Virus record (IMG/VR): IMGVR_UViG_3300047546_001659
Coordinates: 54,012-118,011 of that record
Length of the DNA: 64,000 nucleotides
Strand: one strand, 5' to 3'
Origin: a virus
In this document: in pieces, positions 1 through 64,000 of the stretch
Position numbering within the stretch: position 1 is the first letter of the stretch
Layout of the letters: each line of letters starts with the position of its first letter
Notes under the pieces: model-generated
Told to the model about the DNA's origin: nothing
Databases searched by the model: none
The model's input: the letters and a program-made list of their open reading frames with translations, nothing else
Position numbers and translations under genes: made by a program

Positions 1-881
1 TCTTTAACAAAATCTTGACTAATTTGTGCCATGCAACAGTATTGACTTACTAATTTTTTATCAAAGAAAGGATATAGTATTGATCCTGGTCTTAAGAATC
101 TTCCTATAATACCAATCTTTCTTCCTTTCATATAAGGAAGCATTGAAACATCCCTTACCACATTACCCATATCTTGATAAGTAGTTTGTGATGTTACTTT
201 AATATCAGTAATAGTTTGTTTAACATCCATGGCCCAGTAATTGGTTTGACCACTCTCACCTGTTTGTTTAGGTGCACTATAGGTGGTATCAATATCCTTG
301 AAAGCACCATTAGCAGCAGCATCCTGCCAATTTTTAGCTTGGTCAATTGTAATCGTTTGAGGTGCTTGTTGAGTGGTTACATTGGTACCATCATAGTTTG
401 GATAACAGTGTAAGGCACCCTTGTAATTGTAAAATGTTTCTGCACAATTTCTATACATAGTCGCATAGGGGTTGCCGCCAAGTTTGATGCTGTTGTAGTT
501 CAACATCATTAGACGACCACGCCATCCAACAGCAGTAGTATTAGTTTCATCAACTATTAAATCATTATATACTTCACCGAAATTAGGTCTAGCAATTGAT
601 TTAGAAGAACTAATAGCCATGTTAAATTCAGGATCATTAGTTCTTCCAATTGTACCGTCATTAAATGGATCTGCAAAGATACCATTTTTAAATCTTTCCA
701 AACCACTTCCATCAGCTCTAGGAAGAGAAAGAGTCTTTGTATCCAATGCTAAGGCATTCAAGACAGAATAGTATTCAAGGGCTTTAATTCTTTGCTCAAG
801 AGCAAAGATTTCTTTCATTGTATAGCCCTTAGTTGTTTGGATGTTTACTCTAACAGCAAGATCTTGTCTTTTGTAACCCAT
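1..881 (-). CDS. Tail structural protein, C-terminal part of a split DUF4815-type protein (runs off window)
   Basis: The minus strand is open from an ATG at 881 to the window edge with no stop, so the 3' end is missing. The translation starts MGYKRQDLAVRVNIQ and soon has 'YTMKEIFALEQRIKALEYYS' followed by 'GLERFKNGIFADPF'. From memory of T4-like cyanophages, this block lies inside the same long tail protein that carries DUF4815, directly after the part encoded next door. The ATG is 2 bases past the upstream TAA (TAATTATG), in the -1 frame, so translation is probably coupled. It could be a genuine two-gene arrangement or a frameshifted gene. Family link is fairly sure; split status is seen directly. 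Confidence 0.7.
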   Translation of the reverse strand, partial: MGYKRQDLAVRVNIQTTKGYTMKEIFALEQRIKALEYYSVLNALALDTKTLSLPRADGSGLERFKNGIFADPFNDGTIGRTNDPEFNMAISSSKSIARPNFGEVYNDLIVDETNTTAVGWRGRLMMLNYNSIKLGGNPYATMYRNCAETFYNYKGALHCYPNYDGTNVTTQQAPQTITIDQAKNWQDAAANGAFKDIDTTYSAPKQTGESGQTNYWAMDVKQTITDIKVTSQTTYQDMGNVVRDVSMLPYMKGRKIGIIGRFLRPGSILYPFFDKKLVSQYCCMAQISQDFVK

Positions 882-883
882 AA

Positions 884-3800
884 TTATTCTGCTTCCGAAA
901 ATGTTAAGGATGGATATGGTGTAACATACACATCTGCAATTTTTAATCCCGTATCATTTACAATAGGTGGTTTTGAATTATAAGAAGGTGCACTTGATTT
1001 GACACTTAATAGACCATCTTTATTTATTATAAGGGTATCAACTCGTGGCAGATAATATTCAATGTTATAAGTCATGTTAGTATCTGGTTCAATGGCCATT
1101 TTAACACTTGGTGAAGAATAATATACTAATGATGTGTTGGCTGGATTGATTGTATAATTTGGAAAAACTGCAGATACAGAACTAACAGCTGTATTTTTCA
1201 TTACAGGTCTAAAATCAATGTGATTTCTAAGATCATAAAGATTACCAGAGATATCTTTGTAAACTGGAATCTGTGCAGTAACAACAGCTGTTGTATTTGC
1301 AGTATTAGCATCATCAATTGAGTAGGAATCTACAGAGAAGAATGTTGCCTTTGTTGAGGTAACATTAGGTGTAAAATGATCTAGTCTTACAAATATTCTT
1401 GATGTAGAAGAGATAGCATTTTTAAATTGCGGAAGAATGGAGATGTAACTTAAACCATAGAAATTATCTCTTTGTCCATTATCAAAACTAAACCAATCTT
1501 TTCTATCAGGATTGGTATTAGCAAAATTAGCACCAACATATATTGCTTTAATATTATATACATCAGGAATACCAAGAGACCACGGACCACTTGTTGATGC
1601 TGGATGACTTGCGCAATTAATAGCTACATAAGCATCTTTTGTAACAACTTTTTCTATAGGTGTTGCTTGATTTCTTACTAAAGGAACTTGTGCTCTTATT
1701 TGATATGTTTGACTTGTATCTAAATCAAGAGCAACAGTGATACCCATTTGATTTACTTTAGGAGGTGAACCAGATGTTGAGAATGAAATAACATTACCAC
1801 CACCATTGAAATCAACGTGTGTGCCTACCTTAAAAAATCTTTGTAGAGTAATAGAACTTGCATCAGCTACACCTGATAGAGGTGGTGTAATTGAAATACT
1901 ATTAGCAGAATTGATAGCTGTGATTGTATGATAAGAAACTGTAGGAACAGTTGCAACTTTATAGGAAGCTTTAATACCATCACCTACCTTAGGGAAAATA
2001 CCGGAAGTTGTTGGCGTGGTAATAGGATATGATAATGAACCCCAGTTATTGATAAAGCTACCAGTTGCAGCAGTAACAGCAGCACAAGTAACGTTACTGT
2101 GAGTAGCGTTAGAGACACCGCCCTGTGAACCCAAACTTATAGTAGTTGTTGAATAACAGTTGGCTAATGTATCTTGTGCAAATTGTACATGTATATCAGT
2201 AGAAAGACTATCATCAAGCCCTGCAGTAGCACCATAATTAAATTCGTCTGTTCCCGATGTAAATGATGCTGTAAAAGATCCTGATCCACGAGTTGCATTT
2301 ACTGCATCTAATGTTGTTCTATAGATGTAGGAGGTATTGTTAGCACCAGTTGAACTTAATAATCTTTTAGTTCCATCTAGACCAGTATAGAACAATAATG
2401 ATTTTTGTGTTGTATCACTTTGATATAGTTGATTAAATGATCCAGTAGTTGTTCTTGTTTCTGGAACAATATCACCAAAGATTTTTGTAAATGTACCACT
2501 TACTTTACCGATACTTTTTACGTTTGCCTGAAAACTATTTCCTGGTACTAAATTGATATTAGTAACATAAACAAGATATTGAGCTTGTGCGGTTCCTTTA
2601 ATACCTGAATAATATTTTACAGCACGGATGGTTGCATTACCAACAATTGTTCCTGTTGGATTTACACCACCTGCAAAGTTTTTAGTAAGTGAGTATTGAT
2701 TGGCGCTATAAAGATCAACTGATTCTATTCCTCCAACATCAACTATACCGGAGAAATCCGCAACCTTCATATAGTTACCGAAATTTACTGTTACTCTTTC
2801 ATTAAGTGATGAATTAGAATCAATACCTCTTCTTACTTCAATTCTTCTTGGTGATCTAAATTCAACTCTGTAACCATCAACATAAGCAACACCTGGTGAA
2901 ACAGTATAATACATTGTTTGTGTATTAGAAGTAGGTTCAACATTTACTTGAAATGGTTTTACAACATAATCACCAGATTCTTCTTTGGTTCTTTTTGCCA
3001 TAACATCCCCAATAATTGAATAAAGAGGATCTTCTTGAATAGTTACAGCAGTACCTGTCCCACCACTGAAATCTACTACAGGTACAAAATCTTTAGGTAT
3101 AATAACATCTGTATTAGTAGTATCATAAGCAATAAGATCAGGAACTAGTTTAAGTCTGTAAGCACCAGGAGCGTTATAATTAGGACTTCCTAATGAGTTA
3201 TCATACAAAGATGGATCTTCGTGAGGTGTTACAATATATTCTTTTGTATTGAACCCAACTTTAATACCTACAGCATTAGTACTGTGTTCTTTAATCATGA
3301 AATTTTTTGGATTTGATTTAAGGAAGAATCCTTTTTGATAAATTATACCTTGGCCAACGTGAAGACCAAATCCAGTACCTAAAGCATTTACTGTATTATT
3401 ACTTGGAAGTGTATAGATATCTCCAACATAATAATTAGGATTCAACGCACCTGTTTTGTCTTGCAGAGGTGAATATACATTTATCTTTTCACCTGCTGTA
3501 CTAAATGTATAAACAGGAGTACCAGTACCAGTCAATGATCCGCCACTTGAAGCGTCTGAACGACCTGTATTAATATAAATTACATAGGCTCTATTAGTAT
3601 CATTACTACCACGATTTACAGCAGCTTCTGCACCACTAAATGCCTCAAAAATTGCAGCTCTTAAAAGTGTATTATTTGAAACCAGAAGATAAGAATCTGA
3701 CATATGTGACTGGACATTGGCAACATCAGTTACTTCTCTAGTTAACAATTTAAAATCTAAAGTTGCAGTGTTACTATCTTTAAATTTAACTTGTGGCAAT

Positions 3801-4021
3801 GCGGGATATTGAGTAAAATTGCAACCTTCAACCACAGAACCATCTTTGTAAATACTAGAACCAAATCTTGAGATTTGTTTCTGCATCATTGTTTGAAGCT
3901 GAGTTAATTCTCTCGCTTGCACGGCAGTTGATGGGCGGAACAAAACGCGATAATACATTTTGTCTTCATCATAATCATCATAAAAAGGTGCAACATTAAA
4001 ATTCGTTTGTAACTCAGCCAT
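884..4021 (-). CDS. DUF4815-type virion tail/baseplate structural protein (N-terminal part)
   Basis: 1045 residues. The N-terminus (MAELQTNFNVAPFYDDYDED, then 'RPSTAVQARELTQLQTMMQ') matches the start of the DUF4815 tail proteins of T4-like marine phages: an acidic 'YYDDYDEDK' stretch followed by 'QARELTQLQ'. The rest is Ser/Thr/Asn-rich beta-type sequence typical of tail adhesins. Probable role is a baseplate-attached tail or fibre component. It ends 2 bases before an ATG in another frame that encodes what is usually the next section of the same polypeptide. It follows the gp8-like gene by 9 bases in one late operon. Confidence 0.8.
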   Translation of the reverse strand: MAELQTNFNVAPFYDDYDEDKMYYRVLFRPSTAVQARELTQLQTMMQKQISRFGSSIYKDGSVVEGCNFTQYPALPQVKFKDSNTATLDFKLLTREVTDVANVQSHMSDSYLLVSNNTLLRAAIFEAFSGAEAAVNRGSNDTNRAYVIYINTGRSDASSGGSLTGTGTPVYTFSTAGEKINVYSPLQDKTGALNPNYYVGDIYTLPSNNTVNALGTGFGLHVGQGIIYQKGFFLKSNPKNFMIKEHSTNAVGIKVGFNTKEYIVTPHEDPSLYDNSLGSPNYNAPGAYRLKLVPDLIAYDTTNTDVIIPKDFVPVVDFSGGTGTAVTIQEDPLYSIIGDVMAKRTKEESGDYVVKPFQVNVEPTSNTQTMYYTVSPGVAYVDGYRVEFRSPRRIEVRRGIDSNSSLNERVTVNFGNYMKVADFSGIVDVGGIESVDLYSANQYSLTKNFAGGVNPTGTIVGNATIRAVKYYSGIKGTAQAQYLVYVTNINLVPGNSFQANVKSIGKVSGTFTKIFGDIVPETRTTTGSFNQLYQSDTTQKSLLFYTGLDGTKRLLSSTGANNTSYIYRTTLDAVNATRGSGSFTASFTSGTDEFNYGATAGLDDSLSTDIHVQFAQDTLANCYSTTTISLGSQGGVSNATHSNVTCAAVTAATGSFINNWGSLSYPITTPTTSGIFPKVGDGIKASYKVATVPTVSYHTITAINSANSISITPPLSGVADASSITLQRFFKVGTHVDFNGGGNVISFSTSGSPPKVNQMGITVALDLDTSQTYQIRAQVPLVRNQATPIEKVVTKDAYVAINCASHPASTSGPWSLGIPDVYNIKAIYVGANFANTNPDRKDWFSFDNGQRDNFYGLSYISILPQFKNAISSTSRIFVRLDHFTPNVTSTKATFFSVDSYSIDDANTANTTAVVTAQIPVYKDISGNLYDLRNHIDFRPVMKNTAVSSVSAVFPNYTINPANTSLVYYSSPSVKMAIEPDTNMTYNIEYYLPRVDTLIINKDGLLSVKSSAPSYNSKPPIVNDTGLKIADVYVTPYPSLTFSEAE

Positions 4022-4030
4022 TTCTATTCC

Positions 4031-5527
4031 TTAGAATTTAAAATATATTTTAACATCTTCAGATTTAATACCTGTTCTACTGATAGGTTCAATATTTTTA
4101 TAATATAAAACCTCAGATGAATAAGGAACAAGATCTTTATTATTTATTGTTGAAATAACAACTGTTTTTCCTGACGATAATGAAGTAATTGTTTCATAAG
4201 GATTGAAAGTGCCCACTTCATTAAGGACATATATGCTTGAAGTATTCATGAAAGCAACAGTAGCTTTAGCTTTACTATTAAATCCCTGTATTTCTTCACC
4301 AACAGAAAGAAGAGACGGTGCAGTTAAGACACCAAAATTTAACATTTGATTAAATGTTCTTCCCTGAAAGTTAGCAAGATTAGCAGCGGCTGTTGGATTC
4401 TGAATAAGTGAAACTTGTCTATATTTACCCCAAGGTGGTAAATTATCAAATGAAGAAGTTGAAACTGAAAGACCAACAGTATCACCACCTAGTTCAGAAG
4501 TGGGATTAGATCCGTGTCCTTCCTCGGGAGAAATTATAGCATAAGCTGTTGCATTAGATCCAAAATATGTATTACATTCAATTGAAATATTTGCGTAAGT
4601 ATAATTTCTACCTCTAGCTATTACACGAATAGAAGAAATATTACCATTAGCATTTACTTCTGAAATAGCCTTAGCACCTGAACCATCACCTGTAATATAA
4701 ACTTGTGGACCAATTTTAAATTTAGAAGTGCTGCTTAATCCTGTTATGGATTTATCTGTAAACACATATTTTCCAGAACTATTAACAATATAATCCTTGA
4801 TAAGTGTTAATGCACCTGACCCTGAACCAGCTGAAATATAAAAATAAGAATTAGTATAAGCCCCACTAATTGAGATAACACCTGAATTTGATACTTTAAA
4901 TTTTTTATCACTTATTATACTATCAAATGTACCGTTTCCAGAAATATAGTTGTTACCTGAATTGCTAGGTAGAATGACATGAAGTGCACCGGGCTCTGCC
5001 GTTGCAACAACTGTTGGATTGGGAATTATAGGAAAATATACATCAGTGGAAAATTTCTTTACATTTTTATTATTAATGGCAAACATAAATTTCCATTTGT
5101 ATCCATCGGAGGTATTGAAATCCCCTTTTGACACAGTCAAATTTGGCTCTACAGTTGATGGAGCACCATAATTATTAAACAAACATTTATAAACACGATT
5201 TAAACTATTAATAACATAAAAGTTTTTACTATAAAGATTAGGATCATTATGAGTATAATAATCATAAACGGTTCCTGAAGTCCAATTAATTTTCTTTCCA
5301 ACACACACAATATCATCTGGTGTTACTTTTTTACCAAAAATCATTTCTTTATTAACATCAATAAATGATGTCTGTACAGAAGTGTTTGGTAATGGAGGAA
5401 TTGAATCATCATCCCATTCAAAATATTTGCCAAAAGCAATATAAAAATTAGAAGCAGTATTGCCGACACTTTCTTTAAATGCCTCGACAAATTTATTTTT
5501 AATGTTTTGTGTAAAGGTGCCTGCCAT
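4031..5527 (-). CDS. gp8: Baseplate wedge protein, gp8-like
   Basis: 498 residues. The N-terminal half has the features of gp8-like wedge proteins of T4-type marine phages: 'FYIAFGK', 'WTSGTVYDYY', 'FYVINSLNRVYKCLFNN', 'STVEPN' and 'DGYKWKFMF'. The C-terminal part is Ser/Gly-rich beta sequence. gp8 is a peripheral wedge subunit that joins gp7 and gp10 in T4. The position between the gp7-position gene and the DUF4815 gene agrees. The gp8 name rests on remembered cyanophage annotation, so the exact number is less certain than the wedge role. Confidence 0.65.
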   Translation of the reverse strand: MAGTFTQNIKNKFVEAFKESVGNTASNFYIAFGKYFEWDDDSIPPLPNTSVQTSFIDVNKEMIFGKKVTPDDIVCVGKKINWTSGTVYDYYTHNDPNLYSKNFYVINSLNRVYKCLFNNYGAPSTVEPNLTVSKGDFNTSDGYKWKFMFAINNKNVKKFSTDVYFPIIPNPTVVATAEPGALHVILPSNSGNNYISGNGTFDSIISDKKFKVSNSGVISISGAYTNSYFYISAGSGSGALTLIKDYIVNSSGKYVFTDKSITGLSSTSKFKIGPQVYITGDGSGAKAISEVNANGNISSIRVIARGRNYTYANISIECNTYFGSNATAYAIISPEEGHGSNPTSELGGDTVGLSVSTSSFDNLPPWGKYRQVSLIQNPTAAANLANFQGRTFNQMLNFGVLTAPSLLSVGEEIQGFNSKAKATVAFMNTSSIYVLNEVGTFNPYETITSLSSGKTVVISTINNKDLVPYSSEVLYYKNIEPISRTGIKSEDVKIYFKF

Positions 5528-5540
5528 AATATCAGCCGTA

Positions 5541-7130
5541 TTAAGTGGTTGTTACTGAATCATAAACTAATTCTGTATTTAAATTTTTACTATCTAAAAT
5601 TGTCGGATGACCAAATACTTTATTACCTACTGGGTGGTAAACTTGTTTAAGAACATCAATATATTTATCCAAGGATTTTTCAACCTGAATTTCATATGAA
5701 AATTCTTGGTAATAATCACTATCTTGAATATATTTGTCGGCGTTTAAGAAACCACTAGTATCAGTCCATTCACCTTCCGATTTACCTATAGCACCAGATA
5801 TAATAGTCAACTCTGCAGAACATTCAGAATTAGCAGTATTATAAAATTCTAATGTCTCATCATCATTAAATCCAAAGCCTGATGATATTAATTCTACAGT
5901 TTCTATTACACCGTTACCAGTTGTAGGTACACCGTGTATAATACTATCATTGCCCCAGAATTTGCCCTTAGGATCTTTTATTCCATATCCCTTAACTTTG
6001 TAATCTATAACTTCAACTGTAACATCACCATCATAACGATGATCACCTGAGCTTATAGACCCTAGAGAAGCAATAGTACCTACTTGAACAATACTATCAG
6101 TTAATGCGTTACCGATTACGGATCCAACTGAAGCCATTTTTAAATTTGATCCATACGAGGCAGCACTAATTAATGTATTCATTTCTGGATCAAGTAAATT
6201 TGTATTATATGTAAAATTGACCGTATTAGAAATAGATTTAACTTTGAATACTGCTCCGGAACCCTTTGTATTAGCACCTTGTGTAATCAATATAGTAGAA
6301 TTGGTTGAATAACCATACCCACCGTCTCTCAATATAAATCTTAAATAACCTCTTAACTTATCACTATCAGTTAAAGTGCTTACATCATATATTAGACCTT
6401 CACCAGATGTACTAGTGGTTTGCAAAGGATCACCTGGTGTATTATTTTCAGATGATGTAAATACAGTTGCACCTATTGCAGATCCTTTTACTTTAGAAGC
6501 TTCTAAAATATTAATTCCATCAGTAAGAAGATATTCACCTTTAACAAATAATGAACCAGAAGGACCTGGAACTAAATCTTTTACATAAAGAACATGGGCT
6601 ACTTGAAGACCTGTATAAATTTGTACTGAGGAAGAGACAAAGGCAACTGCACCTGACGTAGTACCCTTTATATATTTTTTATGATAAAGGTGATTGATAT
6701 CTGTTTCTTCAATTTCAATATATTGATTAGATTGCCATGTACCATCAGAGGTTCTTAACATATCCTCTTGAGGAACAAATAAAAGTATTTCTAGATCGTA
6801 TAATAATCTAAAAAGTAATTTGAGACCTTCGACAGATCCTTTTGATCTATAAACATCTAATATATGTTTTTCTAAAAGGGCTTTATCTGATAATACTTTT
6901 CTTGGTATACCAAACATAAACTTTGAAAGGTAGTTATCAATATATTCCGTTGATACTTCATCAACATCCGAATATTCAAGTAATCTTCTTGATTTGAATA
7001 TAGGACCACCTTCATCCATCCATTCATAATAAGCTTTGACAAAAGTGACAAAATCATCACCCTCTTCCCTATAAAATTCAGGAAATTGTCTGCTAACCAA
7101 TGATGATATTTTTTTAAGTTCAGCTTCCAT
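5541..7130 (-). CDS. Baseplate wedge structural protein in the gp7 position
   Basis: 529 residues. The first 130 resemble a conserved T4-like tail protein of marine phages: 'SSLVSRQFPEFYREEGDDF', 'FVKAYYEWMDEG', 'RRLLEYSDVD', 'YRSKGSVEGLKLLFRLLYD' and 'MLRTSDGTW'. The C-terminus mentions a 'VYHPVGNKVFG' stretch also seen in these proteins. It overlaps the gp6 stop by one base (TAATG), which implies coupled translation and equal dosage with gp6. T4 gp7 is about twice this length, so I call the position, not strict orthology. Confidence 0.6.
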   Translation of the reverse strand: MEAELKKISSLVSRQFPEFYREEGDDFVTFVKAYYEWMDEGGPIFKSRRLLEYSDVDEVSTEYIDNYLSKFMFGIPRKVLSDKALLEKHILDVYRSKGSVEGLKLLFRLLYDLEILLFVPQEDMLRTSDGTWQSNQYIEIEETDINHLYHKKYIKGTTSGAVAFVSSSVQIYTGLQVAHVLYVKDLVPGPSGSLFVKGEYLLTDGINILEASKVKGSAIGATVFTSSENNTPGDPLQTTSTSGEGLIYDVSTLTDSDKLRGYLRFILRDGGYGYSTNSTILITQGANTKGSGAVFKVKSISNTVNFTYNTNLLDPEMNTLISAASYGSNLKMASVGSVIGNALTDSIVQVGTIASLGSISSGDHRYDGDVTVEVIDYKVKGYGIKDPKGKFWGNDSIIHGVPTTGNGVIETVELISSGFGFNDDETLEFYNTANSECSAELTIISGAIGKSEGEWTDTSGFLNADKYIQDSDYYQEFSYEIQVEKSLDKYIDVLKQVYHPVGNKVFGHPTILDSKNLNTELVYDSVTTT

Positions 7131-8923
7131 TATTGTCTTACAACGTTAATTGAAATGAGTAGTTTGGAAAAATCAATTTTAAGATATTTACTTTCTTGAA
7201 CAACAATATCATCATTTAAAGTAATAGCATAAAAATCAATATAGTTAATATAATCTTGTACGGTAATATCTAAAACTACAGCACCTGTATCATAATTAAC
7301 AGTTCCTATATTTTCATTTAAAATGATTTGTTTAGAATCAGGTGTGAGGTAATATAGTCTTAAAAGACCTTCACCATTATCTGAAATGCGGGCATTGTAA
7401 GATACATTATCTTTAAGGTAAGTAAAGAAATCAGATCTTACTGTTTCTTCTTCACCTTCTATATAAGGTTTTTTAAATGGTCTATATAGAGGATTTGAGA
7501 AGGAAAAAGATAATCTTTGTGAAATTCCTTTTGGAGGTGCGGTTCTGTATATTGCTCTTAAGTATGTTTGATTACTAATGATTGCTGGATCTGCTTCATC
7601 AATCATTGATGATAATCTTGATTTTCTTAAATCGTTACCAAAATCTGTAAGATAAAGATCGCTATATTCTTGAATTTTTGAAATAACTTCTGTTTTTAAT
7701 TGTTGTAAACTTTTTGAAGTGAGAGTAGGATCATATCTAACATCTGATACTACTTCAACATAGAGATATTCAGGATCTATAATAACAGGTTCTGTGGTAA
7801 TACTTTTTGTTTTTAAATAAGTAATAATATTTGTTTTTAACTCTGAAGCTACAATTGGATTGCTTCCGTAAGGAATCATACTAATAATAACCTTACCATA
7901 TTGTGGAGGATCTGCAAGTTCACCCCCATAAACATTTACTGTTTTGATTTGTGGATAACTTTCAATAATTATATTTTTATAATCATCTTTGGTCACAGCA
8001 CGATTTTGAGATGCAAAGTGTCGAGGAGCGTTATACTTAATTGATTCAATAGTTTCTCTTTCAGATCCATCAGCAGCAGGTGTATTTGTTGAAACTGCTA
8101 CCGAATATAATCCATTTTCTACTTTTGTAGTAGGTGTAAAAGTATAAGCCTTGTTACCTAATTCACCGTTGGTTGATCTATATTTGATATTTACAATGTT
8201 TCCATTTGTTAATTTTTTGCCCAATATTCCATCACCGAATATGATTTCATATTGATTTGCACCATATCCTTGAATAAAATAAATTTCAGAATTAGAATCT
8301 AAACCGTACAGATTTTCAGCGTAAGTGTAAACAGAATTTGAGGAATCTGTGGTCGATTTAACAACAGTTACCTTTATACTATTGGTGTCAACATTCTCTG
8401 AATTAATAATGTATCTTACACCATCAGCCACATTAAAAAACTCATTTACGATTTTGCCTTCATAAATGTAAACAGGATCACTTGTATATGAAACACCATT
8501 ATATGTTAAAACAAGTGTTTCATCAGTAGTAAAATCTAAATTGGTATTATCAACAACTGCCCTTGTTGTATAATTTTCAGGTATGGTAACTGTTGGAGGA
8601 GTATCTTGTCCTGTATTAACAGTAAAAGAAACAAGAGCTCTGGCAGATGTTCTAGATCTCGGTAAGTAATTTAATTCTTTAGCATGTGAAACAACTGAAT
8701 TTTTAATTTGAGCTGAATCTAAAAACATTTCACTTCCTATCATATTAAGATAGTAAGCATTCATATAGGAATTATATGAAAGAAGATCAATCAAAGCATT
8801 AAGATTTGATCCTTCAAAATCATAGTCTTTAAATTCAGTTTTACTCTTCAAAAAAGTTTTTAGGTTTTGTTTAATACCATCAAAACTTAATTCGGATACA
8901 CTTAAGAATCCTGTGTTTGCCAT
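7130..8923 (-). CDS. gp6: Baseplate wedge protein gp6 (Baseplate_J)
   Basis: 597 residues. The start ('GFLSVSELSFDGIKQNLKTF', 'DYDFEGSNLNALIDLLSYNS', 'YLNMIGSEMFLDSA', 'HAKELNYLPRSRTSA') is the standard gp6/baseplate J signature. gp6 dimers form the inner ring that links the wedges around the hub. It lies between gp25 and the gp7-position gene with one-base overlaps on both sides, as expected for wedge genes made in stoichiometric amounts. Length is close to T4 gp6 (660). Confidence 0.92.
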   Translation of the reverse strand: MANTGFLSVSELSFDGIKQNLKTFLKSKTEFKDYDFEGSNLNALIDLLSYNSYMNAYYLNMIGSEMFLDSAQIKNSVVSHAKELNYLPRSRTSARALVSFTVNTGQDTPPTVTIPENYTTRAVVDNTNLDFTTDETLVLTYNGVSYTSDPVYIYEGKIVNEFFNVADGVRYIINSENVDTNSIKVTVVKSTTDSSNSVYTYAENLYGLDSNSEIYFIQGYGANQYEIIFGDGILGKKLTNGNIVNIKYRSTNGELGNKAYTFTPTTKVENGLYSVAVSTNTPAADGSERETIESIKYNAPRHFASQNRAVTKDDYKNIIIESYPQIKTVNVYGGELADPPQYGKVIISMIPYGSNPIVASELKTNIITYLKTKSITTEPVIIDPEYLYVEVVSDVRYDPTLTSKSLQQLKTEVISKIQEYSDLYLTDFGNDLRKSRLSSMIDEADPAIISNQTYLRAIYRTAPPKGISQRLSFSFSNPLYRPFKKPYIEGEEETVRSDFFTYLKDNVSYNARISDNGEGLLRLYYLTPDSKQIILNENIGTVNYDTGAVVLDITVQDYINYIDFYAITLNDDIVVQESKYLKIDFSKLLISINVVRQ

Positions 8924-9312
8924 TATCTTACTCTTCTAAGAATTAAATCTAAAGTTATCGGAACAGTATTATTTGTTAAATAAAATACTATTGTGGCATA
9001 ATAAGCATTTTCATCGGGAAGAGCTTTAACATTTACAGAATAAAGACTAGCTCTTGGTTCATAATTTCTAATAGTTTCTGATATTTTTTCTTTTATGATA
9101 TATTCAGTATCTCTACTAATATTTTCAAATAATGTGTTTCTAATACCCGCACCCAAATTAGGATTAAAAAATCTTTCGCCTGGGTTTGTTAAAAGAAGAT
9201 TGCGAATGGATCTTTTTACTGACTGCTCATTAGTAAGCAGCACCAGATCTCCCTTGATCGGATGTACATCAAAATTAGTAGGTATATCTGAATAAAATAC
9301 AGTTGTTGTCAT
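8923..9312 (-). CDS. gp25: Baseplate wedge protein gp25 (GPW_gp25 family)
   Basis: 129 residues, normal for gp25. Visible family features are 'DFDVHP'-like 'NFDVHPIKGDLVLLTN', 'SVKRSIRNLLLTNPGERFFNPNLG' and 'FENISRDTEYIIKEKI'. gp25 initiates sheath assembly at the wedge and is shared with type VI secretion (TssE). It shares a base with the gp6 start. A TATAAATA-like string six bases before the ATG is probably fortuitous. Confidence 0.93.
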   Translation of the reverse strand: MTTTVFYSDIPTNFDVHPIKGDLVLLTNEQSVKRSIRNLLLTNPGERFFNPNLGAGIRNTLFENISRDTEYIIKEKISETIRNYEPRASLYSVNVKALPDENAYYATIVFYLTNNTVPITLDLILRRVR

Positions 9313-9320
9313 TTAAATAT

Positions 9321-10799
9321 TTATAATGATGTCTGACATGCGCGTAGATACTGTGGATTGTATTTTTGAATGTCGTTTGCTGTTGATGCAGCTAGTTGCC
9401 AGCCTTGCATTATAGGTTTTGATCCAAGAGGAGAGAAATTTTCGCCCATCATAGTAGCATTCATTCCTAACATAAAGGGGATAGCATTATCAGATCTTCT
9501 CATTTCTATTGTTGAAGTAACAGGAACATTTAAATTACTACAAAGATTAGTAGCCATTTGAGATACTTGTTGACCGTAATAAGTAGAAGATGGAGGCATT
9601 TCTGGTGAACCCGTAATCATTCTTGATACCATGGATGTAATAGGGATTGAACCACCCATCGAAGCAAAGTTTTGCATACCAAAACTTACCACCCCAGTAC
9701 CACCTTGATTTGTACCAAATGCACCAACTCTTCTACAAAATACTTGATCAATGGCAGGCAGAGAAACAGGAGCTTCACCAAAGAAACTTTTACCAGCATA
9801 TGAAGGTGGGGTAAGCATTGGGTTATTTGCTCTGGTTGATGTAGCTATTCTATTGCCCGTAATAACTTCTGACATCATACCGCCAATAGCAAGTCCTCCT
9901 CCCTTACCTAATAATGATGCCATGGCAATACCACCAAGAGAACCAAGTGATGCTAATGATCCACCAAGTGGTGTTTGATTAAGAAGACTTGCAATTGCTG
10001 AGGCTCCGGCAAGTGTTGCCAATCCTTGAGTTGCAACTGCAGGATTAGTTACAGATGCAAGTTGTACTGCACTTAATGTTCCTGCAGCTAATCCTGCATA
10101 AGTGTTAACAGCATTTGTAATAGATGATTGTGAAAGATCGGAAGAAGCTCTTAGATAATTAGTACCAGGATTTTGATTATTATTAAAAGCTGTTCCTATG
10201 ATAGATGAACCAATTACACCCAATGATATACCGAGAGCTGCTGCAGATAAAGTATCACCTGAACTACTTCTTGAAGGATCATCATATTGGCGCATTGATT
10301 CATATTGATTAGAATATCTTTGATCAACAGAATATACAGCTTGACTCAAATAACCAATATTAGAAATAGAATGAATTTGTACTACACCTAAAATATTACG
10401 GATGTATCTTTGATTTGCTAATTCAGGAATGTTTACAGTATTTGCAATATATGTTAGCTGTTCTATATTAGAAACAGAGGCTAATATATAAAAAAATTTT
10501 TCTAAGGCATCATAAGGAATGACACCATAAGATGACAATTCTTTTGATTTGGATTCTATAGCTTCAATTTCTTTTTCAGTAAGTTTATAATTCTTATCAG
10601 TTCTTACATAGTCCGCTGGTGCTGGTCCATATGATTTTAAAATAGAAGCCGGACCTGCCATAGCAGCACCTATAGCAACAGCGTTATTAAATTGTTCATT
10701 AGAAGGTTTTAATTCTTGACTACCATAAAACCCTGGTTGTTGAATTACACCTCTTTGAATTAAAGCAGTAATATCTGGGGAAATATTGTAATTAGGCAA
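9321..10799 (-). CDS. Virion structural protein with a Gly/Ala-rich hydrophobic centre
   Basis: 492 residues, no firm family. The N-terminal 160 residues are helical ('LTEKEIEAIESKSKELSSYG', 'FFYILASVSNIEQL'). Residues about 185-310 are rich in Ala, Gly, Leu and Ser with long uncharged runs. The C-terminal third has 'NPMLTPPSYAGKSFFGEAP' and 'SPLGSKPIMQGWQLA'. The position between gp25 and the spike in the late baseplate cluster implies a baseplate or tail-tip part. The uncharged centre could enter a membrane or fill the tube during ejection, but that is inference. Confidence 0.6.
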   Translation of the reverse strand: MPNYNISPDITALIQRGVIQQPGFYGSQELKPSNEQFNNAVAIGAAMAGPASILKSYGPAPADYVRTDKNYKLTEKEIEAIESKSKELSSYGVIPYDALEKFFYILASVSNIEQLTYIANTVNIPELANQRYIRNILGVVQIHSISNIGYLSQAVYSVDQRYSNQYESMRQYDDPSRSSSGDTLSAAALGISLGVIGSSIIGTAFNNNQNPGTNYLRASSDLSQSSITNAVNTYAGLAAGTLSAVQLASVTNPAVATQGLATLAGASAIASLLNQTPLGGSLASLGSLGGIAMASLLGKGGGLAIGGMMSEVITGNRIATSTRANNPMLTPPSYAGKSFFGEAPVSLPAIDQVFCRRVGAFGTNQGGTGVVSFGMQNFASMGGSIPITSMVSRMITGSPEMPPSSTYYGQQVSQMATNLCSNLNVPVTSTIEMRRSDNAIPFMLGMNATMMGENFSPLGSKPIMQGWQLAASTANDIQKYNPQYLRACQTSL

Positions 10800-12573
10800 C
10801 TCTACCCTCCAATGCTGCTACTGCATATGATAATTTAATTCCTGCAATTGCTGATTGACAATGTGGATCAGCACATGTTAATACACTACCTCCACCTTGT
10901 TGACCAGGTTGAGCAGATTCAACATGACAATGAATACCACCTTGATCATTTTTTTCAAGAAGTATTTTACTATAAGGAAGAAAATCTCTCACGTAAGCTG
11001 CCATCTCAGCCGTAAATCCATAATCAGGTTTATTGGAACATCTAATATCTACCGCACCACCTTTGATATGATTAGATGAGTTATCTCTATACCAAGAGGA
11101 GATATACATACGACCCCCAAATTTTTCGTATAAAGGATCTAATATGTTCCAAGCAACATTCATTGCTTCTTTGAGTATTTGTTGATGTTGTGCGGCTGGA
11201 GCACTTCTGATGTTTATAATTTGTCCTACAGTGATATGCTTTGATATCTTCTGTGATGAATTGTATATTGAGGTAGGAATAGGTAAAGGATTTTTCTCTG
11301 CTGTTCCATTATTACTTGATACACCAGCTGGTCTATCATATATGCCTGTTGCAATAGCTTCAGCTGTAATGCCTGAATCTTTAGCCTGATAAGTGACACC
11401 AGATCCTTTGTTGCCTGCAGCATAAGCTTCTGCCTGAGGATTTGGTCTACCGCCTTCATTTTTATAAAGAGAAAATTCTTCAGCTGACATACCCGCAGCA
11501 TTCTTTGGAAAATCAGGAGCCAATCTTACTGAAGTAATTGAATCTATAATAGTGTTAGTTGTAGGATACTGTGCAAGTTGTGCTGCATTTATATTAGCAT
11601 CATCAACAGAAGGTGATCCACCTGTTTGAATATCCGTAGTTGATCCTTTGATATTAACTTTTGCAGATGCTAATAAATCTATAGTTGATGAAGAATGAAT
11701 AGAAGCAGCACTTGTTGATGAAATTTTTGTTGTGCCGTTTGCTCTTACAGATAAGTCAGCTTCTGTAGCAATTCCTATATCATCCTTTGCGTCAATTTCA
11801 ATTTTTTCTTTAGCATAGATACCTACATTTTTCTGTGCGTTCACTTCTACGGTCTTATCAGATCTAACAGTAATTTCTTTTCCTGCATCTACTTCAAGTG
11901 ATTGAGGTGTTTGTATTCTCATTTTACCAGCAGATGTAATTCTATAATCACCTGCAATCATTGTACTAGAATCTTTAGCTACTTCAATTATCTTACTGCC
12001 GTTTTGAATTACTTCTTCAATTGATCCATCGTGAACTGTAGTAACCATATCACCACCAACTGATATGTTCAAACTACCTCCGACATTGATATCTAAATCC
12101 CCAACCGTTTCAATTGTAATTTTACCATCACCTTTCAATATCATATGACCTTTTGCAAACATAGTCATATCACCTTTTGGTGCAACTATGCCAACACCCT
12201 TTGATCCGGAAGATATCATATGAATAGAACCATCAGCGTCAATCATAATAGTTGCACCTGAATGATGTTGCAATGTAATAGTATCAGAACCAAATGTGTT
12301 ATCAATTACAACTTTGTTTCCTGTAGCAGAAACAAATCCTTGAACATCAGTTGAATCACCAATGCCTCCCATAACACCTGCACCAGGTCCTGTATGAGTT
12401 ATGGTATTATCAGAAGCAGAACCGGGTTTATCTTTTACTGATACTTCATAATAAGGTGCTGGATTACCAGATCCAATTATTTGTGGTCCTTCATTTCTCC
12501 CTACGCCATCACTTTCAATATTGGTGACGGCTTTTACTAATTCAGGATCTGATGCAAATTTATCAATTGACAT
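10792..12573 (-). CDS. Central spike (gp5 C-terminal beta-helix type) with C-terminal M15-like peptidase domain
   Basis: 593 residues from ATG 12573. An upstream TTG at 12585 would overlap the previous gene more and is less likely; the ATG lies 2 bases after that gene's TAA. Residues about 85-330 are short repeated strands ('GDLDINVGGSLNISVGGDM', 'AKEKIEIDAKDDIGI') as in gp5/VgrG needles. The C-terminus has 'SSWYRD', 'NHIKGGAVDI' and 'IHCHVE', giving His about 502, Asp about 509 and the pair His548/His550, the metal-site pattern of M15 D-Ala-D-Ala or L-Ala-D-Glu peptidases. It probably punctures the envelope and trims peptidoglycan. The C-terminal domain assignment is by motif only. Confidence 0.75.
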   Translation of the reverse strand: MSIDKFASDPELVKAVTNIESDGVGRNEGPQIIGSGNPAPYYEVSVKDKPGSASDNTITHTGPGAGVMGGIGDSTDVQGFVSATGNKVVIDNTFGSDTITLQHHSGATIMIDADGSIHMISSGSKGVGIVAPKGDMTMFAKGHMILKGDGKITIETVGDLDINVGGSLNISVGGDMVTTVHDGSIEEVIQNGSKIIEVAKDSSTMIAGDYRITSAGKMRIQTPQSLEVDAGKEITVRSDKTVEVNAQKNVGIYAKEKIEIDAKDDIGIATEADLSVRANGTTKISSTSAASIHSSSTIDLLASAKVNIKGSTTDIQTGGSPSVDDANINAAQLAQYPTTNTIIDSITSVRLAPDFPKNAAGMSAEEFSLYKNEGGRPNPQAEAYAAGNKGSGVTYQAKDSGITAEAIATGIYDRPAGVSSNNGTAEKNPLPIPTSIYNSSQKISKHITVGQIINIRSAPAAQHQQILKEAMNVAWNILDPLYEKFGGRMYISSWYRDNSSNHIKGGAVDIRCSNKPDYGFTAEMAAYVRDFLPYSKILLEKNDQGGIHCHVESAQPGQQGGGSVLTCADPHCQSAIAGIKLSYAVAALEGRVA

Positions 12574-12575
12574 TG

Positions 12576-12956
12576 TTATCCACAATAATTGTTATACAAA
12601 GTGTTTAAATTATGTTCTAATTTATTATGATCTGCAGTAATTGTTGCATTATCAGTAAACATAGATAGATCTTTCATAATTTTATATAGTGTAATTTTTT
12701 GCTGCTCAGTAAGATAATAATTAGAGTGTAAAACGTTTAATTTGCTATTGACGAATTTATTCAACCCACCAATAATACATACAGTTGCATTCTTTTCACT
12801 AGCTTGTGATCCCTGATAAACCGATCCATCTACATCAATTATAAATGTAAAGTTACTATAGTCATTTAAATTTACATTCTCACCTCTTGTAGTATTAGAA
12901 AAGGTGAAATTTAAATTTGTACTGTAGGATACTGCAGTTGGGGCAACTCTATTCAT
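12576..12956 (-). CDS. Small protein resembling a degenerate N-acetylmuramoyl-L-alanine amidase
   Basis: 126 residues. The run 'FTFIIDVDGSVYQG', 'ATVCIIGGLNK', 'LTEQQKITLYKIMKDL', 'ATITADHN' follows the order of T7-lysozyme/Amidase_2 domains: 'DGTVYQG', 'IGVCLVGG', the helix after 'FT.AQ', then 'AHH'. The N-terminal zinc His of the family ('VIHHT') appears replaced by 'FTFSNTT', while one His and a C-terminal Cys remain. It is therefore likely catalytically dead or only structural. It sits between the hub lysozyme and the spike with 4-base and near-zero spacing. Confidence 0.5.
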   Translation of the reverse strand: MNRVAPTAVSYSTNLNFTFSNTTRGENVNLNDYSNFTFIIDVDGSVYQGSQASEKNATVCIIGGLNKFVNSKLNVLHSNYYLTEQQKITLYKIMKDLSMFTDNATITADHNKLEHNLNTLYNNYCG

Positions 12957-13909
12957 ACAAAATTACCTGTATAAGAAAATGATGAGAGGGCAGCTCTTGC
13001 CTTTACAAGTTTTTTCTGGTAGAAAGGTGATTCTCTATCAACTGCCCATACTTTATTACTTATTTGTTTATAAGAGTCATCTCTTTCATAACAAATAATA
13101 GCTGCAGTAGCATCCTGAATAGTAGTTGCTACTAACAATTTTTTATATGCTTCTCTTTCAGAAACATGAAATTCATGCCATACATAATCTAATTGTTGTT
13201 CTAGAGGTGGCAAATTAGGAGGTTTCACAAGACCTGATATACCACAAAATTTAAGCATTGGAGTTGCTCTGTCATATTTGCCGGTTCTCCATTGTGCTAT
13301 ACCAATTGAAATTTCACCTTCATCATTTGGATTATATGCTTGTGGATTTATATTATCTGATGCGGATTCAATTTGAAAATTACCTACTATGGCTGCACAC
13401 ATGAGTTTGATGTCACCCGAAGCTGAACCTTCTTTAGATATTTTTTCCCAGAAATAATTATAAACTTTTTGAGCATTACTTCCACCTGTTAATTGTGTTG
13501 TGGGTGTAGTATTGGTGTCAGTAGGAATATTATTTCCTGGACTACTCACTTCTCTAGAATCATTTCGGGTGCCGCTGCCAGCTGGTGAATTATTAATCGA
13601 ACCAGGTCCACCATTTATTACACCCATAACAATAGGTTGTTGACTATCTTCTCCGTCAACAAACATCCCAAATACCCAAGTGCCAACCTTTAAGCCATGG
13701 CTCACATTACCACTTGATGTTTGTCCACCCGTTGTAGGATATAAAACCATCGCCCAAGGTAATATATCATTAGGTACTCTCAAAGTATCTTCTATGTGAT
13801 GAATACCAAATATTCTTACACGCACACGAGATCTATCATCGGCAATGTCTTGAACAACACCAATGAACCATCTAAATCTATCTCCGTAAAAATCGTCGTT
13901 TAATATCAT
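12953..13909 (-). CDS. gp5: Baseplate hub protein: gp5-type OB fold plus phage tail lysozyme
   Basis: 318 residues. Residues 1-100 are a gp5 OB-fold ('FIGVVQDIADDRSRVRVRIFG', 'LPWAMVLYPTTGG', 'VGTWVFGMFVDGEDSQQPIVMG'). A Ser/Thr/Asn linker (105-145) follows. Residues 148-300 look like a phage tail lysozyme (Phage_lysozyme2) with 'IVGNFQIES' (candidate catalytic Glu181) and 'SIGIAQW'. In T4 the OB fold, lysozyme and beta-helix form one gp5; here the helix is a separate gene two positions downstream. Role is local cell-wall cutting on infection. It overlaps both neighbours by 4 bases. Confidence 0.85.
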   Translation of the reverse strand: MILNDDFYGDRFRWFIGVVQDIADDRSRVRVRIFGIHHIEDTLRVPNDILPWAMVLYPTTGGQTSSGNVSHGLKVGTWVFGMFVDGEDSQQPIVMGVINGGPGSINNSPAGSGTRNDSREVSSPGNNIPTDTNTTPTTQLTGGSNAQKVYNYFWEKISKEGSASGDIKLMCAAIVGNFQIESASDNINPQAYNPNDEGEISIGIAQWRTGKYDRATPMLKFCGISGLVKPPNLPPLEQQLDYVWHEFHVSEREAYKKLLVATTIQDATAAIICYERDDSYKQISNKVWAVDRESPFYQKKLVKARAALSSFSYTGNFV

Positions 13910-15312
13910 GCGTGACCGTATTTTACTACTGGTGAAGAGATTGAAGAATTATATTCAGACTCTTCTAATAACTGATTAAGATAACCATCTTTGTAAATTC
14001 TAATTGATGTAGCAGCTTTATCCCCTGCTGAGAATACTGTTTTAATTTCAGAAATAATAAACATACCTGAAATATAAATGTCGGTTAAAACATTATTAAA
14101 CCCATGCATTTCAGGAATGTCACAGTATATTATATCTCCTGCTTTTAAATTTATATTTGCTGGTACTGTAGCTGATAAATCAATTTGATTTAAAGCGTGA
14201 TTATATTTTACAGTATTACCAAATTTCAATCTATAGCCAGGTTGTGTCTTTCCAATATCATCATTAAAATTATCATAATTATTTACAATATATCTGATTC
14301 TATTTGTATATTCAGATTTTGCATTTTCATTTTTAACATAATCAATATATTTTTGAGTATTCAAAGGATATTTTTCAAGTGTGAAAGGTTTGTCTTTTGT
14401 TCCTGTATGTTCAGTAACTTTACTATTGTAGGCTTTTTGTAACATACTAATTTCAAATAGTTCGTTCTGATAATATCCACTAGCAATTTTTTCAATAGAT
14501 GAAAATCTTTTATTATTAATTAAATTAGTAATAATTCTTAAATCTTGATCCGGATCACCAGTAGGTGAAGCATTATTTAATTCAATATCTGAAATATAGA
14601 CATATTTTTTCTGTCTTAAAGATTCTCTTTTCTTTAATGCTTCTTCAATTAATTTTTGAATAGTTATAAAATTAAACTTTTCAGTATCTTCGTAAAAAAG
14701 ATAAGTAAAATGATTATCAGGATCAGCTGATACAGCATGTTTGGCTAACCATTTAATACCCTGAAATGGTCTCAAATTTGGAACTATAAGTGTTCTAACT
14801 TTACTTGATGTTTCTTTAACAAATGGTTTGCCAATATTATATAATGCTTTTGTATCTTCTGCAAGATATTCATCGAATAATTTTTCAGCAGCGTCCTCTA
14901 CTTTTTCATTATAACCATGTGAAACATATTTTCTAACATTTTGAAGATAGTACGGACTGATTAATTCAACAACATACATTAAAGATCTTGCTTTGTCACC
15001 TAATACGATATTTCTTACACCTTTAATAATAAATTTATATTCTTTTACTGTCTTAGCAGGACCTATAGCTGATGCAAGATTTGTGTTATATTCATAAGAT
15101 ATTGTAATTAATTCTTCACCAGTAAAAGGATAATTGACAAATAATCCTATCTGGTCATTTATAAGCATCTCTGCTTTAATTGATGATTCAAAAATAGATT
15201 GGTATACTGACACTTCCACAAATTGAGGAAGCAAACTCATTTTATCTGTTTTATTAAATTTTTCAATTGTTATAGCAACAATTTTAATATCAAGTGGATT
15301 AAAATTAGCCAT
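13906..15312 (-). CDS. Baseplate hub protein, gp27-like candidate
   Basis: 468 residues from ATG 15312, which overlaps the gp53 stop by 8 bases (ATGGCTAA). A GTG at 15345 would add 11 residues and a 41-base overlap, so I prefer the ATG. Conserved-looking parts are 'VSVYQSIFESSIKAEMLIND' and 'FPFTGEELI'-like 'YPFTGEELITISYEY', as in hub proteins of T4-like marine phages that stand in for gp27. It directly precedes the gp5-type OB/lysozyme gene, its expected hub partner. The gp27 equivalence is inferred from position and weak motif likeness. Confidence 0.6.
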   Translation of the reverse strand: MANFNPLDIKIVAITIEKFNKTDKMSLLPQFVEVSVYQSIFESSIKAEMLINDQIGLFVNYPFTGEELITISYEYNTNLASAIGPAKTVKEYKFIIKGVRNIVLGDKARSLMYVVELISPYYLQNVRKYVSHGYNEKVEDAAEKLFDEYLAEDTKALYNIGKPFVKETSSKVRTLIVPNLRPFQGIKWLAKHAVSADPDNHFTYLFYEDTEKFNFITIQKLIEEALKKRESLRQKKYVYISDIELNNASPTGDPDQDLRIITNLINNKRFSSIEKIASGYYQNELFEISMLQKAYNSKVTEHTGTKDKPFTLEKYPLNTQKYIDYVKNENAKSEYTNRIRYIVNNYDNFNDDIGKTQPGYRLKFGNTVKYNHALNQIDLSATVPANINLKAGDIIYCDIPEMHGFNNVLTDIYISGMFIISEIKTVFSAGDKAATSIRIYKDGYLNQLLEESEYNSSISSPVVKYGHA

Positions 15313-15865
15313 TAAATAGATCTTTAATTTGCTGTTTAAAATCACTTATATAATTTGGTCTTAACAATTTTATATCTCTCTTCAATTCATTTAATTCATA
15401 TTCATATTCCCAGATTGATACAGGTTCCCATCCTGGAGGATTACCAAGTTTAGAATATGTTAATGGAGTCATTTTATAATTGTAAGAATTTATTGTTGCT
15501 TGATCGTCTGAATTTAAACCTTTATAGTAATAGTAAGCAATAGTATCAGATGATAATGTAGAATTTAATCTTGAGGCAGTAGTATTATATTTTGTTTCCA
15601 TATAATCTTTAAATGAATTGTCATCCATCAACCAATCTTTATAAGGATCAACTATTTTATTCGTAAGATAAATGACCCAATCAAGAGTTGGATCATTATA
15701 TTCTTGATAGGCGATAGCATCTGCACGCTCATTACCTTTTATTGTATAAGAATAAAATTTATTATAATCATTTAAATATTGTGTTACGATTTCAGGTTCA
15801 ACTAATATGTTGATACCTTGATTGCTATTATATTGGAGTCTAGGATAATAATCGAATATTGACAT
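15305..15865 (-). CDS. gp53: Baseplate wedge protein gp53
   Basis: 186 residues. Family features are 'FYSYTIKGNERADAIAYQEYNDPTLDWVIYLTN' (split here as 'GNERADAIAYQEYND' and 'LDWVIYLTN') and 'IVDPYKDWLMD'. gp53 has a LysM-like fold that clamps neighbouring wedges together in T4. Length is close to the usual 180-200. It lies between the tube-cap gene and the hub gene. Confidence 0.88.
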   Translation of the reverse strand: MSIFDYYPRLQYNSNQGINILVEPEIVTQYLNDYNKFYSYTIKGNERADAIAYQEYNDPTLDWVIYLTNKIVDPYKDWLMDDNSFKDYMETKYNTTASRLNSTLSSDTIAYYYYKGLNSDDQATINSYNYKMTPLTYSKLGNPPGWEPVSIWEYEYELNELKRDIKLLRPNYISDFKQQIKDLFNG

Positions 15866-15867
15866 TT

Positions 15868-16662
15868 TTACGTATTATCTCTCTTGTAGTGAGAACCTGC
15901 GGTTGCCGTTGTTCCGTCAAAATTATCTCTTGTTTGAATATTGATTTCTTGGAATGACATAGCAATCTCAACTGATATAGGTTGTCCGTCTTTATAAAAA
16001 GCAGGAGTACCAGTACCAGCACCATTAATATCCAATCTAGTAATAAATGAATCGTTTACATTTGGCATTATTGAATAAGGAAGACCTATAAAATCAACTG
16101 TTGCAAGATAAGGATACTCCAATGCATATCCGCCAGGGATAATTTTTGGATGCATATATGTTTTTACATGGTCAATAATTCTGTTTAACGATCTTGCTTC
16201 ATCAGAAGATTTAGGAGCCAGCTTCCACACAAACTGATAAGACTTAGGTCTTACACCTTCGAATATAGTTGTAAGATGTGGGTTGCGAACCTGACCACTT
16301 ACGGATTGTGCATACTTACCTATAATAGTATCAGATATACCAGGAGCAATTGCTGCAGCTTGTAATGATATGTCTAAAATTTTACTTACTGACATATTGC
16401 CTGCTTTTGTTTGATTTTCATATTCTTGCAATTGTGTTTTACCCGCCGATAGTAAGTCAGTTGGTGAATTGCCAAATAATTCAAAAGCAGGATTACTCAC
16501 GTCCATGTTAAATGAATCATGTAACCCTAAAGGTAAAGGTAAACGTATTGAAGAAGCCAGGGTTACAGTAGGTTGTGTTCCCGGTTTTCTTTCATATTTT
16601 CTTAAAGCCAGTCTAGTATAGAACTGGGGTTCTTGTAAAGGAAAAGCAAATATTTCAGCCAT
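15868..16662 (-). CDS. Baseplate tail-tube cap/initiator (gp48/gp54-like)
   Basis: 264 residues. 'FEGVRPKSYQFVWKLAPKSS' followed by 'EARSLNRIIDHVKTYMHP' and 'YPYLATVDFIG' matches gp48/gp54 proteins, whose usual form is 'F..V.PR.F.F.F...PR...EA..I..II..F...M.P'. These proteins seed the tail tube on the hub. A GATAAATA late-promoter-like element lies 24 bases upstream (16687-16694), so this is probably the first gene of the whole baseplate operon. Confidence 0.75.
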   Translation of the reverse strand: MAEIFAFPLQEPQFYTRLALRKYERKPGTQPTVTLASSIRLPLPLGLHDSFNMDVSNPAFELFGNSPTDLLSAGKTQLQEYENQTKAGNMSVSKILDISLQAAAIAPGISDTIIGKYAQSVSGQVRNPHLTTIFEGVRPKSYQFVWKLAPKSSDEARSLNRIIDHVKTYMHPKIIPGGYALEYPYLATVDFIGLPYSIMPNVNDSFITRLDINGAGTGTPAFYKDGQPISVEIAMSFQEINIQTRDNFDGTTATAGSHYKRDNT

Positions 16663-16671
16663 TTTACTCCC

Positions 16672-16694
16672 TATAAATATTCTTATTATTTATC
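16672..16694. promoter_or_regulatory. Divergent T4-type late promoters
   Basis: On the plus strand TATAAATA (16672-16679) lies 27 bases before the gp4 ATG. On the minus strand GATAAATA (16687-16694) lies 24 bases before the gp48/54-like ATG. TATAAATA is the T4 late -10 element read by the gp55/gp33 polymerase, and gp33 is encoded at 23277-23510. The two elements are 7 bases apart and would fire late transcription in both directions. Confidence 0.7.
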
Positions 16695-16706
16695 GGTATT
16701 TTTGAA

Positions 16707-17150
16707 ATGGCATATAAAGGTAAATTTAAACCTAAGTTCCCTGAAAAATATAGAGGGGATCCTACCAACATTATCTATAGAAGTCTTTGGGAGATGAGGT
16801 TCATGAGATATTTGGACCACCACCCAAGTGTTATGCAATGGGCTTCAGAAGAAGTTATTATTCCTTATATAAGTCCTATTGATAAAAGAGTTCATAGATA
16901 CTTTCCTGATTTTTGGGTAAAGATGAAGGCTGCAAATGGTGAAATAAATACTTTATTAATAGAAATTAAACCTTCTAAGCAAACTAAAATACCGATAAGA
17001 CCTGAAAAATTAACTCGCAAATTTATTAACGAAGCCCGTACATATAGTGTCAATATAGCTAAGTGGAAAGCTGCACAAGAATTTTGCGATGATAGAAAAT
17101 GGCAATTTAAAGTACTTACAGAAAAAGAATTAGGATTAGATAAAATTTAA
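16707..17150 (+). CDS. gp4: Head completion protein gp4 (nuclease-like fold)
   Basis: 147 residues, as T4 gp4. 'MAYKGKFKPKFPEKYRGDP', 'IIYRSLWEMRFMRYLDHHP' and 'ASEEVIIPYISPIDKR' are family hallmarks. 'YFPDFWVKM' and 'LLIEIKPSKQ' form a PD-(D/E)XK-type pattern (D, then E-x-K). gp4 acts at the packaged head portal before tail joining. It is the first gene of the plus-strand late block and its TAA overlaps the next ATG. Confidence 0.9.
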   Translation: MAYKGKFKPKFPEKYRGDPTNIIYRSLWEMRFMRYLDHHPSVMQWASEEVIIPYISPIDKRVHRYFPDFWVKMKAANGEINTLLIEIKPSKQTKIPIRPEKLTRKFINEARTYSVNIAKWKAAQEFCDDRKWQFKVLTEKELGLDKI

Positions 17151-17755
17151 TGGGAATTTTTACTAACGTTCTTAAAGATGGTAGAACTTCTAGTTCATCT
17201 ACTGGCATTTTAAGACCAGGGACAGTTGATGCTCGTGATTGGTTTAGAGATAAAGCCAGAGAAGTAAGATCAGTACAAGTGGATTCTATAATAAGAAAAA
17301 ATCCTACTTACACAAGAACTACTATTAGACCTGGATTCATGTATCTTTTTAATTATGATCCAAAGATGAAAGATGAACTTCCTTACTATGATAGATTTCC
17401 TTTAGTGTTTCCTTTTGAGGCAACACCTGATGGGTTCTTGGGAATGAATATGCATTACATTCCTCATATCTACAGAGCAAGATTGATGGATAATCTTTAT
17501 GATCTAACCAATAATGAAAGATATGATGAAACAACCAAGCTCAGAGCATCGTATTCTATGCTTAATTCAGCCGCCCGCTATAAATACTTTAAACCTTGTA
17601 TTAAAAGATATCTATACTCTCATGTGAGAAGCAGATTTCTTTTGATACCAGCAAATGAATGGGATATAGCTTTATTTTTACCACTTGAAAGATTTGCTAA
17701 ATCAACAAAAAGTAAAGTATATAAAGATTCAAGGAATTATATAAATGGCCTTTAA
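17150..17755 (+). CDS. Conserved T4-like protein, possibly DNA end protector gp2
   Basis: 201 residues. 'IRPGFMYLFNYDPKMKDELPYYDRFPLVFPFEA', seen here as 'PGFMYLFNYDPK' and 'LPYYDRFPLVFPF', then 'GFLGMNMHYIPHIYRARLMD' and 'KPCIKRYLYSHVRSRFLLI', is a pattern I remember from T4-like marine phages next to gp4. Some such genes are labelled DNA end protector (gp2). I am sure it is a conserved late gene, less sure of the gp2 function. It overlaps the next gene by 11 bases. Confidence 0.55.
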   Translation: MGIFTNVLKDGRTSSSSTGILRPGTVDARDWFRDKAREVRSVQVDSIIRKNPTYTRTTIRPGFMYLFNYDPKMKDELPYYDRFPLVFPFEATPDGFLGMNMHYIPHIYRARLMDNLYDLTNNERYDETTKLRASYSMLNSAARYKYFKPCIKRYLYSHVRSRFLLIPANEWDIALFLPLERFAKSTKSKVYKDSRNYINGL

Positions 17756-18482
17756 TATTAGAGACATGATGGGGGCAATGAATGCCTCCGGAGGTCTAAC
17801 TAAAACTTCTAAATTTTTTGTTGAGGTTTATCCTCCAAGAAGTTTAGCTGTTAATCCTAATCTTTTCTTTTTGTGCGAGGCTGCAACATTACCAGGGGTA
17901 TCATGGCAAACTGATGAAATAAGAATGTCTGGATATGGTAATCTAGAAAAACGTCCGTATACACCAATTTTTCAAGATGTCAATTTAACTTTTTATAATG
18001 ATTCAAATAGTAAAGTGATGACATTCTTTCACAGATGGATGCAGACAATATTTAACTTTAATGCTTCTATCAATCCCAATTCAACAACTGCCGCAGGTCA
18101 ACCCATTAATACCCTTAACTATCCTAATGAATATAGAGGTATTGTTGAAATAATTCATTATGATGATGCAGGCGAACAGGTAGTTAAATATACAATGCAA
18201 GATGCATATCCAATTGCAATTGGTGATATTAATGTTGACTGGAATCAATCAGATCAGCTTGTAAGAATACCTGTAACATTTGCATATACTTATTGGTCTT
18301 CAGAAACACTTGATCCAGGGTTAGCCTCTTATAAATCACAAGCTATTTTCAATGCTACTCAATCTACTGCCTCAAGAGTAGATATGGAAAACAAAATTAT
18401 TTGGGAACTTCTCAACTTTACATCACCAGCCATAGTACAAAATAAAGTAAACATTCTAGCTGGTGTTTTATCATTTTTATAA
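17745..18482 (+). CDS. Tail-tube-fold protein (gp19/gp54 type)
   Basis: 245 residues. 'TSKFFVEVYPP', 'LFFLCEAATLPGVSWQTDEIR', 'FQDVNLTFYNDSNSKVMTFFHRWM' and 'YTMQDAYPIAIGDINVDW' give the tail-tube fold shared by gp19, gp48 and gp54 ('CE.A.LPG', 'F..W', 'DAYP'). With 245 residues and a place beside gp26 it may be the tube initiator gp54 rather than the major tube protein. Late expression as part of the plus-strand block. Confidence 0.7.
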   Translation: MAFNIRDMMGAMNASGGLTKTSKFFVEVYPPRSLAVNPNLFFLCEAATLPGVSWQTDEIRMSGYGNLEKRPYTPIFQDVNLTFYNDSNSKVMTFFHRWMQTIFNFNASINPNSTTAAGQPINTLNYPNEYRGIVEIIHYDDAGEQVVKYTMQDAYPIAIGDINVDWNQSDQLVRIPVTFAYTYWSSETLDPGLASYKSQAIFNATQSTASRVDMENKIIWELLNFTSPAIVQNKVNILAGVLSFL

Positions 18483-18499
18483 TATAAGGACTATTTGAA

Positions 18500-19198
18500 A
18501 TGGCACTACCTAAAATTAAACACCCAACATATAATGTTACTATACCTTCCAATAAACAGAAGGTTAACATTAGACCCTTTACTGTTCAAGAAGAAAAACT
18601 TCTTCTTATGGCAAGACAGTCAGAAAATGCTGAAGATTCCATCAATACAATTAAACAAATAATTACCAATTGTGTAATTGAAAGTATTGATGTTGATAAA
18701 TTAGCTACATTTGATATAGAATATTTGTTTGTCAAATTGAGAGCTAAATCAGTAGGTGAAATTGTTGAATTGGAATATAAAGATACTGAAACAAATGAAT
18801 CAATAAAATTCAAAGTAAATCTTGATGATGTGGAAATTAAATACAATCCAAACCACACAAATAAATTCATTATAAGTGGTGAGGTTGGAGTATCTATGAG
18901 ATATCCATCAATAAGCGAATTAAAACAAATAGAAAATGATATGATTGCAGATAAAACTATTACTGGAATCCTTAGTAAATGTATAGATAAAATTTTTGAT
19001 AATGATAATGTCTATACAGATTACACAGATTCAGAATTAGAAGAATTTATCAACAGTTTACCTGTTGAAGCTATGACGAAAATTAGAGAATTTTTTGAAA
19101 CAATGCCTTCACTTGAATATACAACAAAGGTTAAAAATAAAGCTGGTAAAGAAATAGATGTTGAATTGCGAGGAATCAACAATTTTTTTACGTATTGA
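18500..19198 (+). CDS. gp26: Baseplate hub/tail assembly protein gp26-like (zero-frame product)
   Basis: 232 residues. 'ALPKIKHPTYNVTIPSNKQK', 'IRPFTVQEEKLLLMARQSE', 'FDIEYLFVKLRAKSVGE' and 'VSMRYPSISE' match gp26-type proteins of T4-like phages. The last codons are AAT TTT TTT ACG TAT TGA, giving an in-frame T_TTT_TTT heptamer four codons before the stop. A -1 slip there would add about 60 residues that overlap the tape-measure start. This is the arrangement of G/GT-type tail assembly chaperones. A chaperone role is therefore inferred in addition to the gp26 label. Confidence 0.82.
   Translation: MALPKIKHPTYNVTIPSNKQKVNIRPFTVQEEKLLLMARQSENAEDSINTIKQIITNCVIESIDVDKLATFDIEYLFVKLRAKSVGEIVELEYKDTETNESIKFKVNLDDVEIKYNPNHTNKFIISGEVGVSMRYPSISELKQIENDMIADKTITGILSKCIDKIFDNDNVYTDYTDSELEEFINSLPVEAMTKIREFFETMPSLEYTTKVKNKAGKEIDVELRGINNFFTY
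19183..19189 (+). other. Candidate programmed -1 ribosomal frameshift site
   Basis: Seven Ts form an exact X_XXY_YYZ heptamer in the gp26 frame (AA T_TTT_TTT ACG). The zero-frame stop is at 19196-19198. After a -1 slip the frame stays open to a TAA at 19369-19371. The -1 frame is closed upstream by TGA at 19162, so the extension can hardly be an independent gene. Confidence 0.75.
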
Positions 19199-19371
19199 CC
19201 GGATATTCTAATATCTCGGTCTATTACAATACGTTGTTTTCTTTAGTACATCACCATAAATATTCATTGACAGAGGTTTATGATATGTATCCTTACGAAA
19301 GAGATCTATTTTTAGAATTGCTAATGATGCATATTAAGGACGTACAAGAAAGAAAGACACGTAATGGCTAA
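19189..19371 (+). CDS. -1 frame C-terminal extension of gp26-like protein (GT-type)
   Basis: Read from the slip, the extension runs YVLTGYSNISVYYNTLF, then 'SLVHHHKYSLTEVYDMYPYE' and 'RDLFLELLMMHIKDVQERKT', and stops at 19371. The 'HHKYSLTEVYDM.PYER' part looks like a conserved helical tail-chaperone motif. The only in-frame ATG before the conserved end (19285) would leave out half of the motif. The stop overlaps the tape-measure ATG by 8 bases (ATGGCTAA), the same overlap type used elsewhere here. Coordinates give the extension only; the fusion would be 18500-19371. Confidence 0.7.
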   Translation, partial: YVLTGYSNISVYYNTLFSLVHHHKYSLTEVYDMYPYERDLFLELLMMHIKDVQERKTRNG

Positions 19372-21727
19372 AAAAGAAACAGGCGAAGATATTCTCCGAG
19401 CTATTATGGAAAAAGGTGGTAAGGGTGGTGGTAGAGCTCAGCAAGCAGCTGCAGAGGCTCTTAATGATGCTGCTGAAAGTATTAAAGAAAATACCAGACA
19501 ACAGGCAAAAATTGGTGAAACCTTAGGTAACGTTTTTAATAATTTTAAAAATTCATTTTCCAGTGCTGGTGGTGGAGGCAGAGGTACGGGTGACGGAACA
19601 GGAGGCCTTGGTGGCCTTGGGGGCGGCGGAAGAAGAAATAATGTTCCAAATATATTATTAGATATCCTAAATGTAAATAGAAGTATCTTAAAATTTACTC
19701 ATTCTAATAATGATGTTCTTTATGATATTCTTGACGCTATTCGTGGCAATGAAAGAAGTAAAATTGAAGAACGTAGAGAAAGATCCACAAGAACTCAACC
19801 TACTGAAGGTACAGGTGCAGGAATAGGCAAAACTTTAACTGGTGCTGGTAATCTCTTTGGTGGTATGGGTAATTTATTGAGTGGATTGGGTGGCGGACTA
19901 GGTAAACTACTTGGTGGTGCAGGCATTGCAGCTTTTCTTTTATCAGAAGCTGATGCAGAAAAAATCAAAAAAAATATTGAAACCCTCTTATCAATTGGTG
20001 AGGGATATGAAAGCAAGCTTGATTTCCTAAAAGAAGGTGGAACTCTTGCTTTAATGTTATATGGAATAGGAACCGGTCTTTCTACATTTGCTATTGGACA
20101 ATTTGCAAATGTTATTACTCAATGGACTACTGGATTTTTAGGTAAAGAAAATTGGGCTGAAACAGTAAAAGATAATGTTGCTGATCTTTTAGAAATAGCT
20201 AATTTACCAAATAGTAATGTAGGTAATGTTGCTTGGCTTACAACGGCTTTGGTTGGTATAGGAACAGGGTTAGCTGTTTTTGGAATTGGTAAAGGCGTTG
20301 AGGGTGGGATTGAAGGTATAGTAAAGGGAATAGATTTCTTTACAAAAGATCAACCATTTGCCCAGAGGTTAAAAGATGAACTTGGAACTTTACTTTCAAT
20401 AGCAGATTTACCACACCAAAATGACGCAGGATGGTTAGCAGGTGCTTTGACTAAAATAGGACTTGGTTTAAGTGTGTTTGCATTAGGCAAAGGTTTAGAA
20501 GGTATTGCATATGCAGGTCAAGAAATAGTTGATTTCTTCACAGGACAACAACCCTTTGCACAAAGAATATATGATGAAGTAAAAACTCTATTATCAATTG
20601 CGGATATTCCTCATGCATCAGATGATGTAACATGGTTTGCTAATATGGCAGCAGGCATCACAGCCGGTTTGGGAGTATTTGCATTAGGAAAAGGGTTAGA
20701 AGGTGGCGTTAATGCTATAACTAGAATTGTTGATTTCTTCGCAGGTCAACAACCTTTTGCTGATAGAATTTATAATGAAGTAAAAACTTTATTATCAATT
20801 GCTGATATTCCTCACGCTTCTGAAAATGTAAATTGGTTTGCAGATGCAATGGCTGGTATAACTGCAGGACTTGGAGTGTTTGCATTAGGTAAGGGTTTAG
20901 AAGGCGGGGTCAATGCAGTAACCAAGATTATTGACTTTTTTACTGGAGATAAACCTTTTGCTCAGAGAATATATGATGAGGTTTCAAAATTATTATCAAT
21001 TACTAAAATTGACGCAGATGGCAAATCTTTCTTCTTAACGATGTCTGATATAGCTGCTGGTCTTGCAGCCTTTACTGTATCAGACTTTGCAAGTTCATTA
21101 GTTAATGTCGGAACTAGTATTTTAAATTTTATATCCGGAAAAAGTAGCCCGTTTGATAAGATTAAAGAATTAGCTAATGATGCTGATAAGTTAGAAAAAG
21201 GTGCCAATGCTTTAGAGAAAATTGCAAATGCATTGTCAACATTTTCTAATATTAAAACCGGTAATTTAGGTGATATTGATTTTGAAGGTATGGCAAAAAA
21301 TCTAGGTCAAGCCATACCATTATTAAATGCTCTCGCAAATGGTGGAACTTTATCTGCAGGTGGTTTATTCAGTTGGCTTAAATCAGATTTAGATTTTGGA
21401 AAAGGTATTCTTGATCCAAATCTAAAACTTGATCAGATGGCATCTGCAATTAGTAAGATTAACTACGTATTAGGTAGAACAACTGATATAACACCTGTTC
21501 AAGGCAATGCTCAAAACGTAAATGCAGCAACTAGACAAAACGCTGTTGATGGTGAAAGTCAAGGTAATAACATCATAGTTGTACCACCAGCAAATGGAAC
21601 TTCAAACGCTTCACGTGAACCACCTATGGTTCCTAGAAGTTCAGGGGCAGTTCAGACCGCCCCTGTTCCATCTTTATTTGATCGTCATATGTACGATAGT
21701 GCTTACTTTGGTGCTGGACACCCTTAA
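19364..21727 (+). CDS. Tail tape-measure candidate (gp29 position) built from six repeats
   Basis: 787 residues. The N-terminus is Ala/Lys-rich and helical, followed by a Gly-rich stretch (residues about 68-90) and 'VNRSILKFTHSNNDVLYDIL'. Residues 208-609 consist of six units of 66-68 residues, each starting 'LLSIADIPHAS'-like and containing 'GLGVFALGKGLEG' and 'DFF.G.QPFAQRIYDEV'. The place directly after the frameshifting gp26-like gene is where tape measures lie in most tailed phages. No peptidase or lysozyme domain is visible. Its TAA overlaps the gp32 stop from the opposite strand. Confidence 0.65.
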   Translation: MAKKETGEDILRAIMEKGGKGGGRAQQAAAEALNDAAESIKENTRQQAKIGETLGNVFNNFKNSFSSAGGGGRGTGDGTGGLGGLGGGGRRNNVPNILLDILNVNRSILKFTHSNNDVLYDILDAIRGNERSKIEERRERSTRTQPTEGTGAGIGKTLTGAGNLFGGMGNLLSGLGGGLGKLLGGAGIAAFLLSEADAEKIKKNIETLLSIGEGYESKLDFLKEGGTLALMLYGIGTGLSTFAIGQFANVITQWTTGFLGKENWAETVKDNVADLLEIANLPNSNVGNVAWLTTALVGIGTGLAVFGIGKGVEGGIEGIVKGIDFFTKDQPFAQRLKDELGTLLSIADLPHQNDAGWLAGALTKIGLGLSVFALGKGLEGIAYAGQEIVDFFTGQQPFAQRIYDEVKTLLSIADIPHASDDVTWFANMAAGITAGLGVFALGKGLEGGVNAITRIVDFFAGQQPFADRIYNEVKTLLSIADIPHASENVNWFADAMAGITAGLGVFALGKGLEGGVNAVTKIIDFFTGDKPFAQRIYDEVSKLLSITKIDADGKSFFLTMSDIAAGLAAFTVSDFASSLVNVGTSILNFISGKSSPFDKIKELANDADKLEKGANALEKIANALSTFSNIKTGNLGDIDFEGMAKNLGQAIPLLNALANGGTLSAGGLFSWLKSDLDFGKGILDPNLKLDQMASAISKINYVLGRTTDITPVQGNAQNVNAATRQNAVDGESQGNNIIVVPPANGTSNASREPPMVPRSSGAVQTAPVPSLFDRHMYDSAYFGAGHP
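19985..21190 (+). repeat. Six tandem ~67-codon repeats in the tape-measure candidate
   Basis: Unit lengths by eye are 67, 68, 66, 67, 67 and 67 residues, each beginning LL(S/E)I. Units 3-5 are most alike ('ALGKGLEG', 'QQPFAQRIYDEV'); units 1 and 6 are diverged but keep length and the starting LLSI. Constant unit size over diverged sequence suggests selection on length. Confidence 0.8.
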
Positions 21728-22650
21728 TCAGAAGCTAACTTCTTAAAGAAGCTAAGATCCTCATCGTCTTCATCCCAAGGTGCTGAAGACTCTTGCTTAG
21801 CTGCTGGGATAGAAGGTGCAGGAGCTGCACGTTGAGGTGTTGGGAAAGCTTCATCTTCATCATCAAGAGAAGGAGCCATACGCTGAGGTGAATCAGTGAG
21901 TGTTCCGAGAGCCTTCTCAAGACGCATCTTCAATTCTTCATATGACTTGAAGTGCTTTGCATCAAGAAGTTCTTGAAGTGAATGTTGCTTACCCCAGATA
22001 GCTTTAATCTGCTCATCATCATTTGCAATAGAAGATGGTGAATCAAATTCAGACTTATCATAGTTACGATAGCCTTCTACCTGACGAATCTTCAACTTAA
22101 AGTTTGCTCCATCCCAGAAATCAAAAGGATTAACAGCCTTCTCATCTTGGAATTGTGGATGCATAGCTTCGTTGATCTTATCAAAGATCTTTTTACCATA
22201 CTTAAACAAGAATACCTTGCCTTCGTTTTCTGGACGAGTAGGATCCTTAATAACAAGAATGTTAGAGAAGTATGAAAGGCGACGCTTTTGCTTGCGTACA
22301 ATTTCCTTATTTGATTCAATACCAGAGTTCCAGAGTTTTGTGTTCATCTCTGATACTGGATCTGGTTTATTGAATGTGGTTAGGCTTTTTTCGATATACC
22401 AACCACCAGGACCTTGGAACCCATGGTCCCAAATGCGTACGAACGGCATGTCTTCACCAGCTGGGGCGGGAAGAAAACGAATGATCGCATAGCCATTGCC
22501 GGCTTTGTCGACATCTGGTTTCCAGAAGCGATCGTCGTTGTTTGAACCGTCTTGTTGGGAAACTGTAGAATTGAGCTTGTTGAGCTCGGATGTGAGTTTG
22601 TCAAAGTTAGACTTACGATTTTGTTTAAGTGCTTCGAAATTAATAGTCAT
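21724..22650 (-). CDS. gp32: Single-stranded DNA-binding protein gp32, lacking the zinc cysteines
   Basis: 308 residues. 'FEALKQNRKSNFDKLTSELN' is the basic N-terminal cooperativity region. 'FWKPDVDKAGNGYAIIRFLP', 'PFVRIWDHGFQGPGGWYIEKS' and 'KLWNSG' form the OB core. The C-terminus is acidic ('PWDEDDEDLSFFKKLASD'), the partner-binding tail. T4 gp32 binds zinc with a His and three Cys; here there is no Cys at all and the usual 'CPVCE' reads 'DPVSE'. It coats ssDNA in replication and recombination. Gene order 33-59-32 is conserved from T4. Confidence 0.95.
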   Translation of the reverse strand: MTINFEALKQNRKSNFDKLTSELNKLNSTVSQQDGSNNDDRFWKPDVDKAGNGYAIIRFLPAPAGEDMPFVRIWDHGFQGPGGWYIEKSLTTFNKPDPVSEMNTKLWNSGIESNKEIVRKQKRRLSYFSNILVIKDPTRPENEGKVFLFKYGKKIFDKINEAMHPQFQDEKAVNPFDFWDGANFKLKIRQVEGYRNYDKSEFDSPSSIANDDEQIKAIWGKQHSLQELLDAKHFKSYEELKMRLEKALGTLTDSPQRMAPSLDDEDEAFPTPQRAAPAPSIPAAKQESSAPWDEDDEDLSFFKKLASD

Positions 22651-22704
22651 AGTATTCTCCGTTGTGTTACGATATATTAATTGTATGATACGTTGTATAT
22701 GAAA

Positions 22705-23280
22705 TCACGAGAATTTATTTCTCAAGATCCCACAATATTTATCTTTATTATACTCCATAAAAGGGTATAATTTTTTACAGTTCATGGCAATTTGAGGCCA
22801 TAGAACTGGGTCATTTATCTGCTTGTTCCAACTACCAAAGAATCGTACACAGTCTTGAATAATAATAAAGGATTCTTTGGTAATCTTTTTACGAACAAGC
22901 AAATTCAGTAGATAAGGATACCCACCATCGTCAGGTACCTTAAAATTCTCATCAAAATTTTCTAATAGATGATCTATATCTGATTCAAACATATATTGAA
23001 GTGTTTGCTTACGCCTCAAATAATCATTATATTTAAATTGATGATCTGTATTAAACATATCACCTATCCAAAGTTTTTGATTCTCTGAAAGATTAGCAAC
23101 CAGAAATGTCTTAGGATCTTCGTGTTTAGACAACTTATAAAACATATATTTGTCTTTGCGTGTTTCAAAAGAGTGTTCTGAAACGTTTGTTTTACCATTA
23201 TACTTTACAAAATCATATGATGGTGAAGTAAAATGATTTTTCAAAGCTACAAATAATTTATAGGCTTCAAAAGGTGTCAT
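22705..23280 (-). CDS. gp59: Replicative helicase loader gp59
   Basis: 191 residues. 'MTPFEAYKLFVALKNHFTSP', 'YDFVKYNGKTNVSE' and 'DKYMFYKLSKHEDPKTFLVANL' match gp59 ('ALK.HF', 'YD..KYNGKT', 'R.D.FFF.KL'). gp59 loads gp41 helicase onto gp32-coated DNA at forks and recombination intermediates. The start overlaps the gp33 stop by 4 bases and gp32 follows, as in T4. Confidence 0.88.
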   Translation of the reverse strand: MTPFEAYKLFVALKNHFTSPSYDFVKYNGKTNVSEHSFETRKDKYMFYKLSKHEDPKTFLVANLSENQKLWIGDMFNTDHQFKYNDYLRRKQTLQYMFESDIDHLLENFDENFKVPDDGGYPYLLNLLVRKKITKESFIIIQDCVRFFGSWNKQINDPVLWPQIAMNCKKLYPFMEYNKDKYCGILRNKFS

Positions 23281-23510
23281 ATAGGTAATCTACCCGATCT
23301 TCTTACAAGGTTAAGATTTTCAGCTTCTATTTGAATTTTTGCTTTTAATACTGTACTCTGTTTAATTAGTGAAGCAGCAGTTTCAACTTCAATGTTATTT
23401 GACTCACAGTAATGCATTACAGCGTCAAAATATGTCAAACCTTTAACTGAAGCTAACCTGTCAATTTCTTTTACAAAGTCAGCAGAGGATTTTATATTAC
23501 TTATTTTCAT
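23277..23510 (-). CDS. gp33: Late transcription coactivator gp33
   Basis: 77 residues. 'VKGLTYFDAVMHYCESNNIEVE' (family 'Y.DAV.HYCE..N.EIE'), 'AASLIKQST' and the end 'LNLVRRSGRLPI' fit gp33 of T4-like marine phages. gp33 links RNA polymerase to the sliding clamp for late promoters, which agrees with the (N)ATAAATA elements in this window. Its start overlaps the ketosynthase gene end by 14 bases, so the late coactivator is tied to the acyl-chemistry pair in one transcript. Confidence 0.85.
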   Translation of the reverse strand: MKISNIKSSADFVKEIDRLASVKGLTYFDAVMHYCESNNIEVETAASLIKQSTVLKAKIQIEAENLNLVRRSGRLPI

Positions 23511-24666
23511 CTATATTTCTTTTAAATGCAAGTGTTATGTTTGTGCCACCAAAACCAAATGAATTATTGAGAACTATATTTTGTTCAGTTTCATATGGAA
23601 CATTTGGTAGGAAAATTTCTTCTGATATGCTTTCGTCTTTTTCATCTAAATTCCAATTTGGAATTATTACACTATTTTCAAGAACAGTAATACAGGCTAA
23701 TGATTCAATAGCACCGGCTGCACCAAATAAATGTCCGTGCAATCCTTTAGTAGAGCTGATGGGAATATTCGATGTATATTTACCAAAAATATTTTCTATG
23801 CTTTTTAACTCTACAAGATCACCAATTGGTGTACCAGTTCCATGAGCATTAATATAAGTTACATCTTGAATATCAAAATCCTTTAAAGCAAGAGACATAC
23901 ATTTAACCTGGCCTTCAGTGTTTGGTTTAGTTACAGATTCAGAACCATTTGATACACCATATCCAACTATTTCACAATATATTTTTGCATTTCTTGCAAT
24001 AGCTTTATCGTAATTTTCTAGAATGAATATTACTGAACCTTCTGACATTGTAATACCATTTCTATTTTTAGAAAAGGGTTTACAATCACTACTTAGCGCA
24101 TTCATAGCTTTCCAATAGGCAAATTGCAATTCATTAATACAAGCCTCAGAACCACCAGCTGCTAGACAATCATATTCACCATAAGCAATCTTCTTATAAG
24201 CTTCACCTATAGCTGTAGAGGAAGATGAACAAGCTGTCGAATAAGTAAAAGCGGGACCTTTTAAACCATCTTTAAGAGCTATAAAGTTAGCACCCATATT
24301 AACAACAGAACAAATTAATGCAGAGGGTTTAACTTTTCCTTTTGCAAATAAAGATTTATATGACTCTTCATAAGCTATAGCACCACCACCATATCCAACA
24401 CCTAATAATATTCCCTCTGGATAATTGGAACTATCATTAATAGCATCTTTATAAGATAACCAAGCAAGCCTTGTAAACCTATCTGTAATGTTTAGATCAA
24501 ACCTATCAAAATGACTATCAACATCCTCAGAAACAACATAAGAAGATGAATCAAACATATCTTGTTTAGATCCAAATACACCTCTTATAAATGAATTTTT
24601 TACTGTGGGGTAATCATTGCCAATTGGCGTTCTGCAACCTATACCTGTAATTGCAACTCTGTTCAT
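23497..24666 (-). CDS. 3-oxoacyl-ACP synthase (KAS II / FabF-like ketosynthase)
   Basis: 389 residues, near the usual 410. All catalytic residues are present: Cys146 in 'STACSSSS', His275 in 'NAHGTGTPIGD', Lys307 in 'SSTKG' and His312 in 'GHLFGAAGAIES'. 'SFGFGGTNITLAF' closes the fold. The family condenses malonyl-ACP with an acyl thioester. It starts inside the ACP stop (ATGA, 4-base overlap), so the pair is co-translated, and it overlaps gp33 downstream. No other chain-building enzymes are in the window, so it may use host FabD/FabG, or work as a specialised ketosynthase. Function of the product is unknown. Confidence 0.93.
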   Translation of the reverse strand: MNRVAITGIGCRTPIGNDYPTVKNSFIRGVFGSKQDMFDSSSYVVSEDVDSHFDRFDLNITDRFTRLAWLSYKDAINDSSNYPEGILLGVGYGGGAIAYEESYKSLFAKGKVKPSALICSVVNMGANFIALKDGLKGPAFTYSTACSSSSTAIGEAYKKIAYGEYDCLAAGGSEACINELQFAYWKAMNALSSDCKPFSKNRNGITMSEGSVIFILENYDKAIARNAKIYCEIVGYGVSNGSESVTKPNTEGQVKCMSLALKDFDIQDVTYINAHGTGTPIGDLVELKSIENIFGKYTSNIPISSTKGLHGHLFGAAGAIESLACITVLENSVIIPNWNLDEKDESISEEIFLPNVPYETEQNIVLNNSFGFGGTNITLAFKRNIDENK

Positions 24667-24920
24667 TTATGATCCATATTATCATAAATGTAATCAACTA
24701 ATCCATTCAATGTTGTTGCAATGTCTTCTATTGTAATTGAATTTATTTCAAAAACATCTTCAAGTTCAAAAAGAATATTAATGACTTCCATAGAATCTAA
24801 TTTTTCATTTAATTCTTGAAGTCTGTTGAGAGGGAAATCACTATCTAAAACATTTATGTTAATATTATAATTTTTATTAAAGTAGGTAGCAATGGTTTCA
24901 CGGATTTCATCTTTTGTCAT
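24663..24920 (-). CDS. Acyl carrier protein
   Basis: 85 residues from ATG 24920. GAGG at 24926-24929 is 5 bases before this ATG; the adjacent ATG at 24923 is too close, and a further upstream start would run into the tmRNA. 'LNEKLDSMEVINILFELEDVF' has the ACP phosphopantetheine motif D-S-M (Ser43) and the following acidic helix II. The family carries acyl chains on a 4'-phosphopantetheine arm. The gene is followed by the ketosynthase with a 4-base overlap and is preceded by the tmRNA hairpin, so it may be made from the tmRNA promoter by read-through. Confidence 0.88.
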   Translation of the reverse strand: MTKDEIRETIATYFNKNYNININVLDSDFPLNRLQELNEKLDSMEVINILFELEDVFEINSITIEDIATTLNGLVDYIYDNMDHK

Positions 24921-24941
24921 CATAACCTCATAATAAATGGT

Positions 24942-25226
24942 GGAGAGATTCTGTTTCCAAGCTCTCTCCGGGCTCATATCAAGCAGCGAGTGCTAGATTA
25001 GGTGCAAAGTTATCGTTTGCATTTAGTTTTGTCGCTTCAGTCTCGATCTTGTCTTTACTACACCTGTCGATCCTATTTCGCCCCCATCAAAGATACAGCA
25101 AAGAAGATTTATTTACTGCTGACTCTAATCTTCTATCCAGCATCACTTCTGTATCTATGGTGGAGGCGGAGGGTATCGCACCCTCGTCCAGTATGTCTAT
25201 TCTACTAGATGTCAACAACATCAGCA
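24942..25226 (-). ncRNA. ssrA: Circularly permuted two-piece tmRNA (ssrA)
   Basis: On the minus strand the acceptor piece comes first and ends CGCCTCC-A-CCA (CCA at 25160-25158). It has a T-arm GAGGG/CCCTC (25185-25169) with loop TGCGATA. An intervening segment (25157-25086) folds into nested 8-bp stems AGATACAG/CTGTATCT and AGAAGATT/AATCTTCT. The coding piece starts GGGGGCG at 25085, pairing with CGCCTCC and giving a G3-U70 pair, the alanine identity mark. The tag frame 25020-24979 reads ANDNFAPNLALAA then TGA. A GGAGAGA/TCTCTCC hairpin (24942-24969) may close the coding piece or end transcription. It frees stalled ribosomes and tags the product for ClpXP. Exact ends are estimates. Confidence 0.95.
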
Positions 25227-25230
25227 ATTA

Positions 25231-25261
25231 TATTTATAGCATATAATTAATTAAATGTCAA
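25231..25261 (-). promoter_or_regulatory. tmRNA promoter, sigma70 and late elements combined
   Basis: Minus strand: TTGACA (25261-25256), a 17-base spacer, then TATAAA (25238-25233), an almost ideal sigma70 promoter. The -10 extends to TATAAATA (25238-25231), which is also the T4 late consensus. Start of RNA is expected near 25226. The tmRNA could thus be read both by unmodified host polymerase early and by the gp33-dependent late enzyme. Confidence 0.8.
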
Positions 25262-25269
25262 CTGTAATT

Positions 25270-25971
25270 TTATACACCATTTCTGGTTCTATATACTTCA
25301 CGCCAATGCATCAAATCTTTAACATAATAATCTCGACGATCCTCAAATACCTGAGGAGGTTCATTGTCAACCGAAATAAGAATAACAATTCTACTTACGG
25401 GAATATTGAATCTTTCTTCGTACATAATAGCATAGGCAGAAGCTTGACAGAAGTAATTTAAAATATGATCTCTGTTTTTTAATTTACGAGCTGTTTTAAA
25501 ATCTATAATTGAAAGTTTACCTTTCCATTCAGCAACACAATCAACAGTGCCAGCCATCTTTAAATAATCAGAATAAAGTCTTACTTCTTGTAAATGTATG
25601 TTATCAATATTTCTATCCAACTCAGGTTTAAGTTCATTGAAATTAATGACATCATTAAAATTATATTTGCTTACATCTATCTCATTATTGTTTAGATAGT
25701 CTTCACACAACTGATGTATACGTGTTCCACGAGTAGCAGCTTGTGTGCTTATTTTATTGGCTTCTTCATTACCAACTCTTTTACGCCAAGCTCGAATCGC
25801 ATCTTCACTCATTAATCCAGTTACAGTAGTCACAGAGGGATATAATTCACCGGAAGGAGTTTTATAATACCTTCCGGTGTCTGTATTGACTTGTTCTAAT
25901 ACATCCTCATTAAGGGTCTTTTTGAGATGAGTGAAGTGCTTGCGTTGGGCTAAAATGTCCTTGAGTAGCAT
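25270..25971 (-). CDS. PD-(D/E)XK exonuclease (RecB/Cas4-like)
   Basis: 233 residues. 'SVTTVTGLMSED', 'TRGTRIHQLCEDYL', 'MAGTVDCVAEW', 'LSIIDFKTARK' and 'YFCQASAYAIMYEE' are the PDDEXK_1 motifs: H in helix 1, D of 'GTVD', D-x-K in 'DFKT', then Q..AYA. It probably degrades or processes DNA ends. The N-terminal 20 residues overlap the PhoH gene end by 62 bases; no better start is seen. Its end abuts the tmRNA promoter. Confidence 0.8.
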   Translation of the reverse strand: MLLKDILAQRKHFTHLKKTLNEDVLEQVNTDTGRYYKTPSGELYPSVTTVTGLMSEDAIRAWRKRVGNEEANKISTQAATRGTRIHQLCEDYLNNNEIDVSKYNFNDVINFNELKPELDRNIDNIHLQEVRLYSDYLKMAGTVDCVAEWKGKLSIIDFKTARKLKNRDHILNYFCQASAYAIMYEERFNIPVSRIVILISVDNEPPQVFEDRRDYYVKDLMHWREVYRTRNGV

Positions 25972-26710
25972 TATGTAATATTCCGTTCTCTATCATATTT
26001 CTTTTAATTATAAAGTCTTTTACGAGACCGGATCTCACAATATCATTCTCGCTAAACTCAATACATGAAAAATATTTTGACATTCTATCAAGTATTTTCA
26101 TAAATCTATGAATGCCTTCTTTTTCATCATCCCATTTTAAATCAGTTTGTCTATAATCTCCACAGAAAATAATCTTAGAGTTATGTCCGACTCGGGTGAT
26201 GATTGTATTAAGTTCTTGATATGTCATATTTTGACATTCATCAACTATTATAATTGTATTGTCTAATGTAAGTCCTCTTAAGAAAGAAGATGTTTCAAAT
26301 TGTATTAGATTTTTTTGTTTAAGTATTTCGTAAGCATCGCCTCTATTATAAAGCTGAGAGCATATTGCTTGATAGGGGGCTTCATATACTTTAGATTTTT
26401 CTTTTATGGAACCGGGTAAGAAACCCATATCTCGAGAGGGGACTACTGAGCGTATTATTGTAACACTATTATATTCTCTATACTCTTCTATTTCTGATAA
26501 GGCAAGATAAAGTGATATAAATGATTTGCCTGTACCAGGAAGACCGTGAATTAAAAGATTTTTACCATTAATAAATTCTTTAAATACTTTTTCTTGATTT
26601 AATGTTTTAGGTGTTACAGTCTTTAGTTCGAGGTTATTTTTTGTTTGTTTTTGCTCCTGACGCTTTTGTTGTTTCAGTAGTCTCTTTTCTGCGCGAGATA
26701 GTCTTTCCAT
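25910..26710 (-). CDS. phoH: PhoH-like ATPase
   Basis: 266 residues from ATG 26710, which has GAGG (26720-26717) six bases upstream; a start at 26770 would overlap the next gene. Walker A is 'GLPGTGKS' (residues 56-63), Walker B 'TIIIVDECQNM', and 'CGDYRQTDL' is sensor I-like. These are PhoH features. phoH is common in marine and alphaproteobacterial T4-like phages. Its role is unsettled (RNA helicase or phosphate-linked). The N-terminus is strongly basic. Confidence 0.92.
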   Translation of the reverse strand: MERLSRAEKRLLKQQKRQEQKQTKNNLELKTVTPKTLNQEKVFKEFINGKNLLIHGLPGTGKSFISLYLALSEIEEYREYNSVTIIRSVVPSRDMGFLPGSIKEKSKVYEAPYQAICSQLYNRGDAYEILKQKNLIQFETSSFLRGLTLDNTIIIVDECQNMTYQELNTIITRVGHNSKIIFCGDYRQTDLKWDDEKEGIHRFMKILDRMSKYFSCIEFSENDIVRSGLVKDFIIKRNMIENGILHNATQGHFSPTQALHSSQKDP

Positions 26711-26723
26711 ATAGCACCTCGTG

Positions 26724-26960
26724 TTACCATGTGTTGATAGTATTATTCCTCCCACTAGCTTTTTTAACACGCTTTAAAACATCACGAAACCCTCCATCAG
26801 GTTTTCTCAAACCTAATCGAGTTGGATCTGCAATAGCAGGAGCCGATAATACTTGTTGAAGATGTGGATTGTTTTCTATGTAGGTGTCTAGTTCAGAGAT
26901 TGGCATTGAGATGTCAAACTCTTTGTTGGTCTTAGTATCGTAGAACGTATAATTAGCCAT
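26724..26960 (-). CDS. Small conserved phage protein with an FmdB-like N-terminus
   Basis: 78 residues. 'MANYTFYDTKTNKEFDISMP' and 'LDTYIENNPHLQQVLSAPAI' resemble the small protein next to phoH in T4-like marine phages, itself like the FmdB zinc-ribbon start ('YEY.C..CG..F') but without any Cys. 'GFRDVLKRVKKASG' closes it. Function unknown. Confidence 0.75.
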   Translation of the reverse strand: MANYTFYDTKTNKEFDISMPISELDTYIENNPHLQQVLSAPAIADPTRLGLRKPDGGFRDVLKRVKKASGRNNTINTW

Positions 26961-27150
26961 TAACTACTACACCCTTAGACTTCCAGTATGCCTGAATGTC
27001 ATCTTTATTTAGGGGATCATACCCTTTAGAACGCATTTCTTCTTCAACTAAATCTTCCAAATAAGCCTTTTCATTAAGGTTTCTTGGATTGTAATATTCA
27101 TCAATAATCTTATTAACTACTTCTTTGTTGCTATTAAGAATCTGAGACAC
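26953..27150 (-). CDS. Small hypothetical protein
   Basis: 65 residues, charged and helical ('NKEVVNKIIDEYYNPRNLNE', 'YLEDLVEEEMRSKGYDP'). No family recognised. Overlaps neighbours by 8 and 17 bases within the phoH-rnh operon. Confidence 0.65.
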   Translation of the reverse strand: MSQILNSNKEVVNKIIDEYYNPRNLNEKAYLEDLVEEEMRSKGYDPLNKDDIQAYWKSKGVVVNG

Positions 27151-27319
27151 TTAACATCTCCCTAAGTTTGGTTTGAACTCTTTTTAATGCTTCTGGTTCG
27201 TGTTCTTTAAAAACTACTAGTGTTTCATGAACGCCTTTTTTATGGCCTTCAAACCAATAGTATACTGCTACAGCTGCTAAAAGCAGTGTATATAGAATTG
27301 CGCTTGTTAAATTGTCCAT
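27134..27319 (-). CDS. Small single-pass membrane protein
   Basis: 61 residues with one hydrophobic stretch (residues about 5-22, 'SAILYTLLLAAVAVYYWF') followed by a charged helix. Probable inner-membrane protein with C-terminus inside. No family recognised. The gene shares one base with the next upstream gene. Confidence 0.65.
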   Translation of the reverse strand: MDNLTSAILYTLLLAAVAVYYWFEGHKKGVHETLVVFKEHEPEALKRVQTKLREMLSVSDS

Positions 27320-27510
27320 CAGTCGTCTTCGTATGAAAGGAGTCTATCTAAATTTTTAGAACGAAGAGCATTATCATAATTACGATAATGCTTTTGCATT
27401 TTTTCTCGCTTTACTTCTCTAAAGCTGAGATTTTCTTCTTCTATAAAATTATTTGGAGGTTTCTTTTTATTTTTAAATTCGGTTTTATGGAATTTAGACG
27501 TATTGCTCAT
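27319..27510 (-). CDS. Small basic hypothetical protein
   Basis: 63 residues, very rich in Lys, Asn, Arg and Glu ('KTEFKNKKKPPNNF', 'REVKREKMQKHYRNY'). Likely disordered or nucleic-acid-binding. No family recognised. Start overlaps the DUF6433-like gene end by 4 bases. Confidence 0.6.
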   Translation of the reverse strand: MSNTSKFHKTEFKNKKKPPNNFIEEENLSFREVKREKMQKHYRNYDNALRSKNLDRLLSYEDD

Positions 27511-27935
27511 TCGGAAATTAACCCTGGGAAAGCTGCCATTACTACTTCTTTGTTTATTCCTTTATAAGGACATTTTTTATCCTTCATGTTGATTAAGAGT
27601 TCTGCATCATCAGGACTTACTGCTTCAAGCATTTGGATAAAAATTTGTTCACGTCTTATTTTTGTTAGATTAGGATTACCTTGTTCTGCTAACAAATAAA
27701 AACGAGAAACTTCGTTGTGTAGAGCTTTAGGCTCATCAAATTGATTTGGATTGAAAGGAGGTTTCCCTTCTGGTAAAGGAAATTTGACATTAGGATCAAA
27801 CATGCCCTGCAAGATAGATCTGAGCGTGTAATTACTATTTTGTTTTAAAGCTTCTATTCTATCTTCTTTTTTCTTTATTTCACTAATTTTTGCTAACAAC
27901 TTTGCAGTTGAGTCCATCTTAAATTGAAAAGCCAT
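27507..27935 (-). CDS. Conserved T4-like phage protein (DUF6433-like)
   Basis: 142 residues. 'KLLAKISEIKKKEDRIEALK', 'LRSILQGMFDPNVKFPLPEG', 'PLYHEV'-like 'ALHNEVSRFYLL' and 'REQIFIQMLEAVSPDDAELL' match a conserved family of T4-like marine phages, which I recall as DUF6433. Function unknown. The TAA/ATG overlap with RNase H suggests coordinated synthesis with replication genes. Confidence 0.75.
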   Translation of the reverse strand: MAFQFKMDSTAKLLAKISEIKKKEDRIEALKQNSNYTLRSILQGMFDPNVKFPLPEGKPPFNPNQFDEPKALHNEVSRFYLLAEQGNPNLTKIRREQIFIQMLEAVSPDDAELLINMKDKKCPYKGINKEVVMAAFPGLISE

Positions 27936-28780
27936 TAAAAATCACCTACGTTTTCCATCATGAGTTTAAGTTTATGTGTTATAAAATAATTAAACAGTTT
28001 ACTTCTATCCTTGCCCTGTTCGTTTAGATATTTATTAATAACTTCATTTTTAATACCTTCAGGAACCATAGAAAGATCAACCATATGTTTATTACGCATA
28101 AAGTTTCTATCAGTGGTGCTATCTAAAAGAACAGCTCCATCGTTATATATCTTATTGATTTTCTTTTGTGTCAAGGGTTTCTGACGTTTGTCTGTAACAA
28201 ATGTATCGTCATCAGATAGCACATTAGGAACACCATCCCCGGCATCACCCTTGAGGATATGTTCCAAAAGAAATCTTTCAGGATTATCATGATTGATCCA
28301 TTTCTTACGAACAGGATCATACTGTTTGACATTAGAGTAAGTTTGAAGCTGAACGAAATCTTTATCACCAGATAGAATAAGGATTTTATGCCCATCATTG
28401 GTGCATTTTACAAGGGAAGCAATAATATCATCCGCTTCCGCTGAATCAACTTGAATAACAGGATATGGAAAATTATCTTTAATTTCAGTCTTTATCTTAT
28501 TAAAGATTTCAAATACCTGTGTCCAATTAATCTCAGACTCTTCACGATTCTTTTTGCGATTGGCTTTATAATAAGGAAAGATCTGCTTACGCCAATAATT
28601 TTTATCGTCACATGCTATAACCATCTCACCATATTCGTCACCAAATTTCTGCTTGTATGAACGAAGTGAGTTGATTACCATATGACGAAACAGACCTTCT
28701 TCGATAGGAATGTTTGTGTGATTTCCCAACTGCATCATTAGGTTGGAAATCATTACCTGGTTAAAGTCAACTATTATCAT
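27935..28780 (-). CDS. rnh: Phage RNase H / 5'-3' flap exonuclease
   Basis: 281 residues. 'MIIVDFNQVMISN' carries the first metal Asp. 'MVIACDDKNYWRKQIFPYYKANRKKN', seen as 'ACDDKNYWRKQIFPYYK', is the T4 RNase H/FEN signature. 'DSAEADDIIASL' and 'ILSGDKDFVQL' supply further metal ligands, and 'DAGDGVPNV' is the helix-hairpin motif. It removes lagging-strand RNA primers. An early-type promoter lies at 28812-28840. Confidence 0.92.
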   Translation of the reverse strand: MIIVDFNQVMISNLMMQLGNHTNIPIEEGLFRHMVINSLRSYKQKFGDEYGEMVIACDDKNYWRKQIFPYYKANRKKNREESEINWTQVFEIFNKIKTEIKDNFPYPVIQVDSAEADDIIASLVKCTNDGHKILILSGDKDFVQLQTYSNVKQYDPVRKKWINHDNPERFLLEHILKGDAGDGVPNVLSDDDTFVTDKRQKPLTQKKINKIYNDGAVLLDSTTDRNFMRNKHMVDLSMVPEGIKNEVINKYLNEQGKDRSKLFNYFITHKLKLMMENVGDF

Positions 28781-28811
28781 GTTATATGTTCCACTTAATC
28801 TACTATAATTT

Positions 28812-28840
28812 ATTATATAGTAATTAATTTAAGTGTTCAA
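28812..28840 (-). promoter_or_regulatory. Sigma70-type early promoter for rnh operon
   Basis: Minus strand TTGAAC (28840-28835), 17-base spacer, TATAAT (28817-28812). It lies 32 bases before the RNase H ATG and overlaps the end of the preceding gene. Confidence 0.7.
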
Positions 28841-29185
28841 CTGTTTTTCTTCAATAATCCCTTGTAAATCTTGATGAGCTTGTGGTGTCAATGAAATTAT
28901 TTTTTGTGCCAGATCTTGGAAGTCATGATTTAAATTTTTTGTTGAATAAATCATAGCCTTCAATGCTTCTTCTACAAATACAATATACTTGACATTATCT
29001 TCGTCAGGTTTTACTGTAATTCCATATGAAGATAATACTGAGAAAGCTGCTTCCATAACATCTGAACAAACTTCGTCACAATAATCGCGTCTTACGTTTT
29101 CAATATGCTCATAAGATTGTTCAAGAGAAACTGGGAAATTTTTATCATCAATTTTTTTGGGAAACTCTAATATGTTATCCATCAC
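28829..29185 (-). CDS. Hypothetical protein
   Basis: 118 residues. 'MMDNILEFPKKIDDKNFPVS' then two helices ('CSDVMEAAFSVLSSYGI', 'FVEEALKAMIYSTKNLNHDF'). Similar small proteins starting 'ILEFP' occur in T4-like phages, function unknown. A CATAAATA element 28 bases upstream sits in the loop of a long hairpin. Confidence 0.65.
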   Translation of the reverse strand: MMDNILEFPKKIDDKNFPVSLEQSYEHIENVRRDYCDEVCSDVMEAAFSVLSSYGITVKPDEDNVKYIVFVEEALKAMIYSTKNLNHDFQDLAQKIISLTPQAHQDLQGIIEEKQLNT

Positions 29186-29199
29186 TCTGCCGTGTTAGA

Positions 29200-29237
29200 G
29201 GGGCATACACATTTATTTATGGTTTTGTGTATGCCCC
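29200..29237 (-). promoter_or_regulatory. 11-bp hairpin with a late-promoter element in its loop
   Basis: GGGGCATACAC (29200-29210) and GTGTATGCCCC (29227-29237) are perfectly complementary with a 16-base loop. The minus strand of the loop holds CATAAATA (29221-29214). There is no T-tract on the minus strand, so it is not a standard terminator. It lies between the stop at 29244 and the next ATG at 29185. Confidence 0.6.
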
Positions 29238-29243
29238 ATAATA

Positions 29244-30359
29244 TCATTTAATGACCCTAAGCAGAATCATGTTTGTATTAATACGGTCTGAAAAGTTGGT
29301 GGGTTCAGATTTAATTTCTTCCATTAGTTTACGAAGAACAATCTTACCACCGTTAAGAACTTTCTTAACATACTCTTCAGGTTTACGTCCAATGCGTTTT
29401 GTCAAGGAAGCATCGCTATCATAGCCATCAATGCTAGCGCGCCGTATATTGAGACCAGAAGGCCCACGAGCCCTGAAAACACTAAGAGTTTTAGACTTAG
29501 TGTTAAAACACCAGAGTTCTTGAGAGCCAATAATCGTTGCGGGGTCACACGATTGTAGTTTATACTCATTGCTTTCTTTCTGATACTGGAAATGTTTCAA
29601 GAGTTTTTCGGTAGTAGGAGCTTTCTTCTTACGAGGAGCACGAGCCTTCTTCACATTACCTGCAAAGCGTTCGCAGTCTTCGATAAGCTTAGCGACATAT
29701 GCTAACTTAGCTTTTAGTTGAGGTTTCGAATAGTGAGTGTAGCCCTCATTACTCTCGGTATAAGCATAAGCATACTCATCACGAAGAGGCTTATAGTAAT
29801 CAGCGATTTTATTGGAATGCTGTGCTGGAATCTCATTTTTCTGTAACCACTCATAAATGTTGACTTGTTCACCGGAATCGAGAATAGCTTCTATATCCCC
29901 AATAATATCAGAGACACGTTCCCTGATACGTTCTTGAATATTAGGCTTGACTTTAGGTTCAGAAGGTTTCTCTTCTACCTCTTCACCAAAGCCAGAAGCA
30001 TCCTTAATATCATCATTAACACGAACCAAATCATTTGCTTGTAATTCTTCTTTGCGATTAGTAGCAATACGACAAAGCCAAGCAGATGTCAAAGGAACAC
30101 GCTTATCAGGAATACGATCAATAATCTTGATCATGTTCTTGTCATTTTTAAAATAGTCTTTTAGATATTGTCTAGCCTCATTGTTATCACACATGTAATT
30201 ATACCATGTGAAAGCACGAACCAGATCAATATTAGTCTCTATCTTGTCAGCCTTAGGTTCGTCACCCAAATACTTCCAATTGACTAAATATGTTTCACTC
30301 TTTGTTGAACGTTTGGTCTTAGGTTTCTTTGACTTTACACTAAGTAGTGATTTAGCCAT
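29244..30359 (-). CDS. Conserved phage protein, unknown function
   Basis: 371 residues. A basic N-terminus ('KSKKPKTKRSTKS') precedes 'YLVNWKYLGDEP' and a helical domain of about 90 residues. An acidic linker follows, then a central helical domain ('IRERVSDIIGDIEAILDSGE') and a basic segment ('KKARAPRKKKAPTTEKLLKHF'). The C-terminal domain 'CFNTKSKTLSVFRARGPSGL' to 'TNMILLRVIK' looks compact. I have seen similar long hypotheticals in T4-like marine phages, with no known role. Its basic tracts suggest nucleic acid contact. Confidence 0.75.
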   Translation of the reverse strand: MAKSLLSVKSKKPKTKRSTKSETYLVNWKYLGDEPKADKIETNIDLVRAFTWYNYMCDNNEARQYLKDYFKNDKNMIKIIDRIPDKRVPLTSAWLCRIATNRKEELQANDLVRVNDDIKDASGFGEEVEEKPSEPKVKPNIQERIRERVSDIIGDIEAILDSGEQVNIYEWLQKNEIPAQHSNKIADYYKPLRDEYAYAYTESNEGYTHYSKPQLKAKLAYVAKLIEDCERFAGNVKKARAPRKKKAPTTEKLLKHFQYQKESNEYKLQSCDPATIIGSQELWCFNTKSKTLSVFRARGPSGLNIRRASIDGYDSDASLTKRIGRKPEEYVKKVLNGGKIVLRKLMEEIKSEPTNFSDRINTNMILLRVIK

Positions 30360-30567
30360 TCAATTTCTCCAAACGATCTAAAATGTCATTTATAAGATCT
30401 ATTTTATCTTTAGCGGCTGACTTACGACCATTATAAAAACCAGACGAGTAGTCATGCATATTATACCAATCAGGCATTGGTTCATCTGCAAGAACCTTAT
30501 AGGAATGAGCGAGTGTCTGCAGATATTCTCTTAAATTTTCAATCTTCAACTCTTCTACTAAATCCAT
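30352..30567 (-). CDS. Small hypothetical protein
   Basis: 71 residues: 'LREYLQTLAHSYKVLADEPM', 'GFYNGRKSAAKDKIDLINDIL'. Soluble, helical, no family recognised. Overlaps the next gene's start by 8 bases. Confidence 0.6.
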   Translation of the reverse strand: MDLVEELKIENLREYLQTLAHSYKVLADEPMPDWYNMHDYSSGFYNGRKSAAKDKIDLINDILDRLEKLNG

Positions 30568-30576
30568 AATAACCTC

Positions 30577-30828
30577 TCAATCACAAGATGTCCAGCGTGA
30601 GCAGGCAGCATAATGTTCACCGTTTAAATATACAAAGCTAGCACGACCATTATAACCCATACGAGTAGCTTCAGTATAGTCTTCACAATACTGTTTACAC
30701 TCTTCTAATGTATCAAATGGTCCAATGTAATAGTCTAGTATACCACCTGATACCTTTTCATTATACACACCAACTTCTTTACCATTGGCTAGTTTCTTTG
30801 CATAATTAAGTTGCAAATTAATTTGCAT
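30577..30828 (-). CDS. Small hypothetical protein
   Basis: 83 residues from ATG 30828; starts at 30870, 30843 and 30834 are possible but overlap the upstream gene more. GGGGAAG lies at suitable distance for 30828. 'YYIGPFDTLEECKQYCEDYT', 'GYNGRASFVYLNGEHYAACS' and several Cys suggest a compact alpha/beta fold, possibly disulphide- or metal-stabilised. No family recognised. Confidence 0.6.
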   Translation of the reverse strand: MQINLQLNYAKKLANGKEVGVYNEKVSGGILDYYIGPFDTLEECKQYCEDYTEATRMGYNGRASFVYLNGEHYAACSRWTSCD

Positions 30829-31096
30829 ACACATCTTCCCCATTAATGAATCTGTGTGCTGTGTAATCACAGATTGAGGCTCTACAATGTTTTATATTAT
30901 CTGATCCAGGGAAAAATGTCAACACATACCCGCCTGTAGAGACACAGGTTGAATCGAAATTACTATGCTGTGATGCAACCCAACGCATCCAATCATATAC
31001 ATCTTTCCAACCAGTAAACTTATCATGAAGGGCGTCATTCATCTTATACACAGCCATTGCTGTTCGCTTGAATGAGATATCATCTATTTCTAACAT
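30818..31096 (-). CDS. Small hypothetical protein
   Basis: 92 residues: 'RTAMAVYKMNDALHDKFTGW', 'WMRWVASQHSNFDSTCVSTG' and 'HRFINGEDVYAN'. No family recognised. Part of a run of small tightly packed early-type genes. Confidence 0.6.
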   Translation of the reverse strand: MLEIDDISFKRTAMAVYKMNDALHDKFTGWKDVYDWMRWVASQHSNFDSTCVSTGGYVLTFFPGSDNIKHCRASICDYTAHRFINGEDVYAN

Positions 31097-31097
31097 A

Positions 31098-31292
31098 TCA
31101 CTTCACCATCACTGAACGAATGTAACCATCTTTATCTACAGACTGAGATTTAAGCTTCCAGCCTTCTTCGACTAGCAAGTCAATACGCTTACGAACATAG
31201 TTACGATTCTTGCTAGTAACTACATACTGATCGATATAGTTCTGCTGCATACGAAAGTAATCTTCTGCTAATGCTAAAACGTGATTGCTCAT
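31098..31292 (-). CDS. Small hypothetical protein
   Basis: 64 residues: 'YFRMQQNYIDQYVVTSKNRN', 'KRIDLLVEEGWKLKSQSVDK', 'YIRSVMVK'. Possible small DNA/RNA-binding fold. Same operon as 31294-31557, one base apart. Confidence 0.6.
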   Translation of the reverse strand: MSNHVLALAEDYFRMQQNYIDQYVVTSKNRNYVRKRIDLLVEEGWKLKSQSVDKDGYIRSVMVK

Positions 31293-31293
31293 A

Positions 31294-31557
31294 TTAAGCT
31301 ACCTTCTTCTTTTCCATTTTATATTCGAGTTCTTTTGATAGAATATACTTTGCGATATTCATCAACTTACGAGATTGATCTTTAGCACGTTCCACATTAC
31401 CATATTCAAGAACATGCTGCGCGTCAGAAAGAATTGACATAACTGTCATCTCAATCCCTGACATCATCGTGGTAAAGCTCTTAATATACTCTTGCTCAAT
31501 CTGCCCTTTAGACATACCGAACATCTGAAATTCTTCGTCTGTCATTTCTTTCTCCAT
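31294..31557 (-). CDS. Small hypothetical protein, first gene of an early operon
   Basis: 87 residues, helical: 'EEFQMFGMSKGQIEQEYIKS', 'EMTVMSILSDAQHVLEYGNV'. Directly behind promoter 31571-31599 with GGAATGGAGAAA before the ATG. No family recognised. Confidence 0.65.
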   Translation of the reverse strand: MEKEMTDEEFQMFGMSKGQIEQEYIKSFTTMMSGIEMTVMSILSDAQHVLEYGNVERAKDQSRKLMNIAKYILSKELEYKMEKKKVA

Positions 31558-31570
31558 TCCTTATATTATT

Positions 31571-31599
31571 AATATACGGTATTTTGAAAATAATGTCAC
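31571..31599 (-). promoter_or_regulatory. Early promoter, TTTTCAAAA-spacer family
   Basis: Minus strand GTGACA (31599-31594), 17 bases containing TTATTTTCAAAATACCG, then TATATT (31576-31571). The same layout recurs at five other sites in the window. Confidence 0.75.
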
Positions 31600-31703
31600 G
31601 CTTTATCTGTGATGAGCTCATACAAAGTTGTTATAGCCAGGATACCAAATCCTAATATAAAGACCCATTGATATGTAGAAATGATTGTAAGAATTGTGTC
31701 CAT
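31596..31703 (-). CDS. 35-residue membrane microprotein
   Basis: ATG at 31703 preceded by GGAGAG and the family promoter, TGA at 31598-31596. The peptide MDTILTIISTYQWVFILGF followed by 'GILAITTLYELITDKA' is one long hydrophobic helix with an acidic C-terminal end. Its own promoter and ribosome site support translation. It overlaps the -35 box of the next promoter. Function unknown; small toxins, antiholins and membrane modulators look like this. Confidence 0.6.
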   Translation of the reverse strand: MDTILTIISTYQWVFILGFGILAITTLYELITDKA

Positions 31704-31731
31704 TTGTTTTCTCTCCATTCCTTATAATATT

Positions 31732-31760
31732 AATATACGGTATTTTGAAAATAAAAGCCA
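31732..31760 (-). promoter_or_regulatory. Early promoter, TTTTCAAAA-spacer family
   Basis: Minus strand TGGCTT (31760-31755), 17-base spacer with TTATTTTCAAAATACCG, TATATT (31737-31732). It is a near duplicate of 31571-31599 including the downstream GGAATGGAGA, so promoter and ribosome site seem duplicated together. Confidence 0.7.
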
Positions 31761-31779
31761 CATAAAAATTATCGTTATT

Positions 31780-31905
31780 TTTCAATGGGTTAGCCGGGAA
31801 CCTATTTTAACCCCTTGTTTTTATTGAGATTTTTTGGTCAAAAAAAGCTGTTATTTTTCAATAACTTAGCAAAAAAGCTAACCCATTGAAATCATTAGCT
31901 TTTTT
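31780..31905. repeat. Intergenic inverted repeat and bidirectional terminator between divergent early operons
   Basis: TTTCAATGGGTTAGC (31780-31794) and its exact reverse complement (31877-31891) are 82 bases apart. A second stem AAAAAAGCTAA (31871-31881) / TTAGCTTTTTT (31895-31905) partly uses the right arm and would work as a terminator in either direction. A short stem GTTATT/AATAAC lies between. The two large folds exclude each other. I see no gene from 31761 to 31910. Confidence 0.65.
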
Positions 31906-31910
31906 TTCTG

Positions 31911-31939
31911 TTGCTATTTTTTTCAAAATACCGTATATT
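31911..31939 (+). promoter_or_regulatory. Early promoter (plus), TTTTCAAAA-spacer family
   Basis: TTGCTA (31911-31916), 17-base spacer with TTTTTTTCAAAATACCG, TATATT (31934-31939). It is the plus-strand counterpart of the two minus promoters and drives the 47-residue gene. Confidence 0.75.
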
Positions 31940-31969
31940 ATTAATATGATGAAACGAAAGGAAAAATAT

Positions 31970-32113
31970 ATGCCAGATTTTATTCATAATATTCTATATA
32001 CATTTACACCTAAATTTCATCTTTTTTACATGGATTCTACTTGCGAATCAATGGTCTATAACTATAACACAAACTTCTTCAAAATCTTAAAAGAATATAT
32101 GGCAATCAAATAA
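31970..32113 (+). CDS. Small hypothetical protein
   Basis: 47 residues from ATG 31970, with AAAGGA (31957-31962) seven bases upstream; ATGs at 31946/31949 are too close to the promoter and lack a ribosome site. The peptide begins MPDFIHNILYTFTPKFHLFY. Aromatic-rich, no family recognised. Confidence 0.5.
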   Translation: MPDFIHNILYTFTPKFHLFYMDSTCESMVYNYNTNFFKILKEYMAIK

Positions 32114-32118
32114 AAAGG

Positions 32119-32147
32119 TTGCTATTATTTTCAAAAGATCGTATTAT
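32119..32147 (+). promoter_or_regulatory. Early promoter (plus), TTTTCAAAA-spacer family
   Basis: TTGCTA (32119-32124), 17-base spacer with TTATTTTCAAAAGATCG, TATTAT (32142-32147), then ATGATGAATGGAGG as ribosome site of the next gene. Confidence 0.75.
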
Positions 32148-32172
32148 AATAATATGATGAATGGAGGTAGTA

Positions 32173-32391
32173 ATGAGTAATAATGACGTTGAATTGACTA
32201 TTGAGCAGATTCGTTTTGCTTTGTCTCAGATGGAACTTAATTATAGCTTAGCTATTGATTCTGAGGCATATGGTCTTGCTAATGCTTTTTCCTCTAAGAT
32301 TGATCGTCTTAGGGAAATGCTTATCAATTTAATTCAGATTCAGGACCAATATACATCTGAAGCAGATGCTCGTTACTTTGAAGGAGTCTAA
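32173..32391 (+). CDS. Small hypothetical protein
   Basis: 72 residues from ATG 32173; GGAGG lies six bases before it, and the ATG at 32161 is part of that ribosome site. 'SNNDVELTIEQIRFALSQME' and 'YGLANAFSSKIDRLREMLIN' form two helices, likely a helical hairpin. First of three plus-strand small genes ended by one terminator. No family recognised. Confidence 0.65.
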   Translation: MSNNDVELTIEQIRFALSQMELNYSLAIDSEAYGLANAFSSKIDRLREMLINLIQIQDQYTSEADARYFEGV

Positions 32392-32394
32392 AAT

Positions 32395-32544
32395 ATGATT
32401 AAAACTTTTACCGGTCAACCTCGCTATTGCGTGAAACGTCTTCGTGACCTTCATGGTCAGGGATATAAGATTATACGTTCACACAAGCATCCTGATGGGT
32501 CTGAGACCTATGTAATGGAATATGTTGGAAGGAATAAAACATGA
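32395..32544 (+). CDS. Small hypothetical protein
   Basis: 49 residues beginning MIKTFTGQPRYCVKRLRDLH and ending 'YVMEYVGRNKT'. Starts 3 bases after the previous stop with AAGGAG upstream and overlaps the next gene by ATGA. Basic, beta-rich end. No family recognised. Confidence 0.6.
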   Translation: MIKTFTGQPRYCVKRLRDLHGQGYKIIRSHKHPDGSETYVMEYVGRNKT

Positions 32545-32714
32545 CTATGAAACTCGATCCAAGATTTGACCATCACGTCATTGTTGAGTTTAAAGATGGT
32601 CGCAAATTTGTCAGACAAAATCTATCTAAGAAAAAAGCAACCTCTGAAATAGATCGGTATCTAAGAGATAGATTGATTCTGGGTATTAAAAGTGTTAAAA
32701 TGGGATCTAAGTAA
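32541..32714 (+). CDS. Small hypothetical protein
   Basis: 57 residues, starts MTMKLDPRFDHHVIVEFKDG, ends 'ILGIKSVKMGSK'. The last codons form the left arm of the terminator hairpin, so coding sequence and terminator share bases. Basic, no family recognised. Confidence 0.6.
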   Translation: MTMKLDPRFDHHVIVEFKDGRKFVRQNLSKKKATSEIDRYLRDRLILGIKSVKMGSK

Positions 32715-32729
32715 GATCCCATTTTTTTT
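32698..32729 (+). terminator. Rho-independent terminator of plus-strand small operon
   Basis: AATGGGATCT (32699-32708), loop AAGTA, AGATCCCATT (32714-32723), followed by a T-run to 32729. It also lies 3' of the opposing glycosyltransferase gene, so it may stop both transcripts. Confidence 0.85.
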
Positions 32730-33657
32730 ATACTAAAGAATTGAGCAGAGCTTCCCACTCTTGCTTTCTTCTATCCCATCCATAAAAATAATCAAAATAT
32801 TGTTTTTGAAACTCAAGGTAGGCATCAGGCTGACCTTGAGTGTTTCTTATAGTATTAATAGCATGCTCTAGTGTATGTGCAAATTGTACAGCATGAGCAT
32901 TTTTATTTTCATTCCATGGATACATCATTGCAAAATTAGCACAGGTCTCTGGAAGAGCGGCATAGTTAGGGCATACAACCAAATTCATTGCTGACATAGC
33001 CTCGATTACTGAGAGGCAGCTCGTCTCTGGCCAAATGCTGGGGTAAGCATAGATATGTGATTTCTTAAGAGCCTCTCTAACCTCTTCATTAGGTACAGCA
33101 CCATGATAGGTTATCTGAGGATGCGTTTTACATCTTTCAAATATTGGTTTGTAAGGTTCATCTTGAATACTCCAACCATAAATGCTAAAAGATGAATATA
33201 CATCAAGATGAATATCTTTATGTTTGTTGGCTAATTCAATAAAAACAGGAATTAATATCTCTAATCCACGATGTGGGGTTGTATGATATATTAACCGAAT
33301 TGTTCCATCAAACGGTTTAGTTTCTATCTCTATTGGGTGTATTGCATTTTTTATAACAATAGCTTCACTATAAGGTACGTTGGTTACCAAATTATATAGA
33401 TTCATTTGATAATCAGAAACACAAACAATCTTATCAAATCGTTTACGTGAATTTGGATCTTTCAAATGTTCTGATTCAGTATCAAATGGTAGATCATGAA
33501 GCCAGAGAATATGCTTCTTACCTTCTTGCAACTCTCTAACTCTAGAAGGTATGATTTGAAATTTATCTAATAAATCAGCAGGCAAGGAACTATGAAGACG
33601 TTCCTGCATCAACTCGGTGCCACCCCGAGCGTTTCTATTTAATTCATTCTTTTCCAT
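32728..33657 (-). CDS. Group 1 (GT4-like) glycosyltransferase
   Basis: 309 residues. 'HILWLHDLPFD', 'FDKIVCVSDYQMNLYN', 'RLIYHTTPHRGLEILIPVF' and 'YPSIWPETSCLSVIEAMSAM' are GT-B features, with the E-x7-E motif in the last. 'GGTELM' near the N-terminus may hold the nucleotide-sugar loop. Somewhat short for the family. Probably glycosylates DNA, virion or host surface; nothing here says which. It lacks an upstream promoter of the early family. Confidence 0.85.
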   Translation of the reverse strand: MEKNELNRNARGGTELMQERLHSSLPADLLDKFQIIPSRVRELQEGKKHILWLHDLPFDTESEHLKDPNSRKRFDKIVCVSDYQMNLYNLVTNVPYSEAIVIKNAIHPIEIETKPFDGTIRLIYHTTPHRGLEILIPVFIELANKHKDIHLDVYSSFSIYGWSIQDEPYKPIFERCKTHPQITYHGAVPNEEVREALKKSHIYAYPSIWPETSCLSVIEAMSAMNLVVCPNYAALPETCANFAMMYPWNENKNAHAVQFAHTLEHAINTIRNTQGQPDAYLEFQKQYFDYFYGWDRRKQEWEALLNSLV

Positions 33658-33684
33658 AACAAATCCATAATAAAAAAATCAATC

Positions 33685-34017
33685 TTATTTTTTAAAGATT
33701 GATCCTGGTAAATTTAATTTAACTTTTTCATCTTGAAGACCGATAAGGGTACGGGCTGCAAAAGAAATAACACTCCAAGCACAAAAACCCAAAGCCACAG
33801 AAGCAGCTAAAAGATTATCAGAAGTTATATGCCACTGCATCCATTCTAAAAAAATAGGTGCAAATACAACTGCTGCTAAAACACTAAGTCCTGATCTAAT
33901 GGCTGCATCCCAAACATTACAAGGTGTATAAAAAACCATGAATGATACTCCACCAATAAGTCCGCCTAGACCGGATAATAATTTAGCCATGAGCGGTGTA
34001 GATATTGGGTCTGACAT
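33685..34017 (-). CDS. Holin candidate (three membrane segments)
   Basis: 110 residues with hydrophobic stretches at about 12-32 ('LLSGLGGLIGGVSFMVFY'), 40-58 ('GLSVLAAVVFAPIFLEW') and 66-88 ('LLAASVALGFCAWSVISF') and a basic tail. Size and topology fit class I or related phage holins. It is 6 kb from the spanins and far from the lytic enzymes. Holin role is inferred from topology alone; a CATAAATA element lies 39 bases upstream. Confidence 0.55.
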   Translation of the reverse strand: MSDPISTPLMAKLLSGLGGLIGGVSFMVFYTPCNVWDAAIRSGLSVLAAVVFAPIFLEWMQWHITSDNLLAASVALGFCAWSVISFAARTLIGLQDEKVKLNLPGSIFKK

Positions 34018-34055
34018 CGTTTTTCCTAGGTATTAAATTATAGGTATTATAAGAT

Positions 34056-34301
34056 TTATTTATGAATACTAATAATTGAATCAAATCTGAAAGAACGCCA
34101 ACCTTCTTTATCTACATCCCATACTGAAACAACATTCTCATTTATCTTTTTTTCACGATCAGTTTTCTTTTCGTGAGGTTTAATAAGATCATCCATGAGA
34201 GTACATTTCATTTCTCTCTCAGAACCATCTGTCTTAGTAAATTTAACATTTACAATACTAGACTGAAGCATATGCATTATGGTTGATTTAGATAGCTCCA
34301 T
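34056..34301 (-). CDS. Small SH3-like phage protein (DUF2693/WYL-type barrel)
   Basis: 81 residues from ATG 34301, with GGAGG (34314-34310) eight bases before it. 'SSIVNVKFTKTDGSEREMKC', 'LMDDLIKP', 'ENVVSVWDVDKEGWRSFRFD' match a small family in T4-like phages ('V.F.K.DG..R.M.CTL', 'VWD.....WRSFR.D'). Role unknown. Overlaps the glutaredoxin gene by 14 bases. Confidence 0.7.
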   Translation of the reverse strand: MELSKSTIMHMLQSSIVNVKFTKTDGSEREMKCTLMDDLIKPHEKKTDREKKINENVVSVWDVDKEGWRSFRFDSIISIHK

Positions 34302-34539
34302 CACCAAAGCCTCCTGATGTTTCTTCAAGATAGGCTTTGAGCTCTTCATAACCCCCAATACGTTTACCGTCTACAACAACAATGGGAACGGTTCTCACAC
34401 CAGGAAACATCTCTGTTATTTCATTGATACCAATATCTTCACCAACATTTAAATAACTATAATTCAATCCATATTGATTTAATATTTGCTTTGCTGCAAC
34501 ACACCAATTGCAATTATGTTTTCCGTATACTTCAATCAT
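34288..34539 (-). CDS. Glutaredoxin
   Basis: 83 residues with active site C10-N-W-C13, 'VRTVPIVVVDGKRIGGYEEL' (cis-Pro and Gly-Gly of the glutathione site). It probably reduces the C-terminal cysteines of the class II ribonucleotide reductase 2 kb away. Extra Gly-rich tail 'TSGGFGDGAI'. Confidence 0.92.
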   Translation of the reverse strand: MIEVYGKHNCNWCVAAKQILNQYGLNYSYLNVGEDIGINEITEMFPGVRTVPIVVVDGKRIGGYEELKAYLEETSGGFGDGAI

Positions 34540-34813
34540 TTGATGTCCTTATTCCTACTTCTTTATCAGATCTCTTCCAAGGACCAAATGCAGCAGGGTG
34601 ATTTCCTTCTACACGAATGAATGGTTTATTTGTTTCATTCTTATTAGGATTAGGTATAGTAACCATTGTACGTCTACCCTTAGCCCATTGTTTAAGTTGA
34701 GCTTGCATCTTGTCTACAAATGTGCGATCGCGTTTCATAGCTTTAACTGTTTCTCTAGAAACACTTCCGTATTTACCTTTAGAAACATATGTCTTTCTTT
34801 TACTCGCTGCCAT
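34532..34813 (-). CDS. Hypothetical basic protein
   Basis: 93 residues from ATG 34813; a TTG at 34819 is less likely. 'AASKRKTYVSKGKYGSVSRE', 'MQAQLKQWAKGRRTMVTIPN' and 'HPAAFGPWKRSDKE'. Basic and conserved-looking in T4-like phages, no known function. Confidence 0.65.
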   Translation of the reverse strand: MAASKRKTYVSKGKYGSVSRETVKAMKRDRTFVDKMQAQLKQWAKGRRTMVTIPNPNKNETNKPFIRVEGNHPAAFGPWKRSDKEVGIRTSND

Positions 34814-34815
34814 AA

Positions 34816-35037
34816 TCAATCATCCTCTGAAACTTCAAGAATATTTTTTTCAATTGTACTCAGGCAAACAATGCATTTAAAATAAACCATGCTTGCCTGA
34901 GGATTTCTACCATTCATTGCAAAGTTTGTGAGAACTAAAGATCTATTACCAGAACCACATTTGGGGCAACTGCCTATCACAACAGGAACATTGCTACCTG
35001 GTTCTGCACAGACCTTTATATCATCACTTTTTTGCAT
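34816..35037 (-). CDS. Small zinc-ribbon protein
   Basis: 73 residues with 'GSCPKCGSGNRSLVL' and 'FKCIVC', a four-Cys ribbon, and an acidic end. Nucleic acid or protein contact is likely. No specific family. Confidence 0.65.
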   Translation of the reverse strand: MQKSDDIKVCAEPGSNVPVVIGSCPKCGSGNRSLVLTNFAMNGRNPQASMVYFKCIVCLSTIEKNILEVSEDD

Positions 35038-35293
35038 TCTTTTTTGTCGTCTTTGCTTTTACTTTTTCTGCAGTTGCTTTAGCTTTTGTTTTTACAGCCT
35101 TAACTGCTTTTTGTTCTGCAGCTACTGCACCTGCAATTGCTTCAGTAACTTTAGCTTCTACTTCTTTAAGTTCTGCTGATACTGCTTTTTCTACTTTTAC
35201 TGCTTCTGTCTTAACAACTTCAGCTGCTTTGTTTACTTCAGTCTTAACTTCATTAAGGCCAATTCCAAAAAATTCTTTAAGCCAATTCAACAT
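35024..35293 (-). CDS. Lys/Ala-rich histone H1-like protein
   Basis: 89 residues. After an amphipathic start 'MLNWLKEFFGIGLNEVKTEV' the protein is a Lys/Ala/Val/Glu repeat changing to a basic end ('KTKAKATAEKVKAKTTKKNA'). This is like the C-terminal domains of histone H1 and bacterial Hc1. It may bind DNA or membrane. Overlaps both neighbours by 14-17 bases. No family certainty. Confidence 0.6.
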   Translation of the reverse strand: MLNWLKEFFGIGLNEVKTEVNKAAEVVKTEAVKVEKAVSAELKEVEAKVTEAIAGAVAAEQKAVKAVKTKAKATAEKVKAKTTKKNAKK

Positions 35294-35834
35294 TTTTTAA
35301 CTCCTGTTCATATCCATATTTACAAATAAAATAACTGTCAATAATGTCAGAAGAAGGATTCCATTGCTTATCTGTTAATCCTAGCTTCTTTTTAATATTA
35401 TAGCCAGTGGTTTCTTCGAATACATCCTGTAATAATTGTTTGTTGGCATTACCTTTGCCAGTAGCAGACTTCTTAATTACAGTAGGTGGAACTATATAAT
35501 AATCATAACACCACCTGAATAAAAAGTGTTTAAGTAACCCAGCATTCTCGGCTATGTTAAACACCTTACCTATTGATCCCATTGAGTAACCTTCCATATA
35601 CACTTTGGCACCCTCTGGAATCTTTGACATTGCCCATTTAGCAATGTTATAGTGTCTTTGTTCTTCACTATAATAATCATCGTGTAAATCACCTTGTATG
35701 TTATCAAAATCTACATCAAGTTTTTTACTACTTGTAAGATAATAAAATTTACACTTTGAGAATCCAAAACTATTAGAATCACAAACGCAAATACAAGGTG
35801 ATGTTAAACTATAATCAATTCCTACGATAATCAT
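35277..35834 (-). CDS. RuvC-like RNase H-fold nuclease (Holliday resolvase candidate)
   Basis: 185 residues. 'MIIVGIDYSLTSPCI' gives the first catalytic Asp, 'VYMEGYSMGSIGKVFNIAEN' the Glu of strand 4, 'SATGKGNANK' the RuvC Lys region and 'SSDIIDSYFICKYG' the last acids. T4-like marine phages carry such a gene, perhaps in place of or beside endonuclease VII. Likely resolves branched DNA before packaging. Confidence 0.8.
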   Translation of the reverse strand: MIIVGIDYSLTSPCICVCDSNSFGFSKCKFYYLTSSKKLDVDFDNIQGDLHDDYYSEEQRHYNIAKWAMSKIPEGAKVYMEGYSMGSIGKVFNIAENAGLLKHFLFRWCYDYYIVPPTVIKKSATGKGNANKQLLQDVFEETTGYNIKKKLGLTDKQWNPSSDIIDSYFICKYGYEQELKNVELA

Positions 35835-36061
35835 TATTCATCATCATAATCAAAACCATCTTCATCTTCTTCATAAAGAGAATCATCTTCATCATCAGAT
35901 ACATAGGCTTCATATACATCATCAAATAATGGATCTTGGTTCAAACTTTCATCTGCATCATGAGTACCTACTAAATCAAACAATTTTTTATAAATTTCGG
36001 ATCTAGCATTTTCATCTTTAACAGTTTCTAGTAATACTTCAATTAGTGCATCCCAATCCAT
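35834..36061 (-). CDS. Small strongly acidic protein
   Basis: 75 residues. 'DWDALIEVLLETVKDENARS' is helical, then the rest is mostly Asp/Glu ('VSDDEDDSLYEEDEDGFDY'). It could mimic DNA or bind a basic partner. Function unknown. Confidence 0.65.
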   Translation of the reverse strand: MDWDALIEVLLETVKDENARSEIYKKLFDLVGTHDADESLNQDPLFDDVYEAYVSDDEDDSLYEEDEDGFDYDDE

Positions 36062-36221
36062 ATTTTTTATCCCTTAGTTGATTGATGATTATAATTCTCT
36101 GATCATCAGTATATATGCGCCATTTTTGAATCTGTTCTAAAGTCCTGCCACATCCTGTACAGACGTTTGTGGCAGGATCAATTTTACATAATTTAACACA
36201 GGGTGTTAGAATAACTCGCAT
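36039..36221 (-). CDS. DUF1289 small Cys-rich protein
   Basis: 60 residues from ATG 36221. 'TPCVKLCKIDPATNVCTGCG' then 'RTLEQIQKWRIYTDDQR' is the DUF1289 signature (C-x3-C-x8-C-x2-C), common in alpha- and gammaproteobacteria. Likely binds metal or an iron-sulphur cluster. It overlaps the ribonucleotide reductase end by 16 bases. Confidence 0.85.
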   Translation of the reverse strand: MRVILTPCVKLCKIDPATNVCTGCGRTLEQIQKWRIYTDDQRIIIINQLRDKKYGLGCTN

Positions 36222-38419
36222 CCACCACCTACACAAGCAGCAGATCCAATAGTGTCAACATCAATATATTTAACTTCTTTCAATTCATCTTCCCACTTAA
36301 TATCCTGAATTGTTTGCTGAATCTTTTCCCACTTGTGAAGTAGGTAAACATCCTTAAAGCAGTATTCAGCCTTCTTGATATCACCGTTGAAGTAATTAGT
36401 AGCAAACTTTTTAAATCTACGAATCCAATCTTTCTTGAGAGTATTCTGATGATTATCTGCTGTAAGATCTTCACCATAACCATTAGCAGTCATACAGGCC
36501 AACCAAAGATTATCGAAACATTTCAAAGCTTCAACAATAAGACCAGATGCCATAATTGCACCTGCACCGTACTTTTCAGTAAGCTGAGCTGCATTTAATA
36601 CTTGAGTGTTTGGTGCTTGGAAATAATCTTTATCGCCTGTCATTGGTAGAAACGAAATACCAGCAAAATAATCACGGTTATTAAATACGTAATCCTCAAT
36701 AGCATCCCAGTCGTCAACAATGACAGTGTTAGAAACATTATGGCGTATGCCGGGATGAGCGCATCTTTCAATATTTGTTCCAGCATTGACCCAGAACTCC
36801 TGTGCCTTCTTAATAAGATCTAAATGCTTAATACCAATAAGATCATCCTTGAAGATTGATCCTTCCTTAGCAACTACTGGGAAAGAAACAACATAATCAG
36901 TCTTTCCAGATGACCAAGCAGATTCTTCAACCATATTAGGATTGATTCTCTTGATAAGCTTTGCAACTTCAGTATCTTTGTTCAGCTGAATGTTGCGAAT
37001 ATACATTGGGGAGTGATCAGCATGAATACCAGAAGCTGTCATCAATAGGACAGAGGCATTCCCGGAAGGCTTAACACAAGTAGTACGAGCAGCAGGGTTA
37101 ATCCCAAGTAGTCCAGCCACTTCTCTATTTGTTTCTTTAACAATTTCAGCTCCTCTTTGTAGAATCTTTTCATCAAACAATGTCTTTGGATTATTCATCC
37201 AACCTGTTACAGAAACACCAAGAAGTGCTTCTCTATCAAAGATAGCCTTTGATGCAGGTGAAAGAAATTTAAAGTCAGTATAACCGGCTTGCAATGTTCC
37301 TAGGATAGAAGCGGCACGACAAGCCTTGTAGAATGTTTCTTCGTTATCACACATACCACCATTGATCTCAGTTAGGTTGCATCCCTGCCATCCTGATTGA
37401 CCATCAATTTGCGGATACATACCAATTTCAACACATGGATTGGTTGTAATATCTTTATCATCAACAAAGAAAAAACCTGGCTCACCAAATTGCTTAATTG
37501 ATGTCATAAGGTTTGCAAATTGTTCTTTTGTTATTTCATTACGAACAATAACAGCACTATTATTACTGCGACCACGTTGTGGATTATCAATATACCAATT
37601 TCCAGTCTTAGCTCCTGCCATCTCATCGTCTGTAGCGCTGAAAAGACAAATAGTAGCTGAGCGGCGAACACCACCAGCCAATACAGCATCAGCAGCGTGC
37701 ATAACAATATCATATACATGGATTGGCCTCAATGTTGCTGACTTCTCATTAAGAGTAAGCCCGGTTAAAATATATTCAATACGATCAAGAGAACGACGAA
37801 GAGGTTCTGGACCTGGTGCCTTAAACCCTCCAGAGATCTTTGCTCCTTTTGGACGAATGGCTGAAAGATCAAAAGCTACCTTACGACCAGCATATTCAGG
37901 ATACTTACCACCATTTTCAAAGAAAGAAGACATAAGAACATCAAGAGCTGTTGCCCAACCCTCAACAGAATCTTCTACTGTATGAAGCTTAGGTGCTTTT
38001 GTACGATGAATGATTTTAGGAAGCTTACCAACATGATGTGATTGTACAGAGAATCCAGCACCTGCACCACAAAGAAGAATGTAAAAAATTTCACCAAAGA
38101 ATTCTGGACGATCAGCATAGGATGATGTGCAATTATACATTCTCATTTGATGCTTGAATAGTTGTTCACCACCAAACTGAAGAGCACGTTGTGCACCAAG
38201 AACAAGTTTTTGTTTATATGCAGCTGCAGCTTCATCCATATAAGCCATCAATTTTGACGACATCTTATCAGCATAAAAACCGGAATGCATTTTCATAACA
38301 CGGTTCACAGCTTCTGACCATGTTTCGTATCTACCTTCATCCTCAATAAATCTTGCATAGCCTTCATAGAATTTGGCGTCTGAAAGTAGTTTCTTAGTAT
38401 CTTTATAAGTTGCAGCCAT
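36206..38419 (-). CDS. nrdJ: Class II (B12-dependent) ribonucleotide reductase, monomeric type
   Basis: 737 residues, as Lactobacillus RTPR. 'MYNCTSSYAD' and 'GCNLTEIN' give the redox Cys pair, 'NPCVEIG' the thiyl-radical Cys with C-x-E, and 'CVGGGCELF' the C-terminal shuttle Cys. 'LLCGAGAGFSVQSHHVGKLP' and 'AGGVRRSATICLFSATDDEM' are RTPR blocks. It makes dNTPs without oxygen or iron but needs adenosylcobalamin from the host. Found in phages of alphaproteobacteria. Together with glutaredoxin and ThyX it supplies DNA precursors. Confidence 0.95.
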   Translation of the reverse strand: MAATYKDTKKLLSDAKFYEGYARFIEDEGRYETWSEAVNRVMKMHSGFYADKMSSKLMAYMDEAAAAYKQKLVLGAQRALQFGGEQLFKHQMRMYNCTSSYADRPEFFGEIFYILLCGAGAGFSVQSHHVGKLPKIIHRTKAPKLHTVEDSVEGWATALDVLMSSFFENGGKYPEYAGRKVAFDLSAIRPKGAKISGGFKAPGPEPLRRSLDRIEYILTGLTLNEKSATLRPIHVYDIVMHAADAVLAGGVRRSATICLFSATDDEMAGAKTGNWYIDNPQRGRSNNSAVIVRNEITKEQFANLMTSIKQFGEPGFFFVDDKDITTNPCVEIGMYPQIDGQSGWQGCNLTEINGGMCDNEETFYKACRAASILGTLQAGYTDFKFLSPASKAIFDREALLGVSVTGWMNNPKTLFDEKILQRGAEIVKETNREVAGLLGINPAARTTCVKPSGNASVLLMTASGIHADHSPMYIRNIQLNKDTEVAKLIKRINPNMVEESAWSSGKTDYVVSFPVVAKEGSIFKDDLIGIKHLDLIKKAQEFWVNAGTNIERCAHPGIRHNVSNTVIVDDWDAIEDYVFNNRDYFAGISFLPMTGDKDYFQAPNTQVLNAAQLTEKYGAGAIMASGLIVEALKCFDNLWLACMTANGYGEDLTADNHQNTLKKDWIRRFKKFATNYFNGDIKKAEYCFKDVYLLHKWEKIQQTIQDIKWEDELKEVKYIDVDTIGSAACVGGGCELF

Positions 38420-38439
38420 TTTAAACCTCTTTATTATTC

Positions 38440-39027
38440 TTATTTGTTCTCGTAAAAACTTGTATTAAATGCAATTGATATTCTATCTTCACCAGAAAGA
38501 TTCTGTGTTACTTCATGTTCAATCCAACTTGGAAATATAACCAATTTACCTTCTTCAGGATCAACTGTCCACTTAGAGCAATTAGATTCATCATATGATT
38601 TAATTACTCCTTGGGGTGTAAATAACGGTTGTAAAATTGATGGATGTTTTAAAATTAATTTGCCTGAATTTTCTGGAACCTTAACATAATAAACACCCGA
38701 CATATAAGAATTAGGATGTGTGTGCGGTGAATTGTAACTATAAGGGTGATTTATATTAATCCACATACTTTCTACTCTAAGATCCAAATCATCTCTAAAT
38801 TTAATGTTTTGTCTTAGAGCTTCTAATCTGCCATTTATTTCTTCAATTAAAGGTTGGGCTTCAGGCAATTCATCAATAAATTCACTCTGCCAACCACCTC
38901 TGTTAGTATATCTACGACCATCAGTAGTCCTCATTAAATTTTGAGCAAATGTATCCAATTCAATATTATTAAGATTGAGATTATCAACACAGAATAAATT
39001 AGAAAATAAAAACTGTAAATACATCAA
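38440..39027 (-). CDS. 2-oxoglutarate/Fe(II) oxygenase (PF13759-like)
   Basis: 195 residues. 'NHPYSYNSPHTHPNSYMSGV' holds the H-x-H-type metal ligands, 'LVIFPSWIEHEVTQNLSGED' the distal His and 'RISIAFNTSF' the 2OG-binding Arg. Such small oxygenases are frequent in T4-like marine phages; substrates unknown. It overlaps the primase gene by 4 bases. Confidence 0.88.
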   Translation of the reverse strand: MMYLQFLFSNLFCVDNLNLNNIELDTFAQNLMRTTDGRRYTNRGGWQSEFIDELPEAQPLIEEINGRLEALRQNIKFRDDLDLRVESMWININHPYSYNSPHTHPNSYMSGVYYVKVPENSGKLILKHPSILQPLFTPQGVIKSYDESNCSKWTVDPEEGKLVIFPSWIEHEVTQNLSGEDRISIAFNTSFYENK

Positions 39028-40073
39028 ATTTTACTCCACTGTTGTAATCTCATCTTTGCGGCAAGACCTGAATATGTATTTTGATCAATAATAGCTTGTA
39101 TAGCGGGACCCGAAAGATCCTGTTTCAAAATCATATCGTTTATATCTTTTTGTTCAATAAAATCTGGCCAGATACAGACTTTATAACCCTGATCCACTGT
39201 CTTGGAAATTTTATTGACAATTTCTTTGTTTCGTGGTTCATTATCATATATTACCGTTATATTATCTCTGTCTGTTATATTATTCAAGTTTATATCAGCG
39301 CCGGCCATTGCAATACAATTATCTAAGAAAAGGCTATCAATTGGACCTTCAACTACATAGACATTCTTTGTCTTGTCTATTGTTTCTAATCCAAACACCT
39401 TTTCTTTTGTATCATCTAAGATAATTGTAGAGTAACGCATGTTGGAAGTCTTACTAAGGGATCTCCCAGTAAAACCAAAAACATAACCTTTAGAATCAAT
39501 GAACGGGAAAACGATGCGTGGTTCATCGAGCTTCAATGCTTTATCGGTGAACTTATTTGGCACTATCGAATTTACCCAAGTATAGTATATAGGAGAATAG
39601 TAAATTCTAAAATGAACGTTGGGAGGAATCTTTCGGTTTTGAACATATATTTTTGCAGGATGATCATGCTTTAATTGTGATATTTTCTGCAAATTCTTAA
39701 AAGGTTCAAAAGAATCTATACGTCTGCTAGAGAATTTTTCGATAGCAGGTATAAATTTTTCGCTTTCGTTATGAGTATTTGCACCACCTGTCTCTTTTAA
39801 AATTTCCAACCGATATTCGGTATATAAAACAGGATTTTGTGTCTTAATAAATTTAGATAATGATGTACTGGCACTACAATTAAAACATTTAAAATTAATG
39901 TGACCTTCGTATTCATAAAAATGACCACGAGTTTTAAATTTATTTTTAGTAGAATCACCACACATAGGACATCTAAATTGTGCTATGTAAGGTTTTGATT
40001 TTTTTACTTTAAATTGTTGTAGTTGTGTACCAACCAATGAAGCATATTTTTGTTCTATCCACAATGTACTCAT
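39024..40073 (-). CDS. gp61: DNA primase gp61
   Basis: 349 residues. N-terminal zinc ribbon 'FRCPMCGDS' and 'FKCFNCSAS', a TOPRIM core 'VYVVEGPIDSLFLDN' with Glu and 'VIYDNEPRN', and 'RKIPPNVHFRIYY'. gp61 makes pentaribonucleotide primers with the gp41 helicase. It has its own sigma70-type promoter (40103-40130). Confidence 0.9.
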   Translation of the reverse strand: MSTLWIEQKYASLVGTQLQQFKVKKSKPYIAQFRCPMCGDSTKNKFKTRGHFYEYEGHINFKCFNCSASTSLSKFIKTQNPVLYTEYRLEILKETGGANTHNESEKFIPAIEKFSSRRIDSFEPFKNLQKISQLKHDHPAKIYVQNRKIPPNVHFRIYYSPIYYTWVNSIVPNKFTDKALKLDEPRIVFPFIDSKGYVFGFTGRSLSKTSNMRYSTIILDDTKEKVFGLETIDKTKNVYVVEGPIDSLFLDNCIAMAGADINLNNITDRDNITVIYDNEPRNKEIVNKISKTVDQGYKVCIWPDFIEQKDINDMILKQDLSGPAIQAIIDQNTYSGLAAKMRLQQWSKI

Positions 40074-40102
40074 GTAACTCTATCCTTATATTGAACAGAG
40101 TT

Positions 40103-40130
40103 ATTATACCATAGTTATAGAAAAAAGCAA
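40103..40130 (-). promoter_or_regulatory. Sigma70-type promoter for primase operon
   Basis: Minus strand TTGCTT (40130-40125), 16-base spacer, TATAAT (40108-40103), 30 bases before the primase ATG. It separates the replication operon from the late spanin genes. Confidence 0.7.
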
Positions 40131-40133
40131 CAA

Positions 40134-40412
40134 TTATTTTTGTTCTGATACAGTTTTTTCTGCATCATCATAAAATTGTTTGACAGCGTCCATCTTCTGT
40201 TTGCAAGTCATATTATTCTTTTGCAGTTTTAGGATAAGAGCACCGACCTGTTTATTTGTCAATGTATCAGGTTTAGGAAACTTTGTTTCAACTGGGCACT
40301 CATACATATCTGCTGGAGCTTTTACAATTTTATATTCAGGTGCTAATAATTGCACCGCTGTTTGAGAACAACCTGTAAGTAACAAAGGTAATAATAAAAT
40401 CAACTTTTTCAT
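40134..40412 (-). CDS. Outer-membrane spanin (Rz1-type lipoprotein) candidate
   Basis: 92 residues. 'MKKLILLLPLLLTGCSQTAV' is a lipoprotein signal with lipobox LTGC (Cys15). The mature part has several Pro and two further Cys, then a helical end. It follows the inner-membrane partner with a 4-base overlap. In lysis the pair fuses inner and outer membranes. Low-sequence conservation makes this call depend on topology and pairing. Confidence 0.75.
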   Translation of the reverse strand: MKKLILLLPLLLTGCSQTAVQLLAPEYKIVKAPADMYECPVETKFPKPDTLTNKQVGALILKLQKNNMTCKQKMDAVKQFYDDAEKTVSEQK

Positions 40413-40813
40413 TTCTTTTTCTCACCATAAGTTGCATCAAGCTGTTTTACAATACTTTTTAAATAAGGTGCCGCATCATCGGACACTGGAACTGTTGTAG
40501 GGGTTTTGGGTTTAGTTTCCTCGTCAGCTTTCTTTTCAATTTCTTCTAATTGTTTCTTAGCAGCTGCTTCTTGTTCAGCAATTATTGCTCTTATGCGATC
40601 AGCATTGGTGTTAATTTCACCAGTCTTTTTTTGAAAGTCTTCTTCTTTTTGTTGTAACAATTGCTGTTGCATTTCATTAAATTTATTGGTAGCTTCGTTC
40701 CATAAATTATGATCATGTGCAGCCAACCAACCAAAGAAAATTCCTGAAAGTAAAATAGCAGCGCCAATAAATTGACCAATTTTATTATTTAAAAAAAATC
40801 CAAGTAATGGCAT
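40409..40813 (-). CDS. Inner-membrane spanin (Rz-type) candidate
   Basis: 134 residues. One N-terminal membrane segment (residues about 13-32, 'IGAAILLSGIFFGWLAA'), then a long coiled coil ('FNEMQQQLLQQKEEDFQKKT', 'AAAKKQLEEIEKKADEE') and a Pro/Thr linker. Same size and layout as Rz proteins, paired with the lipoprotein gene. It shares a base with the upstream head-protein gene. Confidence 0.75.
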   Translation of the reverse strand: MPLLGFFLNNKIGQFIGAAILLSGIFFGWLAAHDHNLWNEATNKFNEMQQQLLQQKEEDFQKKTGEINTNADRIRAIIAEQEAAAKKQLEEIEKKADEETKPKTPTTVPVSDDAAPYLKSIVKQLDATYGEKKK

Positions 40814-42183
40814 TATGGTCTTCCCAATGATAAAATTTTATCTTGCTTTGTTTTCTTATAATCGTTAAGCTTATCTAAATAGCCTGCATTACGAAGATCC
40901 TTAAATATCAAGTTACCAAAAGCAAACTCACCATCTTTTGCAATTGAATCACCACGCATCTTTTTAATTTTATCTTTTAATATGTCAATAGAGTCATCAC
41001 TAGCATTATCAGCAATCATCTTATCAATCATATCTTTATAAAACTGAACTTTTTTCTGTAAATGGTAATCATCTTCAAAATGAAGATCTAGCATTTGAGG
41101 ACGAGCTAACCATCTATTTTGAATAAGAGAATATACGCCCTGATTTGAATGAGGTTTCTCATCAATATCTTGTGCATAAAGTTCTACTGGATAACCATAT
41201 ATTGAAATATCCGGATGTTGTAATGTCCAAAGAATTTTCTTATCTTGAAGATATTCATCTACAAATGCACGATCCGGATTGATAGCAGATCTTGACATTA
41301 CAATATGAAGATCAATATCTGAATTTGGTGTGTAATTATAATTTACATTACCACCCGTAATTACAACATCGTGTATAAGACTTGGTGGTATTTTTGTAAA
41401 GGCTACCCACGCATCAGCAATTTGTAAAAGCTTATCTCGTACCTGATCTTTTAAAGAATTAGTAGCATCCCATAATTTTGAATTTAATTCTTTATGATAT
41501 TGTAATGTAGTATCTTCTTTTAGATAAGATTCTACTTTATTCTGTACAGTAATAATTTCAGTTTTACTTTTACCATCAGAGCCCGATTTTTTAGTATTTA
41601 ATGGTAAAGCATTTTGTGAACCCTGTACAATAGCTTGTTCGGCCTGTGAAATTTGTTTTGCTCTTTTAATATAAGCAAGAATGGGCTGTGATGTTTGTTT
41701 AGATTTTTTTTGGTGTTTTCTTTGTACTGCTGGTGATATACCGGGTTCACCCTTCCAGGATCCGGGAGGCTCACCGATACCAGCTATAGCCCCACCTCCT
41801 GCAGCATTAACAGGAATATCTTCGTTTAAATTTAATAGGTTATCATAAATGATATTAAATTCTTGCTCTACTATATTTTCAATTTCTTCCATAGATGCAT
41901 CTTCATGAATAGGCTTTGATCTTAACAATAAGACAGTTGCAGCAATTGTTCCAAGCCTTGAAGCACCACCAGGAATTTTAGCTAAAAGCTTCTTTAAATT
42001 TATCACCATAATATCAAATAACCCAAGAATTTTTCTTTCTTCGGGTGAAAATTTACTTCTGTCTTTTAAAAAATTACCTTTGTCATCTATAAGATTGTAC
42101 TTATAGGCCGGCATTTGATTAAATGGAGTAGTAAGTTTTTTAATAAATTGATAAGTTAAAACCGTATCAAAGATACCAGCCAT
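40813..42183 (-). CDS. Head-associated protein with a pol-beta-type nucleotidyltransferase domain
   Basis: 456 residues. Residues 105-150 hold 'FNIIYDNLLNLNEDIPVNAA' and 'GGGAIAGIGEPPGSWKGEPG', a linker type I recall from head proteins of T4-like marine phages. Residues 270-330 give 'VVITGGNVNYNY' (Gly277-Gly278), 'NSDIDLHIVM' (Asp289, Asp291) and 'YPVELYA' (third carboxylate), the minimal pol-beta nucleotidyltransferase pattern. The C-terminus 'FAFGNLIFKDLRNAGYLDKL' is conserved-looking. It may be a virion-carried nucleotidyltransferase; substrate unknown. Confidence 0.65.
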   Translation of the reverse strand: MAGIFDTVLTYQFIKKLTTPFNQMPAYKYNLIDDKGNFLKDRSKFSPEERKILGLFDIMVINLKKLLAKIPGGASRLGTIAATVLLLRSKPIHEDASMEEIENIVEQEFNIIYDNLLNLNEDIPVNAAGGGAIAGIGEPPGSWKGEPGISPAVQRKHQKKSKQTSQPILAYIKRAKQISQAEQAIVQGSQNALPLNTKKSGSDGKSKTEIITVQNKVESYLKEDTTLQYHKELNSKLWDATNSLKDQVRDKLLQIADAWVAFTKIPPSLIHDVVITGGNVNYNYTPNSDIDLHIVMSRSAINPDRAFVDEYLQDKKILWTLQHPDISIYGYPVELYAQDIDEKPHSNQGVYSLIQNRWLARPQMLDLHFEDDYHLQKKVQFYKDMIDKMIADNASDDSIDILKDKIKKMRGDSIAKDGEFAFGNLIFKDLRNAGYLDKLNDYKKTKQDKILSLGRP

Positions 42184-42572
42184 TAGATTTTCCTCAATTC
42201 TAATAGTATTTTTATGTCTTCTTGAATATCTTTAATATTTATGGTTCTGTTTTCTATCCCTATATTTTCAACTTTTTCTGGTAGAATACCCAGAAATGAT
42301 AGGAATGATTTAAGTTGAGATTCCATGCCTTTACATTTTAAAAACAGCATTTTTGTAGTTGCATGGGCACCAAATACATTATTTAATATAATAATATGAT
42401 TTAAAATTAAACGTTCTTTTAAATCACCCTCTTCAAGATAGCGATTTAATAATCTCTTGATATATTTGAATCTTTTTAAATCATCATAAAATTCTACAGT
42501 ATCATAACACTGGGGATTATCATAATGTTTAGCAGCATATAATAAAAAATTAAATTCGTCTACTTTATCCAT
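42183..42572 (-). CDS. Conserved T4-like protein, unknown function
   Basis: 129 residues: 'EFNFLLYAAKHYDNPQCYDT', 'FYDDLKRFKYIKRLLNRY', 'DLKERLILNHIIILNNVFGA'. I recall this as a conserved small protein of T4-like marine phages. All-helical, no known role. One-base overlap with the NTase gene. Confidence 0.75.
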   Translation of the reverse strand: MDKVDEFNFLLYAAKHYDNPQCYDTVEFYDDLKRFKYIKRLLNRYLEEGDLKERLILNHIIILNNVFGAHATTKMLFLKCKGMESQLKSFLSFLGILPEKVENIGIENRTINIKDIQEDIKILLELRKI

Positions 42573-42581
42573 ATCACAACA

Positions 42582-43910
42582 TTATACTAAACTACTATAG
42601 GGTACGTGTTTACTTGAAATTTCTGATGGTGTTAATACACCACTCCAAATATTTATATCCTTAATAGTACTATCAAAATAATCAGTAGAATCCCATCTAC
42701 GTGAAATTCTAATACCTGCATTATCAGATGATGCAGTTCCTGGTGCGGTAGTATTAGATACTAAAACACCATCTAAGTATACTCTAAGTTCTTTTGTTGG
42801 ACCGTAGAATGTACAGACAACATCATACCAAGTATTAGCAACAGGTGAAGTTTTTGCGGATAGGACATTCCAATAACCTGCATTACTATCAAAGAATCCT
42901 GCATCTAATTGATTATTACCATTTACATAACCAATAGCATAATTAATTTTTGTACCTGTTCCAGGCCAATTTTCAGTAATTAAGCATGGAGCTATAGATT
43001 GATTTGCTGTTTGTACTTGGAATACACCTTGGATAGTATAACTGGATAATGGTGAGAGACTATTTCCAGCTCCTGTATCACCCCATTCGGAATTAGCAGC
43101 TCTAAATCTAATCTGACCACCGTTAGTATTACTATAAACTGGATTGTTATATATTGTAAATGCTTTACTACTTATTAAATCTGTCCAAGTGCCGTTACTT
43201 GTATATGTGTTAGCATGTAATGCAAATACTTGTTGTGCTTGATATTTACTCTTTGTAGAGTTGTATCTAGATGAAGTGCTAGTTGTAGCACCATATATTG
43301 GTTCAATATAACCTTGATAACGATTTGAGGTAAACATAGCAGTAACACTATTGAATCCAATTGCAATATATGAAGCTCCTGGACCAGATCTTGTTATACC
43401 TGTAGCTGTTACTGCAGTTCCGCCATTAACTTCTAGACCTAATGTACCGCTGTTAAAATAAAAGTAAATATGATTCCATGCATTTAATGTCACTTTATCA
43501 GTAGATACTATACTTGAAATGTTACCACCATTCCATGTTCCGGCATAGATGTGACCGTCATTGTCGATCTCCATCATATTATAATAATAACCAGGTGATG
43601 CATTATTATCCATTTCAGTTAGAATAGCAACGCCAAGACTAGTTGGATATATCCAAAAATCTAACCAAAAATTTGTAACTGCACCTAATGTGGGTGTGGT
43701 TTGATATCCTCCACCAGTAAATCTTGTCGTGCTGGCAGTTGTTTCATTAGAAAAATTGTAAGATAATGTATTAATACTACCTGGTGTACCTTCTGCATAG
43801 TAATAATTATTTGGAGAACTATTCCAATAAAAACTTCCAACTGGTGAAAGAGAAGGTGCACCACCACTAAGAAATGAAGTACCTATGATTGATTGTGCTA
43901 AACCAACCAT
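42582..43910 (-). CDS. LamG/concanavalin-like domain virion protein (fibre or adhesin)
   Basis: 442 residues. Two beta-sandwich regions are likely: about 75-190 ('FWLDFWIYPTSLGVAILTE', 'NAWNHIYFYFNSGTLGLEVN') and 265-430 ('SSYTIQGVFQV', 'NTWYDVVCTFYGPTKELRVY', 'STIKDINIWSGVLTPSEIS'). These are LamG-3-type features, used for sugar binding. The end 'SSKHVPYSSLV' is normal for such proteins. One-base overlap with the fibre gene upstream. Probably helps bind the host surface. Confidence 0.8.
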   Translation of the reverse strand: MVGLAQSIIGTSFLSGGAPSLSPVGSFYWNSSPNNYYYAEGTPGSINTLSYNFSNETTASTTRFTGGGYQTTPTLGAVTNFWLDFWIYPTSLGVAILTEMDNNASPGYYYNMMEIDNDGHIYAGTWNGGNISSIVSTDKVTLNAWNHIYFYFNSGTLGLEVNGGTAVTATGITRSGPGASYIAIGFNSVTAMFTSNRYQGYIEPIYGATTSTSSRYNSTKSKYQAQQVFALHANTYTSNGTWTDLISSKAFTIYNNPVYSNTNGGQIRFRAANSEWGDTGAGNSLSPLSSYTIQGVFQVQTANQSIAPCLITENWPGTGTKINYAIGYVNGNNQLDAGFFDSNAGYWNVLSAKTSPVANTWYDVVCTFYGPTKELRVYLDGVLVSNTTAPGTASSDNAGIRISRRWDSTDYFDSTIKDINIWSGVLTPSEISSKHVPYSSLV

Positions 43911-46144
43911 CAGTCAATAGCCAAACCGGCTCCAGACAGCATCCACTTATCTGTGCCTATCTTTAATAGGGTAGCCATAGAGTTATTTGGAATGTAGAAA
44001 GAAGTACTTGTCTGATTATATCCGGCACCCCATACTTCAGTAGTCATACCATCTACTGGATAAATGTAGGTCCAACCATTTCCACTAACTATAGTGATTG
44101 TAGTTCCTATTTCAAATGGGACTGATGCATCAGTAGGCACTTCAACACCATAACCATCACCATCGTTTTTGTAGATATGTTTACCAGCATCTGAAAGAGT
44201 TAGGGTGTAATTATTAAATCCACTTTGTAGATTCTGAGGTATTGATTTGATTACTGATACACCGTCAGAATTTTTAATATCACCGTTTGCTGGTAGAGTT
44301 ATATTACCTGATTCTAAAGTCCATTGGTAATTAGTTGCAGTATTTACATTATATGTGTATAACTGAATTTGACCTATACCATCTACATCATTACCACCAG
44401 TAAATGTTACTGCAGACTGCCATGTATTAGAAGCAGCAGTCTTATAAACAACTGATATTGGTAACCCTGATGGGCCATTGCTCAATCCAGACCAACCCAT
44501 TCCTTCTGGACCAAGAGTACCACCAGCTGGGATGTGAAAATAACCGTCCTCTTTAAATGCCCAAACGTTTGTGTTTGATTGAATTGAAATATCGCTGCTA
44601 GAATAAATGGAAGAAATAGCAGGACTTGCATTTAATGGAACTGCAGGAAGTGTAAGAGTGCCTGAACTTTCAAAAGCCCAAGTGTATGTTCCAGAATTAA
44701 TAGAGAATGATGAATTACCATACAATTCTGCTCTTATATCATTACCATACTGACCACCACCATTATTTGCACCACCTGCACCATATACTCTGAAGTTAGT
44801 TGCACCATAATCACCTAATGTGACTGCACCTCCTGTACCACCTTCATACAAATGTATATCATAGTCACCAGTTGGTTTAATTATTAATTCATTTATCCAA
44901 GAGTTATTAGGTTTAATACTTAGAGAAATATTATCATGGGGTCTAAACTGATAATTCCAGTTTATACCTAAAGTGTTATCGGTACCATAATATTGTATTG
45001 TACCATTTGAGTAGTGATACATGTTAGAATAACTAGCGGCATTCTGAACATATTGGCCAACTTCTGCATAACCTGTGGATTGATAAGTCCACATCCATGC
45101 TTGATCATCACCACCTCCATCACCATCAGTAGTAGATGACATCTCTGCTAAATTAATTGAATATAAATCGAAATACGGTGTTGTAGAATGTATATCTGAA
45201 TTAACTGTAATACCATAAGAATTAACAGTCATTCTTACATTTTCAGCATTAGTATTACCAGCTACAAACTTAATAGTATTATCCGTTTGCGGACCTATAA
45301 CAAGGTCTCCGCCTGTATTATAAAGATAGGCATCGTTAGGACCCCATACGTTACCGTATGTTGTATCTGTATAGTTTGAACTATTGATACCCATATCAAT
45401 AAATGGGCCAGTACCCTCACCATAATTGCCCTGATCATTATAAACAACAAGATCCCCAGATGCGTTATTGGCATTAGAAGTGTTCTTTAAAACAACTTGA
45501 TGATAAGAATTTGCTGAAGTTAAAAATACAGGTGAGTTAGAAAGTCCACCCAAACTTCTATAATAATTTCCATCATGAATCCAAGATTCAGTATCACCAG
45601 AATACTGAATATGATAAGAACTGACTTGTGTTCCAAGATGAGGATCTTCAATGAGACCTGTGTTATCAGTTGTATTAACTATTACTGGATATTGGCCATT
45701 ACCACTATCAATATTTCTAATAGTATACACTTTACCTACTGGCACATTACCAGGAAGTGTAATTGTGATAGGTTGATATAAAGTAGCAGGAACAACTAGA
45801 AGAACACTATCATCAATTGTTGCTGTGTAATCTGTTGTTAAATAGATAGCTCCAAGCGCACGTACATCTGGATTATATTTCCAATTAGCATTGCCTGTGT
45901 TATTTGCAACTAATATTTTACCAGCGGTAGCCCCAGCTGGTAAACCGCCACCAACACCCGCTGAACCAGTATAACCTGCACCAACAGATCCTGTGTAGCC
46001 TCTTAATTGTGAGCCTACAGAAGAAATAAAGTTATTTACAGTAATTTTATTAGTAGAGGGTAATCCGCTAGGATCATGAACAACCATCAATAGGTCATTA
46101 TTAGCAACCGATGTAATGGCATTTAATTCAGAAATCTTAGGCAT
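43910..46144 (-). CDS. Tail fibre-like protein with short collagen-like segment
   Basis: 744 residues. 'MPKISELNAITSVANNDLLM' then 'SVGSQLRGYTGSVGAGYTGS' (G-Y-T-G-S repeats) is the usual N-terminal part of marine T4-like fibre proteins. The middle repeats Gly/Asn/Tyr beta strands, and the C-terminus 'ATLLKIGTDKWMLSGAGL' closes a domain. No chaperone or peptidase domain is visible. Confidence 0.75.
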   Translation of the reverse strand: MPKISELNAITSVANNDLLMVVHDPSGLPSTNKITVNNFISSVGSQLRGYTGSVGAGYTGSAGVGGGLPAGATAGKILVANNTGNANWKYNPDVRALGAIYLTTDYTATIDDSVLLVVPATLYQPITITLPGNVPVGKVYTIRNIDSGNGQYPVIVNTTDNTGLIEDPHLGTQVSSYHIQYSGDTESWIHDGNYYRSLGGLSNSPVFLTSANSYHQVVLKNTSNANNASGDLVVYNDQGNYGEGTGPFIDMGINSSNYTDTTYGNVWGPNDAYLYNTGGDLVIGPQTDNTIKFVAGNTNAENVRMTVNSYGITVNSDIHSTTPYFDLYSINLAEMSSTTDGDGGGDDQAWMWTYQSTGYAEVGQYVQNAASYSNMYHYSNGTIQYYGTDNTLGINWNYQFRPHDNISLSIKPNNSWINELIIKPTGDYDIHLYEGGTGGAVTLGDYGATNFRVYGAGGANNGGGQYGNDIRAELYGNSSFSINSGTYTWAFESSGTLTLPAVPLNASPAISSIYSSSDISIQSNTNVWAFKEDGYFHIPAGGTLGPEGMGWSGLSNGPSGLPISVVYKTAASNTWQSAVTFTGGNDVDGIGQIQLYTYNVNTATNYQWTLESGNITLPANGDIKNSDGVSVIKSIPQNLQSGFNNYTLTLSDAGKHIYKNDGDGYGVEVPTDASVPFEIGTTITIVSGNGWTYIYPVDGMTTEVWGAGYNQTSTSFYIPNNSMATLLKIGTDKWMLSGAGLAID

Positions 46145-46172
46145 TATTACCCTCTACTTATTTTTTTAATTA

Positions 46173-46658
46173 TCAGGAATTAGGAAATACTGTATTTTCA
46201 GCATCACCTGAAATTGTACCAGTGGCAACAAGTGTTTCAAATTGAACACGACCTGCACGGCCACCTGAGCCAACCTTACGAAGAACCCAACCAGAATGGG
46301 CAACTTTTTTACCGTTTCCAGCAACTCCAGCTTCAGTTGTATCAACACCAAAAATATTATTTGATGATTCACCAGTTGCATGTGAATATGCAACATACTT
46401 AGGCTTTTCACTTAAAATATAAGTGTTGCCAGCACCAACGGCGGCAATAGATCCACCATTTGTACCTGATCCTACTGTAGCTGATGTATTATTAGCAATA
46501 GCAGTAATAACGTAGTCAACATTTGCTGCAGTAATAAAATTACCTACAGCTGCTTGCGTTGTAAATAGAGTACCTGTTCCAGTTACAGCACCTGCAGTAT
46601 TAATTGCAATAGTTCCACTATTTGCATTTTTATTATCTTTATTTCCCCAAAGTGACAT
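46173..46658 (-). CDS. Conserved virion structural protein
   Basis: 161 residues. 'MSLWGNKDNKNANSGTIAIN', 'GTGTLFTTQAAVGNFI', 'EKPKYVAYSHATGE', 'HSGWVLRKVGSGGRAGRVQF' and 'SISGDAE'-like end match a small virion protein of T4-like marine phages (tail fibre or head decoration in different annotations). Its own late element CATAAATA at 46699-46706. Confidence 0.75.
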   Translation of the reverse strand: MSLWGNKDNKNANSGTIAINTAGAVTGTGTLFTTQAAVGNFITAANVDYVITAIANNTSATVGSGTNGGSIAAVGAGNTYILSEKPKYVAYSHATGESSNNIFGVDTTEAGVAGNGKKVAHSGWVLRKVGSGGRAGRVQFETLVATGTISGDAENTVFPNS

Positions 46659-46698
46659 TTTTTTCTCCTTTAAGTAGAATTACAGACTTCTACGTAGG

Positions 46699-46706
46699 TA
46701 TTTATG
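46699..46706 (-). promoter_or_regulatory. Late promoter element CATAAATA
   Basis: Minus strand CATAAATA 40 bases before the ATG of the virion protein at 46658, in the short gap after the Dps gene. Confidence 0.5.
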
Positions 46707-46711
46707 AAACC

Positions 46712-47146
46712 TTATTGGAGAGTAGATCTTAACATCCAAGCGTGTTTTTTATGAATATCAATACGATCTTGCAAGAAATTAGCTAACCCATGCTCAGAAT
46801 TTTGTTCTGCTGAAAGATAAGCCTGAGTTAAAGCATCTAATACTTTATCATTATCCTGAATAGAAATTGATATCATTTGTTCTGCAGGAACCACATCAAT
46901 TTGATCTTTAATCAATGTCATGTCCATAAAACGAGAAAGAGAACCGGGAGCAAATCCTTTTACAGATCTAATGTGTTCTGCAATATCATCATTGGCTTCC
47001 CATACTTCTGTATAAAGCTTTTCAAAAAATTCATGATATTGAGGGAAATTAGGTCCTGTAACATTCCAGTGAAAGAAATGTAATTTTAAGTAAAAAGAAA
47101 AATTAGTTGCTAATAACACTTTAAGTTTTTCTAATAGTTGTTCCAT
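46712..47146 (-). CDS. dps: Dps/ferritin-like DNA-protection protein
   Basis: 144 residues. 'SFYLKLHFFHWNVTGPNFPQ' with His and Trp of the ferroxidase site, 'EVWEANDDIAEHIRSVKG' (Asp and Glu ligands) and 'EHGLANFLQDRIDIHKKHAW' fit Dps. Dps shells store iron and shield DNA from hydroxyl radicals. It lacks the long basic N-terminal tail of E. coli Dps. Among late head genes it may be packed in the virion or protect phage DNA; that is inference. Confidence 0.88.
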   Translation of the reverse strand: MEQLLEKLKVLLATNFSFYLKLHFFHWNVTGPNFPQYHEFFEKLYTEVWEANDDIAEHIRSVKGFAPGSLSRFMDMTLIKDQIDVVPAEQMISISIQDNDKVLDALTQAYLSAEQNSEHGLANFLQDRIDIHKKHAWMLRSTLQ

Positions 47147-47328
47147 TATTCGTCTCCGCTTCCAGCTGCGCCACCACCGCTGCCGCCGCCTGAGCTAGCA
47201 CTTTTTCCGGGATAGGCTGTATGTATTTTCATATCAGATCCTCTATAAGGGATCTTCTTTAATTTAATTAATTTACCATTAGGATCTCTAACAGCTAATT
47301 CTTCTATATGTTGTTTAAAGGTTTTCAT
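47146..47328 (-). CDS. Small protein with a capsid-targeting-like N-terminus
   Basis: 60 residues. 'MKTFKQHIEELAVRDPNGKL' resembles T4 capsid-targeting peptides (such as MKTYQEFI.E). The rest is basic and then Gly/Ser-rich ('ASSGGGSGGGAAGSGDE'). TTA/ATG overlaps with both neighbours. Could be an internal head peptide. Confidence 0.6.
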   Translation of the reverse strand: MKTFKQHIEELAVRDPNGKLIKLKKIPYRGSDMKIHTAYPGKSASSGGGSGGGAAGSGDE

Positions 47329-47636
47329 ATCTCTTCAACTTTAATTTTTAAATGACCTTGGCCTTTGATTACTCTATGAAACTCTTCAGGGGGAATATTG
47401 ATTCGTGTTCCTGTTTTTATATCAAAAGGCAATTCGTTATCAAATTGAAATTGCCAATCATCTCCACAATCAATGACTTCAACCACCCTATATTTTTTAT
47501 CTCTATGCCAAATCAGATCACCCGATTCAACATTTTCTTCAAATACTCTGCTAAAAGTATTTTCAGATATTCTTATATCCAAATATGGATTACCAGTAGA
47601 AACTGCCGCCACCTGAAAGCCCCAATGATTTAGCAT
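47325..47636 (-). CDS. Conserved phage cupin-like small protein
   Basis: About 103 residues from ATG 47636; a GTG at 47612 behind GGGG is also possible, while 47735 would overlap the next gene by 146 bases. 'NPYLDIRISENTFSRVFEEN', 'DLIWHRDKKYRVVEVID', 'WQFQFDNELPFDIKTGTRIN' and 'IPPEEFHRVIKGQG' match a conserved protein of T4-like marine phages. 'IWHRD' and 'FHR' could bind metal as in cupins. Function unknown. Confidence 0.65.
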   Translation of the reverse strand: MLNHWGFQVAAVSTGNPYLDIRISENTFSRVFEENVESGDLIWHRDKKYRVVEVIDCGDDWQFQFDNELPFDIKTGTRINIPPEEFHRVIKGQGHLKIKVEEI

Positions 47637-48156
47637 AACGAGGAAGATTACATGACCAGTAAGCCGCTGATGTTCTATCTTTTTGAAGATGACATTGATG
47701 ACGTGCTGCAAAAGATTTACGAGCTTCAGGATCATTCATCTTTACTGAGAGAGTACCACCGCCTGCTGCACCACCCTTATCACCAAATGTTACTTTCTTA
47801 ATTCCACCATCTGGTTTACGAACATATACATAGAATTTCTTTGGACCACCTCTTTTTGGTTTTCCGATAGGAGGATTCTTTTCATCCTCCTCTTCTAACA
47901 TTGGAAAATCAAGAGGAACTTCCTCACCTTCATAAATGTCAAATGAACCAATATCAGTTCTAATTAATTCAATATCACTATAAGATAAATCAATTACTTC
48001 TTCATTATAAAGACGACGAGCTTCATTAATAGAATTGAAATATTCTTTTGAACCATAACGAAAAATATTTTCAGCTAAAGGTATTTTATTTTCTAAATGA
48101 TAAGAAAGGCCTTCATGTATTACTTCTTCATTAAAATGTTCTTTAAATGATTTCAT
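47590..48156 (-). CDS. Head protein candidate with capsid-targeting-like start and conserved C-terminal domain
   Basis: 188 residues. 'MKSFKEHFNEEVIHEGLSYH' is similar to capsid-targeting peptides. Residues about 105-188 ('KKFYVYVRKPDGGIKKVTFG', 'NDPEARKSFAARHQCHLQKD', 'AAYWSCNLPRYAKSLGL') are a domain I recall from many T4-like phages, with conserved 'ARH.C' and 'YWSC' that look like a metal site. 4-base overlap with the polyprotein gene. Function unknown. Confidence 0.7.
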   Translation of the reverse strand: MKSFKEHFNEEVIHEGLSYHLENKIPLAENIFRYGSKEYFNSINEARRLYNEEVIDLSYSDIELIRTDIGSFDIYEGEEVPLDFPMLEEEDEKNPPIGKPKRGGPKKFYVYVRKPDGGIKKVTFGDKGGAAGGGTLSVKMNDPEARKSFAARHQCHLQKDRTSAAYWSCNLPRYAKSLGLSGGGSFYW

Positions 48157-50834
48157 TTGTCTTTTACCTTGCCTACTTCTGATTTATTTCTTACTTTTTC
48201 TACTGCTTTATTTAATGTCATGGCACCCGCCGAAGTTTTATGGGGTGTTGGTTTTACACCTTTGATAATATCTGGACCCAATGATCTAAGCTTATTTACT
48301 TTGCCTACAAGTTCATCTGATATTTCGTTAACAACTTCTTCGTTGGTGCTCTTCCAACCACCACCTTTTGATTTATACCACTTTGCTGCCCAACCATTTG
48401 CATAAGCAGAAGGATACACATCAAACTTACTCTTTGCTAAAGCTTTAGCTTTTGACCAAAGAGATGGATTGGTAGGAGTATTCTTTTCTTCTAATTGCTC
48501 TATATCTTCTTTTACTTGTCTTCTAGATGCAACACGTGCAAAAAATTTAGCTTGTTTATTCTTTACTTCACTATGCTTTCTGAGATCATTAATGTCTTTA
48601 GAGAGATCATCAGCTTCTTTTTCTTTACCTTTAATGATTTTATTAGAATCAGGATCTGTAATTTTATTTAAATCTTTTACTTTTTGGTTAGCTTTTTCTC
48701 TAGAAATTTCTGATTGATCTAAAGAAGATTTTGCTGCTCTAACTATCAATTGAGTAGATACTTCTTTAATTTCAGTTTCTTCATTCTTTGGTTTCTTTTT
48801 TGCTTTCTGCATAGCAATAGCAATAGCAGCCTGTTGTGCCCAGTTTGTAGCTTCTGTTTTTACAAAGACCGGAGACTCACCTTTTCCTGATCTATCAGCA
48901 ACTGGATCTTCTCTTCTTTTTCTACGGGTGGCAGCTGCTCTATCTTCTTTATCCATAGCCTTAGCTTTTGCCATAGGAAGGCATTTTGGTTTACCTTCAC
49001 CTTCTTCTCTAGCACAAGGACCCTTAATGTTTCCTTTTGTATCCATACGGACCCATTTATCCTTAAACCATTTACGAAGATCTTCTGATACAACTAATTC
49101 TTCATTTTTCTTTTTCTGATTCATTATTTGATCTTGTGTATCAGAATCAGGTGTATCCATAGCGTCAGAGTTATTAGTGTGCATACCAACGTGTGATTTA
49201 ACAAGAGCCTTAATAATATTATCTCTTGTATCTGCATCAGCTATATTTTTATCCACATATTCACCACTTTCACCATCAGGATTGCCTGAAGTATAACCCA
49301 TACCTCTAACACCACCAACACCCGCTGAATTTACGGATTCATTTTTCTTTTCTTTTTCTTTTGCTTCTCTATCCAATATAGCTTGATAGTCTGCTGAATT
49401 TTGTTTTAAACGTTCAGCTGCATCAGACATACCTTTGAGTGGATCAGGTTTACCCATTCTTCTTGCAGCATCTGCAATCTTTTGTGCTGGTGATTTATAA
49501 CCTTTACCATATGCTTCTGATTTAAACATATCAGGTGTGTAATCATTTACATTAGGAAGTTTTGCAGTTGATTTTGATTTAAAATCAGGCATAGTAGCTT
49601 TAGGAAGCTTCACTTGTTGTTTCTTCAAATCGTTGGAAGGTGAAGACATATTGCTAGGAGGACCCTTACCAAACGTCATTTCAAAATCATCATCAAGAAT
49701 TTTTTTTACTACTGACTGCTGTCTATAAGGCTTATCAGATTCTTTTCTATCGGCATCATCTCTTGGGACAAGATCAATTTCTTTTCTATCTTGGCCTGAA
49801 CGAGGAACAGCTTCTCTATACTTACCAAATCTCTTATTAAATTCTGAATCTGTTGCTTCTTTTACTGATACATTAGGTTTAGTAGTTTTGGCAGGAGCAG
49901 GGGCGGTATTTTTACCAACTACCTTAGATGACTTAGGCTCACCAGGTGTAACATGTTTTGATAATGTCACAACTGTATCAGAACCATCTTCTCTAAATTT
50001 AGTTTCGTCATAATTGATATTTTCTTCTGCCATTACTTGATCATAGATTGATCCTATTTCTTCAAGCATTGCTTCCATAATAAATGAATCAAATTCATTA
50101 TCAACATCTTCTTTAATAGATTTAATATGGTCCATCATTTCTTTTGCATGTGGATGTAATGCTTTTGGAAGACCAGACTTAAATGCTATCATATTACCTG
50201 ATCTTGCATGTTCACGCATTTTTGTACCTGACATACCTTCGGCACCTTCTGCATCAGGATCTCTATGACCAGCCGATACCACACTTACTGTTTTAAAATT
50301 AAAGAGACCATGAGGACCTTTTTTACCATTATACTTGTTAATTAAAGAATGATATTCTTTTACTCTATCATCGCCTGCAACCATAGTAATATGCTGAATA
50401 CCGCTCTTATGAAGACGGGAAAGATGATGAAGAAGAGTAGGATGCTCAGAAGAAGAACTAGAAACATTAGTGCCTTCTCCAGCAATCTTTTTAAGATACT
50501 CAACTTTCTTTTCCTTTGGAAGTGGGTTCTTTGCATTACCTTCTGTATGAGAAGCAATGATATGGGCTTCAGCACCTTGTGACTTAGCAGTATCTTCTAC
50601 TTTATGAATTAATTTTTCATGGCCGATAGTTGGAGGATTGAAACGACCAAAAGCAAATACAGCTTTTTTTTCTTTAGCTTCCAACACAGGATTTAAAATG
50701 ATTTCATCGGGTTTATTACCAGTAGCAGTTCTACCCTTAGAAATAACATCCTTGACAATCTCTGTCTTACCTTTTTTTGCAGGTTTATTGTCAGGTCTTA
50801 ATGTGTTTTGTTGAGGATCGTTATATTCTGGCAT
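48153..50834 (-). CDS. Large modular head-region protein with HxGH-type nucleotidylyltransferase and DUF5872-like module
   Basis: 893 residues. Residues 57-240 are a nucleotidylyltransferase: 'AFGRFNPPTIGHEKLIHKVE' (61-80, first His of HxGH replaced by Thr69), 'VAGDDRV' (152-158) and 'SGTKMR' (202-207). The middle (250-600) is low-complexity and charged. Then 'EDLRKWFKDKWVRMDTKGN' with 'PCAREEGEGKPKCLP' resembles DUF5872, and 'NPSLWSKAKALAKSKFDVYP' with 'AYANGWAAKWYKSKGGGW' is another phage module. Modules are separated by repeated '[FV]K[ST]EA'-type sites like head-protease cuts. It may be a cleaved virion polyprotein. Confidence 0.75.
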   Translation of the reverse strand: MPEYNDPQQNTLRPDNKPAKKGKTEIVKDVISKGRTATGNKPDEIILNPVLEAKEKKAVFAFGRFNPPTIGHEKLIHKVEDTAKSQGAEAHIIASHTEGNAKNPLPKEKKVEYLKKIAGEGTNVSSSSSEHPTLLHHLSRLHKSGIQHITMVAGDDRVKEYHSLINKYNGKKGPHGLFNFKTVSVVSAGHRDPDAEGAEGMSGTKMREHARSGNMIAFKSGLPKALHPHAKEMMDHIKSIKEDVDNEFDSFIMEAMLEEIGSIYDQVMAEENINYDETKFREDGSDTVVTLSKHVTPGEPKSSKVVGKNTAPAPAKTTKPNVSVKEATDSEFNKRFGKYREAVPRSGQDRKEIDLVPRDDADRKESDKPYRQQSVVKKILDDDFEMTFGKGPPSNMSSPSNDLKKQQVKLPKATMPDFKSKSTAKLPNVNDYTPDMFKSEAYGKGYKSPAQKIADAARRMGKPDPLKGMSDAAERLKQNSADYQAILDREAKEKEKKNESVNSAGVGGVRGMGYTSGNPDGESGEYVDKNIADADTRDNIIKALVKSHVGMHTNNSDAMDTPDSDTQDQIMNQKKKNEELVVSEDLRKWFKDKWVRMDTKGNIKGPCAREEGEGKPKCLPMAKAKAMDKEDRAAATRRKRREDPVADRSGKGESPVFVKTEATNWAQQAAIAIAMQKAKKKPKNEETEIKEVSTQLIVRAAKSSLDQSEISREKANQKVKDLNKITDPDSNKIIKGKEKEADDLSKDINDLRKHSEVKNKQAKFFARVASRRQVKEDIEQLEEKNTPTNPSLWSKAKALAKSKFDVYPSAYANGWAAKWYKSKGGGWKSTNEEVVNEISDELVGKVNKLRSLGPDIIKGVKPTPHKTSAGAMTLNKAVEKVRNKSEVGKVKDK

Positions 50835-50857
50835 CTGTTTTCCTAGAGTTTATTTTA

Positions 50858-50865
50858 TATTTATT
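50858..50865 (-). promoter_or_regulatory. Late promoter element AATAAATA
   Basis: Minus strand AATAAATA 23 bases before the ATG of the modular protein gene (50834), the distance seen at other late genes here. Confidence 0.5.
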
Positions 50866-52171
50866 AAGTAATTTCTTCCCAGGTCATTGCCCCAATAGCA
50901 TCATTGCCGTTAGAAGCACTTGTAGCTGCTAGTGTAATAATTATGCCATTATTACTTGCAGCAAGTCCATCTCTTTCTAACTGATAGGCAAATAACTCAG
51001 CCCTTGAAAGATTAACTGTCGCCCCACCTGCACCTGCTGATACGTTAACATAACCTACTTGTGCATCTCTACCACCAGAAACTGCAGAAGCTGTAATATC
51101 ATATTCTACAGGTGAATCTGCAGCTGCAGATACCCAAGAAGCGCTTGTTAATGTCCCACCTATTATAATCTTATAACGATAACTTGTATTGTTAGTGACA
51201 CCAAAAAATTCTACATCTTTTAAAACAGCTAATGCATCTTTAAATGAATCTTTTAGTCTTATTGAAATTACAGGAGTAAATGTACCCGCAGTTGGTATAT
51301 CTTTAGGTGATGTAATTGGAATGCCAACACTTCTTGATTTACCTTCTAGTGTATAGCCGCCTTCGGACACAACAGTAGAGCAAATTTGTTTCATTTTAGA
51401 TGATGAAGCGGACGTACCGGTATTCTCTATTTCATAACGAACTGGCAATATAGCAGTAGTCATATATGTAGTCGTGTTCAAATTATCATTATGAAATATG
51501 TGTGCAGGAATCATTAAACCATCTACAACAAAACCACAACGAACATCACCAACGCCCAACCATTCAATATCCATCCAAAAAATATTTGCTTTAGTAATAT
51601 CTAAATTGCCGTGTTCAGGGCCACTAGATTGAGCTGATTGCCCAGATCCATCAAATTTATCCACATTCCAATTTGCTTGTGCCACTCTAGTTTCCACAAC
51701 AGAACCTGTAACATAACTTCTCTTAACTAGATAATTGCCTGTACCGTCATTTTCGAAGAAAATACCATTATAATAATTAAAGTAACCAACACGTTGTCTA
51801 ACGTTTGTCTTTTGTTGGTTCATTACAAACGTATTCATAATCAATAATGATTTGCCGGGTTGATATGCAAATACCCTTTTTGATTCTCTAATGACTTTAT
51901 CACCAGATGCAGTATTAACATTCATATCAACTACTGATTCGTTTGTTTGATAAACTGTATTAGAAGAACCAGTTGTGCTTGTAATAAATTTACCATTGTC
52001 TTGATAACGATGATAAGAATCAAATAGTGTCAATGGATTAGATACTCTGAGACGACCAAATGCATCAGCTCCAGTTCCTGTGGCAGTAAACCTGTTGCTA
52101 AGCATGCTGACTTCATAGATAGTAGTGCTATCTGCAAGAAATTTATTTGTATCTATACGATATTGAGCCAT
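50864..52171 (-). CDS. Virion structural protein
   Basis: 435 residues. 'FGRLRVSNPLTLFDSYHRYQ', 'SKRVFAYQPGKSLLIMNTFV', 'KTNVRQRVGYFNYYNGIFFE' and 'IEWLGVGDVRCGFVVDGL' are blocks of a conserved virion protein I recall from marine and N4-like phages. Mostly beta. The host of these proteins in the virion is not known to me. Starts 8 bases after the ligase-like gene. Confidence 0.7.
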   Translation of the reverse strand: MAQYRIDTNKFLADSTTIYEVSMLSNRFTATGTGADAFGRLRVSNPLTLFDSYHRYQDNGKFITSTTGSSNTVYQTNESVVDMNVNTASGDKVIRESKRVFAYQPGKSLLIMNTFVMNQQKTNVRQRVGYFNYYNGIFFENDGTGNYLVKRSYVTGSVVETRVAQANWNVDKFDGSGQSAQSSGPEHGNLDITKANIFWMDIEWLGVGDVRCGFVVDGLMIPAHIFHNDNLNTTTYMTTAILPVRYEIENTGTSASSSKMKQICSTVVSEGGYTLEGKSRSVGIPITSPKDIPTAGTFTPVISIRLKDSFKDALAVLKDVEFFGVTNNTSYRYKIIIGGTLTSASWVSAAADSPVEYDITASAVSGGRDAQVGYVNVSAGAGGATVNLSRAELFAYQLERDGLAASNNGIIITLAATSASNGNDAIGAMTWEEIT

Positions 52172-52179
52172 TACAAAAT

Positions 52180-53313
52180 TTATCCTCTTCCAAATCTAGG
52201 ATTGTTCAATATTGCTGTAGATACTTTTCTAGGAACTAATTTAGCAACAGGTCTTCCGCCTTTTTGAAGAACTACACCTTCACCGGCTGATTTCTTTCCA
52301 TCAATAGATGTTTCCATATCAGGATGATGAACACCTTTAAGAACATGTTCAGTTGCTTGTTCTAAATGATGATGAATATCTAAAGACTTTTGAAAATGTT
52401 CTGCATGCTTATCAACATGAGCAATCATAGCAGCATGTTGATCTCTTACTCTTTGTTGAGCGGCGGCAGTCTTTAACTTACCAGCTTTCTTCTCAGCAAC
52501 AGCCTTAAGATGATTCTTATATCCTTCAACAGTAGGCAAAGAGTTTCCGCGTGTTGTACTATTCATATAAGTTGTAAAATGAGTGACATGTTCAGGTGTC
52601 AAATGTTTTGTTGTATGCCCCTTAAGCAATTTCTCAGCAGCAGCCAAATGATGTTCGGTTGCTTTTCTATCTTCTGCAGAATAATGTTCAGGATCAGGTT
52701 TATGTTCATGTTCAGGAACAAATACATTTTCACTATGTCTCAAAGCTCCTTTTGATAAGGCAGAAGCAGTCTTACCATGAACTTCGGTATGAATAGCAAC
52801 ACCTAATGGTGCTTTTGTCTTTGCTTTATAAGTAATTCTGTTTGGTGTTGTTGCAATAGAACCACCTGACTTCTTTGTATGAGTATCAGAAGGGGTGTGC
52901 AATAGATCACCTTGAACATGATGACCCTTATTTACAATCTCATGACCATGTGCAAGAAGATGTTTAAGAGAGGCAGCATATTCAGGTGCATGACCGAAAT
53001 GTTTATCTACTTCTTCAGGAGTTCTGGCAACTACACCTCTTGCCCATCTATGCTTATCTGAAACAGCAATTCCCTTTTCATCATGAATGATATGAACAGA
53101 GGCACCACCATCAGTCTTCAAGGAAGCCTTAACTGAGCTAGGTTTGCCTTGTCTATGATTATGAAATTGCTTAATAAGATCTAGACCAAGCTTTGCATGT
53201 TTCGGATCTGCATAATGCAATTCTTTAGCATGAGTAAGGTGAGTTAAACCTTCTTCTTCAACAGATGAAGCAGGACGTGCTGCTTCGGTAATATAATTTA
53301 AAAATGTTTTCAT
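52180..53313 (-). CDS. Ligase/nucleotidyltransferase-like protein with capsid-targeting-like N-terminus
   Basis: 377 residues. 'MKTFLNYITEAARPASSVEE' looks like a capsid-targeting peptide with an ITE/A cut. Then ligase-family motifs in order: motif I 'LKTDGG' (Lys66), 'KHRWARG' (88-92), motif III-like 'VQGDLL' (133-138), IIIa-like 'GVAIHTEVHG' (171-180), motif IV 'EGVVL' (345-349) and motif V 'VAKLVP' (356-361). Motif IV and V are separated from IIIa by a long His-rich helical insert (190-335). It may seal or modify nucleic acid after ejection. I recall a T4-like family of unknown function with this look. Activity is inferred from motifs. Confidence 0.7.
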   Translation of the reverse strand: MKTFLNYITEAARPASSVEEEGLTHLTHAKELHYADPKHAKLGLDLIKQFHNHRQGKPSSVKASLKTDGGASVHIIHDEKGIAVSDKHRWARGVVARTPEEVDKHFGHAPEYAASLKHLLAHGHEIVNKGHHVQGDLLHTPSDTHTKKSGGSIATTPNRITYKAKTKAPLGVAIHTEVHGKTASALSKGALRHSENVFVPEHEHKPDPEHYSAEDRKATEHHLAAAEKLLKGHTTKHLTPEHVTHFTTYMNSTTRGNSLPTVEGYKNHLKAVAEKKAGKLKTAAAQQRVRDQHAAMIAHVDKHAEHFQKSLDIHHHLEQATEHVLKGVHHPDMETSIDGKKSAGEGVVLQKGGRPVAKLVPRKVSTAILNNPRFGRG

Positions 53314-54026
53314 CAGTAAAACTTACTAACTTTTCTTGAAGCCTGTGGACCAATTAAGACACGTGTTTTATTTACACCAAGATCAGATCTCTTTTGATCA
53401 CCTCTTGCATATACCATCATATGCATATCTTTAGGCACTTCACCACTCTTATAAACATGATTTGATTGTAAAATATAATGACCTTTTTTGCCGTTTGGAT
53501 GAGGAACCAATTTCATTGGACCTTGATGAATTTCATGAACATTATTTTCATGATGTGATTCATCTCCATGACCATGCCCATACATTGCTTTTTGAATAAA
53601 GCTCTTGTGTTCTGGATTAGAACTATCAAGTTTCATAGCAACTGTCTCACCTGATACACCCTCCGGATGTTTCTTCTTTAATACTGAAGCAAACTTCTTA
53701 ACAATCGGATGATCTTTAAATTTAGATACACCACCAAATTGTTGAAAGTCTTTTACAGAACTACCATCTTTATGGCTAATAAATCTTTGAGATTGGCCTG
53801 CTTTATTTTTAAGAACAAAGTCTGCTTTAGGAGTACCTGGTACTTTTTCTACAGTAGATACTTTTGCAGGACCGTGTTTTGTATGAATTGTAATTTCTTC
53901 TGATCCTGATTCTTTTTTAGCCTTTTCAATTTGACTATGAAGATCAGCTAAATGACCTTCTTCCTTTTGATAAGGATTTGAACCAGGCATTCTTCTTTCT
54001 GTTAAGAAATTTAAAAATGTTAGCAT
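53313..54026 (-). CDS. Head-cargo candidate, possible nuclease fold, with capsid-targeting-like N-terminus
   Basis: 237 residues. 'MLTFLNFLTERRMPGSNPYQ' again resembles a capsid-targeting peptide with LTE. The body has 'GTPKADFVLKNKAG', 'RFISHKDGSSVKDFQQFGGV' and 'KKFASVLKKKHPEGV'. The D-x(n)-HK pattern in 'KADFVL...FISHK' is like restriction-endonuclease folds, but I cannot confirm this. It overlaps the ligase-like gene by one base, so the two are co-made. Late promoter TATAAATA at 54053-54060. Confidence 0.6.
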   Translation of the reverse strand: MLTFLNFLTERRMPGSNPYQKEEGHLADLHSQIEKAKKESGSEEITIHTKHGPAKVSTVEKVPGTPKADFVLKNKAGQSQRFISHKDGSSVKDFQQFGGVSKFKDHPIVKKFASVLKKKHPEGVSGETVAMKLDSSNPEHKSFIQKAMYGHGHGDESHHENNVHEIHQGPMKLVPHPNGKKGHYILQSNHVYKSGEVPKDMHMMVYARGDQKRSDLGVNKTRVLIGPQASRKVSKFY

Positions 54027-54052
54027 TTGAAGATCCTTAGTTGTTTATTTCA

Positions 54053-54060
54053 TATTTATA
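54053..54060 (-). promoter_or_regulatory. Late promoter TATAAATA for head-cargo operon
   Basis: Minus strand exact TATAAATA ending 26 bases before the ATG at 54026, right after the terminator of the preceding gene. It likely starts a long late transcript through the 40-54 kb region. Confidence 0.7.
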
Positions 54061-54064
54061 GAAA

Positions 54065-54092
54065 TAAAAAAGAGGGCCTTTCAGCCCTCTTT
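54065..54092 (-). terminator. Rho-independent terminator
   Basis: Minus strand AAAGAGGGC (54092-54084), short loop, GCCCTCTTT (54077-54069), then T-run. It ends the 54111-54326 transcript just before the late promoter. Confidence 0.85.
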
Positions 54093-54110
54093 AATCCCAT
54101 TTAAAATAAA

Positions 54111-54326
54111 TCAAAGACCTATCATCTTAGAATTGTACGAGAATGAACCTTTGAAGTCTTTACGTAGCCATTCTTCAAGCAATTCAAATCGAAGAGCAGA
54201 ATCTTCTTCACCGGCACTTTCAAGATCTACCTTGGCCTTCTTACAAAACTCTACGAGAGATTTATAAGAAATCTTATCTGAATCTACCAGAGCTGCCTTG
54301 TGTGATTTACCTTGACGTTGAAACAT
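54111..54326 (-). CDS. Small hypothetical protein
   Basis: 71 residues from ATG 54326 with GGAGG nine bases before; an ATG at 54341 is part of that site. 'MFQRQGKSHKAALVDSDKIS', 'SLVEFCKKAKVDLESAGE', 'SALRFELLEEWLRKDFKGSF'. Single-gene early operon between promoter 54355-54383 and a terminator. No family recognised. Confidence 0.65.
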   Translation of the reverse strand: MFQRQGKSHKAALVDSDKISYKSLVEFCKKAKVDLESAGEEDSALRFELLEEWLRKDFKGSFSYNSKMIGL

Positions 54327-54354
54327 AAAAATAGCCTCCATTACTTATATTATT

Positions 54355-54383
54355 ATAATAGAGGCTATTTGATATTAAAGCAA
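54355..54383 (-). promoter_or_regulatory. Early promoter of the shared family
   Basis: Minus strand TTGCTT (54383-54378), 17-base spacer with AATATCAAATAG, TATTAT (54360-54355), followed by TAATGGAGG. Confidence 0.7.
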
Positions 54384-54391
54384 GTGACAAA

Positions 54392-55315
54392 TCAATTAAT
54401 TTGTGACAAAATCTTCTTTACTTCAGCTTTTTGGGCACTTGTAAGAGGAATATAGTCCAATGCCTCGGCATCTTTGTCATGGTTTAAGCCATAATCAAAG
54501 AACTTCTTTGCAATTGCAACAGCTGCAGCATCATCGTTTTGCTTGTGCATTACGATATATGAAGTAGCAACCATTGGCCAAGTTGTCTGAAATGCCTTAA
54601 GACCTGGTGATACTTTCTTACCATCTGTTCCAATCATATCAGCAACTTGTAGATTGTTTTGCTTAGCAAATGCATACTCAACATAACCAATTGAACCGTT
54701 AGTTTGGTAAACATTATTTGAAACACCATCGTTTCCTTTACCACCAATTGTGTTACCAGCCCACTCTACAGTTGAACCAAAACCATAGTTCTTCTTCCAA
54801 TCAGCATTTGCTTCTGAGAGAAACTTTGTAAAGTTCCAAGTTGTACCTGAACCGTCTGAACGACGAATCTTAATGATGCCAAGATCAGGAAGCTTTGCAC
54901 CTGGATTGATTTCTGCAATTTCTTTATCGTTCCATTTAGTAATTTTACCTGAATAAATCTTTGCTAAGATGTCAGCAGTAAGTGTAAGATGTTCTACATC
55001 TTTAAGATTAAAGATAGGAACGATACCACCAACAATCATAGGAAACTGTACTTGACCTTTCTTTTCAAGGTCTTCTGGCTTTACTGGAATATCAGTTGCA
55101 CCAAATATTACTGTCTTTGCATCAATCTGCTTGATACCTGCACCTGAACCAACTCCCTGATAATTTACAGCGTTGTTAGTTTCTTTCTTAAAGCTATCTG
55201 CCCACTTTACATAAATTGGTTGTGGAAAAGTAGCACCTGCACCATTAACTTCACCTGCAAAGGCTGAAGTAGCGATAAACATAGATCCGATTACGGCAAG
55301 AATGTTCTTTAACAT
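54392..55315 (-). CDS. pstS: Periplasmic phosphate-binding protein PstS
   Basis: 307 residues. Signal peptide MLKNILAVIGSMFIATSAFA, then 'GAGATFPQPIYVKWADSF', 'VNYQGVGSGAGIKQI', 'FGATDIPV', 'IRRSDGSGTTWNFTKFL' and 'GNDGVSNNV', the phosphate-binding loops of PstS. It feeds the host PstCAB transporter in the periplasm. pstS is a known auxiliary gene in marine T4-like phages. AGGAG lies before the ATG, and a candidate Pho box and promoter lie at 55362-55395. Confidence 0.96.
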   Translation of the reverse strand: MLKNILAVIGSMFIATSAFAGEVNGAGATFPQPIYVKWADSFKKETNNAVNYQGVGSGAGIKQIDAKTVIFGATDIPVKPEDLEKKGQVQFPMIVGGIVPIFNLKDVEHLTLTADILAKIYSGKITKWNDKEIAEINPGAKLPDLGIIKIRRSDGSGTTWNFTKFLSEANADWKKNYGFGSTVEWAGNTIGGKGNDGVSNNVYQTNGSIGYVEYAFAKQNNLQVADMIGTDGKKVSPGLKAFQTTWPMVATSYIVMHKQNDDAAAVAIAKKFFDYGLNHDKDAEALDYIPLTSAQKAEVKKILSQIN

Positions 55316-55333
55316 GTTAACTCCTGTGTTAAT

Positions 55334-55360
55334 AAAAAAGGACGGAATTTCTTCCGTCCC
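55334..55360 (-). terminator. Rho-independent terminator after the outer-membrane gene, inside the pstS leader
   Basis: Minus strand GGACGGAA (55359-55352), loop, TTCCGTCC (55347-55340), then TTTTTT (55339-55334). It ends transcripts from the upstream porin-like gene. The pstS promoter at 55362-55367 would start RNA inside the first arm and so avoid the hairpin. Confidence 0.85.
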
Positions 55361-55361
55361 T

Positions 55362-55395
55362 TATATAGATTTCTAATATGACAGTTTGATGAAAA
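55362..55395 (-). promoter_or_regulatory. Candidate Pho box and promoter of pstS
   Basis: Minus strand TTTTCAT (55395-55389), 4 bases, CTGTCAT (55384-55378), 10 bases, TATATA (55367-55362). Two 7-mers on an 11-base period with a -10 ten bases further match the layout of PhoB-activated promoters. The CTGTCAT half is exact, the other is degenerate. Confidence 0.55.
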
Positions 55396-55430
55396 ACACA
55401 TCAATTTGTCATAAAAATGTAAAATATTTT

Positions 55431-56075
55431 TTAGAAATTAAGTGCATAACCTACTGTTACTGAATCACCAGTAGCAGTCCAGCTCTTGTCATATGAACGA
55501 GCTGCTGAAATGTTTACTGATTGATCCTTAGCAAACTTGTAAGTCAAGCCTGTACCAACTTGTTGTGACTCATAACCGTAAGCTGCATCAAATGAGTTAC
55601 GATAACGATAGTTGGCAGCATTGATAACAATGTTATCAGTAAGGCTATAGTCCATACCTGCACGAAGTGCATAGTAGCCATAATTGGCACCACTGGTGAA
55701 TCTTTGACCAATGCCTGCACCAGCCTTAGCAGTGAAACCAGCAAAAACTGGAAGCTTATAGCCAGCTTGTGCTTCAATAGTCTGCTTCAATGCTCCAGCA
55801 TCAGCAGCCTGTGATGTTCCAGCCGCAACTCCAGCTGAAAAACCACCGCCAAGATTACGTGAGTATGCTACAGAATAGTTAGTAGCAGTTGACTTGCTAT
55901 ATTCACCTGTGTTATAGTCGAAACCATATCCAGCTGAAATCGTATTGTCTGCAGATGCTGCAGGTGCTGCTGCGGCAGGAGCTGCAGGAGCGGCCTTCTT
56001 ATTAGGAAGGTCTGTAGCATATGCTCCGGTCGCAAAAGCAACAAAAGCAGCTGCAGTAATAAGTAGCTTCTTCAT
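55431..56075 (-). CDS. Outer-membrane beta-barrel protein (alphaproteobacterial Omp type)
   Basis: 214 residues. Signal peptide MKKLLITAAAFVAFATGAYA, then 'TDLPNKKAAPAAPAAAAPAA', a start typical of alphaproteobacterial outer-membrane proteins. Repeated amphipathic strands ('NTISAGYGFDYNTGEYS', 'TNYSVAYSRNL', 'QTIEAQAGYKLP') end in 'VTVGYALNF' with a C-terminal Phe, the BAM signal. A barrel of about 8-10 strands is likely. It may change surface receptors, superinfection or permeability. Probably acquired from a host. Confidence 0.85.
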   Translation of the reverse strand: MKKLLITAAAFVAFATGAYATDLPNKKAAPAAPAAAAPAASADNTISAGYGFDYNTGEYSKSTATNYSVAYSRNLGGGFSAGVAAGTSQAADAGALKQTIEAQAGYKLPVFAGFTAKAGAGIGQRFTSGANYGYYALRAGMDYSLTDNIVINAANYRYRNSFDAAYGYESQQVGTGLTYKFAKDQSVNISAARSYDKSWTATGDSVTVGYALNF

Positions 56076-56102
56076 TAATTACTCCTTGGTTAAAGTTAAG
56101 GG

Positions 56103-56588
56103 TTAGCCTTCAACAATTAAATTTTGTCCAGTGAGTTTTTCTTTTCTAGTCCACTGAACTACTAACCCGATTGCACGACCATGGGCTTCAATTTCCCAGG
56201 GCGTATCCCAGTAATCGACCTTTGCAGTATCAACAAGTTTACCGTTAAATTTATAAACTTTTGGTTTACTGTAAAGTTCGTAATACTCTCCTTTAGCCCA
56301 TTGCTTGACATGTACAAGCTCATGAGCTAAACTATTTAGCAAAAGAGATATCTTCTGATTAGGCTCCAATTGAATAGTAAATTCACGAGGATTGCGATGT
56401 GTGTCTTCCCAAACACAATTTCCATATGAATTACAGTCCTTAAAAAGATTCTTTTTAAAAACTACATCAATTTTCAGCTTATTTCTCATGTTTTCAGTAA
56501 AAAACTTTTTTAGAACAAAAGTTGATAAACTTTTAAGTTTTTTATAATCACTATTAGAAATTAATTTACTGTTTTTGAAATTAACCAT
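56103..56588 (-). CDS. SprT-like zinc metallopeptidase
   Basis: 161 residues. 'LNSLAHELVHVKQWAKGEYY' has the HExxH motif, and 'WDTPWEIEAHGRAIGL' the third ligand Glu. SprT-like domains are common in T4-like phages; they may cut DNA-protein crosslinks or host proteins. Behind early-type promoter 56608-56636 and GGAGG. Confidence 0.82.
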   Translation of the reverse strand: MVNFKNSKLISNSDYKKLKSLSTFVLKKFFTENMRNKLKIDVVFKKNLFKDCNSYGNCVWEDTHRNPREFTIQLEPNQKISLLLNSLAHELVHVKQWAKGEYYELYSKPKVYKFNGKLVDTAKVDYWDTPWEIEAHGRAIGLVVQWTRKEKLTGQNLIVEG

Positions 56589-56607
56589 AAAGTACCTCCA
56601 TTAATTA

Positions 56608-56636
56608 AATATAGTATACTTTTGATATTAAATCAA
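56608..56636 (-). promoter_or_regulatory. Early promoter of the shared family
   Basis: Minus strand TTGATT (56636-56631), 17-base spacer with AATATCAAAAG, TATATT (56613-56608), followed by TAATGGAGG and the SprT-like ATG. It overlaps the thyX stop. Confidence 0.7.
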
Positions 56637-57289
56637 GGTTCCATTAAATTGAGTTCTTTCAGTGACGGAAAATAATCAATTAATTTGTACCAACAATCGA
56701 GGGCAATCTCTCGATGTTCTTTTTGTGTGCCATTGGAACATCTTAATTGGCAATAATGTACCCAAGAACGCAAAGAACCAGACATATACATGCGTGAAAC
56801 AGTAAGACCTTCAGGTAATACGGCTCTAGCCTGTTCCTTGGCAATTCCATTATTAATAGCCCAGTCATAAGCTATTTTGGCAGAATCGATGACGTATTGC
56901 TGCCTGCCTTCCCATTGGAATGAAAGGTCATTGTTGTCAACTTCAATTGAGTTCTGTCTGTTTTTAGTATCTTGGAGACGGGCTTCACGGGTCGTAAATC
57001 CGAGATCTTTTGTGGGATCTGCATAACGTTGACTAAACTCCTGAAATGTGAAACTACGATGACGTAGAATCTGTCTAGCAATATCTCTTGTTGTGTTGAT
57101 CTCCATGACAATATGAACCATTTCAAGAGGTGACCAATGTTTATTCTTGACAAGATATTTTACAAGACGACTTGCGGTTTCATTATTATTTTGGTTAGAA
57201 GGATTTGAAACCCTTGCCACGTACGCAATAAAATCATTCACATCCAATCCACTTACTGGACGTGTAACGGCAATTACATCAACACTCAT
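56633..57289 (-). CDS. thyX: Flavin-dependent thymidylate synthase ThyX
   Basis: 218 residues. The ThyX motif is 'RHRSFTFQEFSQRY', with 'WSPLEMVHIVMEI' before and 'LRSWVHYCQLRCSNGTQKEHREIA'-type FAD/dUMP residues after (seen as 'SWVHYCQLRC' and 'QKEHREIA'). It makes dTMP from dUMP with folate and NADPH, feeding synthesis of AT-rich DNA. Common in phages of alphaproteobacteria and cyanobacteria. Confidence 0.95.
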   Translation of the reverse strand: MSVDVIAVTRPVSGLDVNDFIAYVARVSNPSNQNNNETASRLVKYLVKNKHWSPLEMVHIVMEINTTRDIARQILRHRSFTFQEFSQRYADPTKDLGFTTREARLQDTKNRQNSIEVDNNDLSFQWEGRQQYVIDSAKIAYDWAINNGIAKEQARAVLPEGLTVSRMYMSGSLRSWVHYCQLRCSNGTQKEHREIALDCWYKLIDYFPSLKELNLMEP

Positions 57290-57290
57290 A

Positions 57291-57569
57291 TTAATCTCTT
57301 AAAAATTCATAGGATTTAATCATTACAGATTCTTTTACAGGATAATAATCATTTCCTGTAACACCTTGCATAATATAATCCCCATAATGGGCTTTCATAA
57401 CACCTTCTAGTGTCATAATCATAACACAAGGTTCATCATCACGATCAAGATGAGTAATGAAAGCATGATCTTCAGACCAACGACGAAGTTCTTCGTCAGT
57501 CAATTCTTTTGTAAATTGAATTGTTTTTTGAACAAAAGGTTTTTTCTTTACAATATATTCACGAATCAT
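57291..57569 (-). CDS. Small phage protein with PGDYI-like motif
   Basis: 92 residues from ATG 57569; a TTG at 57584 is less likely. 'TLEGVMKAHYGDYIMQGVTG' and 'DYYPVKESVMIKSYEFL' resemble a small domain found in many phages ('EG...A..GD.I..GV.GE.YP'). Function unknown. Overlaps the preceding gene by 11 bases. Confidence 0.7.
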   Translation of the reverse strand: MIREYIVKKKPFVQKTIQFTKELTDEELRRWSEDHAFITHLDRDDEPCVMIMTLEGVMKAHYGDYIMQGVTGNDYYPVKESVMIKSYEFLRD

Positions 57570-57777
57570 AAATTTCACTTTCAATTATATTAATCACATC
57601 TTTGGGAGATTCTGCTACTTCCCACTGAACACCAGTGTAACCCCCGAACACGAAAGTTTTGAACCCATGACCTTCAATTGCAGCTTCATATACAGCTGTG
57701 ATTTGATCAGCATTAATATATATAGGATTGCCTTTATGGGCTTCAGCTTCATTAGTAAGTTTAATAAATTTTTTCAT
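57559..57777 (-). CDS. Small hypothetical protein
   Basis: 72 residues: 'FIKLTNEAEAHKGNPIYINA', 'VYEAAIEGHGFKTFVFGGYT', 'VAESPKDVINIIES'. Beta-rich start like small DNA-binding or regulatory folds. No family recognised. It lies right after the tRNA pair. Confidence 0.65.
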   Translation of the reverse strand: MKKFIKLTNEAEAHKGNPIYINADQITAVYEAAIEGHGFKTFVFGGYTGVQWEVAESPKDVINIIESEIYDS

Positions 57778-57795
57778 ATTATATCCTTAATAAAA

Positions 57796-57872
57796 TGGTA
57801 CCCTCGACCGGATTCGAACCGGTAACACAGAGATTTTAAGTCTCTTGACTCTACCTGTTGGTCTACGAGGGC
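57796..57872 (-). tRNA. tRNA with UAA anticodon (Leu by codon), short variable arm
   Basis: 77 bases with CCA encoded. Acceptor GCCCTCG/CGAGGGT with A73, anticodon arm AGAGA-CTTAAAA-TCTCT (anticodon TAA), variable GTGTT, T-arm ACCGG-TTCGAAT-CCGGT. UUA-reading leucine tRNAs normally have a long variable arm; this one is class I. It would serve the common UUA codon of this AT-rich genome. Amino acid identity is uncertain. Confidence 0.85.
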
Positions 57873-57875
57873 AAT

Positions 57876-57952
57876 TGGCGATCTCAGGAGGATTCGAACC
57901 TCCGACCTGCGGATTAGAAATCCGTTGCTCTGTCCAGCTGAGCTATGAGACC
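57876..57952 (-). tRNA. tRNA-Arg (UCU)
   Basis: 77 bases with CCA encoded. Acceptor GGTCTCA/TGAGATC, G73, anticodon loop TTTCTAA (TCT), T-arm GGAGG-TTCGAAT-CCTCC. Reads AGA, frequent in this window's genes. Three bases from the previous tRNA. Confidence 0.93.
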
Positions 57953-57954
57953 AT

Positions 57955-58248
57955 TCAATAAAGATTAATGTTTAATTTTTCACGAAAATACTTTTTAAGT
58001 TCTTTTTCAAAAAACTCTGGTGATGTAGTCATATAAGATGTGTAGAGTTTTGTGATATCGTCGTCTTTGTGATGAAGTTTACCATAAACAGTATATCCAC
58101 GTTCTTGAACAGCGTGAACAAGGTCACGATCATCATCCCCTGGTTCATATACAGTGAACCCTCGGCTTCTTACTTCTTCAACAAGATCATAGTCATCAAT
58201 ATCATCTAAGTCAAAATCAACATCAACTGTCTGAGTAATAGTTGGCAT
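57955..58248 (-). CDS. Small acidic hypothetical protein with internal duplication
   Basis: 97 residues. An Asp-rich start ('DVDFDLDDIDDYDLVEEV') then two similar units 'RSRGFTVYEPGDDDRDLVHA' and 'QERGYTVYGKL'. C-terminal helix 'FFEKELKKYFREKLN'. No family recognised. Confidence 0.6.
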   Translation of the reverse strand: MPTITQTVDVDFDLDDIDDYDLVEEVRSRGFTVYEPGDDDRDLVHAVQERGYTVYGKLHHKDDDITKLYTSYMTTSPEFFEKELKKYFREKLNINLY

Positions 58249-58249
58249 G

Positions 58250-58378
58250 TCACTTGTACCTTTTGTTTATCTCATCAATCCTAATATTAAGATACTCTAT
58301 AATGAAATCTTTTGCAACAGAATTTTCAAAGTATATCTTAGCATAGTTTAGTTCATCAACAAAGGCTGCTTTTTTCAT
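58250..58378 (-). CDS. Small hypothetical protein
   Basis: 42 residues from ATG 58378; a start at 58495 would overlap the next gene by 89 bases. 'MKKAAFVDELNYAKIYFENS', 'FIIEYLNIRIDEINKRYK'. Helical, no family recognised; the start is uncertain. Confidence 0.45.
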   Translation of the reverse strand: MKKAAFVDELNYAKIYFENSVAKDFIIEYLNIRIDEINKRYK

Positions 58379-58406
58379 CTGATCTACTGAATAATTATAA
58401 GGCAGA

Positions 58407-58976
58407 TCAGTCCCAGAGTGCTTCAAAGTACTTGCCGAAAAGCCTGAAACCGTTTCGTTTGCGCTCATTCCATTTCTCCCAGCCTTCTTGATCAAACTTG
58501 TGTGTATGATTAGGACCTTCTACCATTTCCCAGTAATGTTCTTTCTTGGGTTTATACTTAGGTGTTTTACCCATCTCATATAAAGTTTCGTCTAATACAT
58601 TACCTTCAATATCTACTTTTCTCCAGAGTATATCTGTTTCACCTGTATGAAATTGATCATCAGCATTCTCATCGAGTTTCTGAGCAAATGCCCAGATCAT
58701 CTCGTCAAGTACCCAATCCCAACGTTTATGAAAATTATCATCTGTATCATAATCGTGTTTTTTAGGAGGAGCAGATGTTGAACGAAGTTCTTCCGGAACA
58801 TCCTCATCATCTACAAGAGGTGCGCCATGCTTTGTAGCCTGCAACTGCACAAGCATAGGATGAATAATAAGCGCAAGAGTATGATCCATTGACCATGTAT
58901 CCCACTTGTCAATCTGAATCTTTATTTTACGTTCAACATTAAATTTATTTGGGAATTTTCCTAAATTTACTTTCAT
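58407..58976 (-). CDS. Conserved phage protein
   Basis: 189 residues from ATG 58976 (TAATG with the previous gene). 'IQIDKWDTWSMDHTLALIIH', 'QLQATKHGAPLVDDEDVPEE' and 'KRWDWVLDEMIWAFAQKL' are conserved in many phages of different hosts. It is Trp/Asp-rich. Function unknown to me. Confidence 0.8.
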   Translation of the reverse strand: MKVNLGKFPNKFNVERKIKIQIDKWDTWSMDHTLALIIHPMLVQLQATKHGAPLVDDEDVPEELRSTSAPPKKHDYDTDDNFHKRWDWVLDEMIWAFAQKLDENADDQFHTGETDILWRKVDIEGNVLDETLYEMGKTPKYKPKKEHYWEMVEGPNHTHKFDQEGWEKWNERKRNGFRLFGKYFEALWD

Positions 58977-59782
58977 TAGAACACCAACCAACCTTTTTGT
59001 TCATCTATTTGATATTTGTCTATAGCTGTTTCTTTTATACCTCTTAGAAACCCATCTGGTGGAATCATATTATACCTAGCTGTTTCATCATTGGGCTGTG
59101 TATGTGAAATTTTCTTTTCTATTGGAACAATAACGGGTGCAGGATCAACTACAAACATGGGAAGAGCAAAACCATTTTGAACACCCATCATATGATCAAT
59201 AGAAACCCCAAGTGGTAAATTACCTCCATTACCTTGCCAATTATCTAAAGCGTTTAAACATGATCTGGCGGTATTTGGTGTTAATGCATATGCATGAGTA
59301 CCTTCAAACTTATTAATAGGAATTTTTTTATATGGTTCATCTATACACTCATAGTCATCTCTATGATCAACTCTGAATCCTAGAAATGTCCATTGATAAT
59401 CATCTACCTCTAAATCAAGAAAATTTCTTTTGACAATAGCATCATGTTCAAATACTGCTACAGCACCGGTATGTTCTTTCGCTACTTTTTTCCATATAGC
59501 AAGGTGTCCAGTCAAACACAATTGCTCTTTAAACCAAACATTATAAACTAAATGTTCCTGTAATTTAGGATGATTAGGATTGATTGTTGCATGTTCGTCA
59601 ACACGAGGATCAACTTTAAATCCCCATTTATCTCTAATTGCTTGAGTGGAGGTAGGGAGTTTCATTCCAAGAAACGGAGTGACCGGTATACCATGTTGTT
59701 CACAGGATGCTTTACACTCCTCCATATACTTAATAGCATCAGGAGTATCAATATACAAAATATAAGCATGCTCAATTTTCAT
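58976..59782 (-). CDS. GT25-like glycosyltransferase
   Basis: 268 residues. 'AYILYIDTPDAIKYMEECKA', 'FLGMKLP', 'CLTGHLAIWKKVAKEHTGAV', 'VFEHDAIVKR' and 'GTHAYALTP' follow GT25 LPS sugar transferases ('G...SH...W', 'EDD', 'YLI'). The catalytic acid pair would be in 'EHDA'. Target could be LPS or another surface glycan. Starts downstream of the initiator tRNA. Confidence 0.75.
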   Translation of the reverse strand: MKIEHAYILYIDTPDAIKYMEECKASCEQHGIPVTPFLGMKLPTSTQAIRDKWGFKVDPRVDEHATINPNHPKLQEHLVYNVWFKEQLCLTGHLAIWKKVAKEHTGAVAVFEHDAIVKRNFLDLEVDDYQWTFLGFRVDHRDDYECIDEPYKKIPINKFEGTHAYALTPNTARSCLNALDNWQGNGGNLPLGVSIDHMMGVQNGFALPMFVVDPAPVIVPIEKKISHTQPNDETARYNMIPPDGFLRGIKETAIDKYQIDEQKGWLVF

Positions 59783-59801
59783 AGGTCACCTTATTATAAA
59801 A

Positions 59802-59876
59802 TGGTTGCGGGGGATGGATTCGCACCACCGACCTTCGGATTATGAGTCCGACGCTCTTCTTCTGCGCTACCCCGCG
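59802..59876 (-). tRNA. Initiator-type tRNA-Met (CAU)
   Basis: 75 bases with CCA encoded. 5' CGCGGGG and 3' CCCCGCA leave C1-A72 unpaired, the formylation and initiator hallmark. Anticodon arm TCGGA-CTCATAA-TCCGA has two of the three usual G-C pairs. The D-loop is only AGAAGAA with no GG, and the T-loop is TGCGAAT instead of TTCGAAT. This changes both usual elbow contacts. Confidence 0.88.
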
Positions 59877-59886
59877 TCAATTAATA

Positions 59887-60249
59887 TTATGCATCACGTG
59901 AAATATAATGCATACGAACTTTTTCTGGTTTAAAATACTTATCCACAGTTTCAATTACTGTATCATTATTAAACGGCTTACATGAAAAAACATCAATATA
60001 AAAATTACCATCAGCATCAACAAAGTGACCTGTAATGTTTGATGTTTCAATCATCTGACAGAATGAAATACCGGACTTGGAAAGATCATGAGTAGCAAAA
60101 CGTTCAATCCATGGTTCACCGAAAGCAACCATATCAATAGCAACAACAAGTTCTTTGATAAACTTATAAACGTTTTCTTTTGATGCGATGAGTTCTCTAT
60201 CACCATTTGTACAATCAAGCAATAGATGGTAACCCCAAGTCTTGTTCAT
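59887..60249 (-). CDS. speD: S-adenosylmethionine decarboxylase (SpeD)
   Basis: 120 residues. 'TWGYHLLLDCTNGDRELIAS', 'YKFIKELVVAIDMVAFGEPW' and 'FCQMIETSNITGHFVD' then 'FYIDVFSCKPF' match phage SpeD, with the self-cleaving Ser in 'ETS' and His/Cys of the active site. It makes the aminopropyl donor for spermidine. speD is known in marine T4-like phages. AATAAATA lies 25 bases upstream. Confidence 0.9.
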   Translation of the reverse strand: MNKTWGYHLLLDCTNGDRELIASKENVYKFIKELVVAIDMVAFGEPWIERFATHDLSKSGISFCQMIETSNITGHFVDADGNFYIDVFSCKPFNNDTVIETVDKYFKPEKVRMHYISRDA

Positions 60250-60273
60250 TCTTTTCTCCTTATTGTAAAGATC

Positions 60274-60281
60274 TATTTATT
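60274..60281 (-). promoter_or_regulatory. Late promoter element AATAAATA
   Basis: Minus strand AATAAATA 24 bases before the speD ATG, overlapping the stop region of the CHAP gene. Confidence 0.45.
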
Positions 60282-60792
60282 AACTTATTTTCTTAATAGG
60301 TCTACGAATATCAACTATCTGGCTTGCAGGGTAAGAAGATATCTTTACAGAATCGTCTTGATTGCCACCTAGTAGTTGAACATATTTTTCACCATTCTCT
60401 ATATGATAACCATAAAAGAAAGCTACGTGTCTACCACTACCACCAGTTCTTCTAAGAAGAACAATATCACCTGGTTGTGGTTCTTTAACTTTCTCTCCAT
60501 AGTTATGATAGCTAGATGCTAATAAACTATTAGTAGAATAGTAACCGGTTTGTTCTAATACAAAATTAATAAATCCAGCACACCAAGGTGTCTGCACTGG
60601 ATCTACTTCTAAAATTTCTTTTAGTTCTTTTCTATTCTTTCTAGCTTCATAGCCATTATAGTTCATGGCTACTTTCATAATATCTGGCTGCTTAGCAAAC
60701 ATACCATTGAAATCAACAGAAAATGTTAATTCAAAAGCTAACACCTTGGCAGGTAACAGACATATGAGTAAAGTTGCTAGAAATTTTTTCAT
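60280..60792 (-). CDS. Secreted CHAP-type peptidoglycan hydrolase
   Basis: 170 residues. Signal peptide MKKFLATLLICLLPAKVLAF. Catalytic Cys in 'TPWCAGFINFVLEQTGY', His in 'SGRHVAFFYGY', and 'LLGGNQDDSVKISSYP' closes the CHAP/NlpC-like fold. It cuts peptide bonds or amides in murein from the periplasm. It overlaps the transglycosylase gene by 4 bases, so the two are made together. Sec export means holin timing may be less important for these enzymes. Confidence 0.85.
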   Translation of the reverse strand: MKKFLATLLICLLPAKVLAFELTFSVDFNGMFAKQPDIMKVAMNYNGYEARKNRKELKEILEVDPVQTPWCAGFINFVLEQTGYYSTNSLLASSYHNYGEKVKEPQPGDIVLLRRTGGSGRHVAFFYGYHIENGEKYVQLLGGNQDDSVKISSYPASQIVDIRRPIKKIS

Positions 60793-61238
60793 TGTAAATG
60801 GGTAAGCATTTTTCTGCAGTATGCGGTCTTATTTGATTTTGGAATCTGACCACTGCTATAAAACGATGCTGCTTTGCAGATATCGTTGTTTGTTCTATCC
60901 AAAGCATAACGAAGATATGCCATGCTATACTCTAAGTTTACTTCAGGTTTGTAAAGTTCAGTACACTTACCCTTAAATCCCTCTGATTTAGCCGTACCGC
61001 ATCGAATTTGGCCGAGACCAATTTCTCCGAGTTTTCCGGTAACAGTGGGATCATAATTTGATTCCAAGCTGACAATAGCATGCGCTAAGTCTTTTGGAAC
61101 ATTATGTCTTTCTGCGATTATATCTACTAGTAACTGTATATCCGATTTATTAAACGATGTATTTTTCGATGTATTAGCGCTGTATGATGCAGAAGACATA
61201 CTAACCCCTATTACGAGGGCTAATAGTACTTTCTTCAT
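60789..61238 (-). CDS. Secreted lytic transglycosylase (SLT family)
   Basis: 149 residues from ATG 61238 (AGGAAG upstream); an upstream start would spoil the signal peptide. Signal MKKVLLALVIGVSMSSASYS. 'AIVSLESNYDP' has the catalytic Glu, 'GEIGLGQIRCGTA' and 'NLEYSMAYLRYALDRTNND' complete SLT, with Cys pairs suited to the periplasm. It cleaves glycan strands, complementing the CHAP enzyme. Small SLTs like this also act in host secretion systems. Confidence 0.88.
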   Translation of the reverse strand: MKKVLLALVIGVSMSSASYSANTSKNTSFNKSDIQLLVDIIAERHNVPKDLAHAIVSLESNYDPTVTGKLGEIGLGQIRCGTAKSEGFKGKCTELYKPEVNLEYSMAYLRYALDRTNNDICKAASFYSSGQIPKSNKTAYCRKMLTHLQ

Positions 61239-61323
61239 TTTTCTTCCTTTGGTTGACACAAAGGCTTCTAACCTTGTGCTTCTCGTGCTAGAAGGAGCAC
61301 GATTGAATATTTATTTTATCTGA

Positions 61324-62091
61324 TTATTGTAAAGACGGCCACTGTTTCTTATCTGGATCAGTATTCTCAAGCACCTTGAGATCACCAGGAATCATAGGAC
61401 TAAAGTCTAAATGTGTTTCTTGTTCTACTTTCTGAACAGAAACTACGTATTTTGGCAAATCTTTAACTTCTAACTTCTCATTAGGAAAGATAAAGGCAAT
61501 CATCTTCTTATTAGTAGGATCAATAATAACTTTAAAGAGTCTTGTAGGTACTGCTACTTTATTGGTACCAATTGTCTTGTATCCGTTATCGTAAATTGAG
61601 CCTTGAATGACGTATAAGTCAGCACCAGATACGACCCAGTTACGTACGAATACTTCTAGCTGTTTCCAGATACCTCTGTTGTTACCAGGATTCTGAGGAA
61701 CCATATTTGAAAGAAGGAACGATTCAGACATGGCTTGTTTATTAGCACCATTATTAGCTGCTGGACTCATATGTCCACGATCATATCCTGCACCATTATA
61801 GTCTTGTAGAGTTGATTGGTGTTCTGGTTTAATTTCAGGGTCAGGTCTAAAATCTTCTGTACGAGGTTCTTCACCAATACGATCTTTAGATACGTGCTCA
61901 GCAACATAAAGAGGATTCTTATATACAGTACTGTAAGCTACTGCATAACCAGTACGACAAAGGTACTGAATATTTTCTTTTACAAGCGGTACAGGTGCAC
62001 CCCATTTAACATGTTGTGGACACTTATCATCGATAGAATTAGCAAATGCTAATGTTGGAAAAAATAGTAAAGCTAATAATAACTTTTTCAT
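61324..62091 (-). CDS. Secreted DNA/RNA non-specific endonuclease
   Basis: 255 residues. Signal peptide MKKLLLALLFFPTLAFA. 'GYDRGHMSPAANN' is the DRGH active site, followed by 'SESFLLSNMVPQNPGNNRGIW' (seen as 'LLSNMVPQNPG'), the metal-binding Asn region. Export puts it in the periplasm. It may degrade incoming rival DNA or debris. In the same operon as the lytic enzymes. Confidence 0.92.
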   Translation of the reverse strand: MKKLLLALLFFPTLAFANSIDDKCPQHVKWGAPVPLVKENIQYLCRTGYAVAYSTVYKNPLYVAEHVSKDRIGEEPRTEDFRPDPEIKPEHQSTLQDYNGAGYDRGHMSPAANNGANKQAMSESFLLSNMVPQNPGNNRGIWKQLEVFVRNWVVSGADLYVIQGSIYDNGYKTIGTNKVAVPTRLFKVIIDPTNKKMIAFIFPNEKLEVKDLPKYVVSVQKVEQETHLDFSPMIPGDLKVLENTDPDKKQWPSLQ

Positions 62092-62101
62092 CCTGTATTC
62101 C

Positions 62102-63136
62102 TTATGTAACGAGCCAATCTGGTCGACTCAAAGTCCAATCAACAACTTGTTTAATTCGTTCAGTCAATTCAATTTTTGGTTCCCAGCCCATTGCCTTCAT
62201 TCTCTCACCACTAAGAGCATATCTAAGATCATGACCTGGTCGAGATGAATGGAAGTCCACCATCTCATATTTTAATTCTTTACCCTGACAATCAGCAATA
62301 ATTTGAGCTAGTTGTAGATTATTTATTTCTTGTTTTCCAACGATATTAAACTTAGGGCATTTAACACCGTTAGTTATTTCACTATAATTTAAATTATTAG
62401 TATGAGCATTGTTTAACAAAAACAAAATAGCATCAGCAACATCTACTGCATGAATATAATGTCTGCTTCCTGGAATAGTTTTTGATGCATCAGAATGAAC
62501 TGTAATTGTTTGTCCGTCTCTGACCTTCTTGATACACATAGGAATATATTTTTCTGGATGTTGTCTTTCACCAAATACGTTCATTGTATGTGTAATAATG
62601 ATAGGAAGACCGTATGTGTTATGATATGCAACTGCTAACTCCTCACCACCAGCCTTTGTTGCTGAGTATGGATTAGTTGAATTATAACGATCATATTCGT
62701 CATAGTTAACACCAGGAGGTGCAGGACCAAACACTTCATCGGTTGAGAAGTAAATAAACTTCTCAAGTGTACCATTACAACTACGAGCATATTCTAGTAT
62801 ATTACATGTTGCCACAACATTGTCAAGAACAAACTCCATGGGATAATCAATAGACCTATCGACATGACTACCAGCGGCCAGATGAAGAATAGTATCCACT
62901 GGACCAATACGAGAAGCAGTAAGTGGTGTAATAGCTGCCTTAAGGTCATGATAAACAACCTTCACTCTGTGTTTGTTAGGATTATCTTTAATTAAGTCGT
63001 GAAGACGGTTTAGATTACCAGAGAAATCTAACCGGTCAAGACTAATAACATTCCAATCTGTATTATTAAGAAGATAGTCAATAACGTGATGTGCAATAAA
63101 TCCTGCACCACCTGTAACTAGAACATTCTTTGACAT
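62102..63136 (-). CDS. NAD-dependent sugar-nucleotide dehydratase/epimerase (RmlB-like)
   Basis: 344 residues, extended SDR. 'VLVTGGAGFIAHHVIDYLL' binds NAD, 'FSTDEVFGPA' and 'YSATKAGGEELAVAYHNTYG' hold Thr/Asp and the Y-x3-K pair, as in dTDP-glucose 4,6-dehydratase ('STDEVYG'). It probably makes a modified sugar for the nearby transferases. The exact substrate cannot be told. Confidence 0.88.
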   Translation of the reverse strand: MSKNVLVTGGAGFIAHHVIDYLLNNTDWNVISLDRLDFSGNLNRLHDLIKDNPNKHRVKVVYHDLKAAITPLTASRIGPVDTILHLAAGSHVDRSIDYPMEFVLDNVVATCNILEYARSCNGTLEKFIYFSTDEVFGPAPPGVNYDEYDRYNSTNPYSATKAGGEELAVAYHNTYGLPIIITHTMNVFGERQHPEKYIPMCIKKVRDGQTITVHSDASKTIPGSRHYIHAVDVADAILFLLNNAHTNNLNYSEITNGVKCPKFNIVGKQEINNLQLAQIIADCQGKELKYEMVDFHSSRPGHDLRYALSGERMKAMGWEPKIELTERIKQVVDWTLSRPDWLVT

Positions 63137-63138
63137 TT

Positions 63139-63585
63139 TTAATCTTTCAATTTATTAACATAATCAGTACAAACACCACTTACATCAAGAGTCTTAATAG
63201 TAGGAAAATCATAATGTAATTCTGGTAGTACTGCAAAACTATCTCTAAGTAGTTTTACACCAGGGTAAGCCCATAACCATCCATGATTAGTTATAGTATA
63301 TTTGTCATTTTCATGCCAGAAGTAATTGTAAAGAGACAAACGTTTGTATGCAAATTCTAATGCTTCTATTTCTTTACAATGTATTACTAGTTTAGGATTA
63401 CTTAAGTAATTAAGATCTACCTCATAGTCAGCCTTATCGTGTCCTAACCAAGGGTTGCCGTTTTTAATACGTAAATCTATTTCAACATGATAATCTAAAC
63501 TTAAAGCATGATCAATAGTTTCTGGGTTATTTTCTATAGTAGCATCCGGCCCGTCAAGTAGACCTCTATGAGATATAATAATCAT
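63139..63585 (-). CDS. GDPD-like phosphodiesterase
   Basis: 148 residues. 'IISHRGLLDG', 'NNPETIDHAL', 'YHVEIDLR' and 'WLGHD' match the glycerophosphodiester phosphodiesterase active site (HRG, E-N-P, E-x-D, GHD). It lacks the last third of the usual fold. Might act on lipid head groups or teichoic-like polymers. It overlaps the next gene by 4 bases. Confidence 0.75.
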   Translation of the reverse strand: MIIISHRGLLDGPDATIENNPETIDHALSLDYHVEIDLRIKNGNPWLGHDKADYEVDLNYLSNPKLVIHCKEIEALEFAYKRLSLYNYFWHENDKYTITNHGWLWAYPGVKLLRDSFAVLPELHYDFPTIKTLDVSGVCTDYVNKLKD

Positions 63586-64000
63586 GTTCTATACACAAAT
63601 ACGTTAGGGTTAACCATATTGTTGTAATGATCCCAATTAGCAACATAATCACTTTGTTGATATTCTGGGGTTACTTTTTCTTCACGAAGCTTTTCAATAA
63701 CAAAACCGTTATTAATAGCATTTTGAGCCTGTAATCTAAATTCTTGTCTTTGACCTTTTGGTGGAGCTGGTAGCGGGGTAAATTTTGCCCATAAGTCAGT
63801 TATCTCTACTAAATCAAATACGTGAATTTTATAACCATTCTCTTCAGAGAAGACTGTTCTATAAAGTTCTGGACTAAATTGATAGAACCCATGACCCATA
63901 CAACCATCTGCAACTGAAAGACCAGCAAACATGCCTCCTACACGAAGCATACTCTTAATATTTTCCATTGTTGTTTTAATATCATAAACATGTTCAATAG
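63582..64000 (-). CDS. SAM-dependent methyltransferase-like protein (5' end outside window)
   Basis: The frame is open to the window edge beyond an internal ATG at 63968. 'IEHVYDIKTTMENIKSMLRV' and 'GGMFAGLSVADGCMGHGFYQ' look like the late part of a class I methyltransferase ('EH..D....L......L.PGG'), followed by 'FSPELYRTVFSEENGYKIHV'. The SAM motif I would be outside the window. Likely methylates a sugar or other small substrate, given RmlB and GDPD neighbours. Confidence 0.7.
   Translation of the reverse strand, partial: IEHVYDIKTTMENIKSMLRVGGMFAGLSVADGCMGHGFYQFSPELYRTVFSEENGYKIHVFDLVEITDLWAKFTPLPAPPKGQRQEFRLQAQNAINNGFVIEKLREEKVTPEYQQSDYVANWDHYNNMVNPNVFVYRT

What the first reader, a model, noticed from the sequence alone, without database searches (positions are those of the whole stretch)
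19183..19371. Exact -1 slippery heptamer at the end of gp26-like gene, opening onto a conserved-looking extension before the tape measure
T_TTT_TTT in frame, stop four codons later, and a -1 frame open for 60 codons that ends in an 8-base overlap with the tape-measure ATG. The -1 frame is closed just upstream, so it must be entered by shifting. This matches lambda G/GT logic. I am not aware of it being described for the T4 lineage gp26. It suggests gp26 is a tail-assembly chaperone.
Basis: partly seen in the sequence, partly recalled or inferred. Interest (0 to 1): 0.75.

Follow-up and report, generated by a model that had tools for sequence, protein, structure and literature searches.

The report
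Phage tail-chaperone frameshift site
A virus gene ends at a spot where some ribosomes slip back one base and so make a longer second version of a tail-building helper protein; this arrangement is already reported for relatives of phage T4, and this phage is a well-supported new example with a clear RNA hairpin that probably drives the slip.

Summary
The gp26-like gene (18500-19198) carries an in-frame T_TTT_TTT at 19183-19189, a stop as the third codon after it, and a -1 frame that stays open to 19371. The extension is coding: dN/dS about 0.05-0.2, and homologous to PHROG 634, the C-terminal part of T4-type gp51. All 80 relatives from the first scan, all 71 readable ones from a second scan, and 9 of 12 named phages keep T_TTT_TTY and a -1 extension. 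Only 1 of 96 such heptamers in window ORFs opens onto a long extension. The predicted gp26 N-terminal domain matches solved tail assembly chaperones best (HK97 2OB9, Z 7.8). T4 gp51 aligns full length with the frameshift fusion, and T4 gp26 ends where the shift occurs.

Vladimirov, Gautam and Davidson (Virology 2022) reported frameshifted tail assembly chaperones in T4-like phages, with separate genes 26 and 51 in T4.

New here, as far as I could check: a covarying hairpin 7 nt after the heptamer in this clade (30 of 31 representatives exceed synonymous shuffles), and a Shine-Dalgarno-like stimulator under codon-level selection across the wider family. No protein evidence exists.

The parts
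18500..19198 (+). gp26-like gene, short chaperone form (TAC-N), 232 aa
   Evidence: PF12322 T4_baseplate 9e-62, phrog_150 2e-66; predicted fold of residues 1-87 resembles HK97 and prophage tail assembly chaperones
19183..19189 (+). slippery heptamer T_TTT_TTT, in frame
   Evidence: T_TTT_TTY in all 80 plus 71 IMG/VR relatives and 46 of 49 representatives
19196..19198 (+). 0-frame stop codon TGA that ends the short form
   Evidence: one codon between slip site and stop in 36 of 46 representatives
19197..19221 (+). RNA stem-loop GACCGGATAT-TCTA-ATATC-T-CGGTC, 7 nt after the heptamer; probable stimulator
   Evidence: z -4.3, 0/200 synonymous shuffles, z -3.8 against dinucleotide shuffles of 19190-19240; 96.6% of cells paired and 4 pairs with changes on both sides in 35 relatives, 0/500 column shuffles
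19183..19371 (+). -1 frame extension (TAC-C domain, gp51-like), 62 codons including the two slip codons
   Evidence: phrog_634 'baseplate hub assembly catalyst' 1.5e-15; dN/dS about 0.05-0.2 in measurable pairs; conserved FFY..GY.N...YY...FSL..HHKYSL..V..MYPYERDL
19170..19174 (+). weak Shine-Dalgarno-like GAGGA upstream of the heptamer; the element is strong in the wider family but not shown to be selected here
   Evidence: family-wide z about -10 against synonymous shuffles, but window clade members do not differ from shuffles
19364..21727 (+). 787-aa ORF overlapping the extension by 8 bases; probable tape measure protein
   Evidence: position directly after the chaperone; internal repeats about 67 aa long; no family or sequence match, so the role is inferred
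17745..18482 (+). tail tube protein gene just upstream
   Evidence: PF23849 Phage_TTP_2 5.7e-14, phrog_45 tail tube 1.2e-34

Best explanation
This is a programmed -1 ribosomal frameshift that makes two forms of one tail assembly chaperone. Most ribosomes stop at 19196-19198 and release the 232-aa short form (gp26-like, TAC-N). Some slip back one base on U_UUU_UUU, helped in this clade by a hairpin starting 7 nt downstream, and add a 60-residue gp51-like domain to give a 290-aa long form (TAC-NC). By analogy with lambda gpG/gpGT, the short form coats the tape measure protein encoded next, and the extension recruits the tail tube protein encoded just upstream. Shown by comparison: the slip site, the coding extension, the hairpin and the chaperone-like fold. 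Inferred: that shifting happens, its efficiency, and the binding partners.
For: Canonical heptamer in frame with an open -1 extension, unique among 96 heptamers in the window. T_TTT_TTY kept in all 80 + 71 relatives. T before Phe-Phe in 46 of 46 representatives versus 28 expected. Directly after the slip the 0-frame residue varies (T, G, I, V, D, E, S, A) while the -1 residue is only R, Y or F, so the -1 frame is translated from the slip site itself. Extension under purifying selection and homologous to gp51. Hairpin at 7-nt spacing with compensatory changes. T4 gp51 aligns over nearly all of the fusion profile (E 8.5e-14), and T4 gp26 over the short form, ending at the shift point (E 4.8e-22). 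The four best structural matches of the gp26 model (Z 7.8, 7.8, 7.3, 5.3; next 2.5) are HK97 chaperone 2OB9, two prophage-type proteins (3FGX, YqbN 3KLU) and PICI ORF19 (5IR0).
Against: No protein or reporter data. The Shine-Dalgarno element that marks the wider family is weak in the window's own clade. The structural match has middling Z, 10-12% identity for the top three, and Foldseek alone gave no significant hit. The tape-measure identity of the next ORF rests on position and repeats only.
Confidence: 0.94

Rival explanations
1. The extension is a separate small gene (gp51) translated by re-initiation at TTG 19195, which overlaps the gp26 stop as TTGA; the heptamer is incidental. This is how many cyanophage records annotate it.
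For: A TTG lies at codon 4 of the -1 frame in the window; S-PM2, P-SSM2, DLP6 and others are annotated with a separate gp51.
Against: Relatives have no start codon until codon 10 or later in 24 of 47 representatives, yet the residues right after the slip (FF[RY]) are conserved in the -1 frame. The heptamer is kept against synonymous drift, and a hairpin sits at the right spacing. T4 gp51 carries the chaperone domain fused to the extension.
Confidence: 0.03
2. The two forms arise by transcriptional slippage on the run of seven T, giving a mixed mRNA population rather than ribosomal frameshifting.
For: The window's site is a homopolymer of seven T; polymerase slippage on longer homopolymer runs is established in other systems (own knowledge).
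Against: About half the representatives have TTTTTTC with only six T (25 of 46). The covarying downstream hairpin and, in relatives, a Shine-Dalgarno-like element at about 10 nt are ribosomal stimulators; the published range for -1 shifting is 9-14 nt (PMC5009743).
Confidence: 0.03

Closest known systems
Tail assembly chaperones of T4-like phages, gp26/gp51 (Vladimirov, Gautam and Davidson 2022)
   Same: Same gene family (PF12322), same poly-T -1 site reported for T4-like phages (PMC12846349), same split of short form and extension; T4 itself uses separate genes (PMC10885494; reproduced).
   Different: This clade adds a covarying hairpin 7 nt downstream. I could not read the 2022 paper itself, so whether it covers this clade or any stimulator is unknown.
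Phage lambda gpG/gpGT
   Different: No sequence similarity shown; slip site and stimulators differ; the 2016 review (PMC5009743) still listed T4 as the exception.
Escherichia coli dnaX frameshift signal
   Same: Heptamer, downstream stem-loop and upstream Shine-Dalgarno-like element at about 10 nt; some relatives here (for example P-SSM2) carry all three.
   Different: dnaX shifting yields a shorter product; here it yields a longer one. In the window's clade only the hairpin is supported.
Vandenendeviridae and Andersonviridae chaperone locus (phage Adele, PMC12846349)
   Different: GTTTTT motif rather than T_TTT_TTY, and different phage families.

Membership tests
[quoted passage not shown]
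Frameshifted tail assembly chaperone (G/GT type) | Alternative-frame extension under protein-level selection | tested here: met
   dN/dS about 0.05-0.2; phrog_634 match; conserved alignment
Frameshifted tail assembly chaperone (G/GT type) | Gene lies directly upstream of the tape measure gene | tested here: inconclusive
   787-aa ORF with about 67-aa repeats follows with an 8-base overlap, but it has no recognisable family
Frameshifted tail assembly chaperone (G/GT type) | Short form has the tail assembly chaperone fold | tested here: met
   AlphaFold2 model pLDDT 85; top VIA-align matches are HK97 TAC 2OB9 Z 7.8, 3FGX 7.8, YqbN 3KLU 7.3, then 5IR0 5.3, next 2.5, all within residues 1-95; middling Z, so moderate support
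Frameshifted tail assembly chaperone (G/GT type) | Both protein forms are made, in a biased ratio, and are absent from the virion | not testable with these tools
   needs reporter assay and proteomics
T4-type gp26 (PF12322) | Profile match above the curated cut-off | tested here: met
   209 bits against a cut-off of 24.5
T4-type gp51 | Extension homologous to the gp51 C-terminus, with gp51 equal to the chaperone domain plus extension | tested here: met
   T4 gp51 residues 7-244 align with fusion profile positions 13-284, E 8.5e-14
Shine-Dalgarno-stimulated -1 frameshift (dnaX type) | Upstream Shine-Dalgarno-like element under codon-level selection | tested here: inconclusive
   met family-wide (z about -10, controls mean 0.6, minimum -1.9) but not in the window's own clade

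The most novel reading that the evidence does not exclude
Chaperone frameshift sites across the T4 lineage share one slip site, but lineages stimulate it with different combinations of elements: a Shine-Dalgarno-like GGAGG about 10 nt upstream in many cyanophage-like groups, and a covarying stem-loop 7 nt downstream in this clade. That set of stimulators would not have been described before.
Probability: 0.5. Interest if true: 0.35.

Novelty: new member of a known kind. Interest (0 to 1): 0.25.

Why it matters
It supports with independent data that most T4-type phages make their tail assembly chaperone by frameshifting, and that gp51, long annotated as a separate 'hub assembly catalyst', is in these phages the frameshift extension; many database annotations would then be wrong. 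The hairpin and Shine-Dalgarno elements give specific, easily tested predictions about how the ratio of the two forms is set.

Tried and rejected
Re-initiation at TTG 19195: rejected because -1 residues before any start codon are conserved. Transcriptional slippage: disfavoured because half the family has only six T. A simple trade-off between Shine-Dalgarno strength and hairpin strength across the family: tested, no correlation (Spearman -0.10, p 0.37). A Shine-Dalgarno stimulator for the window itself: GAGGA is present, but its clade does not exceed synonymous shuffles. Family and sequence searches for the downstream ORF found nothing useful. Sequence search of solved structures with the gp26 profile found no phage protein; Foldseek alone gave nothing significant, though HK97 TAC appeared at ranks 7 and 18. 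The 2022 Virology paper is not held, so its details rest on two citing papers and my memory of the abstract.

Full report
What is there. The gp26-like gene runs 18500-19198 and ends ...AAC AAT TTT TTT ACG TAT TGA. T19183_TTT_TTT is a canonical X_XXY_YYZ heptamer in frame. The -1 frame from the heptamer has 62 sense codons, ends at 19369-19371 and overlaps the next ATG (19364) by 8 bases. The -1 frame is closed 6 codons upstream of the heptamer. The window is part of a 118-kb virus record.

More than chance. Among 63 ORFs of at least 100 aa in the window there are 96 in-frame X_XXY_YYZ heptamers; this is the only one whose -1 frame runs far past the 0-frame stop (173 nt against 8 for the runner-up).

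Conservation of the site. In the first IMG/VR scan, 80 of 80 relatives have nnT TTT TTY within a few codons of the gp26 stop and an open -1 extension. A second scan centred on the window's clade gave 71 of 71 readable loci, a few of them the same contigs. Of 12 named phages from cyanobacterial, Sinorhizobium, Stenotrophomonas, Rhizobium, Vibrio, Aeromonas, Cronobacter, Acinetobacter and Salmonella hosts, nine have T_TTT_TTY, Rhizobium RL2RES has T_TTT_TTG, and two (Vibrio K444, Salmonella SFP10) have a degenerate T-rich site. The codon before Phe-Phe ends in T in 46 of 46 canonical representatives; own codon usage predicts 28. The residue after the slip varies in the 0 frame (eight residue types) but is only R, Y or F in the -1 frame, so the -1 frame is read from the slip site itself.

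The extension is coding and is gp51. It matches PHROG 634, 'baseplate hub assembly catalyst', at 1.5e-15. Among close relatives changes concentrate at -1-frame third positions, and dN/dS is about 0.05-0.2 where dS could be estimated. Cyanophage records annotate the same stretch as a separate gp51. Sullivan et al. 2010 had noted that cyanophage gp51 is only about a fifth of the length of other gp51 and lacks the first ~200 residues (PMC3037559); the frameshift explains this. T4 gp51 aligns over residues 7-244 with the full fusion profile (E 8.5e-14), and T4 gp26 aligns with the short form and ends at the shift point (E 4.8e-22). T4 gene 26 ends GAG TTC TTT GAG TTA CTA TAA, without the heptamer. 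In T4 the two genes are divergently transcribed neighbours.

Chaperone identity. The AlphaFold2 model of the gp26-like protein (mean pLDDT 85) was compared with solved structures. VIA-align puts HK97 tail assembly chaperone 2OB9 (Z 7.8, 84 residues, 3.9 A), 3FGX (7.8), YqbN 3KLU (7.3) and PICI ORF19 5IR0 (5.3) on top, all in the N-terminal 95 residues, with the next row at 2.5. Z is middling and Foldseek E-values are not significant, so I count this as moderate support. Gene order (tail tube gene upstream, large repeat-containing ORF downstream) fits.

Stimulators. In the window an RNA hairpin at 19197-19221 starts 7 nt after the heptamer. It exceeds synonymous -1-frame shuffles (0/200, z -4.3) and dinucleotide shuffles (z -3.8). 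In 35 relatives 96.6% of cells pair, four pairs show changes on both sides (9 cells; 0 of 500 column shuffles reach this), and one pair occurs as CG, GC, AU and UA. In the clade above 50% identity to the window, 30 of 31 representatives have more structure than nearly all synonymous shuffles, against 14 of 47 others. Related sequences are not independent, so the counts of shuffles are not probabilities. Across the wider family an upstream Shine-Dalgarno-like element (typically GGAGGG) sits about 10 nt before the heptamer, stronger than synonymous shuffles allow (z about -10; 40 control positions average 0.6, minimum -1.9). The window's own clade shows no such excess. The published spacing for -1 stimulation is 9-14 nt (PMC5009743). 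I found no simple trade-off between the two elements.

What is known. The 2016 recoding review names T4 as the exception to G/T-type frameshifting (PMC5009743). [quoted passage not shown] Two citing papers state that poly-T -1 signals are known in TAC-N genes of T4-like phages (PMC12846349) and that some T4-like phages instead carry one short and one fused gene (PMC10885494). From memory of that abstract, which I could not open, frameshifting is conserved in several T4-like groups and T4 uses genes 26 and 51. The RNA stimulators may be new; a text search did not find them described.

Noticed in passing
window 24888-25259 (-): A tmRNA of the permuted, alphaproteobacterial type (Rfam alpha_tmRNA 2.3e-33 and tmRNA_permuted 5.4e-21; tag ANDNFAPNLALAA) encoded by the phage; hints at an alphaproteobacterial host.
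   Followed up: no
window 23497-24977 (-): A beta-ketoacyl synthase gene (PF00109 1e-34, PF02801 1.9e-32) followed by a small ORF that reads like an acyl carrier protein but has no Pfam match, adjoining the tmRNA; possible auxiliary metabolic genes.
   Followed up: partly
window 19364-21727 (+): Putative tape measure protein has several similar repeats about 67 aa long and matches nothing in the phage collection.
   Followed up: partly
L085 (Vibrio phage K444) and L091 (Salmonella phage SFP10), end of the gp26-like gene: The -1 extension is present but the canonical heptamer is not (T-rich CTTTTTG and ATTTTCA instead); the shift site in these groups is unresolved.
   Followed up: no
L028, L051, L056, L092, L093, downstream of the heptamer: Strong downstream hairpins unrelated in sequence to the window's hairpin, including one of -20 kcal/mol in L051; suggests hairpins arose more than once.
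   Followed up: no
public cyanophage records such as L082 (S-PM2) and L093 (P-SSM2): gp51 is annotated as a stand-alone gene from an internal start; it is better read as the frameshift extension of gp26.
   Followed up: partly

What the first reader, a model, noticed from the sequence alone, without database searches (positions are those of the whole stretch)
23497..24920. Ketosynthase and acyl carrier protein pair between gp33 and tmRNA
Both proteins have intact active residues (Cys146/His275/Lys307/His312; Ser43) and overlap by ATGA. They sit in the conserved 33-59-32 transcription and replication cassette, where nothing like it is expected in T4. No malonyl transferase or reductase is nearby. 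The pair could redirect host fatty-acid synthesis, change membrane lipids, or make a small acyl product.
Basis: partly seen in the sequence, partly recalled or inferred. Interest (0 to 1): 0.75.

Follow-up and report, generated by a model that had tools for sequence, protein, structure and literature searches.

The report
Phage's private fatty-acid-building enzyme pair
A T4-like virus related to phages of the ocean bacterium SAR11 carries, in the middle of its replication genes, a matched fatty-acid carrier protein and chain-extending enzyme of the kind bacteria use to make special lipids (the NodF-NodE kind), and its relatives add their own carrier-activating enzyme and a fatty-acid desaturase, which suggests that these viruses make the infected cell build a non-standard fatty chain.

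Summary
Window 23497-24666 (-) encodes a 389-aa ketosynthase (KAS) and 24663-24920 (-) an 85-aa acyl carrier protein (ACP). They overlap by ATGA and lie between an alpha-type tmRNA and gp33-gp59-gp32. The KAS catalytic residues are intact. The ACP sequence match is weak, but its predicted fold is an ACP with Ser43 opening helix II. The pair is conserved in five phage genotypes, always between tmRNA and gp33 (KAS 71-76% identical, dN/dS about 0.1-0.17), so it is not a passing host gene.

The KAS is not a captured housekeeping FabF. It groups (100/99) with specialised alphaproteobacterial KASs that each follow a dedicated ACP, including Sinorhizobium NodE (downstream of NodF) and KASs of ACP-KAS-LpxD operons. 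All three genotypes whose upstream region is held, apart from the window, also encode their own AcpS. One has a desaturase directly after KAS. The window record lacks AcpS, desaturase, FabZ and the reductases.

Best reading: a NodFE-like private ACP-KAS pair that uses host malonyl and reducing enzymes to build a special acyl chain; product and acceptor are unknown. fabF and a desaturase in freshwater pelagimyophages were noted in one line in 2020. The ACP/AcpS context, NodE-type placement and two unrelated phage KAS systems appear undescribed in the papers I could search.

The parts
23497..24666 (-). Beta-ketoacyl-ACP synthase (KAS), 389 aa, NodE-like clade; Cys146, His275, Lys307, His312 intact
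24663..24920 (-). Acyl carrier protein, 85 aa, phosphopantetheine-site Ser43 (L-D-S-M-E); ATGA overlap with KAS
24939..25259 (-). Alphaproteobacterial-type permuted tmRNA, tag ANDNFAPNLALAA; 5' boundary of the slot that holds the pair; same place in HTVC008M
23277..23510 (-). gp33-like late-transcription coactivator; starts inside the 3' end of KAS (14-base overlap)
22705..23280 (-). gp59-like helicase loader
21724..22650 (-). gp32-like single-strand DNA-binding protein (by position and by homologues at the same place in L003-L006; not searched against a family library)
25270..25971 (-). Exonuclease (PD-(D/E)XK), upstream of tmRNA
29186..29243 (-). Gap where L002, L004 and L006 carry acpS; the window has no AcpS here, nor elsewhere in the 118-kb record

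Best explanation
The two genes encode a dedicated carrier-protein/ketosynthase pair that works like NodF-NodE. Inferred mechanism: (1) the phage ACP is converted to holo-ACP at Ser43 by AcpS, which relatives encode themselves and which in the window phage would be the host's or lies in the unsequenced part; (2) host FabD loads malonyl onto it; (3) the phage KAS condenses an acyl primer with malonyl-ACP; (4) host FabG, FabZ and FabI/K reduce the product, so that a phage-chosen acyl chain accumulates on a private carrier, in one genotype beside a desaturase; (5) an acyltransferase, probably the host's, moves the chain to a lipid or cell-surface acceptor. Shown: both genes with intact active sites, ACP fold by prediction, fixed synteny, purifying selection, specialised rather than housekeeping KAS ancestry, own AcpS in relatives. 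Not shown: steps 1-5, chain length, acceptor, and benefit to the phage.
For: KAS groups with NodE and with alphaproteobacterial KASs at 100/99 support (99/95, 100/98). The AU test rejects placing it with FabF (p 0.008). In that clade an ACP ORF lies directly upstream of KAS in the seven regions read (L178-L184) and NodF lies directly upstream of NodE: the same order as in the phage. Six of those seven regions were read for their other neighbours, and in five of them (L178-L181, L183) an LpxD-like acyltransferase is next door; L183 passes the curated LpxD cut-off. Shared with the clade and not with FabF: ACSS/ACAS at the active Cys, Trp at FabF position 203, and a gap after 'ALSSD'. KAS, ACP and tmRNA are syntenic in five genotypes. 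dN 0.19-0.23 against dS 1.2-1.8. AcpS homologues exceed the curated acpS cut-off (71-75 against 59.8 bits) and keep the GxDxxxxxR and KEAxxKA motifs. A desaturase directly follows KAS in L004/L005.
Against: The NodE grouping rests on a long phage stem (1.95 changes per site) and on bacterial sequences drawn from best hits in Alphaproteobacteria; identity to NodE (35%) is no higher than to FabF (37%). The ACP sequence is divergent (31-54% between window and relatives) and its similarity to the bacterial partner ACPs is barely above that to AcpP (17 against 12.7 bits). The window record itself has no AcpS, desaturase or acyltransferase partner. No expression or activity data.
Confidence: 0.6

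Rival explanations
1. A plain FabF-type auxiliary metabolic gene: KAS and ACP simply raise the flux of ordinary membrane fatty acids, or shift chain length and unsaturation, during infection, feeding the normal phospholipid pathway.
For: KAS matches FabF models best among named families (E 1e-95). Desaturase beside KAS in L004/L005. Earlier authors read phage fabF and desaturase as lipid biosynthesis (PMC7029224).
Against: The score is far below the FabF equivalog cut-off (321 against 494 bits). The tree and AU test reject FabF ancestry. A private divergent ACP with its own AcpS is unnecessary for merely boosting host FAS. Tyr at the FabF I108 gate position in all phage copies is unlike the FabFs sampled, nearly all Ile.
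Confidence: 0.2
2. The pair makes an acyl donor for a surface or secreted molecule (lipid A/LPS acyl chain, acylated sugar, signal) that changes the cell envelope, for example to block superinfection.
For: Nearest bacterial relatives sit in ACP-KAS-LpxD-like operons. AcpXL and NodF are the known dedicated ACPs for lipid A and Nod-factor acyl chains (PMC9386255, PMC11901934).
Against: No LpxD-like acyltransferase in the phage sequences tested. The acceptor is unknown. This is a special case of the best explanation rather than excluded by it.
Confidence: 0.25
3. A short-chain or polyketide-like acyl product, or an acyl group used on phage protein or DNA, rather than a membrane-type fatty chain.
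For: Tyr92 occupies the position of FabF Ile108; from general knowledge, a Phe there restricts FabF to short chains. Other phages embed an ACP domain in a ~325-aa protein with no lipid-enzyme neighbours.
Against: The pocket could not be modelled (AlphaFold KAS model failed, pLDDT 36). The desaturase in L004/L005 points to a long chain. No modification enzyme was identified.
Confidence: 0.12
4. Passenger genes captured recently from the host, without function in the phage.
For: KAS is a host-type enzyme family; HTVC008M lacks it.
Against: Five genotypes at 71-76% identity with dN/dS about 0.1-0.17; fixed slot; GC3 0.15, as AT-rich as neighbouring phage genes or more so; no bacterial sequence above ~42% identity in the 385 alphaproteobacterial genomes searched.
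Confidence: 0.03

Closest known systems
NodF-NodE of rhizobia (dedicated ACP + KAS for Nod-factor acyl chains)
   Same: Two-gene unit, ACP directly upstream of KAS; KAS in the same supported clade; no other FAS enzyme in the unit itself
   Different: Carried by a phage with AcpS and a desaturase in relatives; no NodA-like acyltransferase seen; KAS only 35% identical to NodE; Tyr in place of Leu at the FabF 108 position
[quoted passage not shown]
   Same: Dedicated ACP with dedicated KAS, other FAS steps supplied by the housekeeping pathway (literature)
   Different: Phage has one KAS and no FabZ or LpxXL; FabF1XL/F2XL were not placed in the tree here
Alphaproteobacterial ACP-KAS-LpxD-like operons (L178-L181, L183)
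   Same: Nearest bacterial KAS relatives; ACP adjacent upstream; shared ACSS/ACAS, Trp203 and gap features
   Different: Phage lacks the LpxD-like gene; bacterial function not established here
fabF and stearoyl-CoA desaturase genes noted in freshwater pelagimyophages (PMC7029224)
   Same: Same phage group by gene content; L004/L005 have exactly fabF + desaturase and look like that group
   Different: That paper's main text does not mention ACP, AcpS, KAS type or mechanism (term search)
fabG-acpP-fabF in predicted roseobacter prophages (PMC8224337)
   Same: ACP and KAS in predicted phage sequences
   Different: Those have the E. coli-type fabG-acpP-fabF order in predicted prophages; the present phages are T4-like and lack fabG

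Membership tests
Elongating beta-ketoacyl-ACP synthase superfamily (KAS I/II-type) | Cys-His-His triad plus Lys, GFGG motif, N- and C-terminal KAS domains | tested here: met
   PF00109 and PF02801 full length; Cys146, His275, Lys307, His312 and NSFGFGG present and invariant
Housekeeping FabF (KAS II) | Reaches FabF equivalog cut-off and groups with FabF | tested here: not met
   321 against 493.75 bits; tree excludes it from FabF, AU p 0.008
NodE-like specialised KAS clade | Groups with NodE and ACP-paired KASs apart from FabF/FabB | tested here: met
   100/99; long phage stem is a caveat; shared ACSS, Trp203 and gap
NodFE pair | Dedicated ACP encoded directly upstream of KAS | tested here: met
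   ATGA overlap in window, adjacent in L002-L006; NodF-NodE adjacent
NodFE pair | Makes polyunsaturated acyl chains for a lipochitooligosaccharide via NodA | not testable with these tools
   needs biochemistry; no NodA-like gene was identified
Acyl carrier protein | Four-helix fold with phosphopantetheine Ser at start of helix II | tested here: met
   AlphaFold pLDDT 86, helix 43-56 starts at Ser43; best Foldseek matches are carrier proteins
Acyl carrier protein | Carries 4'-phosphopantetheine | not testable with these tools
   needs mass spectrometry or beta-alanine labelling
AcpS (relatives only) | Curated holo-ACP synthase cut-off and catalytic motifs | tested here: met
   TIGR00516 71-75 bits against 59.8; motifs invariant
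AcpXL lipid A VLCFA cluster | FabF1XL/F2XL and LpxXL partners | tested here: inconclusive
   no LpxD-like homologue in the phage sequences tested; LpxXL and FabFXL not tested

The most novel reading that the evidence does not exclude
Several unrelated T4-like and other tailed-phage lineages have each assembled a private, carrier-protein-based fatty-acid or lipid synthesis branch (own ACP, own ketosynthase, own AcpS, desaturases and, depending on lineage, FabZ, a FabI-like or a FabG-like reductase) that runs apart from the host's AcpP and makes a phage-specific acyl product; in one lineage the carrier domain is built into a larger phage protein.
Probability: 0.35. Interest if true: 0.82.

Novelty: new variant of a known kind. 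Interest (0 to 1): 0.6.

Why it matters
Phage auxiliary genes for lipids are usually single desaturases or fabF hits. A conserved, private ACP-KAS pair with its own carrier-activating enzyme would mean that phages related to those of the most abundant marine bacteria do not merely boost host fatty-acid synthesis but redirect it to a chosen product, as rhizobia do with NodFE. That makes a concrete, testable prediction (a new acyl chain in infected cells) and bears on membrane remodelling, superinfection exclusion and the lipids released by lysis.

Tried and rejected
Recent capture of host FabF: rejected by tree, AU test, selection and composition. Decaying passenger: rejected by dN/dS and synteny. 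Relatives in cultured phages: tblastn of KAS in the INPHARED records found only 31-39% identical hits in Listeria, Staphylococcus, Acinetobacter, E. coli and similar 'phage' records, several annotated as host fab genes, which look like co-assembled bacterial DNA; ACP found none. Desaturase search found Mosig EXVC030M, which has a desaturase but no KAS. Genome-contig scan with KAS: no relative. KAS structure: AlphaFold failed on a 6-row alignment (pLDDT 36), so the Tyr92 pocket idea is a sequence inference only. LpxD-like partner in phages: none. PF05118 hydroxylase (LpxO/OlsC type): none in the window-type records, present in the third-lineage phages. Promoter scan: 16 sites against 19.6 expected, no signal.

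Full report
WHAT IS THERE. The window is bases 54012-118011 of a 118,011-base IMG/VR virus record, a T4-like phage: its terminase is nearest those of S-PM2 and Melnitz, 56-57%, and its exonuclease shares a DNA stretch with pelagiphage HTVC008M. On the minus strand the order is exonuclease - permuted alpha-type tmRNA (24939-25259) - ACP (24663-24920) - KAS (23497-24666) - gp33 - gp59 - gp32. ACP and KAS overlap by ATGA, and the gp33 start lies inside the 3' end of KAS. The ACP is below Pfam's threshold, but its AlphaFold model is an ACP with Ser43 at the start of helix II, and its homologue in L003 passes PF00550.

CONSERVATION. Scans of IMG/VR found the pair in L001 (identical, probably the same virus), L002, L003, L004/L005 (the same genotype twice) and L006. 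In all, the ACP lies between tmRNA and KAS, and KAS precedes gp33. HTVC008M has the tmRNA at the same place, followed by two small unrelated ORFs before gp33, so the pair fills a variable slot. KAS dN is 0.19-0.23 against dS 1.2-1.8 in window comparisons, similar to the exonuclease; the ACP evolves faster but keeps D42-S43. GC3 of KAS is 0.15, as low as or lower than its neighbours: long residence in an AT-rich phage genome.

PARTNERS. L002, L004 and L006 encode an AcpS-family protein further upstream, starting in an ATGA overlap with the preceding gene; all three exceed the curated acpS cut-off. L011 is another contig with this gene. Of the four genotypes whose DNA covers that place, only the window lacks it. 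L004/L005 have a fatty-acid desaturase between KAS and gp33, and L002/L006 a 2OG-Fe(II) oxygenase after gp33. No desaturase, FabZ, FabG, FabI or AcpS was found in the window record; since it is a fragment, absence is not proof.

ANCESTRY OF THE KAS. The query was searched in 385 alphaproteobacterial genomes; the best matches are only about 40% identical. Trees with E. coli FabF and FabB, and with S. meliloti NodE added, place the phage KAS with a clade of secondary KASs at 100/98 and 100/99. Holding it with FabF is rejected (AU p 0.008; the group was chosen after seeing the tree, so this is somewhat optimistic). Clade members share ACSS or ACAS at the active Cys, Trp at FabF position 203 and a gap after 'ALSSD'. 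In the seven neighbourhoods read, the KAS follows an ACP gene directly. Six of these were read for other neighbours, and in five (L178-L181, L183) an LpxD-like hexapeptide acyltransferase is adjacent, one above the curated LpxD cut-off. NodF likewise precedes NodE. Caveats: long phage stem, bacterial sample from best hits in one class, FabFXL proteins not included.

MECHANISM. A dedicated ACP and a dedicated KAS are how rhizobia build special acyl chains with otherwise housekeeping enzymes (NodF, AcpXL: PMC9386255, PMC11901934). The same logic fits here: holo-ACP formation by AcpS, malonyl loading by host FabD, condensation by the phage KAS, reduction by host FabG/FabZ/FabI, delivery by an acyltransferase not yet found. 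Only the genes, residues, fold, selection, synteny and ancestry are shown; every biochemical step is inferred. All phage copies have Tyr where FabF has Ile108; a bulky residue there is known, from general knowledge, to shorten FabF's chain range, but the structure could not be modelled.

WIDER PICTURE. Searching with the phage AcpS turned up two further phage KAS lineages, very distant from this one and from each other (23-25% in the alignment). L014/L015/L021/L023: FabZ-ACP-KAS, in most with AcpS, several desaturases and a second ACP. L017 type, 19 loci: in members with that DNA, a FabI-like reductase, AcpS and desaturase near KAS, with an ACP domain inside a ~325-aa protein; in the freshwater members no ACP or AcpS was detected. 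So carrier-protein-based acyl chemistry recurs in aquatic phages.

NOVELTY. PMC7029224 notes fabF and stearoyl-CoA desaturase in freshwater pelagimyophages in one sentence, and PMC8224337 notes fabG-acpP-fabF in predicted roseobacter prophages. I found no description of a phage ACP-KAS-AcpS system or of NodE-type ancestry, within an open-access library only.

Noticed in passing
L014 4452-10910; L015 179-11605; L021; L023: A second, unrelated phage KAS lineage: FabZ-ACP-KAS operon with, in most contigs, AcpS, desaturases and a second ACP; L014/L015 also have a large radical-SAM-like ORF (by eye), and L014 Rieske-like and asparagine-synthase-like ORFs (by eye). It looks like a phage-borne biosynthetic cluster.
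   Followed up: partly
L017 7608-14005 and L024-L042; ACP domain in L135-L137: A third KAS lineage in T4-like phages with FabI-like reductase, AcpS and desaturase near KAS in members that hold that DNA; the only ACP domain (DIDSLDAIEL) is embedded in a ~325-aa phage protein near a conserved phage family (phrog_7595).
   Followed up: partly
window 24939-25259; L186 7104-7462: Alpha-type permuted tmRNA is fixed between exonuclease and gp33 in these phages and in HTVC008M; tags differ (ANDNFAPNLALAA, AKTASNDNVPYSAMKVAA, ANFNEYALAA).
   Followed up: partly
L178-L184: Alphaproteobacterial ACP-KAS operons, five of six read with an LpxD-like acyltransferase beside them; the function of this specialised acyl unit is not established here.
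   Followed up: partly
window 54392-55315 (-): PstS-like phosphate-binding protein, 78% identical to a gene on an 8.4-kb contig filed as a Gammaproteobacteria MAG; next best about 50%. That contig may itself be phage.
   Followed up: no
window 36206-38419, 32728-33657, 62102-63136 (-): Ribonucleotide-reductase-like protein (by eye), glycosyltransferase group 1 (Pfam) and NAD-dependent sugar epimerase-like protein (by eye).
   Followed up: no
MT647606.1 50696-69250 (L123): Pelagiphage Mosig EXVC030M has a desaturase beside Asp_Arg_Hydrox proteins, several MoaA-like proteins, a carbamoyltransferase and an N-acetyltransferase: another possible biosynthetic cluster, without KAS.
   Followed up: no

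What the first reader, a model, noticed from the sequence alone, without database searches (positions are those of the whole stretch)
24942..25226. Phage-encoded circularly permuted two-piece tmRNA
Acceptor piece, intervening hairpin and coding piece occur in permuted order. The acceptor halves pair with a G3-U70 alanine mark, and the tag frame reads ANDNFAPNLALAA-stop. This is inside a T4-like replication block, not host DNA. Phage tmRNAs are rare to my knowledge. It could rescue ribosomes on phage mRNAs cut by nucleases, replace a damaged host tmRNA, or retag host proteins. The tag ends LALAA, a ClpXP-type signal.
Basis: partly seen in the sequence, partly recalled or inferred. Interest (0 to 1): 0.9.

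Follow-up and report, generated by a model that had tools for sequence, protein, structure and literature searches.

The report
Phage-encoded two-piece tmRNA gene
A marine T4-like virus of bacteria carries its own intact gene for tmRNA, the RNA that frees stuck ribosomes and tags their unfinished proteins; this kind of phage gene was already known, but the comparison shows that it sits at a fixed place in many such viruses and that some of them keep small protein genes inside the part that is cut out.

Summary
Window 24939-25259 (minus strand) matches Rfam alpha_tmRNA at 124 bits (E 2.3e-33) and tmRNA_permuted at 111.8 bits. ARAGORN calls a permuted tmRNA with tag ANDNFAPNLALAA. The record is a 118-kb IMG/VR virus contig with T4-type genes and no detected integrase or SmpB. 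The gene is therefore a phage-borne two-piece tmRNA, most likely a working one that borrows host AlaRS, EF-Tu, SmpB and ClpXP.

It is not a new kind. Two-piece tmRNAs are published for Methylophilales phage Melnitz, pelagiphage Mosig and about 50 other phages.

New here, by comparison of 120 viral two-piece tmRNA stretches:
(1) A fixed slot, exonuclease - tmRNA - gp59 - gp32.
(2) A phage-specific promoter, TTGACA-N17-TATAAATA, consistent with use both early and late. Its box was found upstream of 1 of 155 sampled bacterial tmRNAs.
(3) A covarying processing stem in the excised segment, kept in fixed register.
(4) A compact molecule: the post-tag element is missing, and so is the PK1 region in the window's clade.
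(5) In other phages, not in the window, the excised segment holds small protein genes under purifying selection.

Processing, charging and tagging remain untested.

The parts
25256..25261 (-). -35-like hexamer TTGACA of the tmRNA promoter, 17 nt from the -10/late box
   Evidence: Sequence. Among 65 distinct phage tmRNA upstream regions with a TATAAAT box, 44 have at least 5/6 of TTGACA at 15-19 nt spacing, against 4.3% of random positions. The only TTGA..N15-19..TATAAATA in the window on either strand.
25231..25238 (-). TATAAATA box: serves as -10 and equals the T4-type late-promoter octamer; inferred transcription start about 25226
   Evidence: TATAAAT lies at a fixed distance (-73 to -82 from the CCA end, one outlier at -97, in T4-locus phages) in 43/63 T4-locus, and is present in 36/55 other phage tmRNAs, expected 0.03 per 130 nt, versus 1/155 bacterial tmRNAs. 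The 8th base A, not selected for, is present in 65/65.
25158..25226 (-). Acceptor piece: half of the piece-joining helix, T arm (GAGGG/CCCTC), 3' acceptor strand CGCCTCC, discriminator A, encoded CCA (ends 25158)
   Evidence: RF01849 and RF04321 alignments. T-stem compensatory changes and G3-U70 in 67/67 distinct phage sequences.
25086..25157 (-). Intervening segment removed during maturation: processing stem (25156-25149 with 25091-25098) and inner hairpin
   Evidence: Fixed-register stem: 92.9% of cells paired in 67 distinct phage sequences, column shuffles 69.9% (max 74.3%), slid registers at most 65%. Segment folds at -13.3 kcal/mol.
24939..25085 (-). Coding piece: 5' acceptor strand GGGGGCG, D-arm region, joining helix strand, tag frame, terminal hairpin
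   Evidence: RF01849 match to 24939; G1 at 25085.
24979..25020 (-). Tag reading frame: resume codon GCA 25020-25018, ANDNFAPNLALAA, stop TGA 24981-24979
   Evidence: ARAGORN. 74 distinct phage tags: 63 end LAA, 59 begin ANDN.
24942..24969 (-). 3' terminal hairpin GGAGAGA...TCTCTCC with conserved loop TTGGAAACAGAA
   Evidence: Matches the alpha_tmRNA 3' end GGAG..UGGCAACAGAA..CUCC; folds.
25270..25971 (-). PD-(D/E)XK exonuclease (phrog_298), conserved upstream neighbour of phage two-piece tmRNAs
   Evidence: E 3.6e-73. Upstream on the same strand in 45/47 viral tmRNA loci where it was found.
22705..23280 (-). gp59 helicase loader, conserved downstream neighbour
   Evidence: PF08993/phrog_269. 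Downstream on the same strand in 41/41 loci where found.
21724..22650 (-). gp32 single-strand DNA-binding protein, conserved downstream neighbour
   Evidence: PF08804/phrog_224. Downstream on the same strand in 33/33 loci where found.

Best explanation
The feature is an intact, phage-owned gene for a circularly permuted two-piece tmRNA. Inferred working: host sigma-70 RNA polymerase, and later perhaps the T4-type late system, transcribes it from the TTGACA-N17-TATAAATA promoter, starting near 25226. The precursor folds so that the intervening stem stacks below the acceptor stem. RNase P cuts before G1 (25086|25085), and 3' processing exposes the encoded CCA at 25158. The two pieces stay together through the acceptor stem and the joining helix. 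Host AlaRS charges the RNA through G3-U70. With host SmpB and EF-Tu it enters ribosomes stalled on cut or unfinished mRNAs, which are plentiful during infection. It then appends Ala+ANDNFAPNLALAA, releases the ribosome, and sends the product to ClpXP. The benefit to the phage is a larger pool of free ribosomes when host ssrA transcription may be shut down. Shown: the anatomy, the conservation, the phage-specific promoter motif and the fixed genomic slot. Inferred: expression timing, processing, charging, tagging and benefit.
For: Covariance matches far above the gathering score and ARAGORN. In 67 distinct phage sequences the acceptor stem, G3-U70 and CCA are kept, while the T stem and processing stem vary with compensation. 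74 distinct phage tags keep the ANDN start and LAA end despite very different middles, which fits a tag that is still read and recognised. Fixed slot exonuclease - tmRNA - gp59 - gp32, kept where the exonuclease is only 30-50% identical, so the gene is old in this phage group. Phage-specific promoter motif with a 17-nt spacer. No SmpB and no ClpP found in the record, so host partners would be needed. tmRNAs found in the same place upstream of ACP-ketoacyl synthase in all six related loci. Nearest sequences are phage tmRNAs, not the sampled bacterial ones.
Against: No expression, processing or tagging data. The molecule is reduced: about 20 nt are missing in the PK1 region (resume codon 65 nt from G1 versus 82-88 in sampled bacterial genes), and the post-tag element is missing (26 nt versus 70-77 in most bacteria), so activity could be lower or altered. 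The host is unknown, so fit to the host SmpB and ClpX adaptors is untested. The record is a linear contig, so SmpB could lie in an unseen part.
Confidence: 0.78

Rival explanations
1. Decoy or inhibitor: the phage RNA binds SmpB or ribosomes and blocks host trans-translation, as proposed for the tag-less tRNA-like molecule of mycobacteriophage DS6A.
For: DS6A precedent (PMC4131195; PMC11915505). The window RNA is reduced outside the tRNA-like domain.
Against: An intact tag frame with conserved start and end is kept in nearly every one of the 120 phage stretches. A decoy needs neither tag nor stop codon.
Confidence: 0.1
2. Working tmRNA whose main benefit is not ribosome rescue but redirecting proteolysis: it tags host or phage proteins with a phage-specific tag to recycle amino acids or avoid host adaptors.
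For: None of the 74 distinct phage tags equals any of 39 distinct tags from 141 bacterial genes sampled. Proposed for Melnitz in PMC9004378.
Against: ANDN...LAA ends are the same as host tags, so no new protease specificity is apparent. tmRNA acts on stalled ribosomes, not on chosen proteins. The host of this phage was not knowingly among the genomes sampled.
Confidence: 0.08
3. Recently captured or decaying host ssrA, or host DNA in a mis-binned contig, without function.
For: Lower RF01849 score than bacterial genes (124 versus 143-313 bits among those listed).
Against: Phage-specific promoter, conserved slot, compensatory pairs and intact tag. Closest matches are phage. No integrase found.
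Confidence: 0.03

Closest known systems
Pelagibacter phage Mosig EXVC030M SsrA (MT647606)
   Same: T4-like marine phage; permuted tmRNA downstream of a PD-(D/E)XK exonuclease and upstream of gp59 and gp32; RF04321 93.6 bits
   Different: Tag GEDNFALAA; followed by gp33-like and ThyX rather than ACP and ketoacyl synthase; only 52 nt align at 84.6% by blastn; no TATAAAT box in its upstream region
Methylophilales phage Melnitz two-piece tmRNA (PMC9004378)
   Same: Two-piece alphaproteobacterial-type tmRNA in a T4-like marine phage, in the operon next to the late-transcription coactivator
   Different: Reported glutamine riboswitch; no riboswitch match in or around the window tmRNA at E<=1
Alphaproteobacterial ssrA (RF01849; Caulobacter type)
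   Same: Permuted order, G3-U70, CCA, ANDN...LAA tag, terminal hairpin with AACAGAA loop, same-register processing stem (79% paired in hosts)
   Different: Bacterial genes carry a PK1 region and usually about 42 nt more after the tag; intervening segments are 10-86 nt except one; TATAAAT box in 1 of 155
Mycobacteriophage tmRNAs (Bxz1, Wildcat and others) and DS6A
   Same: tmRNA genes carried by phages
   Different: Unrelated phage groups, not listed as two-piece in the passages read of PMC4131195; DS6A has the tRNA-like domain only

Membership tests
Permuted tmRNA (Rfam RF04321, RF01849) | Covariance score above the curated threshold | tested here: met
   111.8 bits (gathering 47) and 124 bits (gathering 50)
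Permuted tmRNA (Rfam RF04321, RF01849) | Acceptor piece precedes coding piece on one transcript strand | tested here: met
   25226-25158, then 25085-24939, minus strand
Permuted tmRNA (Rfam RF04321, RF01849) | Alanine identity: G3-U70, A73, encoded CCA | tested here: met
   Sequence; G3-U70 in 67/67 phage sequences
Permuted tmRNA (Rfam RF04321, RF01849) | Resume codon and tag frame ending in a small hydrophobic C-terminus and stop | tested here: met
   GCA ... LALAA-TGA
Permuted tmRNA (Rfam RF04321, RF01849) | Maturation into two base-paired RNAs by removal of the intervening segment | not testable with these tools
   Covarying processing stem supports it; no RNA data
Permuted tmRNA (Rfam RF04321, RF01849) | Works with SmpB in trans-translation | not testable with these tools
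   No SmpB found in the record; host SmpB would be used
Full alphaproteobacterial tmRNA fold (usual, not required by RF04321) | PK1 region between joining helix and resume codon | tested here: not met
   65 nt from G1 to resume codon versus 82-88 in bacterial genes; about 21 model positions deleted there
Full alphaproteobacterial tmRNA fold (usual, not required by RF04321) | Structured element between tag stop and terminal hairpin | tested here: not met
   26 nt versus 70-77 in most bacteria; also short (37-46) in some small-genome species
Melnitz/Mosig-type riboswitch-controlled tmRNA | Glutamine riboswitch in or next to ssrA | tested here: not met
   No riboswitch family at E<=1 in 23300-26800

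The most novel reading that the evidence does not exclude
The two-piece tmRNA is an old, standing gene of a wide group of T4-like aquatic phages, with its own combined early/late promoter, and its excised segment doubles as a slot for small protein genes. Where the nested frame stops inside the mature tmRNA (TAG in GGGGGCGAAATAG), the RNase P cut would remove the stop codon. Making tmRNA and making the nested protein would then be coupled: each cut would turn the nested message into a non-stop mRNA that the tmRNA itself would rescue and tag. The window has the gene, the slot and the promoter but no nested protein.
Probability: 0.3. Interest if true: 0.75.

Novelty: new member of a known kind. 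Interest (0 to 1): 0.45.

Why it matters
It adds a clear member to the phage two-piece tmRNAs. It also turns scattered reports into a pattern that can be tested: one syntenic slot in T4-like phages, a dedicated promoter motif, and tags that change freely in the middle but not at the ends. That argues that phages actively maintain ribosome rescue rather than carrying an occasional stolen gene. The small protein genes found inside the excised segment of other phages' tmRNA genes appear to be undescribed. They raise a direct question about how RNA maturation and translation share one transcript.

Tried and rejected
Glutamine riboswitch next to the tmRNA: no match at E<=1 in the window, and none at E<=5 in 1 kb around the Mosig SsrA, so the published Mosig/Melnitz riboswitch was not reproduced with Rfam 15 in that stretch. 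Integration-site or prophage origin: no tyrosine integrase found. Phage-encoded SmpB: none in the record or in 14 related viral records, many of them short. Nested gene in the window's own segment: an 18-codon ATG frame exists (MLDRRLESAVNKSSLLYL), but the near-identical segment of L056 (5 of 72 nt differ) breaks it with an in-frame stop, so it is taken as an RNA hairpin only. A strict host-specific pattern found no bacterial genome. A single global tree of phage and bacterial tmRNAs was not built, because pieces are exchanged between phages and the alignable part is short; nearest-neighbour comparison was used instead. Searches of isolate phages for two nested proteins found nothing. The genome scan was dominated by Rhizobiales, so the bacterial comparison is a sample, not a census.

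Full report
What is there. On the minus strand of the window, between a PD-(D/E)XK exonuclease gene and a small acyl-carrier-like gene, lies a complete permuted tmRNA gene. Rfam alpha_tmRNA (RF01849) matches 25259-24939 over all 355 model positions with 124 bits, and tmRNA_permuted (RF04321) matches 25220-24979 with 111.8 bits. ARAGORN calls a permuted tmRNA with tag ANDNFAPNLALAA. The sequence shows the acceptor piece ending in CGCCTCC-A-CCA at 25158, a 72-nt intervening segment, and the coding piece starting GGGGGCG at 25085. The two acceptor strands give G3-U70. A reduced version of this signature never appeared in 60 Markov copies of the window. The ORF listed at 24663-24977 overlaps the tmRNA only because of an upstream ATG; its likely start is 24923.

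Whose gene it is. The window is part of a 118,011-bp IMG/VR virus record. Neighbours are gp32, gp59, exonuclease phrog_298, PhoH and RNase H; elsewhere there are T4-type baseplate proteins and a ribonucleotide reductase. The best isolate matches to its RNase H are only about 50% identical, in several T4-like phages including Melnitz and cyanophages. No integrase, SmpB or ClpP was found in the record.

What is already known. Two-piece tmRNAs in phages were described in 2022: Melnitz carries one, and in a survey in which 402 phage genomes carried a tmRNA, 53 unique structures were called two-piece, 50 of them from marine or aquatic samples (PMC9004378). The 2025 tmRNA database lists 79 unique bacteriophage sequences (PMC11915505). 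The only blastn relative among isolate phages is Pelagibacter phage Mosig, whose SsrA is annotated.

Conservation in phages. Seventy of these carry nearby relatives of this window's replication genes. The exonuclease is upstream on the same strand in 45 of 47 cases, gp59 downstream on the same strand in 41 of 41, and gp32 in 33 of 33. This holds where the exonuclease is only 30-50% identical. In cyanophage P-HM2 the exonuclease is annotated directly next to gp33, so the tmRNA is not universal at the slot. All six loci encoding a relative of the neighbouring ketoacyl synthase have a tmRNA immediately upstream.

Structure and selection. In 67 distinct phage sequences every acceptor pair is kept but for one cell, with G3-U70 in all, and the two outer T-stem pairs show four standard pair types each. 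The intervening segment starts one nucleotide after CCA with a stem whose other side ends five nucleotides before G1. In this fixed register 92.9% of cells pair, against 69.9% (maximum 74.3% of 1000) for column shuffles and at most 65% for slid registers, with up to six pair types at one position. Bacterial genes show the same register at 79%. This processing stem is therefore inherited and maintained. Seventy-four distinct phage tags mostly begin ANDN (59) and end LAA (63), while the middle varies.

Compactness. From G1 to the resume codon the window has 65 nt and several of its closest relatives 62-65, against 82-88 in sampled bacterial genes; the alignment places the deletion in the PK1 region. 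From the stop to the AACAGAA loop, phages have 26-40 nt (window 26), most bacteria 70-77, some small-genome bacteria 37-46. The terminal hairpin itself is kept. That trans-translation tolerates loss or replacement of pseudoknots is from general knowledge of E. coli tmRNA, not tested here.

Promoter. Directly upstream lies TTGACA (25261-25256), 17 nt, TATAAATA (25238-25231), then about 5 nt to the acceptor piece. TATAAAT is present in 79 of 118 phage tmRNA upstream regions, at a nearly fixed distance from CCA, against an expectation of 0.03 each, and in 1 of 155 bacterial ones. In 65 distinct cases the following base is always A, which completes the T4 late octamer, and 44 have at least 5/6 of TTGACA at 15-19 nt (random 4.3%), nearly always at 17 nt. 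I read this as one site usable by host sigma-70 early and by the T4-type late system, an inference from motifs. It is the only such site in the window.

Exchange of pieces. The window's acceptor piece is identical over 68 nt to L046; its coding piece is 89% identical to L128, whose acceptor piece is only 80% identical. Its intervening segment differs at 5 of 72 nt from that of L056, whose tmRNA is otherwise distant. Segments thus appear to be swapped between phages.

Nested genes in other phages. The intervening segment ranges from 3 to 352 nt in viral loci but 10-86 nt (one of 333) in 134 bacterial genes. Several long ones contain frames under purifying selection: family A, 38-44 aa, dN/dS about 0.03-0.35 and most pairs below 0.15; family B, 35 aa, about 0.1; family D, 73 aa, 0.1; family C, 65-68 aa, about 0.4 from one pair. 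In families B and C (three of the four C sequences) the stop codon is the TAG inside GGGGGCGAAATAG, within the mature tmRNA. All seven family C loci found by a protein search lie in tmRNA genes, or abut the coding piece in one truncated case. Family D is usually free-standing (61 loci) and is nested in 7. No isolate phage matched families A or C, PHROGs gave no hit to A, C or D, and the library searches found no paper on nested frames. The window's own segment shows no such gene.

Verdict. The gene is real, phage-owned and almost certainly maintained by selection as a tmRNA. It is a new member of a known kind, with the wider pattern adding interest. What remains open is every biochemical step.

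Noticed in passing
L003, L077, L103, L107 (family C); L011, L040, L073, L117, L119 (B); L007, L055, L063, L066, L085, L021, L027, L045, L069, L100 (A); L012, L118 and 7 of L316-L383 (D): Small protein-coding frames sit inside the excised intervening segment of phage two-piece tmRNA genes; dN/dS is low and Shine-Dalgarno-like sequences precede several. In family B and most of family C the stop codon lies inside the mature tmRNA coding piece.
   Followed up: partly
23497-24666 and 24663-24923 (minus strand): A FabF-like ketoacyl synthase (PF00109/PF02801; closest solved chains are beta-ketoacyl-ACP synthase II) and a small acyl-carrier-like protein (weak PF00550) follow the tmRNA. The pair is kept next to a tmRNA in L123-L128, and no PHROG matches the synthase.
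   Followed up: partly
25231-25261: Compound promoter motif TTGACA-N17-TATAAATA in front of phage tmRNAs; its TATAAAT box is almost absent upstream of bacterial tmRNAs.
   Followed up: yes
25086-25157 versus L056; L090, L097, L125: Near-identical intervening hairpins occur in otherwise divergent phage tmRNAs, so the segment appears to be exchanged by recombination.
   Followed up: partly
L320-L383: Family D, a ~73-aa probable membrane protein (...FNGKLIMW...MEVFGFSAWLGI), is common and free-standing in 61 viral loci but nested in the tmRNA gene in 7.
   Followed up: partly
L020 (record G016): This phage record carries both a two-piece tmRNA and a full-length ClpP protease gene (E 2.6e-83).
   Followed up: no
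L002:7600-8600: The glutamine riboswitch reported for the Mosig tmRNA was not found by Rfam 15 at E<=5 in this stretch; a manA RNA is found at L002:11383-11590.
   Followed up: partly
L037, L075, L125: Divergent tags ending AMKIAA or AMKVAA (ARAGORN reads AKKAHNDNINYSAMKIAA in L037 and AKTASNDNVPYSAMKVAA in L125), with a different 3' end.
   Followed up: no
L303: One small-genome bacterial tmRNA has a 333-nt apparent intervening segment, far outside the 10-86 nt of the other 133 sampled.
   Followed up: no
L002 (Mosig), SAR11_0010/0011: In Pelagibacter ubique the tmRNA adjoins thyX (PMC2704228), and in phage Mosig thyX lies two genes after the tmRNA; this may bear on where the phage gene came from.
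   Followed up: no
57796-57952 and 59802-59876: The phage also carries tRNA-Leu(taa), tRNA-Arg(tct) and tRNA-Met(cat) genes.
   Followed up: no
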